Assembly (NCBI GenBank): GCA_903881475.1 | Contig: CAIRTK010000014.1 | Coordinates: forward strand, 1 to 41,905 | Source: an uncultured Opitutia bacterium | GTDB lineage: Bacteria; Verrucomicrobiota; Verrucomicrobiia; Opitutales; Opitutaceae | Direction of reading: 5' to 3' | Length of the DNA: 41,905 nucleotides | Part shown: positions 1 through 41,905 of the stretch, piece by piece | How positions within the stretch are numbered: the first letter of the stretch is position 1 | How the letters are laid out: each line of letters opens with the position of its first letter | Notes under the pieces: generated by a model | Seen by the model: only the letters and a program-made list of their open reading frames with translations | The model's database searches: none | What the model was told of the DNA's origin: nothing | Program-made: the position numbers and the translations under genes

Positions 1-99
1 GAAATATACAACCGCGACTGGCGCCTCGAAAAGCTCCGCTACAGGAGCCCGCTCGAAGCCCGCCGCGACCACCAGAAATCTACCCTCTTAGCCGCCTGA
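1..99 (+). CDS. IS3-family transposase (OrfB-like), C-terminal end only
   Basis: The first 32 codons are open in frame 1 and end at TGA 97-99. The residues include YNRDWRLEKLRYRSPLEAR, which resembles the extreme C-terminus of IS3-type DDE integrases (pattern YN..R....L.Y.SP.E.R). Only this tail is visible, so the catalytic DDE residues, the frameshift site and intactness cannot be judged. It lies tail-to-tail with ubiE on the opposite strand. The family call is moderately supported because the fragment is short. Confidence 0.55.
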   Translation, partial: EIYNRDWRLEKLRYRSPLEARRDHQKSTLLAA

Positions 100-124
100 T
101 TAACCTTTGTCTTGTGTCCAGACA
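1..124 (+). mobile_element. Right end of a probable IS3-family insertion sequence
   Basis: The window opens inside a transposase reading frame that stops at 97-99. About 25 bp further on, the sequence around 111-124 reads as a possible right terminal inverted repeat; its reverse complement begins TGTCTGGACAC, and IS3 ends usually start with TG. The left end lies outside the window, so neither the inverted repeat nor a target duplication can be confirmed. The boundary at 124 is therefore a guess. Confidence 0.4.
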
Positions 125-149
125 ACCGGTGCCGACACACCGGACAGTC

Positions 150-851
150 CTAACGCACGGCCTCGTGCAGGGCGACAGTGCCGAACGTCAGGCTGGTGGC
201 GCTCACTTCGGAGAACCCGGCGGCGGTGATTTCCGCGGCGAGTGCCGCCCGGTCCGGGAATTGCTCGATGGTCTCGTTGAGATAGACGTAGGCGGCGTAA
301 TCGCCGGTGACGGCACCCGCGATGCGCGGCAGGATTTTTCTCAGGTAGAAAAAATAGAGCGGGCGTATCCAGGCCTGCGGCTGGGAAAACTCCAGGACAA
401 ACATCCGTCCGCCGGGACGTAGCACGCGGCGCATCTCGGTGAGCGAGCGATGCCGGTCGGCCATGTTGCGCAGGCCGAAGGAAATCGTCACCGCGTCGAA
501 ACTGGCATCAGGCAGCGGCAGGGCGAGGCCATCGCCCTGCCGGAAGGAGAGGCTGGCCTGGCGGTCGGCCGGCAGGGCGGCTTTCTTCAAATCCGCCTGG
601 TCCAGCATCGGCTGGCAGAAATCCATGCCGACAATGGTGGTTCCGGCTGGCAGGCCACGGCTTAGGGTGAAGGCGACATCACCGCTGCCGGTGGCGAGAT
701 CCAGCACATCCTGCGGCGCGTGCCGCCCGACGGTTTTGAGCAAGCGTCGCCGCCAGCCGATGTCCAAGCCCCCGCTGAGCAGGTGGTTGGCCAGGTCGTA
801 GCGACCCGCGATACGGGCAAACATGGAGTTAACGGCAGCGGGATCGGGCAT
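150..851 (-). CDS. ubiE: Demethylmenaquinone / 2-polyprenyl-benzoquinol C-methyltransferase
   Basis: This 233-residue protein is a class I SAM-dependent methyltransferase of the UbiE/MenG family. It performs the C-methylation that converts demethylmenaquinone to menaquinone, or the equivalent ubiquinone step. The N-terminus has the family pattern VNSMFARIAGRYDLANHLLS. The SAM-binding motif VLDLATGSGDV lies near residues 49-59, and ISFGLRN and LRPGGRMFVLEFS follow in the order usual for the family. The length is typical. The gene is transcribed away from the HU-like gene, and the two share the 120-bp gap at 852-971. Menaquinone is the more likely product in a Verrucomicrobia-like host, but the enzyme family does not distinguish the quinones. 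Confidence 0.93.
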   Translation of the reverse strand: MPDPAAVNSMFARIAGRYDLANHLLSGGLDIGWRRRLLKTVGRHAPQDVLDLATGSGDVAFTLSRGLPAGTTIVGMDFCQPMLDQADLKKAALPADRQASLSFRQGDGLALPLPDASFDAVTISFGLRNMADRHRSLTEMRRVLRPGGRMFVLEFSQPQAWIRPLYFFYLRKILPRIAGAVTGDYAAYVYLNETIEQFPDRAALAAEITAAGFSEVSATSLTFGTVALHEAVR

Positions 852-971
852 GAAAAAGGGCGGTTGGCGGAGAGATTAATAAACCACGCCATAGTAGTTG
901 ACGCAATTCAACATCTGGGAATAGTTTAGGCCGGTCTGGAAGAGGCTTTTACGAAACAAAGGAAAAATCTC

Positions 972-1292
972 ATGTCCACTAATCTTACCAAACGAGAGAT
1001 CGTTCTCGAAATCTACAAAAAGACCAGTTTCCCCCAGAAACAGGTTGTGGAAACGGTCCAACTCACGCTCGACATCATTCAGAAGGCACTGGCAGACGGG
1101 CGCAATGTGGAGCTTCGCAACTTCGGCGTGCTGGAAGTGCAAGTGCGGAAGGCCCGCATTGGCCGCAATCCCAACAAGCCCGAGGCGGAGGTTGTCATCC
1201 CGCAGCGCGCCGTCGTTAAGTTCAAGTCCGGCAAGATCCTCAAGCAGCAGCTCAAGAAGCTGGATCTGGCCAAGTTGCAGGCGGGACTCTGA
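972..1292 (+). CDS. HU/IHF-family DNA-binding protein
   Basis: This 106-residue basic protein has the HU/IHF fold: helices around LTKREIVLEIYKKT, the core motif RNFGVLEV, and the arm with the intercalating-proline signature GRNPNKPEAE followed by AVVKFKSGK. It should bind and bend DNA as a nucleoid protein. It is about 15 residues longer than E. coli HU because of a lysine- and leucine-rich C-terminal tail. A plausible Shine-Dalgarno (AAAGGA, about 958-963) sits about 8 nt before the ATG. The gene appears monocistronic, ending at a strong hairpin terminator. Sequence alone does not settle HU versus IHF, so no gene symbol is given. Confidence 0.92.
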   Translation: MSTNLTKREIVLEIYKKTSFPQKQVVETVQLTLDIIQKALADGRNVELRNFGVLEVQVRKARIGRNPNKPEAEVVIPQRAVVKFKSGKILKQQLKKLDLAKLQAGL

Positions 1293-1319
1293 AACGGTTC
1301 CACTGGGTTGGTTTTTGCG

Positions 1320-1348
1320 GGCCGGGCCGATGCCCGGCCTTTTTATTT
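1320..1348 (+). terminator. Rho-independent terminator after the HU-like gene
   Basis: An 8-bp GC-only stem (GGCCGGGC / GCCCGGCC, 1320-1327 and 1332-1339) closes a CGAT tetraloop and is followed by a T-rich tract at 1340-1348. It starts 27 bp after the HU-like stop codon. It is the clearest intrinsic terminator in the window. Confidence 0.88.
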
Positions 1349-1400
1349 CGCCGAAAAATAGCATCGCGCTGCCTCCCGGCGTTTGGCCATTTTCGCCCGA

Positions 1401-2714
1401 ATGGCGACGTTCCAGTCACTTCCCGGTTTCCGCGAGTTTTATCCCGACGACCTCTCCCGCCGGAAGCACATCTTCGACCTTTGGCGGCGCACGGCGCACG
1501 CCTTCGGCTTTGCGGAATACGACGCCCCGGTCCTGGAGCCGCTGGAACTCTACAAGGCCAAGTCGGGCGACGAAATCGAGGCGCAGCTCTTCAGCTTCAC
1601 CGACAAGGGGGGGCGCGAAGTGGCGTTGCGCCCGGAAATGACCCCGACCGTCTGCCGGCTGGTGGGCGCCAGGGCCAGTGCGCTCAAGCGCCCGATCAAG
1701 TGGTTCAGCATTGCGGAATTCTACCGCTACGAGCGGATGCAGAAAGGCCGCGGCCGCTGCTTCTTCCAGTTCAACGCCGACATCTTCGGCGAGCCCGGCC
1801 CCGAGGCGGAGATCGAGCTGATCGCGCTCCTGACGCAGTGTCTGGCCGCGTTCGGGCTCACCGAGCAGGATTTCCATGTGCGGCTCAGCGACCGGAACCT
1901 GTGGTTTTACTACCTTGAGGCGCTGGGGCTCGACGAGCCGCGGATCCGCGCGGTGCTGGGGGCCGTGGACCGGTTCGAGAAATACGGCGACGACGCCTTC
2001 AAGGGCTACACCGAACAGTTTGGCGAGCTGGAGGCCGGAGTGAAGGCGAAGGTGCTGGCCTTCCTGCAGATCAAGACCCTCGCGGCGCTGGAGGCGACCT
2101 TGGCAACGCTGGGCAGCGAAAAACTCGTGGCCCGCCTGGCCGACTGGCGGAAGCTGCTGGCGGGGCTGGAGGCCATGGGCCTCGCGCGCTTCATTGCCGT
2201 CGATCTGGGGGTGGTGCGCGGGCTGGCTTACTATACCGGCTTTGTGTTCGAGGCGTTTGACCGCAAGGGGGAGCTCCGCGCGCTGGCCGGCGGCGGCCGC
2301 TACGACGACCTGGTGGAGAAACTGGGCGGTCCGGCGCTGCCGGCCGTGGGTTTTGCGATCGGCGACATGACGTTTGCCCTGCTGCTTGAGCAGCGCGGGC
2401 TGATGCCGGCTTTTGTGCAGGCGCCGGATGTCTACTGTGTGATCGGCGGCGAGGCCGGCCGGCGCGCGGCCTTTGCGGACATCCACGCGCTCCGTGCCGC
2501 CGGCCACCGGGTGGATTATCCCATGAAGGAAGTCGCGTTTGGCAAGCAGTTCAAGGCGGCGGCCGACTCGGGAGCGAAGCTTGCGCTGATCTACGGCGAT
2601 GATGAGCTGGCGAAAGGAGTCGTGAAAATCCGCGACCTGACCGACCGCACGGAGCACGAGGTGCCGCGCGACCAGGCCGTGGCCGCGGTCCGGGACTTTT
2701 TCAGCGCGGGGTAA
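1401..2714 (+). CDS. hisS: Histidine--tRNA ligase
   Basis: The enzyme charges tRNA-His. The 437-residue reading has class II synthetase features: ALRPEMTPTV, motif 2 as FYRYERMQKGRGR, the HisRS signature as VRGLAYYTGFVFEA, and motif 3 as AGGGRYDDL with AVGFAIGDM. A C-terminal anticodon-binding domain follows (from about PDVYCVIGG to the end), which argues against the HisZ regulatory paralogue that lacks it. The usual Asp in RGLDYY is Ala here. The frame is open to a TTG at 1383, but the ATG at 1401 begins the conserved MATFQSLPGF segment and is preferred; no clear Shine-Dalgarno is seen. The gene converges on cdd. Confidence 0.92.
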   Translation: MATFQSLPGFREFYPDDLSRRKHIFDLWRRTAHAFGFAEYDAPVLEPLELYKAKSGDEIEAQLFSFTDKGGREVALRPEMTPTVCRLVGARASALKRPIKWFSIAEFYRYERMQKGRGRCFFQFNADIFGEPGPEAEIELIALLTQCLAAFGLTEQDFHVRLSDRNLWFYYLEALGLDEPRIRAVLGAVDRFEKYGDDAFKGYTEQFGELEAGVKAKVLAFLQIKTLAALEATLATLGSEKLVARLADWRKLLAGLEAMGLARFIAVDLGVVRGLAYYTGFVFEAFDRKGELRALAGGGRYDDLVEKLGGPALPAVGFAIGDMTFALLLEQRGLMPAFVQAPDVYCVIGGEAGRRAAFADIHALRAAGHRVDYPMKEVAFGKQFKAAADSGAKLALIYGDDELAKGVVKIRDLTDRTEHEVPRDQAVAAVRDFFSAG

Positions 2715-2720
2715 ATTCTT

Positions 2721-2773
2721 GGCCTGAGCGGAGCCGGTTTCATGAAATGCCCTAGGCCGTCTCCGCTCAGGCC
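2721..2773. terminator. Perfect 13-bp inverted repeat between convergent hisS and cdd
   Basis: GGCCTGAGCGGAG (2721-2733) is repeated exactly in inverse orientation at 2761-2773, with a 27-nt loop. The right arm contains the cdd stop codon (2767-2769) and its last codons. The arrangement fits a bidirectional transcript end for the tail-to-tail genes, but there is no T-tract, so it may instead be an RNA-stabilising hairpin or a palindromic repeat. Confidence 0.6.
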
Positions 2774-3189
2774 TTCCGGCGGCGACGCAGGTTCTTGGGG
2801 CCGAACGCGGCGGGAAGCAGCCGGTCGAGCGTGGTCTCGATGCGGTCCGGCTGATCGCACACACAGAGGATCAGGGCGGTGGGGCCGAATTCATTGATCA
2901 CCTGCCGGCAGGCGCCGCAGGGGGTGGTGGCCGTCCGCGTGGGCGTATAGACGGCAACCGCCTTCACCGTTCGCTCACCAGCAGCGGCGGCGGTGAAGAT
3001 GGCCGTGCGTTCGGCGCAGTTGCAGAGGCCGTAGGAGGCGTTCTCGATGTTGGCACCGGTGTAGACCTTCCCCGAGCCGGTGAGGATGGCCGCGCCCACG
3101 CGAAACTTCGAATAGGGCGAGTAGGACGCCTTGGCCGCGGTGCGGGCTGCTTTCTCCAGTTTTCGACAGAGCGGGGCGGGGAGTTTCAT
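2767..3189 (-). CDS. cdd: Cytidine deaminase
   Basis: This 140-residue enzyme is of the homotetrameric cytidine deaminase type and deaminates (deoxy)cytidine to (deoxy)uridine in pyrimidine salvage. The zinc site is complete: Cys58-Ala-Glu60 within NCAERTAIF, then Pro90-Cys91-Gly-Ala-Cys94. The substrate-binding segments SPYSKFRVGAA and IENASYG are also present. The tail is basic (KNLRRRRKA), slightly longer than usual and encoded by the arm of a palindrome. The gene faces hisS at its 3' end and follows kbl on the same strand, separated by a palindromic repeat, so co-transcription with kbl is uncertain. Confidence 0.93.
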   Translation of the reverse strand: MKLPAPLCRKLEKAARTAAKASYSPYSKFRVGAAILTGSGKVYTGANIENASYGLCNCAERTAIFTAAAAGERTVKAVAVYTPTRTATTPCGACRQVINEFGPTALILCVCDQPDRIETTLDRLLPAAFGPKNLRRRRKA

Positions 3190-3209
3190 GGGGTTATCCT
3201 TGGCAGGTT

Positions 3210-3313
3210 GTCATTCTGAGCGCAGCGAAAAATCCAGACTTAGCCTAGCGACCGGGTCCAAGCGGATATCAAACCAGCCCCAAGCGGCTAGCCTTCGCTG
3301 CGCTCAGAATGAC
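3210..3313. repeat. Dispersed palindrome with perfect 20-bp arms (GTCATTCTGAG family)
   Basis: GTCATTCTGAGCGCAGCGAA at 3210-3229 recurs exactly inverted at 3294-3313, around a 64-nt interior. It fills most of the gap between kbl and cdd. A shorter degenerate relative lies at 6144-6170. Repeats beginning GTCATTCTGAG are, from memory, common between genes in several environmental phyla; no search was done. It could act as a transcript-end hairpin. Confidence 0.8.
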
Positions 3314-3321
3314 CAGAGGGG

Positions 3322-4512
3322 TCAGAGGCCGAGTTCTCCTTTAACCTCGGCGAACGCGTTGATGGCGAAGTCGAGGTCCTCGCGGCTGTGGGCGGCGCTC
3401 ACCTGGGTGCGGATGCGGGCGGCGCCCTGTGGCACCACGGGATAGAAAAAGCCGATGACATAGACGCCCTTCTCCAGCATCCGGGCGGCGAATTTCTGCG
3501 AGAGCGCGGCGTCGCCGAGCATCACAGGCACGATCGGGTGGGTGCCGGGTTTGAGGGTGAGTCCGGCTTTGGTTAGGCCTTCGCGGAAATACTTCGTGCT
3601 CGCCTCCAGCTTGTCGCGGAGTGCGGTCGAGCGGGTGATCAGGTCGAGCGTCGTGATCGACGCGGCGGCGATGACCGGCGCGAGGGTGTTGGAGAAAAGA
3701 TACGGCCGCGAACGCTGGCGGAGCAGGTCGATGACTTCCTTTTTTCCACTGATGTAGCCGCCGCTGGCGCCGCCCAGGGCTTTGCCGAGGGTGCCGGTGA
3801 TGACGTCGACGCGGCCCATCACGCCGCAGTGCTCGTGGGTGCCGCGGCCCGTCTTGCCCATGAAACCGACGGCGTGGCTGTCATCCATCATGACGAGCGC
3901 GCCATATTTGTCGGCGAGGTCACAGATGGCCTTCATGTTGGCGATGAAGCCATCCATCGAGAAAACACCGTCGGTCGCGATCAGCTTGAAGCGCGCCTTG
4001 GCGGCGTCGGCCTCCTTCAGCTTCGCTTCGAGGTCGGCCATGTCATTGTTCTTGTAACGATAGCGCTGGGCCTTGCAGAGGCGGATGCCGTCGATGATCG
4101 ACGCGTGATTCAGCTCGTCGCTGATGACGGCATCCTCGGCGGCGAGCAGCGTCTCGAAGACTCCGCCATTGGCGTCGAAGCAGGAGCCGTAAAGGATGGT
4201 GTCGTCGGTGCCGAGGAACGCGCTGAGTTTTGCTTCCAAGTCCTTGTGAATCTGCTGGGTGCCGCAGATGAAGCGCACCGAGGCGAGGCCGTAGCCCCAG
4301 CGGTCGAGGGTTGCGCGGGCGGACTGGATGATCTCGGGGTTGTCCGCGAGCCCGAGGTAGTTGTTGGCGCAGAAGTTGAGCACCTGCCGGCCGCCGGCCA
4401 CGGTGATGTGCGAGTTCTGCGGCGTGGTGATCACGCGCTCGCGCTTGAAGAGGCCGGCGGCCTCGATGTCCGCGAGGGTCTTCTGCAGGTGGGCGAGGTA
4501 GGCGGGCGTCAT
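3322..4512 (-). CDS. kbl: Glycine C-acetyltransferase (2-amino-3-ketobutyrate CoA ligase)
   Basis: This 396-residue PLP enzyme of the alpha-oxoamine synthase family cleaves 2-amino-3-oxobutyrate with CoA to glycine and acetyl-CoA, the second step of threonine degradation. Visible motifs are [11 protein letters not shown] near 46-56, [10 protein letters not shown] (His213 stacking region) and the Schiff-base lysine Lys244 in GTLGKALGG. Length and motif order are as expected for the family. The start ATG lies 3 bp after the tdh stop, so the two genes form an operon in the order tdh-kbl. Related synthases (BioF, HemA, Spt) share the fold, but the tdh linkage makes Kbl the best call. Confidence 0.95.
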
Positions 4513-4515
4513 GGC

Positions 4516-5556
4516 TCAGCTCCAGGTCAGCACGATCTTGCCGCTCTTGCCGGAGCGCATGAGGTCGAAGCCCTGCTGGAATTCGGTGAACGGGAAGCGG
4601 TGCGTGATGACCGGCGAGATATCGAGGCCGCTCTGGATCATCGCGGTCATCTTGTACCAGGTCTCGTACATTTCCCGGCCGTAGATGCCGCGGATCGTGA
4701 GCATGTTGAACACGACCTTGTTCCAGTCGACGGCGGCGGCGCCGGGCATGATGCCGAGGAGCGCGATGCGGCCGCCGTGCGCCATGTTGTCGATCATGTC
4801 GTTCAGCGCGCGGGGATTGCCGGACATCTCGAGGCCGATGTCGAAGCCCTCCTTCATGCCGATGTCCCGCTGGACATCGGGGAGCTTCTCCTTGGAGACG
4901 TCCACCGTCCGCGTGGCGCCCATCTTGGTCGCGAGGGCGAGACGGTCGGGATTCACGTCGGTGACGACGATCTTGCGCGCGCCGGCGTGCTTCGCGATGG
5001 CGACGGCCATGCAGCCGATCGGACCGGCGCCGGTGATCAGCACGTCCTCGCCGACCAGATCGTACTGCAGCGCGGTGTGCGTGGCGTTGCCGAGCGGATC
5101 GAAGCAGGAGAGCACGTCGAGCGAGATGGCCGGGTCGACATGGACGGCATTGCTGGCGGGAATGCAGAGGTATTCGGCGAAGGCGCCCTGGCGGTTCACA
5201 CCGACGCCCTGGGTGTCCTTGCAGAGGTGGCGGCGGCCGGCGAGGCAGTTGCGGCAGACGCCGCAGACGATGTGACCCTCGCCGTCGACCAAATCTCCGG
5301 GCTTGAAGCCGATCACATTGCTGCCGACCTCCTCGATCACGCCGACGAATTCATGTCCGACGACCATGGGAACGGGGATGGTTTTCTCGGCCCATGCATC
5401 CCAGTTATAGATATGAACGTCGGTGCCGCAGATCGAGGTCTTCTTGATCTTGATCAGGACATCGTTGATGCCGGGTTTTGGCACCGGGACCTCGGTGAGC
5501 TGGAGCCCGGGACCGGGCGTTAACTTGGCGATGGCGCGCATGGTGGGGGCAGGCAT
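4516..5556 (-). CDS. tdh: L-threonine 3-dehydrogenase
   Basis: This zinc-dependent medium-chain dehydrogenase oxidises L-threonine to 2-amino-3-ketobutyrate with NAD+, feeding Kbl. In the 346-residue protein the catalytic zinc ligands are Cys43 (ICGTD) and His68-Glu69 (GHEF). The structural zinc is held by Cys98, Cys101, Cys104 and Cys112. The Rossmann motif GAGPIG is at 176-181. An alternative start at Met6 ([12 protein letters not shown]) fits the usual N-terminus equally well; no strong Shine-Dalgarno separates the two. The gene is the first of the tdh-kbl pair, 36 bp downstream of ogt on the same strand. Confidence 0.95.
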
Positions 5557-5592
5557 GTCAGAATGGATGAAATATAATGTGCGGACGTCGGC

Positions 5593-6081
5593 TCACTCCG
5601 CAAACAGTTCCGCGCCTTCCAGTGCCAGCAGCCGCAGCTTGGTCTTGATGCCGCCGGGGCCGGAAAAACCGGTCATCCGGCCGTCCGCGGCGACAATGCG
5701 GTGACAGGGCACCAGCAGCGGCCAGGGATTGGCCCCGAGCGCGGAGCCGACGGCCCGGCTTGCGGCGGGGGGATGGCCGAGGACGGAGGAAAGGGTGCCA
5801 TAACTCGCCGTGCGCCCGGCTTTGACGGCGAGGGCGGCGCGGTAAACCTCCCGGGCGAACTCCGGTACGCGGCCGAAGTCGTAAGGAAGGTCGGAAAAAT
5901 CCTGCAGGTTTCCGCTGAGATGCTCCTGCACGCGGGCAATCAGGCGGGCGATTTCCGGCGGCGGTTGGGTCTGGTCGCCGTCGCGCACCGGCGCCACGGG
6001 CAGCTCAAACCCGGTCAGACCCGCATCACCCCACGACAAGGCGCAGGCGCCCAGTGCGGTGGGGAAGGTGAGGCGGGGCAT
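5593..6081 (-). CDS. ogt: Methylated-DNA--protein-cysteine S-methyltransferase
   Basis: This 162-residue suicide repair protein transfers alkyl groups from O6-alkylguanine to its own cysteine. The active site PCHRIV carries Cys126, preceded by the DNA-recognition segment SRAVGSALGANPWPLLV; YGTLSSVLGHP (94-104) belongs to the winged helix-turn-helix. The length matches Ogt rather than Ada, since no N-terminal zinc methyl-sensor domain is present. It lies between the S9 peptidase gene and tdh on the same strand, with a palindromic repeat upstream. No functional link to its neighbours is apparent. Confidence 0.94.
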   Translation of the reverse strand: MPRLTFPTALGACALSWGDAGLTGFELPVAPVRDGDQTQPPPEIARLIARVQEHLSGNLQDFSDLPYDFGRVPEFAREVYRAALAVKAGRTASYGTLSSVLGHPPAASRAVGSALGANPWPLLVPCHRIVAADGRMTGFSGPGGIKTKLRLLALEGAELFAE

Positions 6082-6143
6082 GGTTAATGGCAGCAGTGAA
6101 GATGAAAGGGACCGAGTCAGATCATGGCGATCGATCCGCTTTT

Positions 6144-6170
6144 GTCATTCTTCACTGCACTCAGAATGAC
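6144..6170. repeat. Short degenerate copy of the GTCATTCTGAG palindrome
   Basis: GTCATTCT (6144-6151) and AGAATGAC (6163-6170) are inverted repeats around an 11-nt centre, and TCAGAATGAC matches the right arm of the element at 3294-3313. It begins 8 bp past the end of the S9 peptidase gene, between it and ogt, and could serve as a 3'-end hairpin. Confidence 0.6.
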
Positions 6171-6178
6171 AATCTCCC

Positions 6179-8404
6179 TCAGTTCTCGCCGATGTAACGC
6201 CGGAAGAACTCGTCGAAGCGCACGATCCGGTCGAGGCGCTGGCGGGGATCGCCGCTGCGACTGAGTTCGTGCGTGGCGTGCGGGTAGCGCGCGTACTCGA
6301 CAGGCTGCCCGAGGACCTTCAGGGACTTGTACAGCATCTCGCTCTGGACGAAACCGGTGCGGAGATCGGTGTCGCCGTGCTTGATGAGCAACGGGGTCGT
6401 GATCCGGTCGACGAAGGTCATCGGCGAATTCGCCTCGAGGATGGGCCGGATGTCCTTCTGCCACGGGTAGCCGCCGAAATCGTACGGGACCAGCCGCCAT
6501 GCATTGCCCTCGCCGAAGAAGGTCGCGAGGTCGTAAACCCCGCGCACGGCGACGGCGGCCTTGAAGCGGTGGTCCTGCGTGATGAGCCAGGCCGTCATAT
6601 AACCGCCGTAGCTGCCGCCTGTGACGACCTCGCGGCTGGCATCCACCCACGGCTCCTTGGCGGCGAGATCAACCGCGGCGAGAATATCGGCGCCCGGACC
6701 AGGGCCCCAGTTCTGGTAATTGGCGTGCTGAAAAGCGTAGCCGTAACCGCCCGAGCCGCGGGGGTTGCAGTAGACGATCCCGTAGCCGCGTGCGGCGAAG
6801 AATTGGAACTCATGCCACATGGAGGCCTCACCGGGACCCCACATCGCCTGCGGGCCGCCGTGGATCTCGAGCAGCAGGGGATATTTTTTGGCCGCGTCAA
6901 CCCTGGCCGGCTTGATGATCCAGACATCGACCACGGTCCCATCGGGACGCGTGATCGTGCGATGATCGGGCAGGCTGACCTGCCTGTCGCGCAGCCACTC
7001 GCTGTTGTGGGTGGTCAGGGGGCGCGGCCCCTTCGCGTCCGGGTCTGCGGTGTAAAGCTCGTAGGGATCGGCCGGATTGGTCAGCACATAGGCGAGGCGA
7101 TCGCGGCCGAGATCGTAGGCATCGACGCCGGTCTCGACGGCCGTGAGACGCTCCGGCGTGGCCTGGGGCTGGGCGGCGACGCGATAAAGCGGAAAGCCGC
7201 CGTTGCTGGCGGCGAGGAAGTAAACGTGGCTGGAATCGGCGGACCACTGGAGGTTGCCCGCATTCCGGTCGAACGAATCGGCGTACCAGGGGGCGGACGC
7301 ATCGCCCAGGCGCTTGAAGCCGACGCGCACGGGCGCATAGACGGGGTTCGTGGCGACGTTCTGGGCGAGAAAGGTGACGAGTTTTCCATCCGGTGAGATC
7401 CGCGGTTCGCCAAAGTTCTCGGCCTCGTCGGCGAGCAGGGTGGTACGCCCGGTGCCGTCGGCATGGATCAGCTCGAGGCTGTTCGCTAATTCGCGGTCGG
7501 GATGACGGGTGGTGGGGAACTCGGTGGAGAAGACCAGCTGCCGGCCGTCGGGCGACCACTCCGCGCCCCGGATGCTGCGGTAACCGGGGGTGAGGGCGAG
7601 GGGAATGGCGCCCTCGCGGATCTCGATGACGAAGAGGTTGGTGAATTTAAGCTGCGGCTCGAGGTCGGCTTCGCCGAGGAAGTTCAACCGGTCGATGACG
7701 CGCGGGTTGCCGTCGGCCTCGTTCTCCGCGAGCCACTCGCGCTGCTCCTGGCGGGTGCCGTCGGGCGAGGCCGCGGGGCGCTTGACGTCCTTGGCCTTGT
7801 CGAACCAGTCGGCGGTGTCGCCGGGCGTGCGCTTCGGGCGCTCGGCATCCCAGCCGGGTTGCGGCGGGGCCTTGAGTCGGAGGAGTTCCTTCCGGACCTC
7901 CGTTGCGTCAAGGGTGGAGGTGAAGGCGATGAACCGGCCGTCGGGCGACCACCGCGGGTTGGCCGCCCCGGTGGCGAGTTTCGTGAGGGCCACGGCCTCG
8001 CCGCCATCGGCCAACGGCAGGATCCAGATCTGGGGCTTGTCATTTTCCGTGCGGACAAAGGCGACGCGCCGGCCGTCGGGGCTCCATTGCGGCGAACTGG
8101 CGCCGGCCTCGCCGTGGGTCAGCTCGCGCGGCGGCGTGCGGCCATCGGTGGCGGCGAGCCAGAGATGGGTGTGATAGCTGTATTCCCCCTTTTTATCGGG
8201 CTTCTCGACGATGGTTTTAACGGTGTACAGGATGCTCCGGCCGTCGGGCGAGAGGACGGGCGCATCGAGCTGCCGGATCTTCAGGAGGTCGGTGGCACCG
8301 ATGAGCGAGTCGCCGGGGGCGGATGCGGGACTGGCCAGCAGTGAAGGACGGGCCAGGCCGGCGGCCAGCGTGATAACCAGGATCAGGCGAGGCAGGGTAC
8401 GCAT
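6179..8404 (-). CDS. Secreted S9-family peptidase (acylaminoacyl/dipeptidyl peptidase type)
   Basis: This 741-residue serine peptidase begins with a hydrophobic export signal (about residues 5-25, ending near ASPASA). A beta-propeller region follows, built of TolB/PD40-like blades with repeated SPDGR, WSPDGR and ISPDGK motifs, and then an alpha/beta-hydrolase domain. The catalytic triad can be read as Ser598 (GGSYGGYM), Asp680 (HGDTDLRTG) and His712 (YPHATHEL). It probably degrades oligopeptides in the periplasm or outside the cell. The frame stays open another 482 codons upstream, but that part is antisense to dgt. ATG 8404 sits directly before the signal peptide; 8416 is an alternative start. 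Subfamily and specificity are not resolved. Confidence 0.9.
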   Translation of the reverse strand: MRTLPRLILVITLAAGLARPSLLASPASAPGDSLIGATDLLKIRQLDAPVLSPDGRSILYTVKTIVEKPDKKGEYSYHTHLWLAATDGRTPPRELTHGEAGASSPQWSPDGRRVAFVRTENDKPQIWILPLADGGEAVALTKLATGAANPRWSPDGRFIAFTSTLDATEVRKELLRLKAPPQPGWDAERPKRTPGDTADWFDKAKDVKRPAASPDGTRQEQREWLAENEADGNPRVIDRLNFLGEADLEPQLKFTNLFVIEIREGAIPLALTPGYRSIRGAEWSPDGRQLVFSTEFPTTRHPDRELANSLELIHADGTGRTTLLADEAENFGEPRISPDGKLVTFLAQNVATNPVYAPVRVGFKRLGDASAPWYADSFDRNAGNLQWSADSSHVYFLAASNGGFPLYRVAAQPQATPERLTAVETGVDAYDLGRDRLAYVLTNPADPYELYTADPDAKGPRPLTTHNSEWLRDRQVSLPDHRTITRPDGTVVDVWIIKPARVDAAKKYPLLLEIHGGPQAMWGPGEASMWHEFQFFAARGYGIVYCNPRGSGGYGYAFQHANYQNWGPGPGADILAAVDLAAKEPWVDASREVVTGGSYGGYMTAWLITQDHRFKAAVAVRGVYDLATFFGEGNAWRLVPYDFGGYPWQKDIRPILEANSPMTFVDRITTPLLIKHGDTDLRTGFVQSEMLYKSLKVLGQPVEYARYPHATHELSRSGDPRQRLDRIVRFDEFFRRYIGEN

Positions 8405-8452
8405 ATGGGTTTGCATCGTGTGCGGGATGGCTTTCGTGTCGAAGCGATTCCC

Positions 8453-9721
8453 ATGCAGAACCGCTTCTACCACGCCTTTGATACCGAGACCTACGGGGCG
8501 GAGCGCAAGTCGGATTACCGCAGCCCGTTTCAGATCGACCGGGACCGCATCATCCATGCGCACGCCTTCCGCAAGCTCCAGTCGAAGACACAGGTTTTTC
8601 TGTCGGGCGAATACGATTTCTACCGCACGCGGCTGACGCACTCGATGGAAGTGGCGCAGATCGGCCGCTCGATCTGCCATTACCTGCAGTCGCGCGGCGG
8701 GCTGCTGAAGGACGATTTCTTCATCGATGGCGAGCTGGTCGAGGCGGTCTGCCTCGCCCACGACCTGGGTCATCCGCCGTTCGGGCACTCGGGGGAGCGG
8801 ACGCTGCAGGAGCTCATGATCAAGTGGGGCGGGTTCGAGGGCAACGCGCAGACGCTGCGGCTGCTGACGGGGACGATCTACCAGAACGAGACGAGCGTGC
8901 GCGGCATGCAGCCGACGCGGGCGCTGCTCGACGGCGTGCTGAAGTACAAGAAGCTCTTCCGGGAGTTCCCGAAGAAGCCGCAGAACCATTTCCTCTACGA
9001 CGCGCAGGCAGCGGAACGGACCTTTGTCTTCGGCACGGCGAAGATTCCCCGCGAACTGCAGGCGGGTGTAAAACTTAACGCCTTCAAGAGCGTCGAGTGC
9101 CAGATCATGGACTGGGCGGATGACGCGGCGTACTCGCTCAACGACATCGTGGACGGGGTGAAGGCGGGATTCCTGAGCCAGGAGAAGATCGAGGCGTGGG
9201 CCGCGGGCGAGGCGATCGACGCGCAGCAGCAGCAACTGCTCGACATGCTGTTCGACGCGATCCGCAGCGACCGGCTGGAGAGCGTGTTTGCCCAGAAGAT
9301 CGGCGGCTTCATCACCGCGTGCCGGCTGCGGGAGCGGGACAATTTCATGGCGGCGAAGACGAACCGCTACCGGTTCGAGCTGGTGGTGGCGCCGGAGGCG
9401 GAGCGCGAGGCGAAGTTCTTCAAGCGGATGGCGAACGACATCATTTTCGAGAGCCCGCAGCTGCAGCAGATCGAGCACAAGGCGCGGCGGGTGCTGTTCG
9501 ACCTGTGGAATTCCACCTGGAGCAACTACGTCGAGAAGGGCCCGCGCGTGATCAACATCCTGCCGGCGCGCGTCGGCAAGCTGATCGACGCGGCGCCGAC
9601 GACCGCGGGCAAGGCCCGGCAGATCTGCGACTACCTCGCCGGCCTGACCGACGGGATGATCGTCCACACCTACCGCCGGCTGTTCGATCCGGAGTTCGGA
9701 TCGATCCGGGACCTGAGCTGA
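8453..9721 (+). CDS. dgt: Deoxyguanosinetriphosphate triphosphohydrolase-like HD protein
   Basis: This 422-residue HD-domain enzyme hydrolyses dNTPs to nucleosides and triphosphate. Family landmarks are FRKLQSKTQVF, YRTRLTHSMEVAQIGR, the HD box CLAHDLGHPPFGHSGE, and DWADDAAYSLNDI with the final metal ligand. The reading could begin at ATG 8405, but Met 8453 (MQNRFYHAFDTE) is the more natural start for the family. It is transcribed divergently from the S9 peptidase with only 48 bp between the starts, so the two promoters must extend into each other's coding sequence. An HD-domain nucleotidase-like gene lies just beyond, which fits nucleotide-pool maintenance. Confidence 0.92.
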   Translation: MQNRFYHAFDTETYGAERKSDYRSPFQIDRDRIIHAHAFRKLQSKTQVFLSGEYDFYRTRLTHSMEVAQIGRSICHYLQSRGGLLKDDFFIDGELVEAVCLAHDLGHPPFGHSGERTLQELMIKWGGFEGNAQTLRLLTGTIYQNETSVRGMQPTRALLDGVLKYKKLFREFPKKPQNHFLYDAQAAERTFVFGTAKIPRELQAGVKLNAFKSVECQIMDWADDAAYSLNDIVDGVKAGFLSQEKIEAWAAGEAIDAQQQQLLDMLFDAIRSDRLESVFAQKIGGFITACRLRERDNFMAAKTNRYRFELVVAPEAEREAKFFKRMANDIIFESPQLQQIEHKARRVLFDLWNSTWSNYVEKGPRVINILPARVGKLIDAAPTTAGKARQICDYLAGLTDGMIVHTYRRLFDPEFGSIRDLS

Positions 9722-9762
9722 GGGAAAAATGTCGGGCAGGGTCGCGACCCCCGCCGGATCGA

Positions 9763-9789
9763 GGTAGGGCGCGTTATCCGTAACGCGCC
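9763..9789. repeat. Hairpin starting GGTAGGGCG, after dgt
   Basis: GGCGCGTTA (9768-9776) and TAACGCGCC (9781-9789) form a perfect 9-bp stem with loop TCCG, preceded by GGTAG. The same GGTAGGGCG opening occurs on the minus strand of the element inside mfd (37245-37312). It lies 40 bp after dgt and may act as a transcript-end hairpin. The rest of this 186-bp gap shows only a short direct repeat, TAGGGATA (9862-9869 and 9876-9883). Confidence 0.6.
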
Positions 9790-9907
9790 ACGTTCGGCCG
9801 AGTGACTCCGCAAGCCGTTCCGTTTTTTCAGCTGGACGCCCCGGCCTCACCCGCGGCGGATTAGGGATAGTTCCCTAGGGATAATCTTCCAACAAGATGG
9901 ATCGGAT

Positions 9908-10522
9908 CTAGGGTGCGGGCTGGAGGTGGCCGGCTTCCACGGCTTCCTGGACCATCTGCTCGGCGTAGCGCCAGAGTGCGGCGCAGCCTTCGGCGATGTG
10001 GCGGTTGCGGGCGAGCACGCGGTCCTGCGTGACGCCGTGGCGGTTCCACGCGGCGCCCTCGGTGCGGCAGTTGAGCAGCATCGGCTGGAAGCGGTCCACG
10101 GCCGCGGCGAACTTCGCCTCGGGGGTCTGCTTTTCCTCGAACTCGTCCCACAGCGCGCGGAATTCGCTGGCTTGGTCCGGCGGCAGCAGGCCGAAGATGC
10201 GGTCGGCCGCCAAGGCCTCGCGCTCGTGCTGCCCGGCCATCGCGGCGGTGTCGTAGGCGAAGGTGTCGCCCGCGTCGATTTCCACGAGGTCATGGAGGAT
10301 GACCATCTTGAGCACCCGCAGCACGTCGAGGGACGGGACATTGGCATGCTCGGCGAGCACGATCACGCAGAGGCAGAGATGCCAGGAGTGCTCGGCGTCG
10401 TTCTCGGGGCGGCGGCTCCGCGTGTTGATCGTCTGGCGGAAAATTTCCTTCAGCCGGTCCACCTCGAAGATGAACTCGATCTGGCGGGCGAGGCGGGCGG
10501 CGGGGGTGGAGGCGTCATCCAT
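9908..10522 (-). CDS. HD-domain protein, YfbR/HDDC2-like 5'-nucleotidase
   Basis: This 204-residue protein has an HD phosphohydrolase core: RPENDAEHSWHL with His45, the doublet His77-Asp78 in VILHDLVEIDAGD, and Asp143 in AVDRFQPM. This is the H...HD...D pattern of YfbR and HDDC2, which dephosphorylate deoxynucleoside 5'-monophosphates. The N-terminus (MDDASTPAARLARQIEFI) looks complete. It converges on dgt from the opposite strand, a pairing that could clear dNTPs and dNMPs, but that link is inferred. A tandem-unit palindrome lies upstream of it. Confidence 0.8.
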   Translation of the reverse strand: MDDASTPAARLARQIEFIFEVDRLKEIFRQTINTRSRRPENDAEHSWHLCLCVIVLAEHANVPSLDVLRVLKMVILHDLVEIDAGDTFAYDTAAMAGQHEREALAADRIFGLLPPDQASEFRALWDEFEEKQTPEAKFAAAVDRFQPMLLNCRTEGAAWNRHGVTQDRVLARNRHIAEGCAALWRYAEQMVQEAVEAGHLQPAP

Positions 10523-10589
10523 GACGCGAAGAAAGCGGGGCGGACGGCGGGTGGCAATGCGGGGTTGAGGGTGACTTGGGCGGATCAGC

Positions 10590-10697
10590 TTAACCGCGAA
10601 GGACGCAAAGGACGCGAAGCCGGAGCAAAGGAAGGCAGCAGGGTTTCTGTAATTGGACTGGATAGATCTTCGCGCTCTTTGCGGTCTTCGCGGCTAA
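10590..10697. repeat. Palindrome whose arms are built of 9-bp units (CGCGAAGGA type)
   Basis: The left arm (10590-10619) contains TTAACC followed by three 9-bp units, CGCGAAGGA, CGCAAAGGA and CGCGAAGCC. The right arm (10668-10697) is its inverse with 25 of 30 positions matching, around a 48-nt interior. It occupies the gap between the divergently transcribed HD gene and prolyl oligopeptidase, so it may overlap promoters rather than terminators. Related architecture is seen at 12983-13102 and 20126-20224. Confidence 0.75.
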
Positions 10698-10792
10698 ATG
10701 GAATTCTCTTCAGCCTCCTTACGTCGGCTGCTACTGGCGATCGGGGGGCGCGGTGTGCTTGCCTCACTGACGAGGATGATCACACTGAAACC

Positions 10793-12937
10793 ATGCGCTA
10801 CTTAACCCCGTTCTGTCTCTGCCTGCTCTCCCTTCCCATGCTTGCTGCCCCGACGACGTGGACTTATCCGGCCGCTCCGCGCGGCGACGTGGTGGATGAT
10901 TACCACGGCATCAAGGTAGCCGATCCCTACCGCTGGATGGAGGCGACGGACTCGCCCGAGACCAAGGCGTGGATCGCCGCCGAGCGTGCGCTCACGGCCA
11001 GCGCGCTGGCGCAGATGCCGGAGCGCGCCGCCATCCGCGCGCGGCTCACGGCGCTGTGGAACTACCCGCGCTTCAGCCTGCCGTTCAAGCGCGGCGGCCA
11101 TTACTTCTTCAGCAAGAACGATGGCCTGCAGAACCAGTCGGTGCTCTACGTGCAGGATTCCCTGGCGAGTCCGCCGCGGGTGCTGATCGACCCGAACACG
11201 CTTTCGGCCGAGGGCACGGTGGCGCTGGGTACGGCCTCGCCGTCGGAGGATGGCAAGTGGCTGGGCTACGCGCTGAAGGCGGCGGGTTCGGACTGGGAGG
11301 AGTTCTTTGTCCGCGATATCGCGACTGGCAAGGATACGGCCGACCACATCCAATGGATCAAGTTCTCCGGCCTAAGCTGGACCAAGGACAGCCAGGGCTT
11401 TTTCTACGGCCGCTATCCCGAGGTGGCGAAAGGCGACAAGCTGTTCGGAAAACTGCTGAACCGGAAAATCTACTATCACCGCCTCGGCACGGCGCAGAGC
11501 GCCGACGTGCTCGTCTTTGAGCTGCCGGAGCATCCCGACCGGATGGTGAGCGCCCGCGTGACCGATGACGGCCGTTATTTGCTGCTCTACGTCAACCAGA
11601 ACGGCCGCACGCAGAATGCGGTCTACTACCGCGACCTCGTGGATCCGGCCCAGCCGAAGCTTGATGGCCCGGTCGTAAGGCTGCTCGATGCGTTTGATGC
11701 CAACTACGGCGTGGTGGGCAATCATGCCGATACGCTTTATGTCTCGACGAACTTTGGAGCGGCCCGCGGCAAGATCATCGCGATCAACCTCCAGGCGCCC
11801 GCACCGTCCAATTGGAAGACCCTCGTGCCGGAGAGCGCAGACAACATCGACGGCGTGGACTACATCGGCGGGCGATTCGTCGTCAGCTACATGCACGACG
11901 TGAAGAGCCGGCTCGCGGTCTTTGCCGCGGACGGAAAACCGCTCGGCGACATCGCCCTTCCCGGCATCGGCAGCGTGGCGGAAATGAGCGGGCGCGACGA
12001 CGACCCCGAGCTGTTTTACAGCTTCTCGTCGTTCCTCGATGCGCCGACGGCCATCCGGCATGATCTCGATTCAGGCAAGAGCGAAGTCTTCCAGAAGAGC
12101 AAGGTGGCCTTTGATCCCTCGCCCTATGAGACCGAGCAGGTCTGGGTGACGTCGAAGGACGGGACCAAGATCCCGATGTTCGTGACGCACCGCAAGGGTG
12201 TCGTCCTGGATGGGAAATCACCTACGTGGCTCTACGGCTACGGCGGCTTCAACATCTCCATGCACCCCGCCTTTTCGATCCCGACGCTGGTGTGGCTCGA
12301 GATGGGCGGCATCTATGCCGTGGCCAACATGCGCGGCGGCGGCGAGTACGGCGAGGCGTGGCATCTCGCCGGCACGAAGGAGCGGAAGCAAAACGTGTTC
12401 GACGACTACATCGCCGCGGCGGACTGGCTGGTCGCGAAGCACTACACGAGCCATGACCGGCTGGTGATCCAGGGCCGATCCAACGGCGGGCTGCTCATCG
12501 GCGCGGTGCTCAACCAGCGGCCGGATCTCGCGGCCGTGGCCTTTCCGCAGGTCGGCGTGATGGACATGCTGCGCTATCACAAATTCACGGTCGGCGCCGC
12601 CTGGGCGGCCGACTACGGCAACAGCGACACGGCGGAAGGCTTCGCCTACCTTCGCGCCTACTCGCCGCTGCACACGATCAAGGCCGGGGCGAGTTATCCC
12701 GCGGTATTCGTGACAACGGGTGACCACGATGACCGGGTGTTTCCGGCGCACTCGTTCAAGTACGCGGCGACGCTGCAGGCGGCGATGGCGGACTCGAAGA
12801 ACCCGGCGCTGATCCGGATCGAGTCGAACGCCGGGCATGGCGGTTCCAGCGGGACCACGCCGGTTTCGAAGACGATCGAGGAATGGACGGATATGTTCGG
12901 CTTCGCCGCGCATACGCTGGGGATCAGCTTGAAATAG
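10793..12937 (+). CDS. Prolyl oligopeptidase (S9A), secreted
   Basis: This 714-residue serine peptidase cleaves short peptides after proline. It starts with a signal peptide (MRYLTPFCLCLLSLPMLA, cleavage near 18). The family N-terminal segment DDYHGIKVADPYRWME, a seven-bladed propeller and the hydrolase domain follow. The triad can be assigned to Ser563 (GRSNGG), Asp647 (GDHDDRV) and His682 (AGHGGSSG). YGYGGFNISM and ANMRGGGEYGEAWH are further S9A hallmarks. The frame is open far upstream, but ATG 10793 begins the signal peptide. Its end faces the efflux operon across a perfect 32-bp palindrome. Together with the S9 gene at 6179-8404 it suggests a peptide-scavenging lifestyle (inference). Confidence 0.94.
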   Translation: MRYLTPFCLCLLSLPMLAAPTTWTYPAAPRGDVVDDYHGIKVADPYRWMEATDSPETKAWIAAERALTASALAQMPERAAIRARLTALWNYPRFSLPFKRGGHYFFSKNDGLQNQSVLYVQDSLASPPRVLIDPNTLSAEGTVALGTASPSEDGKWLGYALKAAGSDWEEFFVRDIATGKDTADHIQWIKFSGLSWTKDSQGFFYGRYPEVAKGDKLFGKLLNRKIYYHRLGTAQSADVLVFELPEHPDRMVSARVTDDGRYLLLYVNQNGRTQNAVYYRDLVDPAQPKLDGPVVRLLDAFDANYGVVGNHADTLYVSTNFGAARGKIIAINLQAPAPSNWKTLVPESADNIDGVDYIGGRFVVSYMHDVKSRLAVFAADGKPLGDIALPGIGSVAEMSGRDDDPELFYSFSSFLDAPTAIRHDLDSGKSEVFQKSKVAFDPSPYETEQVWVTSKDGTKIPMFVTHRKGVVLDGKSPTWLYGYGGFNISMHPAFSIPTLVWLEMGGIYAVANMRGGGEYGEAWHLAGTKERKQNVFDDYIAAADWLVAKHYTSHDRLVIQGRSNGGLLIGAVLNQRPDLAAVAFPQVGVMDMLRYHKFTVGAAWAADYGNSDTAEGFAYLRAYSPLHTIKAGASYPAVFVTTGDHDDRVFPAHSFKYAATLQAAMADSKNPALIRIESNAGHGGSSGTTPVSKTIEEWTDMFGFAAHTLGISLK

Positions 12938-12982
12938 CCGGCTGCGGCGTGCGAGTTGGCAAACGGTACTGCCATCCGGATT

Positions 12983-13102
12983 TTTTAAACACGGAGGGCA
13001 CAGAGGCCACGGAGGAACCGGCCGGTGAACCAACCGTTCGGAAAGATCGAAAGCCCCAAATGAATCCTCTCTCCGTGGCCTCTGTGCCCTCCGTGTTTAA
13101 AA
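12983..13102. repeat. Perfect 32-bp inverted repeat built of 9-bp units (CACGGAGGG type)
   Basis: The arm at 12983-13014 starts TTTTAAA and runs through the units CACGGAGGG, CACAGAGGC and CACGGAG. The arm at 13071-13102 is its exact reverse complement (32 of 32), around a 56-nt interior. It lies between the convergent prolyl oligopeptidase and outer-membrane factor genes, ending 14 bp before the latter's stop, and could terminate both transcripts. It shares its plan with the elements at 10590 and 20126. Confidence 0.88.
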
Positions 13103-13116
13103 TCGACGGTGTCTTA

Positions 13117-14709
13117 TCACCAGCCGCCGCCGAGGGCCTTGATCAGGAGGACGCTGGTAACGAAGCGCTGGGCGTTGAGCTCCGTGGCGGTCAACTCGGT
13201 CTGCAGCGCGGTGCGCTCGGCGTCGACGACCTCGAGATAACTTACGAGGCCGGACTTGTAGCGGACGGTTGAAAGCTTGGCGGCCTCGCGGGATGAGCTG
13301 ACGGCCCGGGCCAGCACGGCGGACTGTTCGTCGAGGTAGCGCAGGCCGTTCAGCCCGTCTTCGACTTCCTGAAATGCCACGAGCACGCGCGTCCGGTAGC
13401 TGGCGACGGACTCGGCGTAAGCTGCCTTGGCCCGGTCGTAGTTGGCGACATTGCGGCCGCCCTGGAAGATCGGGAGGGAAATCGCCGGGCCGAGCGACCA
13501 CTGGCGGCTGTCGGAGTTGAGCAGCGAGTTGAGATCGGTGCTGTTGTAGCCGGCGGAGCCGATCAGTTTGATCGAGGGGAAGAACGCGGCCTTGGCGACG
13601 CCGATCTGGGCATTGCTCGCCGCCAGCGTGCGCTCGGCGGCGGCCACATCCGGGCGGCGCTCCAGCACCTCCGACGGCAGGCTGACGGGCAGGGCGGGCA
13701 CGGTGACGGGCAGGGCGGTCCGGTCATCCACAGCAAACCCCTCGGGCGATTGGCCGCAAAGCACGGCGAGGGCGTGGCGGAGGGCGGCGCGGCGCTGGTC
13801 GAGGACAAGCGCGTCGCTCTCGGCGCTGGCGAGCTCGGTCTCAGCGCGCAGGACATCGAGTTTGGCGCTGGCACCGCCACTGAAGAGTTTCTGCACCAGT
13901 TCCAGCGCCAGCCGGCGGGTCTCGATACTGCGGACGACGAGGTCGCGTTCCGTCGCCAGCGAGCGAAGGGTGAAATAAGCCTGCGCCACATCCGCCTGCA
14001 CGCCGAGCAAAACGGTCTGGTAGGCGGCATTGCTGGCGTCGGCGAGCGCCCGGGCGCTTTCGTTCGACCGCCGCACGCGGCCCCAGAGGTCGAGCTCGTA
14101 GCTCAGGTCGAGCGGCAGGTTGTACGAGTCGGTCGTGTAGGAGGCGTGACTCGCACCCGGCGGCACCTCGCGGTTGCCGGAGTAGCGCGAGCGGGAGCCG
14201 CTGGGATCGAGGGAGAGCGAGGGAAAGTAATCGGCACGGCTGATGCCGGCCGCGGCGAACGCCTGGTCGCGCCGGGCCACGGCAGCCTGCAGCGTCGGGC
14301 TGGCGGCGGCGGCCTGGGTCTCGAGGGTATCGAGCGCGGGGTCATGGAAGATTTTCCACCATGAACCCTTGGGCAGGTCGTCCTTGGGCGCGGCGACCTG
14401 CCACGGCCCGGCCTCGGCAAAGGCCGCGGGCGCCGTGGCAGCGACGTCGGGTTGCCTGTAGTCGGGACCGACGGCGCAGCCGGTGAGGACCAGCAGCGCG
14501 AGAAGGACGGCCGGCTGGCAGCACGGCTCGAAGGTGGAGCGTGCTGCCCGCCACGCGCCGGATATTGCCGCGTGCGCAGGGTGCGAGCAGGAGTCGAACA
14601 ACGCGTTGGGGGAAACGCGTTCCACCTCGCCGGAAATCGGTTTGATCCTGTTGGTGAATGAGGGTGCGGTCCGGTTCACGGGCGGGTTGCGATCGGAATA
14701 ACGGTGCAT
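13117..14709 (-). CDS. RND efflux outer-membrane lipoprotein (NodT/OprM family)
   Basis: This is the TolC-like exit duct of a tripartite pump. The lipobox LVLTGC gives the lipidated cysteine, followed by AVGPDYRQP as in the NodT family, and then two outer-membrane-efflux repeats including ERRPDVAAAERTLAASNAQIGVAKAAFFPS. The start is odd: ATG 14709 (or TTG 14721, overlapping the adaptor stop) leaves about 77 residues before the lipobox cysteine instead of about 20. Much of that extension is encoded by a dispersed repeat (14529-14629). Either the leader is rebuilt from the repeat or a non-ATG start is used; GTG codons occur in the extension. It is the last gene of the RND operon. Confidence 0.87.
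   Translation of the reverse strand: MHRYSDRNPPVNRTAPSFTNRIKPISGEVERVSPNALFDSCSHPAHAAISGAWRAARSTFEPCCQPAVLLALLVLTGCAVGPDYRQPDVAATAPAAFAEAGPWQVAAPKDDLPKGSWWKIFHDPALDTLETQAAAASPTLQAAVARRDQAFAAAGISRADYFPSLSLDPSGSRSRYSGNREVPPGASHASYTTDSYNLPLDLSYELDLWGRVRRSNESARALADASNAAYQTVLLGVQADVAQAYFTLRSLATERDLVVRSIETRRLALELVQKLFSGGASAKLDVLRAETELASAESDALVLDQRRAALRHALAVLCGQSPEGFAVDDRTALPVTVPALPVSLPSEVLERRPDVAAAERTLAASNAQIGVAKAAFFPSIKLIGSAGYNSTDLNSLLNSDSRQWSLGPAISLPIFQGGRNVANYDRAKAAYAESVASYRTRVLVAFQEVEDGLNGLRYLDEQSAVLARAVSSSREAAKLSTVRYKSGLVSYLEVVDAERTALQTELTATELNAQRFVTSVLLIKALGGGW
14529..14629. repeat. Dispersed palindrome (GGTGGAGCG family) inside the efflux-factor leader
   Basis: The ends carry inverted CGAAGGTGGAGCG (from 14529) and ACGCGTTCCACCTCG (to 14629). 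The right 29 bp match the right end of the copy at 30260-30339 at 24 of 29 positions, both reading CGCGTTG, GGG, AACGCG, TCCACCT in order. The element lies within the reading frame of the outer-membrane factor, immediately upstream of its hydrophobic signal segment. Confidence 0.65.
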
Positions 14710-14717
14710 GACGCGGT

Positions 14718-15857
14718 TCAACCGTTTTTGCCGGCAGCGGGGGCGAGCGGCTCGACCACCTGGCCCTCGCTGAGGGCGTCGTTCGGGTTGGCGACCACGG
14801 TGGCGCCGTCGGCGAGGCCGGCGGTGATTTCCACGGTCATGCCGAAGTCGCGGCCGAGCTTCACCTTCACGAAGTGCAGGGCGTTGGCCGCGTTCACCGT
14901 CGCGACGAAGGTGCCGTCGGTGCGGAGGATGACCGCGTTGGAGGGGATGACGAGGGGCGGCTCGCCGGCCCGGAGCTTGAAGCGCACCTGGCCGAAGAGG
15001 CCGGGAAGCAGCTCGCCGTTTTCATTGGAGATCTGGACCTCGGTCAGGAGCGTACGGGTGCTGGCGTCGAGGGCGCCGGCGACGCGGACGACCTTGCCGG
15101 GAAACACGCGGCTGGGGAATTCGTTGACCATCACGTCGACCGCGAGGCCGGGCTTGACGGAGTTGAAATAGGCCTGGGGGATGCTGGCATAGACCCGCAG
15201 CCGGCCGGTCTGCGCGAGGCGGAAGAGCTCCCGGCCGGAACCGCCGGCGCTGATGAGGGCGCCGATGTCGACGTTGCGCGCGGAGATGACGCCGTCGAAC
15301 GGCGCGGTGATGGTCTGGTAATCCTTGAGCTGGCTGAGCCGGGCGACGTTGGCCTCGGCGGCGTGCACATCGGCCTCGCGCGCGGCGAGCGCGGCGACCT
15401 TTTCGTCGACCTCCTGCTGGGCGACGGCGTTCTGCGTGCCGAGGTCCTTCCAGCGGACGGCGCTGGTGCGGGCGAGTTCGAAATTGGCGCGGGCCTGCTC
15501 CAGGGCGGCGCGGGCCTGGTTGAGCTGCTGGTCGACCTCGGGCCCGTCGATAATCGCGAGGGCCTGGCCGGCTTTGACGTGGTCGCCGAGGTCCACGAGG
15601 TATTTGGCGAGGTAGCCGTCGGTGCGGGCATAGATCGGAGCCTCCTCCAGGGCCTGCAGGCTGGCGGGCAGGACGATCTCGTTGGCAAGGGGGGCATGGT
15701 GCGCGATGACGACGTTCACCGGCGGGTGATCCATGGCATGCTCCCGGTCGGCGAGCTCGGCGCTGGCGCGCAGGCGCGGGCGGACGCCGACAAAATAGAT
15801 CACGAGCGCCAGACCGGCGGCGAGAAGGAGGGGAAGGGTGCGGGAGACGGACTTCAT
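14718..15857 (-). CDS. RND efflux periplasmic adaptor (membrane fusion protein)
   Basis: This 379-residue HlyD/AcrA-type adaptor connects the inner-membrane pump to the outer-membrane duct. It has an N-terminal membrane anchor (residues 7-24) and no lipobox. A barrel-sandwich half, IYARTDGYLAKYLVDLGD, precedes an alanine-rich alpha-helical hairpin (about 107-165). The second lipoyl half, ITAPFDGVISARNVDIGALI, then leads to beta-barrel and membrane-proximal domains. It starts 20 bp after the pump gene, and its TGA overlaps a possible TTG start of the outer-membrane factor, so translation is probably coupled. The substrate class cannot be told from sequence. Confidence 0.92.
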   Translation of the reverse strand: MKSVSRTLPLLLAAGLALVIYFVGVRPRLRASAELADREHAMDHPPVNVVIAHHAPLANEIVLPASLQALEEAPIYARTDGYLAKYLVDLGDHVKAGQALAIIDGPEVDQQLNQARAALEQARANFELARTSAVRWKDLGTQNAVAQQEVDEKVAALAAREADVHAAEANVARLSQLKDYQTITAPFDGVISARNVDIGALISAGGSGRELFRLAQTGRLRVYASIPQAYFNSVKPGLAVDVMVNEFPSRVFPGKVVRVAGALDASTRTLLTEVQISNENGELLPGLFGQVRFKLRAGEPPLVIPSNAVILRTDGTFVATVNAANALHFVKVKLGRDFGMTVEITAGLADGATVVANPNDALSEGQVVEPLAPAAGKNG

Positions 15858-15877
15858 GGCGGAAAAATGCGGGTGAT

Positions 15878-18800
15878 TTACTGGCGGTTCTGGCTGTCGG
15901 GCATGTGGGCCTCGGTCATTTCCTCGGAAATGATCTCGTCGGGACGGTGGGCGGCCTGCTTGCGGAGGGCGGCGTACACCACCGGCACGAGGAAAAGGGT
16001 GGCGACGGTGGCGAGCAGGAGGCCGCCGATGACGGCGCGGCCGAGCGGGGCGTTCTGCTCGCCGCCTTCGCCGAGGCCGAAGGACATCGGCAGCATGCCG
16101 ATGATCATGGCCAGCGCGGTCATGATGACCGGACGCAGCCGGGTGTGGCCGGCGGCGAGGGCGGCGGCGCGGGAGTCCTTGCCCTCCTTGCGCTGGTCGT
16201 TGGCGAACGTGACGACGAGGATGGCGTTGGCGGTGCCGACGCCGACGCTCATGATGGCGCCCATCAGCGAGGGCACGCTCAGCGTGGTGTGGGTCAGGTA
16301 GAGCGCCCAGATGATGCCGCTCAGCGCGCCGGTGAGCGCCATGATGATGATGAAGGGATCAAGCCAGGACTGGAAATTCACCACCATGAGCAGGTAAACG
16401 AGGACGATGGCAAAGATCACGCCCACGCCGAGGCCGAGGAAGGAGGAGTTCATGCTCTCCACCTGGCCGCGCAGCGTGATGAAGCTGCCGCGGGGTAGTT
16501 TCGGCGTGAACTCCCGGACGATCTTGGTGACGGCGTCGGCGACGCTGCCGAGATCGCGACCATCGACATTGGCATACACATCATAGACAGGCTGGATGTT
16601 GTAGTGGCCGACGACGGTCTGCTGGGTGGTGCGCTCGATGGTGGCGACATTGCCCAGGATCTGGGCGCCGGACCGGCCGCCCGAGGGCGCAATCGGGGTG
16701 GCCTGCAGCGACTCGATGGAGTTGAGCAGGAACTGCGGCGTCTGCGTGGCAACGGCATACTGGACGCCGTTCTGCGGGCTGAGCCAGAAATTCGGGGCGG
16801 CCTGGGCGGAACCGGAGAGCGAAATCAGGAGGTTGTTCGCCACATTCTGCTGGGTGAGGCCGATCTCCGCGGCGCGGGTGCGGTCCACGTTGATCCTGAA
16901 GGCGGGGGCGTTGACGATCTGGTGGACGTGGACGTCGACGGCGCCCGGGATGAGGGCGATCCGCGCGGAAATCTGCTGGGCAAGGGCATAGTTGGCGAAG
17001 CGGTCGCGGCCGGCGACCTGCACGTCGATGGGCGCAGGCAGGCCGAAGTTGAGGATCTGGCCGACAATATCCGAGGGCTGCATGAAAAAGGTGTAGTCGG
17101 GAAACTGACGGGTCAGCCGGGCGCGCAGCCGGCGCACATAGACCCAGGTCGAGCCGTGCTTCTCGGGATTAAGGGAGACGAAGATCTCCCCGTCGGACGC
17201 GCTGATGGTGGCCGAGTCGCTGAAGGCGAGGTTCAGGCCGCCGTTGGGCAGCCCGATGTTGTCGAGGATGGTGACGAGTTCATCGGCGGGGACGACCTCG
17301 CGGATGACGTTTTCGACCTGGGTGAAGACGCGCTCGGTTTCCTCGATCCGGGTGCCGGCGGGGGCGCGCACGTGCAGGCGGAACTGGCCCGCGTCCACCA
17401 CGGGAAAGAAGTCCCGGCCGAGAAACGGGATCAGCAGCCCGGTCAGCGCGACAAAGGCAAACGCGCCGATCACGACGGCCTTGCGGTGGTCGAGGCTCCA
17501 GTCGAGTGCGCGCGTATACCGGTCGCGCAGGCGCGCGAAGTGGCGGTTGAAGCGCTGGTGGACCCGCCAGATGGCGTCGCCCTTGGGTGCATGGGGGTCG
17601 ATATGGCCGTCGTCGGCATCGTGCAGCACGGGCTGGCCGTGCAGCAGGTAGTGCACGAAGGTCGGCACGACGGTCCGGGACAGGAAATACGAAGCGAGCA
17701 TCGCGAAGATCACGGCCATCGCGAGCGGGCCGAAGAGGTACTTGGCGGTGCCCTCGAGGAAGAAGATCGGGACAAACACGATGCAGATGCAGAGGGTGGA
17801 GACGAAGGCGGGCACGGCGATCTGCTGCGCGCCGTCGAGGATCGCCTGCACGAGGGGCTTGTGGAGGCCGAGGTTGCGGTCGATGTTCTCGATCTCGACG
17901 GTGGCGTCGTCCACGAGCACGCCGACCGCGAGGGCGAGCCCGCCCAGGGTCATGGCGTTGATGGTCTGGCCGCAGGCGGCAAGGCAGAGGATCGAGCAGA
18001 AGATGGACAGCGGGATCGAGAGGGCGACGACGAGCGTGTTGCGCCACGTGCCGAGAAACAGAAGGATCATCGCGGCCGTCAGCGACGCGGCGAGCACGCC
18101 CTCGCGCACGACGCCGCTGAGGGCGGCGCGGACGAAGACCGACTGGTCAAACTGCGGGGTGAGGTCGAGCTCGGGCGGCAGCGTGGTGCGCACGCGCGGG
18201 AGGATGGCCTTGATGCGCCGGATGATGTCGAGGGTGGAGGCACCGCCGTTCTTGAGGACGGTCATGAGGGCGCCACGGGTGCCGTTCTGCCGGACGATGT
18301 TGGTCTGCGGCGCGAACCCGTCGCGGACCTGGGCGACGTCACGGACGTAGATCGTGGTGCCGTTGACCTGCTTGACGGGCAGGTCGCCGAGGCCGGCGAC
18401 GACATCGGGGCTGCTGTTGAGCAACACGCCGTATTCCCGGTCGCCGATCTTGGCGGTGCCGGAGGGCAGGGTGAGATTCTGGGCGTTGATGGCATTGCTC
18501 ACGTCGAAGGGCGTGAGTCCGTTCGCCTGCAGGGCCTGCGGGTTGAGATCGACCTGGATCTGGCGGACCTTGCCGCCGAGCGGCAGGGGTACCGAGGCGC
18601 CCTGCACGGTGGCCAGCTGGACGCGGAGGAAATTAAGGCCGAGGTCGTAGAGGGTCTGCTCGGAAAGCGTCTTGCTGCCGAGCCCGAGCTGGAGGATCGG
18701 GACGTTCGAGGCGCTGTAGCGGATGACGAGGGGCGGCGTGGTACCGGTCGGCATGACGCGGACGACGGTCTGGTTGATGGCGGTGACCTGGGCCACCGCG

Positions 18801-19111
18801 GCGTCCACACTCGCGCCGGGCTGGAAGAAGACCTTGATCACGCCGACCCCGGAGAGGGACTGTGACTCGATGTGCTCGATGTCATTGACCGTGGTGGTCA
18901 TAGCGCGCTCGCTGATGGTTACGATGCGCTTCTCCATCTCCTCGGGGGTGAGGCCGTTGTAGGACCACAGTACGGTCACCACCGGGATATCAATGGACGG
19001 AAAAATGTCCTTAGCCATCCGGCCCAAAGTGATGAGGCCGAGAATGACGATTAGGAGCGCCATCACGGTGAACGTGTAAGGGCGGCGAAGGGCGAGACGG
19101 ACGATCCACAT
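15878..19111 (-). CDS. RND-family efflux pump, inner-membrane transporter
   Basis: This 1077-residue resistance-nodulation-division protein exports substrates by proton antiport. The family layout is present: a first membrane helix (residues 13-32), a large periplasmic loop, a block of helices with the proton-relay doublet Asp401-Asp402 in GVLVDDATVEIEN, a second loop (from about GRDFFPVVDAGQF), and a final helix block with SVPSLMGAIMSVGVGTANAILV. Its length and TM4 motif fit the HAE1/MdtB-like group more than the metal pumps. It is the first gene of the pump-adaptor-duct operon and is divergent from a LysR gene. Its substrates are unknown. Confidence 0.94.
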   Translation of the reverse strand: MWIVRLALRRPYTFTVMALLIVILGLITLGRMAKDIFPSIDIPVVTVLWSYNGLTPEEMEKRIVTISERAMTTTVNDIEHIESQSLSGVGVIKVFFQPGASVDAAVAQVTAINQTVVRVMPTGTTPPLVIRYSASNVPILQLGLGSKTLSEQTLYDLGLNFLRVQLATVQGASVPLPLGGKVRQIQVDLNPQALQANGLTPFDVSNAINAQNLTLPSGTAKIGDREYGVLLNSSPDVVAGLGDLPVKQVNGTTIYVRDVAQVRDGFAPQTNIVRQNGTRGALMTVLKNGGASTLDIIRRIKAILPRVRTTLPPELDLTPQFDQSVFVRAALSGVVREGVLAASLTAAMILLFLGTWRNTLVVALSIPLSIFCSILCLAACGQTINAMTLGGLALAVGVLVDDATVEIENIDRNLGLHKPLVQAILDGAQQIAVPAFVSTLCICIVFVPIFFLEGTAKYLFGPLAMAVIFAMLASYFLSRTVVPTFVHYLLHGQPVLHDADDGHIDPHAPKGDAIWRVHQRFNRHFARLRDRYTRALDWSLDHRKAVVIGAFAFVALTGLLIPFLGRDFFPVVDAGQFRLHVRAPAGTRIEETERVFTQVENVIREVVPADELVTILDNIGLPNGGLNLAFSDSATISASDGEIFVSLNPEKHGSTWVYVRRLRARLTRQFPDYTFFMQPSDIVGQILNFGLPAPIDVQVAGRDRFANYALAQQISARIALIPGAVDVHVHQIVNAPAFRINVDRTRAAEIGLTQQNVANNLLISLSGSAQAAPNFWLSPQNGVQYAVATQTPQFLLNSIESLQATPIAPSGGRSGAQILGNVATIERTTQQTVVGHYNIQPVYDVYANVDGRDLGSVADAVTKIVREFTPKLPRGSFITLRGQVESMNSSFLGLGVGVIFAIVLVYLLMVVNFQSWLDPFIIIMALTGALSGIIWALYLTHTTLSVPSLMGAIMSVGVGTANAILVVTFANDQRKEGKDSRAAALAAGHTRLRPVIMTALAMIIGMLPMSFGLGEGGEQNAPLGRAVIGGLLLATVATLFLVPVVYAALRKQAAHRPDEIISEEMTEAHMPDSQNRQ

Positions 19112-19141
19112 GGCGTAAAGCCATCATCATCGCTGATTTTG

Positions 19142-19156
19142 ATTGAAACTTCCAAT
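19142..19156. promoter_or_regulatory. Candidate LysR operator (T-N11-A, ATTG-N7-CAAT)
   Basis: ATTGAAACTTCCAAT is an imperfect 15-bp dyad that fits the LysR-type T-N11-A rule. It lies in the 88-bp gap between the divergent lysR-type gene and the RND operon, 30 bp before the pump start codon. The position is right for regulation of the efflux operon, but short dyads arise by chance. Confidence 0.4.
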
Positions 19157-19175
19157 ATGTCTTTACCGGCTGGCT

Positions 19176-19192
19176 GATACTTGTCGTGTATC
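19176..19192. promoter_or_regulatory. Candidate LysR operator (GATAC-N7-GTATC)
   Basis: A perfect 5-bp dyad with a 7-nt centre also fits T-N11-A. It ends 7 bp before the LysR start codon, where binding would favour autorepression. It is the better-formed of the two dyads in this gap. Confidence 0.45.
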
Positions 19193-19199
19193 GACGGGC

Positions 19200-20105
19200 A
19201 TGGAACTGCGACATCTGAGGTATTTCGTGGCGGTGGCGGAGGAGCTGCATTTTGGGCGGGCGGCGCGGCGCCTGCACCTGGCGCAGCCCCCGCTCAGCCA
19301 GCAGATTCGGTCCTTGGAGGAGAAACTTGGGGTCCGGCTGTTTCATCGCACCAGCCGCCGGGTGGACCTGACGGCGGAAGGGCACCTGTTTCTGGATCAT
19401 GCGCGGCTGGTGCTGGGCCAGGCGGCTCGGGCGGTGGAGATGGTCCGGGCGGTCGGACGGGGTGAGGGCGGCCGGCTCCGGATCGGGTTCGTGGCCTCGT
19501 CGCTGTACTCGATCGTGCCCGCCATCCTGCGGGATTTCCACCACGGACACCCGAAGGTGGAAATCCGGTGCTTCGAAATGAACCCGCCCCGGCAGATCCA
19601 GGCATTGCGCCAGCGGGAGATTGACGTGGGGTTTGTCCGCACGCTGGTGAAGGAGGACGACCTGATGAGTCATCTCTTGGTGAAGGAGTCGCTGGTCCTC
19701 GCCCTGCCGGCGGAGCATCCCCATGCGGGCGGCGCGCATGCCCGGCTGGCCCAGTTTGCGAACGAGTCCTTCGTGCTGATCGCCCGGGCCAATGCGCCGG
19801 CCTATTATGATTCGCTGATCAATGTCTGCCGGGAGGCCGGCTTCACCCCGCGGGCCGGGCAGGAGGCGGGGGAGTGGCAGACGGTGCTGGCGCTCGTGGC
19901 CGCCGGGCTGGGCGTCGCGTTGGTGCCGGCCTCGCTGCGCAACTGGCAGCGGCCGGGCGTGGCCTATCTCGCCCTGCGGCCGCGGACGGGCGACGTGCCG
20001 CTGAACCTGGTCTGGCGGGGCAAGGAGGCACAGCCGCTGGTCGATGCGTTTGTCGCCACCGCCACCCAGATCGCCAAGCGCACGCCCTTGGATGCGCGGG
20101 AGTAG
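19200..20105 (+). CDS. LysR-family transcriptional regulator
   Basis: This 301-residue LysR-type regulator has an N-terminal winged helix-turn-helix, MELRHLRYFVAVAEELHFG then RRLHLAQPPLSQQIRSLE, of the BenM/CatM-like subgroup. A periplasmic-binding-protein-like effector domain follows from about residue 90 (GRLRIGFVASSLYSIVP). ATG 19200 is chosen because it begins the canonical LRHLRYF segment; the 19 codons upstream match nothing. It is divergent from the RND efflux operon with an 88-bp shared gap holding two T-N11-A dyads, so control of that operon is the natural inference. The effector is unknown. Confidence 0.93.
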   Translation: MELRHLRYFVAVAEELHFGRAARRLHLAQPPLSQQIRSLEEKLGVRLFHRTSRRVDLTAEGHLFLDHARLVLGQAARAVEMVRAVGRGEGGRLRIGFVASSLYSIVPAILRDFHHGHPKVEIRCFEMNPPRQIQALRQREIDVGFVRTLVKEDDLMSHLLVKESLVLALPAEHPHAGGAHARLAQFANESFVLIARANAPAYYDSLINVCREAGFTPRAGQEAGEWQTVLALVAAGLGVALVPASLRNWQRPGVAYLALRPRTGDVPLNLVWRGKEAQPLVDAFVATATQIAKRTPLDARE

Positions 20106-20125
20106 CGGGCGTCCTCCGAAAATTT

Positions 20126-20224
20126 AACCACGGATTTCACGGATTCGATCCGGATGGAAAGCAAACCCGAGCCATCGATCCAAAGCATGCGTTTTATCCC
20201 GATCGAATCTGTGAAATCCGTGGT
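20126..20224. repeat. Palindrome of CACGGATTT-type 9-bp units between lysR and serA
   Basis: ACCACGGATTTCACGGAT opens the left arm (core 20127-20150). The inverse arm at 20201-20224 matches 23 of 24 positions across a 50-nt interior. The arm contains two 9-bp units, CACGGATTT and CACGGATTC, and is preceded by TTTAA. It begins 21 bp after the LysR stop, in the 236-bp gap before serA. The remaining gap (20225-20341) holds no feature I can support. Confidence 0.8.
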
Positions 20225-20341
20225 CAAAATATCTGAATTGGCTGGTTCCGTGTCATATCCGCGGCCCGGGTCCCGAGGCGCACCTTGGTTTGAATTGCGT
20301 TTTACGCTCCCGGACTTTTCGCTGCCGGGCATTTTGCCCCC

Positions 20342-21931
20342 ATGAAAGTCCTCGTTGCCGACAAGATCTCACCCAAGGGAGTCGCCTATCTGCGCCAGCA
20401 GCCGGGCTTCGAGGTCGTTGAGGCTTACGGCTCTTCGCCGGAGAAGCTGCTGGAGCTGGTGCGTGACGTTCAGGCCATCGCGGTCCGCTCGGAAACCAAG
20501 ATCACCGCCGAGGTGCTGGCGGCCGCGCCCCTGCTGAAGGTTGTGGGGCGGGCGGGGGTCGGCGTGGACAACGTCGATGTCGAGGCGGCCACGGAGCGCG
20601 GGGTCATCGTGATGAACACGCCCTCGGGCAACACGATCGCGACCGCGGAGCTGACGTTCACCCACATCCTGTGCGGCGCCCGGCCCGTGCCGCAGGCCGC
20701 GGCCTCGATGCGCGCGGGGCAGTGGGATCGCAAGAATTTCTCCGGCAGCGAGCTCTTCCGCAAGACGCTCGGCATTGTCGGGCTGGGCCGCATCGGCTCC
20801 GAGGTGGCGAAGCGGGCGCAGGCGTTCGGCATGCGCGTGCTGGCCTACGACCCGTATCTCGCGCCAAGCCGGGCGAAGGCGATGCAAGTCGAGGCGGTGA
20901 GCCTCGATGAACTGCTGGTCCAAGCCGACTATATCACGGTGCACATGCCGCTGACCGACGCGACGCATTACCTGATCGACGAGGCGGCGCTGGCGAAGTG
21001 CCGGAAGGGTGTCCGGCTGTTCAACTGTGCGCGCGGTGGCATCATCAAGGAAGCCGCCCTCCTCGCGGCCCTGAAGTCCGGCCAGGTCGGGGCGGCTGGG
21101 CTCGACGTGTTTGAAGACGAGCCCCTCGCGAAGGAAAGTGAATTCCGGGCGCTGCCCAATGTTGTCCTCACGCCACACCTCGGGGCCTCGACGGCCGAGG
21201 CGCAGGACGCGGTCGGCCTCGAAATCGCGGAACAGATCACCGACGTGCTGGCCGGCGGCATCATCCGGAACGCCGTCAACATGCCGAGTATCGACGCGGC
21301 CGGCCTCAAGGTGCTCGGGCCGTACCTCGATCTCGGCCAGAAGCTTGGCACCCTGGTGCAGCAGCTTGCACCGCCGCAGATCGCGACGCTGCGGATCACG
21401 TATTGGGGCAAGATGATCGACCTCGACGCCACGGCCGTCACGCGCTCCATCCAGCGCGGCTGGTTGCGCCGGATCAGCGGCGAGTCCGTCAATTTCGTGA
21501 ACGCCCCGCTGGTGCTGCAGCGCCTCGGGGTGAAACTCGAGGTGGTGAAGTCCACCGATGACACCGATTACACCGAGCTCATCGCGGTGGAGGCCCTGGC
21601 CGGCGACGGCACCACGCACTCCGCCAAGGGCACGCTCATCGGCAAGGGCAGCAAGCCGCGCCTGGTCGAGCTCAACGGCCGCGAGGTCGAGGCCGAGGCG
21701 CACGGCAAGCTGCTCATCATCGAGAATCACGACGAACCCGGCATGATCGGCTACGTCGGCACGCTTCTCGGCCGGGACAAGGTGAACATCGCCAACATGT
21801 CGCTCAGCCGCCAGCAGGCGGGCGAGACGGCGCTGATGGTCATCAACCTCGACAGCGAGCCGAGCGCCGCGGCAAGGCAGGAATTAAAGTCGCACCGGGC
21901 GATCAAACTGGCGAAGTTTGCGCAGCTGTAG
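20342..21931 (+). CDS. serA: D-3-phosphoglycerate dehydrogenase, long form
   Basis: This enzyme catalyses the first committed step of serine biosynthesis. At 529 residues it is the long (type I) form. It has a catalytic and NAD-binding core with GLGRIG at 147-152 and the catalytic trio Arg231 (CARGG), Glu260 (DVFEDEP) and His279 (PHLGAST). The allosteric substrate-binding domain follows, and a C-terminal ACT domain (from about LIIENHDEPGMIGYVG) probably senses serine. ATG 20342 starts exactly at the conserved MKVLVADKIS. It heads a tight series with plsY (6-bp gap), hom, lysC and thrC. Confidence 0.96.
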   Translation: MKVLVADKISPKGVAYLRQQPGFEVVEAYGSSPEKLLELVRDVQAIAVRSETKITAEVLAAAPLLKVVGRAGVGVDNVDVEAATERGVIVMNTPSGNTIATAELTFTHILCGARPVPQAAASMRAGQWDRKNFSGSELFRKTLGIVGLGRIGSEVAKRAQAFGMRVLAYDPYLAPSRAKAMQVEAVSLDELLVQADYITVHMPLTDATHYLIDEAALAKCRKGVRLFNCARGGIIKEAALLAALKSGQVGAAGLDVFEDEPLAKESEFRALPNVVLTPHLGASTAEAQDAVGLEIAEQITDVLAGGIIRNAVNMPSIDAAGLKVLGPYLDLGQKLGTLVQQLAPPQIATLRITYWGKMIDLDATAVTRSIQRGWLRRISGESVNFVNAPLVLQRLGVKLEVVKSTDDTDYTELIAVEALAGDGTTHSAKGTLIGKGSKPRLVELNGREVEAEAHGKLLIIENHDEPGMIGYVGTLLGRDKVNIANMSLSRQQAGETALMVINLDSEPSAAARQELKSHRAIKLAKFAQL

Positions 21932-21937
21932 CCGGAC

Positions 21938-22597
21938 ATGCTGACATCGCTTCTCATCGCTGGCGTGGTTGGGTATCTCTTGGGCGCAATCCCATTTGGT
22001 TACCTCGTGGCGCGCGCGAAGGGCGTGAATATTTTCGAAGTCGGCAGCAAGAACCCCGGCGCGACCAATGTCCGGCGGGTGCTGGGCCGCGGCCCGGGCA
22101 ATCTTGTACTCTTTCTCGACGCGCTGAAGGGCGCGGCGGCGGCGGGCTGGCCGCTGGCCTGGGCGATGGGCGTGTCCCGGGTTCATGCCGCGGAGCCGCT
22201 TTATCTTCGGATCGACCCCACGCCGTTCATGGTCGCCGGATTGGTCGGCGCCATCCTGGGGCACTCCTTTTCTTGCTTCACCCGGTTTAAGGGCGGCAAG
22301 GGCGTCGCGACCGGGGCCGGCGGATTCCTCGTGATTTTCCCGTATGGCGCGATCGTGGCGGCGGTCGTCTGGGGACTCACGGTGGCGATCACGAAGTACG
22401 CCTCCCTCGCCTCGATGCTCGCGGGGGTGGCGATCACTGTGACGGCCTGGCTGCTGCACGCCACGCCGCTGCTGCTGGGGGTCTGTGCCGCCGTGATGGT
22501 GTTTATCATTGCCCGCCACCGGACCAATATCTCCCGCCTGCTGGCCGGAACTGAAAGCAAGGTCGGCCAGAAGCCGGCCGGACCCGCCCCCTCATGA
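21938..22597 (+). CDS. plsY: Glycerol-3-phosphate acyltransferase PlsY
   Basis: This integral membrane enzyme transfers the acyl group from acyl-phosphate to sn-glycerol 3-phosphate, starting phospholipid synthesis. The three cytoplasmic motifs are present: GSKNPGATNVRRVLGR (about 36-51), GHSFSCFTRFKGGKGVATG (about 108-126), and RHRTNISRLLAGTE near the C-terminus. Several hydrophobic helices lie between them. The 219-residue length is slightly above average because of a polar tail. The gene begins 6 bp after serA and overlaps hom by 4 nt, so it is co-translated with amino-acid genes, an unrelated pathway. Confidence 0.95.
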   Translation: MLTSLLIAGVVGYLLGAIPFGYLVARAKGVNIFEVGSKNPGATNVRRVLGRGPGNLVLFLDALKGAAAAGWPLAWAMGVSRVHAAEPLYLRIDPTPFMVAGLVGAILGHSFSCFTRFKGGKGVATGAGGFLVIFPYGAIVAAVVWGLTVAITKYASLASMLAGVAITVTAWLLHATPLLLGVCAAVMVFIIARHRTNISRLLAGTESKVGQKPAGPAPS

Positions 22598-23928
22598 CGA
22601 AGCCCCTTCCTGTCATTCGCATCGGCATCTGCGGCCTGGGCACGGTGGGGCAGGGCGTGTGGAAGCATCTTTCCCGCATCCGGCCCGACCTGGAATCGCG
22701 CCTCGGCGTGAAGCTGGAACTGGCCCGCGCCTCGGTGCGCGACCTGCGCAAGCGCCGCGGCGTCACCGTGGCGGCGAAGAAGCTCACGACCGATTCCCTC
22801 GCGATCGCGACCGACCCGAACATCGACATCGTCTGCGAGCTGATCGGCGGCACCACAATCGCGCGCCGGGTGACGCTGGCGGCGCTGGCCGCGGGCAAGG
22901 TCGTGATTTCGGCCAACAAGGCGCTCATCTGCGCGCACGGCGCGGAGATTTTCGAGACTGCCCGCCGGCACGGCGGCCATTTTCTGTTCGAGGCCAGCGT
23001 CGCCGGCGGCATCCCGATCATCAAGGCGCTGCGCGAGGGCCTCGTGGCGAACCGCTTTCCGCTGATCTACGGCATCCTCAACGGCACGTGCAATTACATC
23101 CTCACGCAGATGGAGGAGCAGGATGCGCCCTACACCGCGGTGCTCGGCGAGGCCAAGGCGCTTGGCTACGCCGAGGCCGACGAGTCGCTTGACGTGCAGG
23201 GCTGGGACACGGCGCACAAGGCGGCGGTGCTGGCGTTCCTGGCACATCACACGTGGGTCAAGCCCGGGCAGATGATCGTGGAGGGCATCGACCGGATCAC
23301 GCCGGCCGACTTCAAGCATGCAGTCGCGCTCGGGTACGGCATCAAGCTGCTGGCTGTGATCGCCCGCGATTTTGAGACGGACGAGCTCAGCGTGCGGGTC
23401 CACCCGACGCTGCTGCCCGAAAGCCACGTCGTGGCGAAGGTCAGCGGCGTGTTCAACGCCGTGTCGGTCCGGGGCGATGTCGCGGGTACGACGCTCTACA
23501 TCGGCCGCGGCGCGGGCCAGGATGCGACGTCGAGCGCCGTCATCAGCGACCTGGTGGATGCCGTGGCGCTCCTGAAGAATGACCGGCGCGCCTTCATCAC
23601 CGCCCGCAAGGCCAGCGCACCGGCCCGGCCGGCACGCGCCTGCCGCCTGGCGCCGCTGGAGCACATCCGCTGCCGCTATTACCTCCGCATGACGGTGAGC
23701 GACGAGCCGGGCGTGCTGGCCCAGGTCGCCACGGCAATGGCTGCGAAGCAGGTTAGCATCGCGAGCGTCATCCAGAGCGCGCACGAGCCCGCCGGCGCGG
23801 CCTCACTGGTGCTCACCACCCACCGCAGCGACGAGCGGGCCATGCGGGCGACGCTCGCCAAGCTGGCCCGGCTGCGCTGCGTGCTGGAGCAGCCGCTGCT
23901 CCTGCGCATCGGCGATTTCGCCGACTGA
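22594..23928 (+). CDS. hom: Homoserine dehydrogenase
   Basis: This enzyme reduces aspartate semialdehyde to homoserine, the branch point to threonine and methionine. The 444-residue protein has the Rossmann motif GLGTVG at 14-19, SANKALI around Lys109, EASVAGGIPII, and ILNGTCNYILT. The catalytic Asp205 and Lys209 lie in GWDTAHKAAVLAF. A C-terminal ACT domain (about 363-440, starting near YYLRMTVSDEPGVLAQV) implies threonine feedback. The start overlaps the end of plsY (ATGA). It is a monofunctional enzyme with lysC encoded 15 bp downstream, unlike the fused ThrA of E. coli. Confidence 0.95.
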   Translation: MTKPLPVIRIGICGLGTVGQGVWKHLSRIRPDLESRLGVKLELARASVRDLRKRRGVTVAAKKLTTDSLAIATDPNIDIVCELIGGTTIARRVTLAALAAGKVVISANKALICAHGAEIFETARRHGGHFLFEASVAGGIPIIKALREGLVANRFPLIYGILNGTCNYILTQMEEQDAPYTAVLGEAKALGYAEADESLDVQGWDTAHKAAVLAFLAHHTWVKPGQMIVEGIDRITPADFKHAVALGYGIKLLAVIARDFETDELSVRVHPTLLPESHVVAKVSGVFNAVSVRGDVAGTTLYIGRGAGQDATSSAVISDLVDAVALLKNDRRAFITARKASAPARPARACRLAPLEHIRCRYYLRMTVSDEPGVLAQVATAMAAKQVSIASVIQSAHEPAGAASLVLTTHRSDERAMRATLAKLARLRCVLEQPLLLRIGDFAD

Positions 23929-23943
23929 CCCCTCCTTCCGACC

Positions 23944-25161
23944 ATGGCACGCATCGTTCAAAAATATGGCGGCACCTCCGTGGGTGACGTCGAACGCATC
24001 AAGAATGTCGCCGAGCGCATCCAGGCGTCGCGCGACGAGGGCAACGAGCTCGTTGTTGTCGTCTCCGCCCGCTCCGGCGTCACGAACGAGCTGCTCGCCC
24101 GCGCGAAGGCCGTGTGCGAGTTTCCGAGCGAGCGCGAACTCGACATGCTGCTTGCCACGGGCGAGCAGGAGACGATCGCGCTGACCGCAATGGCGCTGCA
24201 CGGGATCGGCGTGGCCGCCGTCAGCTACACCGGCGCGCAGGCCGGGATCTTCACGGACAAGGTTCACACCAAGGCGAAGATCAAGACGATCAACGCCAAG
24301 CCGGTGGAAAAGGACCTCAAGGCCGGCAAGGTCGTGATCGTCGCGGGCTTCCAGGGCATCAACGAGGAAGGCCAGATCACCACGCTCGGGCGCGGCGGCT
24401 CCGACCTCACTGCTATCGCGCTCGCCGCGGCCGTGAAGGCCGACAAGTGCGAGATCTATACCGACGTGGACGGCGTTTACACCGCTGACCCGCGCGTGGT
24501 GAAGACCGCCCGCAAGCTGTCGGAGATCTCCTATGACGAGATGCTCGAACTCGCGTCGTCCGGCAGCAAGGTCATGCAGACCCGCTCGGTGGAGTTTGCG
24601 AAGAAGTACAACGTCGTTTTTGAAGTCCGCTCATCGTTCAACCATAATCCAGGAACCATCGTGAAAGAAGAAGTCGCCTACATGGAAAAAGTCGTGGTCC
24701 GCGGCGTCGCCGTCGACAAGGACCAGGCCAAGGTCATCGTCAGCAACATCCGCGACAAGCCGGGTTCCGCGGCGAAGGTCTTCCGCGCGCTGGCCGATGC
24801 GAACGTGAACGTGGACATGATCGTCCAGAACGTCGGCCGCCAGGGCGTGGCGAACCTCACGTTCACCGTGCCGCAGACCGACACGGCCAAGGCCGTGCGG
24901 GCGCTGGAGCCGGTGCTGACGGCGATCGGCGGCGGCCAGGTGACGGTGCACGAGCACATCGCCAAGCTGTCGGTGGTGGGCGTCGGGATGAAGACGCACT
25001 CCGGCGTCGCGGCGACGCTCTTCCAGGCGCTGGCCGATGCGGGGATCAACATCGAGCTGATCAGCACGTCGGAGATCAAGATCTCGATCGTGCTGGACCT
25101 AGACCGCGCCGACGAGGCTGCCCGGGTGGCACACACGGCGTTTCAGCTGGATAAGAGCTGA
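23944..25161 (+). CDS. lysC: Aspartate kinase
   Basis: This enzyme phosphorylates aspartate, the first step toward lysine, threonine and methionine. The 405-residue protein has an amino-acid kinase domain with KYGGTSV (7-13), GRGGSD (149-154) and YTDVDGVYTADPR (172-184). Two C-terminal ACT domains (about 262-330 and 340-400) are consistent with lysine and threonine feedback. Its size resembles the Bacillus/Corynebacterium type, which also makes a separate ACT-only beta chain from an internal start. Here Met247 (ATG 24682) sits at the matching place. The segment SARSGVTNEL departs slightly from the common SAMGxTTDxL. The gene lies between hom and thrC. Confidence 0.95.
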   Translation: MARIVQKYGGTSVGDVERIKNVAERIQASRDEGNELVVVVSARSGVTNELLARAKAVCEFPSERELDMLLATGEQETIALTAMALHGIGVAAVSYTGAQAGIFTDKVHTKAKIKTINAKPVEKDLKAGKVVIVAGFQGINEEGQITTLGRGGSDLTAIALAAAVKADKCEIYTDVDGVYTADPRVVKTARKLSEISYDEMLELASSGSKVMQTRSVEFAKKYNVVFEVRSSFNHNPGTIVKEEVAYMEKVVVRGVAVDKDQAKVIVSNIRDKPGSAAKVFRALADANVNVDMIVQNVGRQGVANLTFTVPQTDTAKAVRALEPVLTAIGGGQVTVHEHIAKLSVVGVGMKTHSGVAATLFQALADAGINIELISTSEIKISIVLDLDRADEAARVAHTAFQLDKS

Positions 25162-25242
25162 GCGTATTTCCGAATCTTTCTCCCTCCTCTTTCTCCTGAT
25201 CTTTCCCTCCCTCTGCCGGGCGATACGAAAGACTTCTGACGA

Positions 25243-25276
25243 AAGATTAAGAGAAAGAGTAAGATTAAGAGAAAGA
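25243..25276 (+). repeat. 18-bp tandem repeat forming the thrC leader
   Basis: AAGATTAAGAGAAAGA occurs at 25243-25258 and again at 25261-25276, a period of 18 bp, and the second copy runs into the thrC ATG (25276-25278). The 114-bp gap also has a pyrimidine-rich stretch (25176-25210) that could pair loosely with it. The purine-rich repeat replaces a normal Shine-Dalgarno. Related AAGATTAAG repeats may exist elsewhere in the genome. Confidence 0.65.
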
Positions 25277-26640
25277 TGCGTTACCTCTCCACCCGCGGCC
25301 AGACCCTCGCACTCGGTTTTTCGGATGCCGTGGCCACGGGGCTGGCGCCGGATGGTGGATTGTTTCTGCCGGAGACACTGCCGGATTTGTCGGGAGAACT
25401 GAAACGGTTCGAGGGGCTGGATTATGCCGGCCTGTGCTTCGAGTTCATGCGGCGGTTCGCGACGGATATCCCGACGGAGACGCTCCGCGCCATCGTCGCT
25501 AAGTCGTACACGACGTTTTCGCACCCGGAGATCGCGCCGCTGAAAAAACTTGGGCCGCAGCTGCAGGTGCTGGAGCTATTTCACGGGCCGACTTTGGCCT
25601 TCAAGGACTTTGCGCTCCAGCTGCTCGGCAATCTTTACGAACACCAGTGCCAGGTGCGCGGGCAGTCGATCAATGTCCTAGGCGCGACGTCAGGCGACAC
25701 GGGCGCGGCCGCGATCCACGGGCTGCTGGGCAAGCCCGGCACGGCCATCTTCATTCTTTATCCCGACGGCCGCGTGTCGCCGCTGCAGGAGCGGCAGATG
25801 GCCTGCACGGGGGTGGCCAACGTGTTCGCGCTCGCGGTTGACGGGACATTCGACGATGCGCAGGCGGCGTTGAAGGATATTTTCTCCGATCAGGCGTTCC
25901 GCACCCGGCACCGGCTTTCGGCGGTCAACTCCATCAACCTCGCCCGCGTGCTGGCCCAGTGCGTCTATTATCTTTACGCGTGGCTGAAGCTCCCGCCGGC
26001 CGAACGTGGCAACGCCGAGTTCGTCGTGCCGACCGGCAATTTTGGCAACGTGCTCGCGGGTTGGATGCTGCAGCAGATGGGCGTGCCGATCCGGGGATTC
26101 AAGATTGCGACCAATCAGAATGACATCCTGTACCGGCTGTTCACGACCGGGGAGTACCGGGTGAAGGACGTCGCGCCGAGCCTGGCGCCGTCGATGGACA
26201 TCCAGGTCGCGTCGAATTTCGAGCGGTTCCTTTACTACAGCGTGGGCCGCGATCCGGCGCGAGTCCGCAGCATCATGGCGCAGTTCAAGGCGACGGGTGC
26301 CTACCGCTTCGACCCTTGGGATCGCGGCACCTTCACGGCTTCGCACTGCACGGACGCGGAAATTCCCGGCATCATCTCCCGGGTGCACCGGGAGCACGGC
26401 TACATCGTCGATCCGCACACGGCCTGTGCGTTCAAGGACCTGTCGCCCGACCGCCTCACCGTGGTGCTGGCCACGGCGAGTCCGGCAAAATTTCCCGAGA
26501 CGATTCGGGCGGCGATTGGTATCGAGCCGACGCATCCCTCGCTTGAGGCGCTCAAGTCCAGGCCGGTCATCAAGCACCGGCTGCCGGCGGAAGCGACGGT
26601 AATCCGGGGCTTCATCGAGGCGCATGCTGTGCGCACATAG
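25276..26640 (+). CDS. thrC: Threonine synthase
   Basis: This PLP enzyme converts O-phosphohomoserine to threonine. In the 454-residue protein the N-terminus MRYLSTRGQ is typical, the PLP lysine is Lys110 in GPTLAFKDFALQ, and GATSGDTGAAAIHGL and PTGNFGNVLAG form the cofactor-phosphate and ring-binding loops. The length fits the longer threonine synthase class of E. coli ThrC. It closes the serA-plsY-hom-lysC-thrC series, 114 bp after lysC and behind a repeat-derived leader. No homoserine kinase is present in the cluster, so its substrate must be made by an enzyme encoded elsewhere. Confidence 0.95.
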   Translation: MRYLSTRGQTLALGFSDAVATGLAPDGGLFLPETLPDLSGELKRFEGLDYAGLCFEFMRRFATDIPTETLRAIVAKSYTTFSHPEIAPLKKLGPQLQVLELFHGPTLAFKDFALQLLGNLYEHQCQVRGQSINVLGATSGDTGAAAIHGLLGKPGTAIFILYPDGRVSPLQERQMACTGVANVFALAVDGTFDDAQAALKDIFSDQAFRTRHRLSAVNSINLARVLAQCVYYLYAWLKLPPAERGNAEFVVPTGNFGNVLAGWMLQQMGVPIRGFKIATNQNDILYRLFTTGEYRVKDVAPSLAPSMDIQVASNFERFLYYSVGRDPARVRSIMAQFKATGAYRFDPWDRGTFTASHCTDAEIPGIISRVHREHGYIVDPHTACAFKDLSPDRLTVVLATASPAKFPETIRAAIGIEPTHPSLEALKSRPVIKHRLPAEATVIRGFIEAHAVRT

Positions 26641-26828
26641 CCGACCCCTTGGGAGGTAACCCGCTTTGTCAGGAGTCGAGGCATGTCCCCGTTCTTGGCT
26701 TGGGCTGGAAGAGACTTTTGTCAGCCTGCTTTCGACGGGGAGTCGGGTTAACGAGGTTGGGGCCAGGCTGGCGCGGATGGGCGCTTGCGTGGGCGGAAGT
26801 CACGGCCAATTCTCAGGGCGAAAATTTC

Positions 26829-28934
26829 ATGGCGAAAGCACGCGCGAGCTCCAAGGCGAAGATTGGTCCGGAAAAAGCCCCGGAGATTTGGGCACGGTGG
26901 GGGGTACTCTTGGGCGGTGGGGTGATCGTGCTCGCGGGTTGGGCGGCTTATTCGAACAGTTTTGCCGGGCCGTTTTTGTTCGATGACCTGGACTCCATTC
27001 CGGGCAATCCGACGATCCGTCACCTCTCACCGATCTGGCCGGCGCTGTGGGCGCCGCCGTCCGCGGGGTCGGCGGGACGGCCGCTGCTGAACCTTTCCTT
27101 TGCGCTGAACTATGCGTTCGGCGGTTTGAACGTGTGGGGCTACCATCTGCTCAATCTGGTGATCCACCTGCTGGCCGGCCTGACCTTGTTTGGCATTGTC
27201 CGGCGGACCTTGCAGACATGGGTGAAGCTGCCGGCGCTGGGCGCCGGGGCCGGACAAACGCCGGGACTGTCACCGGCCGTTCCGGCGCTGGCGGTGGCGT
27301 TGCTCTGGACGCTGCATCCGCTGCAGACGGAGGCGGTGTCCTATGTGTCGCAGCGGGCCGAGTCGTTGATGGGCTTGTTCTACCTGCTGACGCTGTATGC
27401 GTTCATCCGCTATGCAGAGAGGGACAGGACGCGCCAGGCGGTCTATTCGATTATTTTCTATCTGCTGGGCGTGGCCTCGAAGGAGATGATCGTCACGGCG
27501 CCCGTGGCGGTGCTGCTCTACGACCGGACGTTTGTCAGCGGCACGTTCCGCGAGGCGTGGCGCCGGCGTTGGAAATATTACGCGCTGCTGGCCAGCCCGT
27601 GGCTTCTACTGGGTTATCAGCTGGCCGGTGTGCGTGATCGCGGCGCGGGCCTTAACGTCGGCGGGAGCTGGTGGGAGTATGCCCTGATGGAGGGGCGGGT
27701 GGTCCTCCAGTACCTGGGTCTCGCGATCTGGCCGCATCCGCTGGTCTTCGATTATGGGCGCGGAGTGGACCCGGCCTCCTGGGCCGAGGCGCCTTATGTT
27801 GTGGCGGTTTTGCTGCTGGTGGCGGTCGTGGCGTGGCTGTTGTTCCGTCCATCTGCACCGGGCAGCGGCCGCCGGGCGGCGGGGTTTGCCGGCGCGTGGT
27901 TTTTCCTCATCCTGGCGCCGACCTCGAGCGTGGTGGCGGTGTCGAATCTGCCGATGGCCGAGCACCGGCTGTATGTGCCGCTGGCGGGCGTGGTCGCAGG
28001 GGTGGCGCTGGGGATTTACCGGTGGCTGGGAAGCCGCAGCGTGCCGGTGTGGCTGGCACTGGCGGCGGCGGCGGGTGCACTGACGGTGCTGCGCAACGAG
28101 GACTACCGCACGGTGCTGCGAATGTGGACCGTCACGGCGGAGCAACGGCCGGAAAACGCGCGTGTACAAACCAACCTGGGCGACGCGCTCGAAGCCGCCG
28201 GCCGGCCGGCCGAAGCGGAGAAGCACTTTGCAACGGCGATTCAGCTCAGGCCGGATTATGCCGAGGGCCATTTCAACCTGGGGAATTTCCTGCTGCGCCA
28301 GAACCGTCCGACGGAAGCGGTGGAAGCATGCGAAGCGGCGCTGCGGCTGAAGCCGGGCTATCCGCAGGCGCATTACGTCCTTGGCGTGGCATTGCTTCGC
28401 CTGGGAAGGGAGCCGGCGGCCTTCGAGCAGTTTGCGGCGGCGCTGCGGGTCCAGCCGGATTACGCCGATGTGCACCACACGCTGGCGGGAGCGCTGGCGA
28501 TGTCCGGCCGGATGGAGGAAGCGCTGGCCCATTACGAAGTGGCGCTGCGGCTTCAGCCCGGCGAGCCCTCCCTGCAGCTCGAGACGGCCAATGTCCTGGC
28601 CCGCCTGGGTCGGAGCGGGGAAGCCATGGCCCATTATCAGGCGGCGGAGCGAATCGATCCCAATTCCTTCGCAGTGCATTTCGCCATCGGCAATGCGCTG
28701 TTCGAGCTGCGGAGGTTTCAGGAGGCGGCGGATCACTACGCCGCGGCCGTGCGGATCTGGCCGGGCTATGCTGATGCCCATAACAACCTCGGCAACGCCC
28801 TGGCCGAACTCGGCCGGTTTGACGAGGCGCAGGCGCAGTACGAGAGGGTGTTGCAGCTGCGGCCCGGGGATGAACAGGCCACCAGCAATCTGGCCCAGCT
28901 TCGGGTCTCCCGGGCGGAAAATCCCCACCCCTAA
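26829..28934 (+). CDS. TMTC-like polytopic membrane glycosyltransferase with seven TPRs
   Basis: This 701-residue protein has an N-terminal polytopic membrane half (about 25-430) and a C-terminal run of seven 34-residue TPRs (about 440-690). The membrane half carries landmarks that I recognise from eukaryotic TMTC O-mannosyltransferases and their bacterial relatives: FLFDDLDSI with Asp52-Asp53 in the first loop, RPLLNLSFALNY, LLWTLHPLQTEAVSYVSQRAE, SKEMIVTAPVAV and AEHRLYVPLAG. GT-C activity from a lipid-linked sugar is likely but unproven. The frame opens at 26649, but ATG 26829 starts a normal basic leader. The 188-bp gap before it shows nothing definite. Confidence 0.82.
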   Translation: MAKARASSKAKIGPEKAPEIWARWGVLLGGGVIVLAGWAAYSNSFAGPFLFDDLDSIPGNPTIRHLSPIWPALWAPPSAGSAGRPLLNLSFALNYAFGGLNVWGYHLLNLVIHLLAGLTLFGIVRRTLQTWVKLPALGAGAGQTPGLSPAVPALAVALLWTLHPLQTEAVSYVSQRAESLMGLFYLLTLYAFIRYAERDRTRQAVYSIIFYLLGVASKEMIVTAPVAVLLYDRTFVSGTFREAWRRRWKYYALLASPWLLLGYQLAGVRDRGAGLNVGGSWWEYALMEGRVVLQYLGLAIWPHPLVFDYGRGVDPASWAEAPYVVAVLLLVAVVAWLLFRPSAPGSGRRAAGFAGAWFFLILAPTSSVVAVSNLPMAEHRLYVPLAGVVAGVALGIYRWLGSRSVPVWLALAAAAGALTVLRNEDYRTVLRMWTVTAEQRPENARVQTNLGDALEAAGRPAEAEKHFATAIQLRPDYAEGHFNLGNFLLRQNRPTEAVEACEAALRLKPGYPQAHYVLGVALLRLGREPAAFEQFAAALRVQPDYADVHHTLAGALAMSGRMEEALAHYEVALRLQPGEPSLQLETANVLARLGRSGEAMAHYQAAERIDPNSFAVHFAIGNALFELRRFQEAADHYAAAVRIWPGYADAHNNLGNALAELGRFDEAQAQYERVLQLRPGDEQATSNLAQLRVSRAENPHP

Positions 28935-29016
28935 GCGCATTTTTTGTCCTGGAATCGGCCTTAGTTTTACACAGATTGCACTCGCCCGGACACCCTCCGC
29001 TCCACACTCTCAACCC

Positions 29017-30132
29017 GTGCCATTTCGTCTTCCCTCCGCCCGCATCAACTGGATCAACAGTTCGTTCCTCATTGGAACCGCCGTCGTCACCTCCACGGCC
29101 GTGCCTCTCTATCTCTGGCACTTCAAGGCCGACGCTTTCCAGGTCGCGATGTTCCTCGGCTTCTTCATTGCGACGGGTCTGAGCATCACCCTCGGCTATC
29201 ACCGGCTGTTTGCCCACAAGGCGTTTGAGGCGCGCTGGCCCGTGCGGCTGGTCACGCTGCTCTTTGGCGCCGCGACCTTTGAGAACAGCGCGCTGGCCTG
29301 GGTGTCCGACCACCGCCGCCACCACAAGAATGTCGACAGCGATGACGATCCCTACGACATCAGCAAGGGATTCTGGCACGCGCACATCGGCTGGATCCTC
29401 TTCAAGCTCGATCCCGAGCCGCCGTGGGACAACGTCGCCGACCTGCGCAAGGACCGGCTGGTGATGCTGCAAGAGAAGTATTACGTCCGGATCGCGATCA
29501 CGGTCGGATTCGTGCTGCCGGCCCTGCTCGGCTACCTGCACGCGGGGTGGGTTGGGGCGCTCGGCGGCTTCCTGCTGGCCGGCGTGGCCCGGGTTGTCGC
29601 GGTGCAGCACATGACCTTTTTCATCAACTCGCTCTGCCACACGGTCGGGCGCCAGCCGTACTCCGACCGCTGCAGCGCGCGCGACAGCGGCGTGATGGCC
29701 ATCTTCACCTTTGGCGAGGGCTACCATAATTATCACCACGAATTTCAGCACGACTACCGCAACGGAGTGAAGTGGTGGCAGTGGGATCCGACGAAATGGT
29801 CGATCTGGACGCTGGAGAAACTTCGCCTGGCCAATGGCCTCCGCCGCGTATCCGAGGAGAAAATCCTCCTGATGCAGCTGGCCGAGGCCCGCCGCCGCCT
29901 GGATGAGCGCCTCGCCTGCCGTGTGACGCCGCTCCAAGGACGCATGCGCCTGCTCCTGCAGAATTCGGGGGCGAAGCTCAATCAGCTCGGCGAACGCTGG
30001 ACGTCGCTCAAAGCCGAATATGCGGAGAAAACGGACCTGCAGTTCGAGCATGCCCGGGCGGCCCTGGCCGAGATCCGGCGCGAGGTTAGCCATGCTTTCG
30101 ACCTGCTCGAACTTGCGAGCGCTACGGCCTGA
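29017..30132 (+). CDS. Membrane fatty-acid (acyl-CoA/acyl-lipid delta-9) desaturase with C-terminal helical extension
   Basis: This di-iron membrane desaturase introduces a cis double bond into fatty acyl chains. The three histidine boxes are complete: HRLFAH (62-67), HRRHH (99-103) and HNYHH (237-241), separated by hydrophobic segments. The 371-residue reading uses GTG 29017; no in-frame ATG or good Shine-Dalgarno precedes it, so the start is uncertain. After the usual end of the domain (about 277), a charged 94-residue extension rich in heptad-like leucines follows (EEKILLMQLAEARRRLDERL onward), probably coiled coil. It converges on the cardiolipin synthase gene; both act on membrane lipids. 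Confidence 0.88.
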   Translation: MPFRLPSARINWINSSFLIGTAVVTSTAVPLYLWHFKADAFQVAMFLGFFIATGLSITLGYHRLFAHKAFEARWPVRLVTLLFGAATFENSALAWVSDHRRHHKNVDSDDDPYDISKGFWHAHIGWILFKLDPEPPWDNVADLRKDRLVMLQEKYYVRIAITVGFVLPALLGYLHAGWVGALGGFLLAGVARVVAVQHMTFFINSLCHTVGRQPYSDRCSARDSGVMAIFTFGEGYHNYHHEFQHDYRNGVKWWQWDPTKWSIWTLEKLRLANGLRRVSEEKILLMQLAEARRRLDERLACRVTPLQGRMRLLLQNSGAKLNQLGERWTSLKAEYAEKTDLQFEHARAALAEIRREVSHAFDLLELASATA

Positions 30133-30259
30133 GCCGGAGCGACCCTCTCAGGCGACGGATTTTTTTGGCCACAAAAGGCCCAAGGTATCCGAGGCTGCGA
30201 AGTTCTCTCCCGGGCGTTGATAAGCGCCACGACGGCCGGACCATGGATTCATACGGTTG

Positions 30260-30339
30260 AAGGTGGAGCGTATTGTCCCCAATGCGTTGGCGCCGCGGCA
30301 CCAAAAACCAAGCGCGTTGAGGGCAACGCGCTCCACCTT
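30260..30339. repeat. Dispersed palindrome, GGTGGAGCG family, between desaturase and cls
   Basis: AAGGTGGAGCG (30260-30270) and its exact inverse (30329-30339) bound the element. An inner hairpin (GCGCGTTG / CAACGCGC, 30312-30319 and 30324-30331) lies at the right end. It is related to 14529-14629, matching 24 of 29 positions at the right end. It fills the middle of the 222-bp gap between two convergent genes, where it could act as a terminator for both. Confidence 0.75.
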
Positions 30340-30354
30340 GCAATCCATCGGAAT

Positions 30355-31803
30355 TCAGAGCAGCGGTGCGAGCAGGCGGCTAAAATCCTCGAGTATGCTG
30401 CCCACCAGGCGATGCTTTCGCGGTGATTCCGGCTTGAGCACCCGGCAGTGAGCCGCGACGCCCTCGGCCCAGCTCTTGATGGTCAGGGCCTCGGCCTCCG
30501 AGTGCACCACGAGGCCGATTTCGAAATTAACGAACAGGCTCCGGAGGTCGAAATTGGCCGAGCCGAGGAGTCCGATGCAATCGTCCACGATGACAGCCTT
30601 GCTGTGCATCATGCCGGCGCCGAACAGCAGCACCCGCCCGCCCGCCTCGTGCAACTCGCGCACGTAATGCCGGCGCGCGAAGTCGGTCACGGGGTGATTG
30701 GAGCGGGCCGGGACGATCAGGGTGACCTGCCGGCCGGCGCGCGCTTTCACGATCAGCGAGCGCAGCAAGACGTCGTCCGGGATGAAGTAAGGCGTGACGA
30801 TCCAAATGCTGCGTTCGGCCTCCTGGATCATAGAGATGATCCCTTCATAGAGCGGGTCGCCGGGAACGTCCGGGCCGCTGGCCACGACCTGCAACTCGGC
30901 CTTGCCTTGGACCACGGCGTCGGGGCCGACCGCGGTCTGCCGCAGCGGTCCGGGCGGCTGGCGGCTGGCAAAGCACCAGTCCGCGATGAAGACCTCGTTC
31001 AGCAGGGTGGCGGCCGGCCCCTCGACCAAGGCGCCGAGGTCGGCGAAACGCTTTCGGAAGGTATGCGGACCCATGTATTCCTGCGCCAGGTTGTGGCCGC
31101 CGATGATGGCCCGGGCATGGTCAAAGACCGCGATCTTGCGGTGATTGCGGAGATTGGCCGAGCCGCGGGAGGTGAAGGGCAGCACGGGCATGAACCGTAC
31201 AATTTCCCCGCCGGCTTCCCGGAGCGGAGCGATGAACGCGCGGCTGATGAACATGCAACCCACCGAGTCGAGCAACAGCCGCACTTTCACGCCCGCCCGG
31301 GCGCGCTCGGCGAGCAGGGCGATGATGCATCGGCCCGTATCATCGCGCCCGAGGATAAACGTGGTGATGTGGATCACATGACGGGCGGAACGGATCTGCC
31401 GCTCCAGCTCCTCGTAGGTAGTCACGCCGTTGGTCAGCAGCTTGAGGCGGTTACCGGCCACCGGGGCGCCCGCGCCGGCTGCCATGATGGTCTGCGCCAC
31501 CGGGCGGTGGGAGAACAGTGACGGGGCATCCGGCGGGACGGCCAGGGTGGGGATGAGCGGGGTCTTGCGCGCGGCGAGGCGGCGGAGTTTGCGGCCGCCC
31601 AAGAGCAGGTAGAGCGGAACCCCGACATAGGGCACGAGGACGATGATGAGGAGCCAGGCGAAGGTATTCGCCGGCGCCTTTTTCTGGCTCATCAGGCGGG
31701 CGAGGACCAGCAGGGCGAGGAGGAAGCCTCCTAGGGTGATCAGGTCGGCCACCAGTCCCCGGGCCAGGAAGTCCGCGAGCCATTCTTCGATGTCGGTGAC
31801 CAT
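30355..31803 (-). CDS. cls: Cardiolipin synthase (phospholipase D superfamily)
   Basis: This 482-residue membrane enzyme condenses two phosphatidylglycerols to cardiolipin. It has two N-terminal membrane helices (about 20-37 and 47-68, ending at LLLGGRKLRR) and two HKD motifs: His221-Lys223-Asp228 (NHRKIAVFDHARAIIGG) and His400-Lys402-Asp407 (MHSKAVIVDDCIGLLGSAN). Size and arrangement match ClsA-type synthases. ATG 31803 begins immediately before the first helix. It stands alone on the minus strand, convergent with the desaturase and divergent from tRNA-Tyr. Confidence 0.93.
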   Translation of the reverse strand: MVTDIEEWLADFLARGLVADLITLGGFLLALLVLARLMSQKKAPANTFAWLLIIVLVPYVGVPLYLLLGGRKLRRLAARKTPLIPTLAVPPDAPSLFSHRPVAQTIMAAGAGAPVAGNRLKLLTNGVTTYEELERQIRSARHVIHITTFILGRDDTGRCIIALLAERARAGVKVRLLLDSVGCMFISRAFIAPLREAGGEIVRFMPVLPFTSRGSANLRNHRKIAVFDHARAIIGGHNLAQEYMGPHTFRKRFADLGALVEGPAATLLNEVFIADWCFASRQPPGPLRQTAVGPDAVVQGKAELQVVASGPDVPGDPLYEGIISMIQEAERSIWIVTPYFIPDDVLLRSLIVKARAGRQVTLIVPARSNHPVTDFARRHYVRELHEAGGRVLLFGAGMMHSKAVIVDDCIGLLGSANFDLRSLFVNFEIGLVVHSEAEALTIKSWAEGVAAHCRVLKPESPRKHRLVGSILEDFSRLLAPLL

Positions 31804-31907
31804 GGGGCGAACCTGAGGACAAGCGGCGGGAGCAGTGGTGGCAAGGCGCTGCTGAAAAAAACCTTGAACTCGGCAACGTGAGCCGAGACCGTGCGCGTTC
31901 GCTTTTT

Positions 31908-31990
<83 letters not shown>

Positions 31991-32067
31991 TTCTTTCGAT
32001 CGGGCTCAGTAATGGTATGCCCCCGCCTCACTTAGAGGGTTGGGCGATCTGAAACGCTGGGTCTGGC

Positions 32068-32103
32068 GTAGGGGAATGCACCGTAGGGGAATGCACCGTA
32101 GGG
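32068..32103 (+). repeat. 15-bp tandem repeat (2.4 copies)
   Basis: GTAGGGGAATGCACC occurs at 32068-32082 and 32083-32097, followed by a partial copy GTAGGG to 32103. It lies in the 157-bp gap between tRNA-Tyr and the end of radC; no gene is supported there. Its GTAGGG opening recalls the GGTAGGGCG repeats elsewhere in the window, but the relation is weak. Confidence 0.7.
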
Positions 32104-32147
32104 TCCGGGAATGGACCCCAAGCATGCTCCTGGCGTCGCTTGGCAGC

Positions 32148-32924
32148 CTAAATCAGCCCCGCCTCGCGAAAACTGAAATAGCCGCGGCCGGCGGGATCGG
32201 TGGCGGCCCGGCCGAGGATGACATGGTCGATGAGGTCGATGTCGACCGCCTTGGCCGCCTCACGGAGCTGGCGGGTGATCTGGAGGTCGGCGGCGCTGGG
32301 CCCGGGGTCGCCGCTGGGATGGTTGTGCACACAAGCGACGGCGGAGGCGGATTCGCGGATCGCCTCGCGGAAGACTTCCCGGGGATGGGCGAGGGTCGAG
32401 GTGGCGGTGCCGGAGGTCACCTCGACCCGCTTCAGCAGCCGGTTCTTGCGATTCAGGCAGAGCACCCAGAATTTTTCGACTTCCAGGCCGAAAACCAGCG
32501 GTTGGAAATAGGCGACGATCAGGTCCGCGCGATTGAGCATGGGCGCATCGGTCGCCTGCTGCGTGATGACGCGCCGGGCAACTTCCATGGTGGTGACCAG
32601 CTGCAGGGCCTTCACGCGACCGATGCCCTTGAGTTTGCGGAACTCTGTCTCGCGCCACGACAGCAAGCCGGCCAGCGAGCCGGCCTCGGCGATGAGCCGC
32701 GTGGAGAGCGTCATCACGTCGTGCCCTTGGGTGCCGCTGCGCAGCAGCATGGCCAGCAGCTCGGTGTCACTGAGGGCGCCTGGCCCGTGGCGCTCGAGCC
32801 GCTCCTGCGGGCGTTCGCCAGCGGCCATTTCGCGCAGGCGGTTGGAGACGGGATATTCGGGAGAATCAGCCACGGAACTCACTGGGGCGAGATTCCGGAT
32901 CGGCCTGCCCCGAGACCGGATCAT
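32148..32924 (-). CDS. radC: RadC-family JAMM-domain protein
   Basis: This 258-residue protein is of the RadC (DUF2466) family. An N-terminal helix-hairpin-helix-like part has GALSDTELLAMLLRSGT and LKGIGRVKALQL. The C-terminal JAMM metalloprotease-like domain has His200, His202 and Asp213 in VHNHPSGDPGPSAAD. The family was once linked to DNA repair, but its true role is unsettled. ATG 32924 gives about 20 extra N-terminal residues; GTG codons near residues 15-18 or Met33 are possible alternative starts. It lies alone between tRNA-Tyr and a ThuA-like gene. Confidence 0.9.
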   Translation of the reverse strand: MIRSRGRPIRNLAPVSSVADSPEYPVSNRLREMAAGERPQERLERHGPGALSDTELLAMLLRSGTQGHDVMTLSTRLIAEAGSLAGLLSWRETEFRKLKGIGRVKALQLVTTMEVARRVITQQATDAPMLNRADLIVAYFQPLVFGLEVEKFWVLCLNRKNRLLKRVEVTSGTATSTLAHPREVFREAIRESASAVACVHNHPSGDPGPSAADLQITRQLREAAKAVDIDLIDHVILGRAATDPAGRGYFSFREAGLI

Positions 32925-33109
32925 GGGCGGGGAAAGAGGAAATTTTAAAGTTGAAAGGCTCAGGGAACGAAAGATTTAGCACAGGTCATGAATACATTGA
33001 TTGTCGATTCACCGGGTGCCAAGTGATCGCCGTGTGACCCGAGGATGTTTTGAGCACCCGCGCAAATTTCACCTTTCAACCGCAGCGATCAGGCTTTGGA
33101 CTCAGGTCC

Positions 33110-33850
33110 ATGAATCCACTGCGAGTCATCGTCTGGGGCGAAAACGTCCATGAGCACAAAAACGCCAAGGTCGGCGCGATCTATCCCCGTGGCATGCACA
33201 CGGCCATTGCCGACGGTGTGCGGGAACTGTTGCCTGAGGCGAGCGTGACCACCGCCACGCTGCAGGAGCCCGAACACGGACTGACGAAAGAGCGGCTGGC
33301 GGCGACGGATGTGCTGACCTGGTGGGGTCACATGGCCCACGATAAGGTGAGCGACGAGATTGTGGACCGCGTTCAAAAGCGCGTGCTCGAGGGGATGGGG
33401 CTGATCGTTTTGCACTCCGGGCATTACTCGAAGATTTTCAAGCGGCTGCTGGGCACGACCTGCTCGCTGACCTGGCGCGAAGCCGATGAGCGCGAGCGGC
33501 TCTGGGTCTGCAATCCCGGGCATCCGATCGCCCGGGGCATCGACCGCCATTTCGAACTGCCGCAGGAGGAGATGTATGGCGAGCCCTTCGCGATTCCCGA
33601 GCCCGAAGAGCAGGTCTTCATCTCATGGTTCGAGGGCGGGGAAGTGTTTCGCAGCGGTTGCTGCTGGCATCGGGGTAACGGCAGGATCTTCTACTTCCGT
33701 CCCGGGCACGAAACCTACCCGACGTACCACGACCGGAATGTCCGCCGGGTCATCGCCAACGCCGTGGACTGGGCCCGGCCGCAGGGCGTCTGGGTGGACT
33801 CCTGCCCCAACGCGAAGACGCCCCTGGAGAAAATCGCGCCGAAGGGGTGA
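33110..33850 (+). CDS. ThuA-like domain protein (trehalose-utilisation family)
   Basis: This 246-residue protein is of the ThuA/class I glutamine-amidotransferase-like fold. Features include [15 protein letters not shown] at the start, a central [34 protein letters not shown], and [19 protein letters not shown], all typical of ThuA relatives common in Planctomycetes and Verrucomicrobia. It has no obvious signal peptide. The family is tied to sugar metabolism, but its biochemical role is poorly defined. TTG 33050 extends the frame, but ATG 33110 begins the conserved core. Neighbours give no functional hint. The 185-bp gap upstream shows no clear promoter. Confidence 0.85.
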
Positions 33851-33864
33851 GGTCCTCCTGGGGG

Positions 33865-34030
33865 AGAAGTTCGAAGGTCAAAGTTCGAAATCCGAAGGAA
33901 GCCGGAAATTCAAATCCTTGAATTCCAAGCCAACGACGGTCGTGGCGGCCCAACTGCGCTGGGTGCACTGGACTGCCTAACCTGTGCTATCAGTCCGAAA
34001 TTTTCGAGTTTCGGATTCGATCTTCGAGCT
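33865..34030. repeat. Degenerate palindrome of TTCGAA-type units
   Basis: AAGTTCGAAGGTCAAAGTTC and then GAAATCCGAAG (33867-33897) face TTCGGATTCGATCTTCGAGC and TT (34010-34030) in inverse orientation, with one arm carrying an extra 8-nt unit. The element fills most of the gap between the convergent ThuA-like and PPIase genes and ends 5 bp before the PPIase stop. The pairing is imperfect. Confidence 0.45.
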
Positions 34031-34034
34031 TACC

Positions 34035-35024
34035 TCAGTAGTGCTTCACGTAGCCGTCGCGCCGCAGGCGCTCGAGCCAGCGCTCTTGGCTGACTTGGGC
34101 CATCTGCTGCACCAGGATGCGCTCAATCTGGTCGCGCACGTCATCCAGCGGCTGAATGCCGGCGAATTTCCGGTCCTCGGCAAACAAGAGATAGCAGCCG
34201 TCGGGGGTGACCACGGGAGCGGAAATCTCGCCCTTCTTGAGGGCGAAGAGCGGTTCGCTGAATTCCGGCTTGAAGTCGGGGCGCTTCGTCCAGCCCCAGT
34301 CGCCGCCCTTGGCGCGGCGTGAGTCCTCGCTGAATTCCTTGGCCAGGTCCTCGAATTTGACGCCGGCATTGAACCGCGCCACCACGACGTCGGCCTTGGC
34401 CCGCAGGGATTCGTCGGTATCGTTCGGTCCGCGTTTGAACTGGATGAGGCGCAGGTGCACGCTGTCCTCCTGGAAGAACCGGTCCTTGTTTTCGCGGTAA
34501 AAGGTCTCGATGCGCACGGGGCTGATGAGCGTCTGGCTCTTCCGCTGCATCTGGCGCATGTAGCCGTAGATGATGTCCTCCTCCACCTCCTTCTTATAGT
34601 CGTTCAGGGTGGTGTTGCGGGAGTGCAGGTAGGCGAGGAATTTGGAGCGGTCGTTGTCGAACTGCTCGGTCTGGATATCCGCGATGCGGCTTTCGACATA
34701 GCTGGCGGGGATGTGTTTTTTCTCGTCCTTCCGGAATTCCTTCACGATCAGCACCCGGTCGATGAGCTGCTGGATGATGTCGTCCTGCAGGGCCTCCAGC
34801 TTTTCGTTGAATTCCTTCTCATTGCGGGCCTCGCGCTGGAGCTGCGGGATCAGGGGCGTGATTTCGCGGCGGACGTCATCCACGGTGATGACCTTGTCCT
34901 CGGCAATGGCCGCAATGCCGTTGGCAAACCTCAGGTTCAGGTTGTCGGGCGGGGTTTGAGCCAGGCCGGCGGAGGTGAATCCGGCGGCGAGCAGGGCGAA
35001 AAGGAAACGACGGCCTGTCATCAT
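34035..35024 (-). CDS. Exported peptidylprolyl isomerase (parvulin/SurA-like)
   Basis: This 329-residue protein has a signal peptide (MMTGRRFLFALLAAGFTSAGLAQ). A SurA-N-like helical chaperone region (about 35-170) includes AEDKVITVDDVRREITPLIP. One parvulin domain (about 188-285) carries the hallmark FSEDSRRAKGGDWGW. It probably assists folding of outer-membrane or periplasmic proteins. SurA usually has two parvulin domains, so this is SurA-like with one. The start codon at 35024 overlaps the Mfd stop (ATGA), indicating translational coupling to mfd. The start 43 codons upstream is rejected because it runs through mfd. Confidence 0.9.
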   Translation of the reverse strand: MMTGRRFLFALLAAGFTSAGLAQTPPDNLNLRFANGIAAIAEDKVITVDDVRREITPLIPQLQREARNEKEFNEKLEALQDDIIQQLIDRVLIVKEFRKDEKKHIPASYVESRIADIQTEQFDNDRSKFLAYLHSRNTTLNDYKKEVEEDIIYGYMRQMQRKSQTLISPVRIETFYRENKDRFFQEDSVHLRLIQFKRGPNDTDESLRAKADVVVARFNAGVKFEDLAKEFSEDSRRAKGGDWGWTKRPDFKPEFSEPLFALKKGEISAPVVTPDGCYLLFAEDRKFAGIQPLDDVRDQIERILVQQMAQVSQERWLERLRRDGYVKHY

Positions 35025-38000
35025 GGAGTGGGCAGATTGTTCAGAAATGAGACGATTTCCCGCAAACGTAGAAGGGGCCCGGGGGCGGTCAACCTTGGAA
35101 ACCGGGTGCCGACCTGCACCCAATCGTCCCGGCGACCGCTGTTTCGCAGGCACTTCAAGCGGCTGGCCTCCGATTCGACGGAGAGGAGTCCCTTTTGTTC
35201 CGCCCTAATCCGGATTTCCGTGACGAGCAGGAGGGCCTTCACTTCCTCGCCGAACTTGCCGAAGCGGTCGCGCAGGTCACCCTCGATCTGCCGGAGGACG
35301 GGCAGGGTATCGGCCATGGCTAGCTTGCGGTAGAAATCGATGCGTAACCGTGTTTCGCCGATGTAGTTGAGGGGGATGCGGGCCTGGATTTTGGGGATCT
35401 CGGCGGCGCCGGCCTCGTCCTCAGCATCCTTGATGGCGGTATACCCATCCTGATGCCGGCCGCGGCTGGATTCGGCCCGGGTGCCGACGGTCTCGCCCAC
35501 GAAGACAAAGTCTAGTTTTACATTGGCGCGGATCGCGGCGGCGGTCTTTTCGCCCTTGAGCCGGGCGACCGACTGGCGGAGCAGCTGGCAGTAGAGCTCG
35601 AATCCCACCCCGACGATATGGCCGCTTTGCTCGGCGCCCAGGAGGTTGCCGGCCCCGCGCAGCTCCAGGTCGCGCATGGCGATCCGGAATCCTGCGCCGA
35701 GCTGGTTGTGCTGCCGCATGGCCGAAAGCCGCTGGCGGGCGATGTCGAGCAGGCGGGTGTGGCGGTGCAGCAGCAGATAGGCGTAGGCCTGGTGCTTGAA
35801 CCGGCCGACGCGGCCCCGGAGCTGGTAGAGCTGGGACAGCCCGAAGCGGTCGGCGCCCTCGATGATGATCGTGTTGCAGTTCGGGATATCGAGCCCGCTC
35901 TCGATGATGGTCGTGCAGACGAGCACCTGGTAACGCCCGGCGACGAACTCGGTCATCACGCGCTCCAGCTCGGCGGCCGCCATCTGCCCGTGGCCCACGC
36001 CGACGGTGAGGTCGGGCATGAGCTGCCGCAGCTGCGCGGCCACAAGGTCGATCGTCTGGACCCGGTTGTGGAGGTAGAAAACCTGCCCACCGCGGCGAAT
36101 TTCGTGGCGCACGGCGTCGACCACGACCTTCTCCTCGTAGGTCTTGACGATGGTCTGGATCGGATGGCGGTTGGTCGGGGCGGTCTCGATCACGCTCAGG
36201 TCGCGCGCCCCGGTCAGGGCCATGTAGAGCGTGCGGGGAATGGGCGTGGCGCTCATCGAGAGCACGTCGACGGTCGCGCGCAGGGCCTTGAAGCGTTCCT
36301 TGTGCTTCACGCCGAAGCGCTGCTCCTCGTCGATCACGACGAGCCCGAGTTCGCGGAACTTCACGTCGGCCTGCAGCAGGCGGTGCGTGCCGATCAGGAT
36401 GTCGACCTGGCCCTCCGCCGTGGCCGCGAGGATCTTGGCCAGCTCGGCGCGAGTGCGGAAGCGGCTGAGCATTTCCACGGCCACGGGGTAGCCGGCCATG
36501 CGCTCGCGAAAGGTGTTCAGGTGCTGCTGCGCCAGCACGGTGGTGGGCACGAGCACGGCGACCTGCCGGCCGCTCTGTACCGCCTTGAAGGCGGCGCGGA
36601 TCGCGACCTCGGTCTTGCCGAAGCCGACGTCGCCGCAGATCAGCCGGTCCATCGGCCGGGTGCGTTCCATGTCGGCCTTGGACTCCTGGATGGCCCGCAG
36701 CTGGTCGCGGGTCTCGGTGAAGGGGAACGACGCCTCGAATTCCTTCTGCCAGGTCGTGTCGGGCGGGAACGCATGGCCAGGCTGCGCCTCGCGTGCGGCA
36801 TGGATCCGCAGCAGCTCGGCGGCGAGGTCGACGGTCGCATGTTCCGCGGCCTTGCGGGCCTTTTCCCAGCGGCCGGAGCCGATCCGGCCCAGTTGCGGGC
36901 GCGTCTTGCCGAGGCCCACGTAGCGGCTGATGAGATGGGATTCCTGCAGCGGCACATGCAGGGTCACATGGTCGTCGAACTCGAGCGAGATGACCTCGCG
37001 CAGGCCCTGGGCGGTGTCGAGCTTGGTCAGGCCGCGGTAGAGCGCGATGCCGTGCTGGAGGTGCACGACGAAGTCGCCCTCGACGAGCTCGGAAAAATCG
37101 AGGAGCTGGTCGATCTGCGCCCGCTGGGCCGTCAGGCGCGGATTGAGGGCCGGCCGGCGCTGGCGCTGGCGGCCGAAGACCTCGGTCTCCGTGACCACGA
37201 CCAGGCCGGCGGCGCCATTGGGAATCGTGGACCATTCCAGAGCAGGCAGGGCGATTCTATCGGATGAACCGTCCGCGGACAGACGCGGCTCATCCGGAGG
37301 ATTCGCCCTACCACCAAATGTGACACGAAACCCCTCATTGAGAGTGCCGCGCAGAAACCGCGGCTTGATGCGCTTCAGGGCGGAATCCCCGGCGAGGATT
37401 TCCTGGATGCGCTGTTCCTCGCCCTCCTTCGAGGCCACCAGCAGGATCGCGTAGCCGGCTTTGCGCCAGTCGGCCACCTGCAGCAGAAACCGATGCCGGG
37501 CCTCCTCCTCGACCTGCAGGCGTTCCTGCGCGAACAGGGCGTCGTCCGGATATGAGCGGTGATGGGCCAGGCTTTCCGTGTCCCAGGTGGCCTCGGTCGC
37601 CCCGTGTTCGAACAAGACACTGGCCTCATCCAGGTCGCTCACGCCGTAGACCGCCGCGCAGCGTGCGAGCAGCGGCGCGAGGGGATCGGTGCCCTCGCGG
37701 GTGAACGCGCCGAATTCCTCATCCAGGGAGGCCGGCTCGATGAACGCGAGGTGCGTGCCGGTGGAGAGGTAGTCGGCCAGGCCGGTGGATGACTCGGCGA
37801 GTTTCACACGCGGCGATGCCGAGAGCGTGATGCTTTCCACCCCGGCGCCGGACCGCTGGGTCACGGGGTCGAATTCGCGGATTTCCTCGAGCTCATCGCC
37901 GAAGAAATCGAGCCGGTAGGGCTGGTTGGCCGTGACGGGATAAACGTCGATGATGCCGCCGCGGATGGCGTAGTGGCCGGGCGCCTCGCAGACGGCCTCG

Positions 38001-38470
38001 GAATCATAGTCGAGCAGCTGGAGTTGCTCGAGCAGCCCGTGGAAGGACTGCTTTTGTCCGCGCTGGAGGATGAGCTCCCGCGTGGAAAATTCTTCCAGGG
38101 CGGGCACGGGCTGGAGCAGGGCGGCGGGCGTCGTGATGACCACGAGCGTGTCCGGTGCGGCGGCCAGGGCGCGGGTGGCCCGCAGGCGGGAGAGCACGGT
38201 GAGGCGGTCGCTGGACGCGGCGAACGCCTCGCGCATGTCACGGCTGTCGGCGAGCGACTCGGGGAACACGAGGGTCTGCAGCGGGCGCGAGCCGCCCGCC
38301 GCGTGATGAAAGAAGGCGACATCCTCGGCGAGGTGCTCCGCGGTCTTCAGATCCTCGGCCACCACGAGCCACACGGGCGCCACCCGGGCGCGCGCCAGCT
38401 CGGCGAGGACCGCGCCGCGGGCGGCGGGGCAGACGCCGGTGAACTTGAATCGCGGGAGGACGGGGGGCAT
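35021..38470 (-). CDS. mfd: Transcription-repair coupling factor
   Basis: This 1149-residue DNA translocase displaces stalled RNA polymerase and recruits UvrA. It has the UvrB-like N-terminal module (GHYAIRGGIIDVYPV), the RNA-polymerase-interaction domain (SELVEGDFVVHLQHGIALYR), and RecG-like motor domains with Walker A GDVGFGKTE (Lys619), DEEQ at 714-717, SMSATPIPRTL, and the TRG-like LELRGAGNLLGAEQSGH. A C-terminal TRCF domain follows. ATG 38470 is preferred over 38524, which starts in repeat sequence. Residues 387-409 are encoded by a palindromic repeat and look like an insertion in the linker before the RNA-polymerase-interaction domain. It is co-transcribed with rnc and the PPIase. Confidence 0.96.
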   Translation of the reverse strand: MPPVLPRFKFTGVCPAARGAVLAELARARVAPVWLVVAEDLKTAEHLAEDVAFFHHAAGGSRPLQTLVFPESLADSRDMREAFAASSDRLTVLSRLRATRALAAAPDTLVVITTPAALLQPVPALEEFSTRELILQRGQKQSFHGLLEQLQLLDYDSEAVCEAPGHYAIRGGIIDVYPVTANQPYRLDFFGDELEEIREFDPVTQRSGAGVESITLSASPRVKLAESSTGLADYLSTGTHLAFIEPASLDEEFGAFTREGTDPLAPLLARCAAVYGVSDLDEASVLFEHGATEATWDTESLAHHRSYPDDALFAQERLQVEEEARHRFLLQVADWRKAGYAILLVASKEGEEQRIQEILAGDSALKRIKPRFLRGTLNEGFRVTFGGRANPPDEPRLSADGSSDRIALPALEWSTIPNGAAGLVVVTETEVFGRQRQRRPALNPRLTAQRAQIDQLLDFSELVEGDFVVHLQHGIALYRGLTKLDTAQGLREVISLEFDDHVTLHVPLQESHLISRYVGLGKTRPQLGRIGSGRWEKARKAAEHATVDLAAELLRIHAAREAQPGHAFPPDTTWQKEFEASFPFTETRDQLRAIQESKADMERTRPMDRLICGDVGFGKTEVAIRAAFKAVQSGRQVAVLVPTTVLAQQHLNTFRERMAGYPVAVEMLSRFRTRAELAKILAATAEGQVDILIGTHRLLQADVKFRELGLVVIDEEQRFGVKHKERFKALRATVDVLSMSATPIPRTLYMALTGARDLSVIETAPTNRHPIQTIVKTYEEKVVVDAVRHEIRRGGQVFYLHNRVQTIDLVAAQLRQLMPDLTVGVGHGQMAAAELERVMTEFVAGRYQVLVCTTIIESGLDIPNCNTIIIEGADRFGLSQLYQLRGRVGRFKHQAYAYLLLHRHTRLLDIARQRLSAMRQHNQLGAGFRIAMRDLELRGAGNLLGAEQSGHIVGVGFELYCQLLRQSVARLKGEKTAAAIRANVKLDFVFVGETVGTRAESSRGRHQDGYTAIKDAEDEAGAAEIPKIQARIPLNYIGETRLRIDFYRKLAMADTLPVLRQIEGDLRDRFGKFGEEVKALLLVTEIRIRAEQKGLLSVESEASRLKCLRNSGRRDDWVQVGTRFPRLTAPGPLLRLREIVSFLNNLPTP
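37245..37312. repeat. Palindromic element inside the mfd coding sequence (GGTAGGGCG family)
   Basis: GGCAGGGCGATTCTATCGG and on to 37271 pairs with the inverse arm at 37286-37312, matching 21 of 27 positions around a 14-nt centre that contains CCGCGG. On the coding strand it begins GGTAGGGCG, the same opening as the hairpin at 9763. It stays in frame and encodes Mfd residues 387-409, a Pro/Asp/Ser-rich stretch. Confidence 0.7.
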
Positions 38471-38476
38471 CAGGAA

Positions 38477-38566
38477 AATCGCGGAAACGCGGAAGAACGG
38501 AAACGCGGAAGCGGACGAAGGCAAAGGCCCATTTCCGGGCTTCCGTCCCTCCGCGTTCCCGTGATT
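38477..38566. repeat. Palindrome of CGCGGAA units between rnc and mfd
   Basis: AATCGCGGAAACGCGGAAG and on to 38503 faces CTTCCGTCCCTCCGCGTTCC through 38566 in inverse orientation, matching 22 of 27 positions around a 36-nt centre. CGCGGAA(A/G) recurs three times in the left arm. The right arm runs into the rnc stop codon (38565-38567). The spacer separates rnc and mfd in an otherwise compact run and resembles the 9-bp-unit palindromes at 10590, 12983 and 20126. Confidence 0.65.
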
Positions 38567-39260
38567 ACGACTCGGCCTTCAGCGCCTCGAGGGCGGCGAG
38601 CGCGGCGGCTTCCTCGGCCAGTTTTTTCGAGGTGCCGCGGCCGGAGCCGAGCCGGTGCGAGAGGAGAAAGACGGCGACCTCGTATTCGCGGGCATGATCG
38701 GCGCCCTCGACGTGGGTGACCTCGTAGCGCAGGGCGTCGTTGCCATGGCGCGGCTGGACGAGTTCCTGCAGGCGGCCCTTCGGATTGTCGGAGCTTTCCA
38801 CGGCCAGCCGGGCCGGGAGGGAGCCGTAAAGGTCCAGCACGACCCGGCGGACGGTGGGCAGGTCGCTGTCGAGATAGAGCGCGCCGATCACGGCCTCCAG
38901 CGCGTCCTCGAGGGCCGAGGCGCGGGTGCGGCCGCCGCCGGCCTCCTCGCTGCCGCCGAGGCGCAGGCAGGACTCGAGGCCGACCTCGCGGGCGAGCAGG
39001 GCGAGAAAGGCGCCCTTGGTGAGCGAGGCCCGGCGCTGGCTGAGCACGCCCTCGCGGTCGGCCGGGTAAAGCTGGAAGAGCGCCTCGGTGAGCACGAGCT
39101 GCAGCACGGCATCGCCGAGGAATTCCAGCCGCTGGTTGCTCTCGCCGGCCCCGGGGTGGTCCTGGAGCCACGACGGGTGGGTGACGGCGCGTTCCAGCCG
39201 CGCGGGATCGCGAAAGGTGTAGGCGAGGCGCGCCTGCAGCTGGGTGAGGGCGACGCTCAT
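38565..39260 (-). CDS. rnc: Ribonuclease III
   Basis: This 231-residue double-stranded-RNA endonuclease takes part in rRNA maturation and RNA turnover. The signature QRLEFLGDAVLQLV holds Glu46 and Asp50; the other acidic pair is Asp119 and Glu122 in ALEDALEAVIGALYLD. A double-stranded-RNA-binding domain follows (from about NPKGRLQELVQ to the end, with GTSKKLAEEAAALAALEAL). ATG 39260 is chosen because it begins a normal N-terminus and overlaps the permease stop by 4 nt (ATGA). Translation is therefore probably coupled to an ABC-2 permease gene, an unrelated function. Confidence 0.95.
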   Translation of the reverse strand: MSVALTQLQARLAYTFRDPARLERAVTHPSWLQDHPGAGESNQRLEFLGDAVLQLVLTEALFQLYPADREGVLSQRRASLTKGAFLALLAREVGLESCLRLGGSEEAGGGRTRASALEDALEAVIGALYLDSDLPTVRRVVLDLYGSLPARLAVESSDNPKGRLQELVQPRHGNDALRYEVTHVEGADHAREYEVAVFLLSHRLGSGRGTSKKLAEEAAALAALEALKAES

Positions 39261-40045
39261 GAGCTGGCGCTGGAATAGCGGCGCAGGCCGCGGTGGAAGA
39301 CGAAGACCGCGGCGCCCAGCCACAGCAACGCGGCGGCGAGCAGGGCGAGGGCCCACACCGGCTGGAAGCCGTGCAGGAGGGTCTGCGCCGGGGCGTTGCT
39401 CACGACGACGACGGGCAGCAGCCAGACGAACACGAGGCTCGCGAGGCCGCGGAACGCCTCGCGGGGCAGGCGGGAGAATTCCGACAGCGTGAAGTAGATG
39501 CCCTCGATGCCCTGGGCGCTGGTGATCCAGAAGGCGACGGAGATGGACAGCACCAGCATGCTGTAGTGGATGACGAGGCCGCAGGCGATCATCACGGCAT
39601 AAAGGGCGAGATCGGCGGCCGACGGGTGCAGCCCGAGCCGGTGGGCGGAATAGGCGACGACCCCCATGGCGACAAACGAATTGAGGATGCCGTCCAGGTC
39701 GAGCTTGCGTGTCGAGGCCATGAACAGGATGTTGCCGGGCTGGGCCAGGAAGAAGTCGAAGTAGCCGCTGCGGATGTTGCGGCCCAGCTCGAAGATGCTG
39801 CTCCAGAAAAATCCCATGAGGAAGCGCTGGACCAGCAGCGAGGTGCCGACGAGGAGCAGCATCTCGTACTTGCTCCAGCCGGCGATGGAGTTGGTGTGAT
39901 CGTAGATCACGGAGATCATGAGCAAATTGACGCTCATCCAGAACAACTCGACCGTCGCCCAGAGAAAGAAATCGAAGCGGAACATCAGCGTCCGCACGAT
40001 GGAATAGCGGGCGCTGGCCAGCCAGATTTGCAGGTAGCGGGTCAT
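39257..40045 (-). CDS. ABC-2 family transporter permease (DUF990 / ABC2_membrane_6 type)
   Basis: This 262-residue membrane protein has about six hydrophobic segments. A short basic N-terminus (MTRYLQIWLASARYSIVRTL) leads into the first helix, and IRSGYFDFFLAQPGNILFM is the cytosolic motif typical of this permease family, with its gene partner showing the related IRNGLINQFLLKPINYFL. The two permeases probably form a heterodimeric channel for an ABC exporter of unknown substrate. No ABC ATPase gene lies in the window. Its stop overlaps the rnc start, and a palindrome separates it from the partner permease. Confidence 0.85.
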   Translation of the reverse strand: MTRYLQIWLASARYSIVRTLMFRFDFFLWATVELFWMSVNLLMISVIYDHTNSIAGWSKYEMLLLVGTSLLVQRFLMGFFWSSIFELGRNIRSGYFDFFLAQPGNILFMASTRKLDLDGILNSFVAMGVVAYSAHRLGLHPSAADLALYAVMIACGLVIHYSMLVLSISVAFWITSAQGIEGIYFTLSEFSRLPREAFRGLASLVFVWLLPVVVVSNAPAQTLLHGFQPVWALALLAAALLWLGAAVFVFHRGLRRYSSASS

Positions 40046-40047
40046 GG

Positions 40048-40160
40048 GAAGATTTTCGATTTTGGATTCCCGATTTTCGATTTGGCGCAGGCGTGGCGTC
40101 AGGGTGGGGTGAAAGACTTGAGGGGAATTGAAAATCAGGAATCCAAAATCAAAAATTTTC
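40048..40160. repeat. Palindrome of GAAAATC units between the two permease genes
   Basis: GAAGATTTTCGATTTTGG and on to 40078 is repeated inverted at 40130-40160, matching 28 of 31 positions around a 51-nt centre. It fills the whole gap between the permease genes, abutting the stop codon of one (40161-40163) and lying 2 bp from the start of the other. AT-rich arms in a GC-rich genome mark it as distinct from the surrounding genes. Confidence 0.85.
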
Positions 40161-40961
40161 TCAGCCGCCGACGGCGGTGTGGCGGCGCAGGCCGCGGGTC
40201 CAGAGGAACTGGTTCAAGCCGAGGAGGATGACGACCCAACCGAGCTGGATGCCGAGGCCCTGCCAGACCGCCCCGAGGTCGTGAATGCGGCCGGTGAAGA
40301 TCGCGGCGGGAAAGTAGGTCTGGTAGTAAAACGGGAGCAGCTGGGCGAGCCGGTAGGCCCACCCGGGCAGCAGGTCGAGGGGAAACATCTGTCCGCCGAG
40401 GATGGATTCGACGGCCATGGAAAGGATCACGAAGCCCTGGATTTCCAGGAACCAGAACGTCAGCAAGCCGAAGCAGTAGGCGATGCTGAACTGGATGAGG
40501 GCGGCGAACGCCATCGCCACGACGCCGAGCGGGATCCGCCACAGGTCGGTCGGGAGGGTGAGATAATCCCGGAGCAGCGGCACGGCGACCAGCAGGGGCA
40601 GCAGGATGAGCACGCCGGTGACCAGCCGGGCGGCGACGAAGATGCTGAAGCGGTAGAGGAAGTAATTGATGGGCTTCAGGAGGAACTGGTTGATGAGCCC
40701 GTTGCGGATTTCCTCGCTGATCTGGTAGTCCTCGTTGAATGCGCCGACGAAGAACTGCATCACGAGCATCACAAGGAAGTAGGTGAGCGTCTGGCCGAAG
40801 CTGAAGCCGCCGATGCTGCGGGTGCCGGAATAGGCGGCGCCCCACAGGATGAACACGACCGCCAGGTGGAACAGCGAGAAGAAGCCCCGCACCGCGAAAT
40901 TCCAGCGGTACACGAGGTTGCTCTGCAGGCCGATCAGGAAGGCGTGGCGGTATTTGTTCAA
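40161..40961 (-). CDS. ABC-2 family transporter permease, partner of the downstream permease
   Basis: This 266-residue polytopic protein has about six hydrophobic segments, including WNFAVRGFFSLFHLAVVFIL, the motif EEIRNGLINQFLLKPINYFL, and QMFPLDLLPGWAYRLAQLLP. It is related to the neighbouring permease and probably its heterodimer partner. The start is uncertain. The frame is open to ATG 41060, but its first 33 codons are largely repeat sequence (40969-41001). TTG 40961 gives MNKYRHAFLIGLQSN, matching the partner's N-terminus, and is preferred even though no Shine-Dalgarno is visible. Confidence 0.83.
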   Translation of the reverse strand: MNKYRHAFLIGLQSNLVYRWNFAVRGFFSLFHLAVVFILWGAAYSGTRSIGGFSFGQTLTYFLVMLVMQFFVGAFNEDYQISEEIRNGLINQFLLKPINYFLYRFSIFVAARLVTGVLILLPLLVAVPLLRDYLTLPTDLWRIPLGVVAMAFAALIQFSIAYCFGLLTFWFLEIQGFVILSMAVESILGGQMFPLDLLPGWAYRLAQLLPFYYQTYFPAAIFTGRIHDLGAVWQGLGIQLGWVVILLGLNQFLWTRGLRRHTAVGG

Positions 40962-40968
40962 AGGGAGC

Positions 40969-41001
40969 AGCGAGTAGTGAGTAGCGCGTAGCGAGTAGCG
41001 C
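40969..41001. repeat. AGTAGCG tandem repeat upstream of the permease gene
   Basis: AGCGAGTAGTGAGTAGCGCG followed by TAGCGAGTAGCGC is an imperfect tandem array of GTAG(C/T)G-type units. It lies just upstream of the likely TTG start of the permease, in the 155-bp gap after parA. The rest of that gap (41002-41116) holds a modest GC hairpin around 41021-41046 and no gene. Confidence 0.55.
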
Positions 41002-41116
41002 AAGCGTACGAAATGGGCGCAAACGCCCCATGGCGGGGTTTCGCGCGGGCGAAGAACCAAGGACAGGCGGGAGGCGCGATGGACCCGGCTGCGGGTGGCC
41101 CGGTGCGCGCTCCTTG

Positions 41117-41902
41117 CTACCGGGTTGTCAGTCCGAAGCGCTCGATGACTTCCTTCGCGAGGCTGCGGTAGGCGGTGGCGCCGGGGCCGTGGGGATCGTA
41201 GGCGAAGATCGGCTTGCCGAAGCTCGGCGCCTCGCTCAGGCGCACGGTGCGCGGGATGACGGTCGAAAAGATTTTGTCCGGGAGATGCTGCCTGACCTCA
41301 TCGACGACCTGCTTCGCGAGGTTGGTGCGCGAGTCGAACATGGTCATGACCACGCCGCCGAGGGAGAGCCCGTCGTTGACATGGGCGGACTTGAGCCGGT
41401 CAACATTGCGCAGGATCTGCCCGAGGCCCTCGAGGGCGAGGTATTCGCATTGGAGGGTGATGAGCAGATGATCGGCCGCGGCGAGGCTGTTCATCGAAAG
41501 CATCCCGAGGGCGGGGGGACAGTCGATGATGATGGCGCGGTAGCCGTGGGAGGCGCGGATGGGCTCAAGGACCCCGCGGAGCTTCATCAGGTAATTTTCC
41601 ATCTGAGCCAGCTCGATCTCGGCGGCGGCGAGGTCCTCCTCACTGGGAATCAGCGCGAGGTGCTCATACGCGGTGGGCGTGATCATCTCGATCGCCGTGC
41701 CCTCGCCGCGGAGGGGGCCATAAAGGCTGCGGCCGGCCTGTTTTTCGATGCCGACGGCGCTGGTGGCGTTGGCCTGCGGATCGAGGTCGATCAGCAGGGT
41801 GTGGATCTTCTTCTCGGCCAGCGCGGCGGCGAGGTTGACCGCGGTGGTGGTCTTGCCGACGCCGCCCTTCTGGTTGGCGATGGTGAAAACAGTGGTGGCC
41901 AT
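41117..41902 (-). CDS. parA: ParA/Soj-family partition ATPase
   Basis: This 261-residue ATPase has the deviant Walker A motif KGGVGKTT at 12-19, LLIDLDPQANATSAVG, Walker B-like AIIIDCPPALG, and RTVRLSEAPSFGKPI near the C-terminus, as in chromosomal Soj/ParA. It probably drives segregation of the origin region together with ParB and parS. ParB is expected downstream in most genomes but is absent here; permease genes follow instead. It could therefore be an orphan ParA, or parB may lie elsewhere. The ATG ends 3 bp from the window edge, so upstream neighbours are unknown. Confidence 0.93.
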   Translation of the reverse strand: MATTVFTIANQKGGVGKTTTAVNLAAALAEKKIHTLLIDLDPQANATSAVGIEKQAGRSLYGPLRGEGTAIEMITPTAYEHLALIPSEEDLAAAEIELAQMENYLMKLRGVLEPIRASHGYRAIIIDCPPALGMLSMNSLAAADHLLITLQCEYLALEGLGQILRNVDRLKSAHVNDGLSLGGVVMTMFDSRTNLAKQVVDEVRQHLPDKIFSTVIPRTVRLSEAPSFGKPIFAYDPHGPGATAYRSLAKEVIERFGLTTR

Positions 41903-41905
41903 GAA

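Follow-up and report, generated by a model that had tools for sequence, protein, structure and literature searches.

A REP doublet in frame within mfd of an uncultured Opitutaceae bacterium, and recurrent palindromes among Mfd genes

The mfd gene of an uncultured bacterium of the family Opitutaceae carries, in an open frame, a 68-bp palindrome that belongs to a multicopy repeat family and is an inverted doublet of GTAG-tagged REPs, putatively a REPIN, of the class that we call A. The gene lies in a stretch of 41,905 nucleotides, referred to here as the window, and the genome comprises 3.21 Mb in 83 contigs. We consider it very probable that a RAYT-type REPIN entered a loop of the D3 domain of Mfd, where it was tolerated and where it would be read as a disordered passenger loop. 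The mfd REPIN is a further case of a phenomenon already known; the new parts are the recurrent sites in Mfd and the conservation of the inserts at the level of DNA.

The repeat within mfd and its place in the protein

Taken by itself, the mfd palindrome is weak evidence and is not decisive. Its folding beats that of all 200 dinucleotide shuffles (z -4.2), and its ungapped arm score is 12, a score reached or exceeded by 0 to 4 palindromes in each of ten Markov-shuffled windows. Membership of a multicopy family is strong evidence that the element is a repeat, because BLAST of the element against the genome gave 32 matches and the REP pattern of class A gave 38 hits, with none for the reversed pattern. 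The same pattern search, which allowed up to three mismatches, gave 89 hits for class B and 32 for class C, again with no hits for either reversed control. The sequence-only reading that pointed to the element had its coordinates, its size and the pairing of its arms (21 of 27 positions, counted by eye) right, as it did the in-frame reading from residue 387 onward, numbered from the ATG at 38470. The further genomic copies that it proposed to look for are present, several of them within genes. Its claim that this is the sole strong palindrome within a coding sequence holds or fails according to the threshold, and other, weak palindromes lie inside ORFs.

The components of the element are set out in Table 1, together with a single REP elsewhere in the window. 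The GGTAGGGCG end that the mfd element had been said to share with a hairpin at 9763 is real; the REP found there is of a different class. It lies downstream of an ORF on the plus strand (8405-9721) and is also spanned by a long ORF on the minus strand.

Table 1. Positions in the window of the mfd element, its parts and a further REP
Feature	Position	Strand	Remarks
mfd, transcription-repair coupling factor	35021..38524	-	ORF from TTG 38524; ATG 38470 is the likelier start
Putative REPIN, class A	37245..37312	-	Two inverted REPs; about 23 in-frame mfd residues (GRANPPDEPRLSADGSSDRIALP)
First REP in the sense of mfd	37286..37312	-	GGTAGGGCGAATCCTCCGGATGAGCCG; class A pattern matched exactly from the second base on
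Spacer separating both REPs	37272..37285	-	By eye
Second REP, degenerate, inverted	37245..37271	+	GGCAGGGCGATTCTATCGGATGAACCG; pairs with the first REP at 21 of 27 positions; by eye
Single REP, class B	9764..9790	+	GTAGGGCGCGTTATCCGTAACGCGCCA

Other palindromic features are present in the window. A REP-like, GTGG-tagged inverted doublet (GGTGGAGCG...CGCTCCACC) lies between ORFs at 30260-30339. A palindrome at 38477-38566 crosses the boundary at which the mfd ORF begins (its 5' end) and stops just upstream of the likely ATG; several relatives have similar palindromes at the same place, perhaps a hairpin conserved in the leader, perhaps a further repeat. Inverted repeats that are long, seemingly intergenic and have arms scoring 20-27 occur at 3210-3313, 12988-13097, 20123-20228 and 40052-40156.

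The ORF was identified as Mfd from its Pfam domains and from solved structures. The insert had been placed just before the RNA-polymerase-interaction domain (RID), in a linker, and this location has to be revised: the Pfam match to the RID starts at residue 481, some 54 residues after the insertion site. In a structure model of residues 300-560 (mean pLDDT 74, pTM 0.54), with which Foldseek retrieved mostly Mfd and CarD-like domains, the insert falls between strands 100-103 and 141-146 and has a pLDDT of 46-47 over most of its length. The model thus points to a loop within the insert-bearing domain, which we take to be D3, and together with the Pfam coordinates it rules out the linker between D3 and the RID as the site. 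The insert is predicted to be read as a disordered extra loop of Mfd.

Most Mfd proteins of the same genus do not carry these residues. In eight of eleven (G001-G005, G007, G010 and G011) the insert is absent and the protein is 16-22 residues shorter at the site, with a linker of 102-120 nt as against 168 nt here. A gap of 23-25 residues had been expected in relatives; the shortening in these eight is somewhat smaller than that, and the other three do not show it. The sister species G008 has a linker of 201 nt with a longer, related element. G009 is of nearly equal length (162 nt) and has its own, different REPIN (TGTAGGGCGGGGTCTCC), partial matches to which occur elsewhere in the G009 genome. 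G006 has a linker of 174 nt, with a long loop that is unrelated to the element and contains no strong palindrome; for this reason loop length alone proves nothing.

REP classes, RAYT genes and other genes with in-frame REPs

Class A REPs are short hairpins tagged with GTAG at one of their ends (GTAGGGCGAATCCTCCGGATGAGCCG and variants). Stem variants that may represent complementary changes, of the forms GAATCC..GGATGAGCC and GAGTCG..CGACGAGCC, were recognized by eye, and the search pattern itself permitted such variants. When up to four mismatches were allowed in the stretches fetched, classes A and B together amounted to 132 REPs in 81 elements, 49 of which were inverted doublets of one class (12 of A, 37 of B). 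The inverted doublet with a short spacer is, therefore, a common form of REP in this genome. Class B doublets measure 78 bp in 20 of 37 cases, and for 29 of 37 the length is divisible by three; 29 of the 37 are also open in the frame that starts with GTA, on either strand, compared with 0 to 4 for each other frame. They therefore represent a ready cassette of 26 codons, a property that may reflect mere recent copying from one source.

Four places in the genome match the RAYT model NF047646. One on contig C11 (90.7 bits, cut-off 80) is located between inverted class C REPs, and a remnant on C69 is located between inverted class B REPs, so that two of the three classes have a REP-flanked RAYT. 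A third, on C1, is preceded by a different hairpin. The RAYT-like gene on C25 (L057:4840-5900; 328 residues) lies between long terminal inverted repeats (GGGGTCAGCCCCTAACTTTTGTGG, by eye) and is like the TIR-associated transposases described in PMC3733652; the surrounding 10 kb contain REPs of neither class A nor class B. At none of the four matches did we find flanking class A REPs.

In total, 106 elements were scored (81 of classes A and B and 25 of class C; some adjoin one another, and 3 of the 32 class C hits were left out), and 16 of them lie in frame in 14 genes, mfd included; this count does not imply that the remainder are intergenic. Besides mfd, the survey of classes A and B yielded genes for an HrpA-type helicase (two sites), the L061 protein, a WD40 protein, a sulfatase and a DUF5054 protein, along with menC, and a SNF2 helicase gene carries both a class B and a class C REP in frame. 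Class C REPs are in frame in genes for a CobW-like protein, two SpoU methylases and an epimerase, and in ftsY and dnaE. Names such as HrpA, FtsY and DnaE are presumptive assignments from Pfam domains. Leaving mfd aside, all of the genes except the L061 ORF have Pfam matches (12 of 13). Not every ORF spanning a REP was accepted as a gene: L046, L053 and L056, which have no Pfam match, and other spanning ORFs were excluded from the 16, as were a DUF58 protein (L279), which has its REP near the C terminus and falls outside the comparison of orthologues, and a second REP of the L005 ORF, which precedes the likely start.

Comparison of lengths with orthologues at the 16 sites revealed at least one relative that is at least 8 residues shorter at 12 of them: mfd, both HrpA-type sites, the second SNF2 site, WD40, menC, L005, sulfatase, cobW, ftsY, spoU2 and epimerase (with one orthologue compared at L005 and two at spoU2). 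The first SNF2 site is mixed, 3 of 10 relatives being shorter and 7 of 10 longer. Since L061 (-3 to +7), dnaE (0 to -5) and spoU1 (0 to -7) show no clear gap, native residues may have been lost to the REP at these three sites. In the sister species the inserts of ftsY, dnaE, WD40, menC, sulfatase and both SpoU genes are present at equal length. At the two HrpA-type sites the sister has class A doublets, compared with a single class A REP at one and a class B doublet at the second in this genome. Several relatives have other kinds of repeat in the same loops (by eye). Repeats of short words (GGGATTTGGGATTTG, ATTGGTCATTGG and others), seemingly in frame too, were seen in the WD40 gene of G010 (L191) and in the Mfd loops of L178 and L150.

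A clean empty intergenic site was not found in G008 at the three L042 loci that were aligned: the class A doublet of the first locus is replaced in the sister species by other sequence, the second locus has a different hairpin there, and the third has a class A doublet in both species. At L042:5458-5535, compared with L320, there is a class B REPIN here and a different hairpin in the sister species, and this intergenic site seems to have been re-used or turned over.

Divergence of the inserts and their recurrence in Mfd

Eight inserts were compared between this genome (G000) and G008, a small sample of 129 codons in which the Mfd pair is a forced alignment. Within the inserts pS was 0.09 and pN 0.087, as against 0.32 and 0.046 in the flanks, giving pN/pS ratios of 0.97 and 0.15, respectively. 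Synonymous differences occurred at 10.0 of 111.4 sites in the inserts versus 915.6 of 2898.7 in the flanks (Fisher p 4e-8), so that synonymous divergence in the inserts is about a quarter of that in the flanks. Hence there is no sign of constraint at the level of protein, and the DNA of the inserts has changed less than the neutral flanks. Such a low synonymous divergence is not predicted by plain descent of a neutral insert; it could be explained by separate insertion, by overwriting from other REP copies or by selection acting on the hairpin.

There is an appreciable possibility, although we lean against it, that the inserts common to both sisters were placed separately after the split or were overwritten by conversion from other REP copies, in which case shared position would not mean shared descent. 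The synonymous deficit argues for this, as do the different REP classes at the second HrpA-type site in the two species and, in the WD40 insert, one paired change that preserves a stem pair of the hairpin. Against it, the edges of the inserts match at the same codons, as does most of the spacer in ftsY and spoU2, for which descent is the simpler account; the deficit itself, moreover, comes from only eight inserts and includes the forced Mfd alignment.

The analysis of Mfd was extended to 80 further loci from named genomes, the best 80 of 557 matches, and compact palindromes scoring at least 14 were sought in a set of 85 distinct Mfd genes (284,271 nt). Thirteen were found, at residues 119-123 (two), 280 (four) and 416-430 (seven), compared with 2, 0 and 3 in three synonymous-codon shuffles of the whole set. 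The seven at residues 416-430 fall in the D3 loop, which accounts for 5,418 nt, or 1.9% of the total sequence. The mfd copy of this genome (score 12) and that of G008 (13.5) are both under the threshold. The loop palindrome of L134, one of the seven, is rich in GC and possibly not a repeat at all, and the four at residue 280, which are in related lineages, may represent fewer events. Carriers of loop palindromes are scattered on the tree, as read without its branch supports. At residue 280, L140 and L153 have class A doublets, with scores of 26 and 27.

A search with a joined query, which left out the loop repeats of L178 and L173, revealed that the loop repeats of L141, L163 and L165 recur in their respective genomes, as do the residue-280 repeats of L140 (L153 sequence), L141 and L153; for L115 and L145 the Mfd copy was the only one among the matches listed. 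These patterns suggest that different repeat families have settled at three spots in Mfd, the D3 loop among them. Under the palindrome threshold, the Mfd loops of L173 and L140 appear by eye to contain REP doublets of mixed type, a class C REP with a class B-like partner in L173 and two GTAG types in L140.

It is also conceivable that REPs insert preferentially into the Mfd loop and the other sites within genes, these being genuine targets, or that the inserts persist because they tune the proteins that carry them (repair or replication factors), but we regard this as improbable. The concentration of 7 of the 13 palindromes in so small a part of the sequence would fit such a view, as would the striking of the second HrpA-type site by different REP classes in two species and the presence of mfd, dnaE and two helicase genes among the 14; indeed, the authors of PMC3733652 doubt that chance led REPs into repair genes. 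On the other side, a pN/pS of about 1 in the inserts, the free variation of loop length and sequence over the family, and the occurrence of REPs in genes for MenC, a sulfatase and a WD40 protein speak against tuning or targeting, and the same clustering is expected from survivor bias towards tolerant loops.

That the insert is a native variable loop of Mfd, palindromic by chance, is scarcely credible: loop length does vary throughout the family, the long G006 loop has no strong palindrome and the arm score of the mfd copy alone is near chance, but this reading is ruled out by the multicopy family with its absence of control hits and by the same-genus relatives without the insert, and it does not account for the class A doublets at another site in the Mfd of two other lineages.

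Origin of the inserts and relation to known systems

The explanation that we favor, entry of a REPIN into mfd, can be set out as a series of steps. REPINs are miniature elements, which a RAYT (REP-associated tyrosine transposase) would move in trans, and this one would most likely have entered mfd in the common ancestor of the source species and G008, inserting in a stop-free phase at the D3 loop. More generally, REPs may insert widely, gene-breaking copies would be lost, and the in-gene copies that survive would be those in variable loops and domain junctions with an open frame. At the D3 loop the insert would be tolerated, translated and neutral for the function of Mfd, its residues forming a passenger without visible constraint at the level of protein while the REP DNA changes more slowly than neutral sequence. 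Because no clean empty site was found at the intergenic loci, transposition is a step that we infer. Several further points weigh against the explanation: a class A RAYT was not found, the long loop of G006 is not explained by REPs, dnaE, spoU1 and L061 show no clear gap, most relatives are longer at the first SNF2 site, and the synonymous divergence of the inserts is lower than that of the flanks.

REPs read within genes have been described before. Di Nocera, De Gregorio and Rocco (2013; PMC3733652) reported GTAG REPs, their dimers and RAYTs, and found intragenic REPs of the GTAG type to be most abundant in Opitutus terrae, a member of the same family; the belief of the sequence-only reading that no such description existed for this group was therefore mistaken. 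The O. terrae REPs resemble those described here in their GTAG or GTGG tag, their hairpin, their head-to-head dimers and their REP-flanked RAYT genes. More than half of the O. terrae inserts are dimers or groups encoding 20-30 residues, and two inserts can occur in one gene, again as here. DNA repair genes and RNA helicases are likewise hit; uvrA and the genes for DNA ligase and RNA helicases are named as targets, and a REP in dnaE of R. conorii is also recorded. One site, in recB, is shared by two Xanthomonas; in other genes of that class the positions of the REPs differ. The present case differs in that mfd is absent from the main text of that paper and a comparison of divergence was not found in the sections of it covered. 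Our literature search on intragenic REPs in this group, on REPs in Mfd and on RAYTs led to PMC3733652 and to nothing later on the group. No earlier report of recurrent Mfd sites, of the ftsY and dnaE cases of this genus or of the divergence pattern was found in the literature searched.

Rickettsia palindromic elements (RPEs) are similar in being palindromic repeats in frame within many conserved genes (PMC10969869, PMC2229807), and the proposal that the mfd repeat, with its copies elsewhere, works like them proved right. PMC3733652 equates the intragenic RPE-4 and RPE-6 with its own CGTC-tagged REPs. The RPEs covered by a review differ in being longer (105-146 bp) and in having another host. 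The REPINs of Pseudomonas fluorescens SBW25 (Bertels and Rainey 2011; PMC3116915) are alike in being inverted REP doublets linked to RAYT genes. They differ in being almost all extragenic, with 14 of 1,067 occurrences of the commonest 16-mers overlapping genes, as compared with the 16 of 106 elements in frame here.

It is tempting to speculate that Mfd of the Opitutaceae provides landing pads for REPs, with unrelated REP families repeatedly entering the D3 loop and two other spots in frame, and that a repeat once inside the gene evolves as a DNA repeat, overwritten or homogenized and with paired changes keeping its hairpin, and not as protein. We hold this to be doubtful. If it were true, there would be genes with short tracts ruled by a transposase system, and repair factors such as Mfd could become evolvable loop by loop.

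Taken together, our findings support the view that REPs, despite a name that calls them extragenic, steadily supply a bacterial family with new protein loops, and do so even in core genes, mfd and ftsY among them. The recurrent sites in Mfd and the comparison with the sister species make it testable whether such inserts are only tolerated, are targeted, or have their DNA held uniform through the action of the transposase system.
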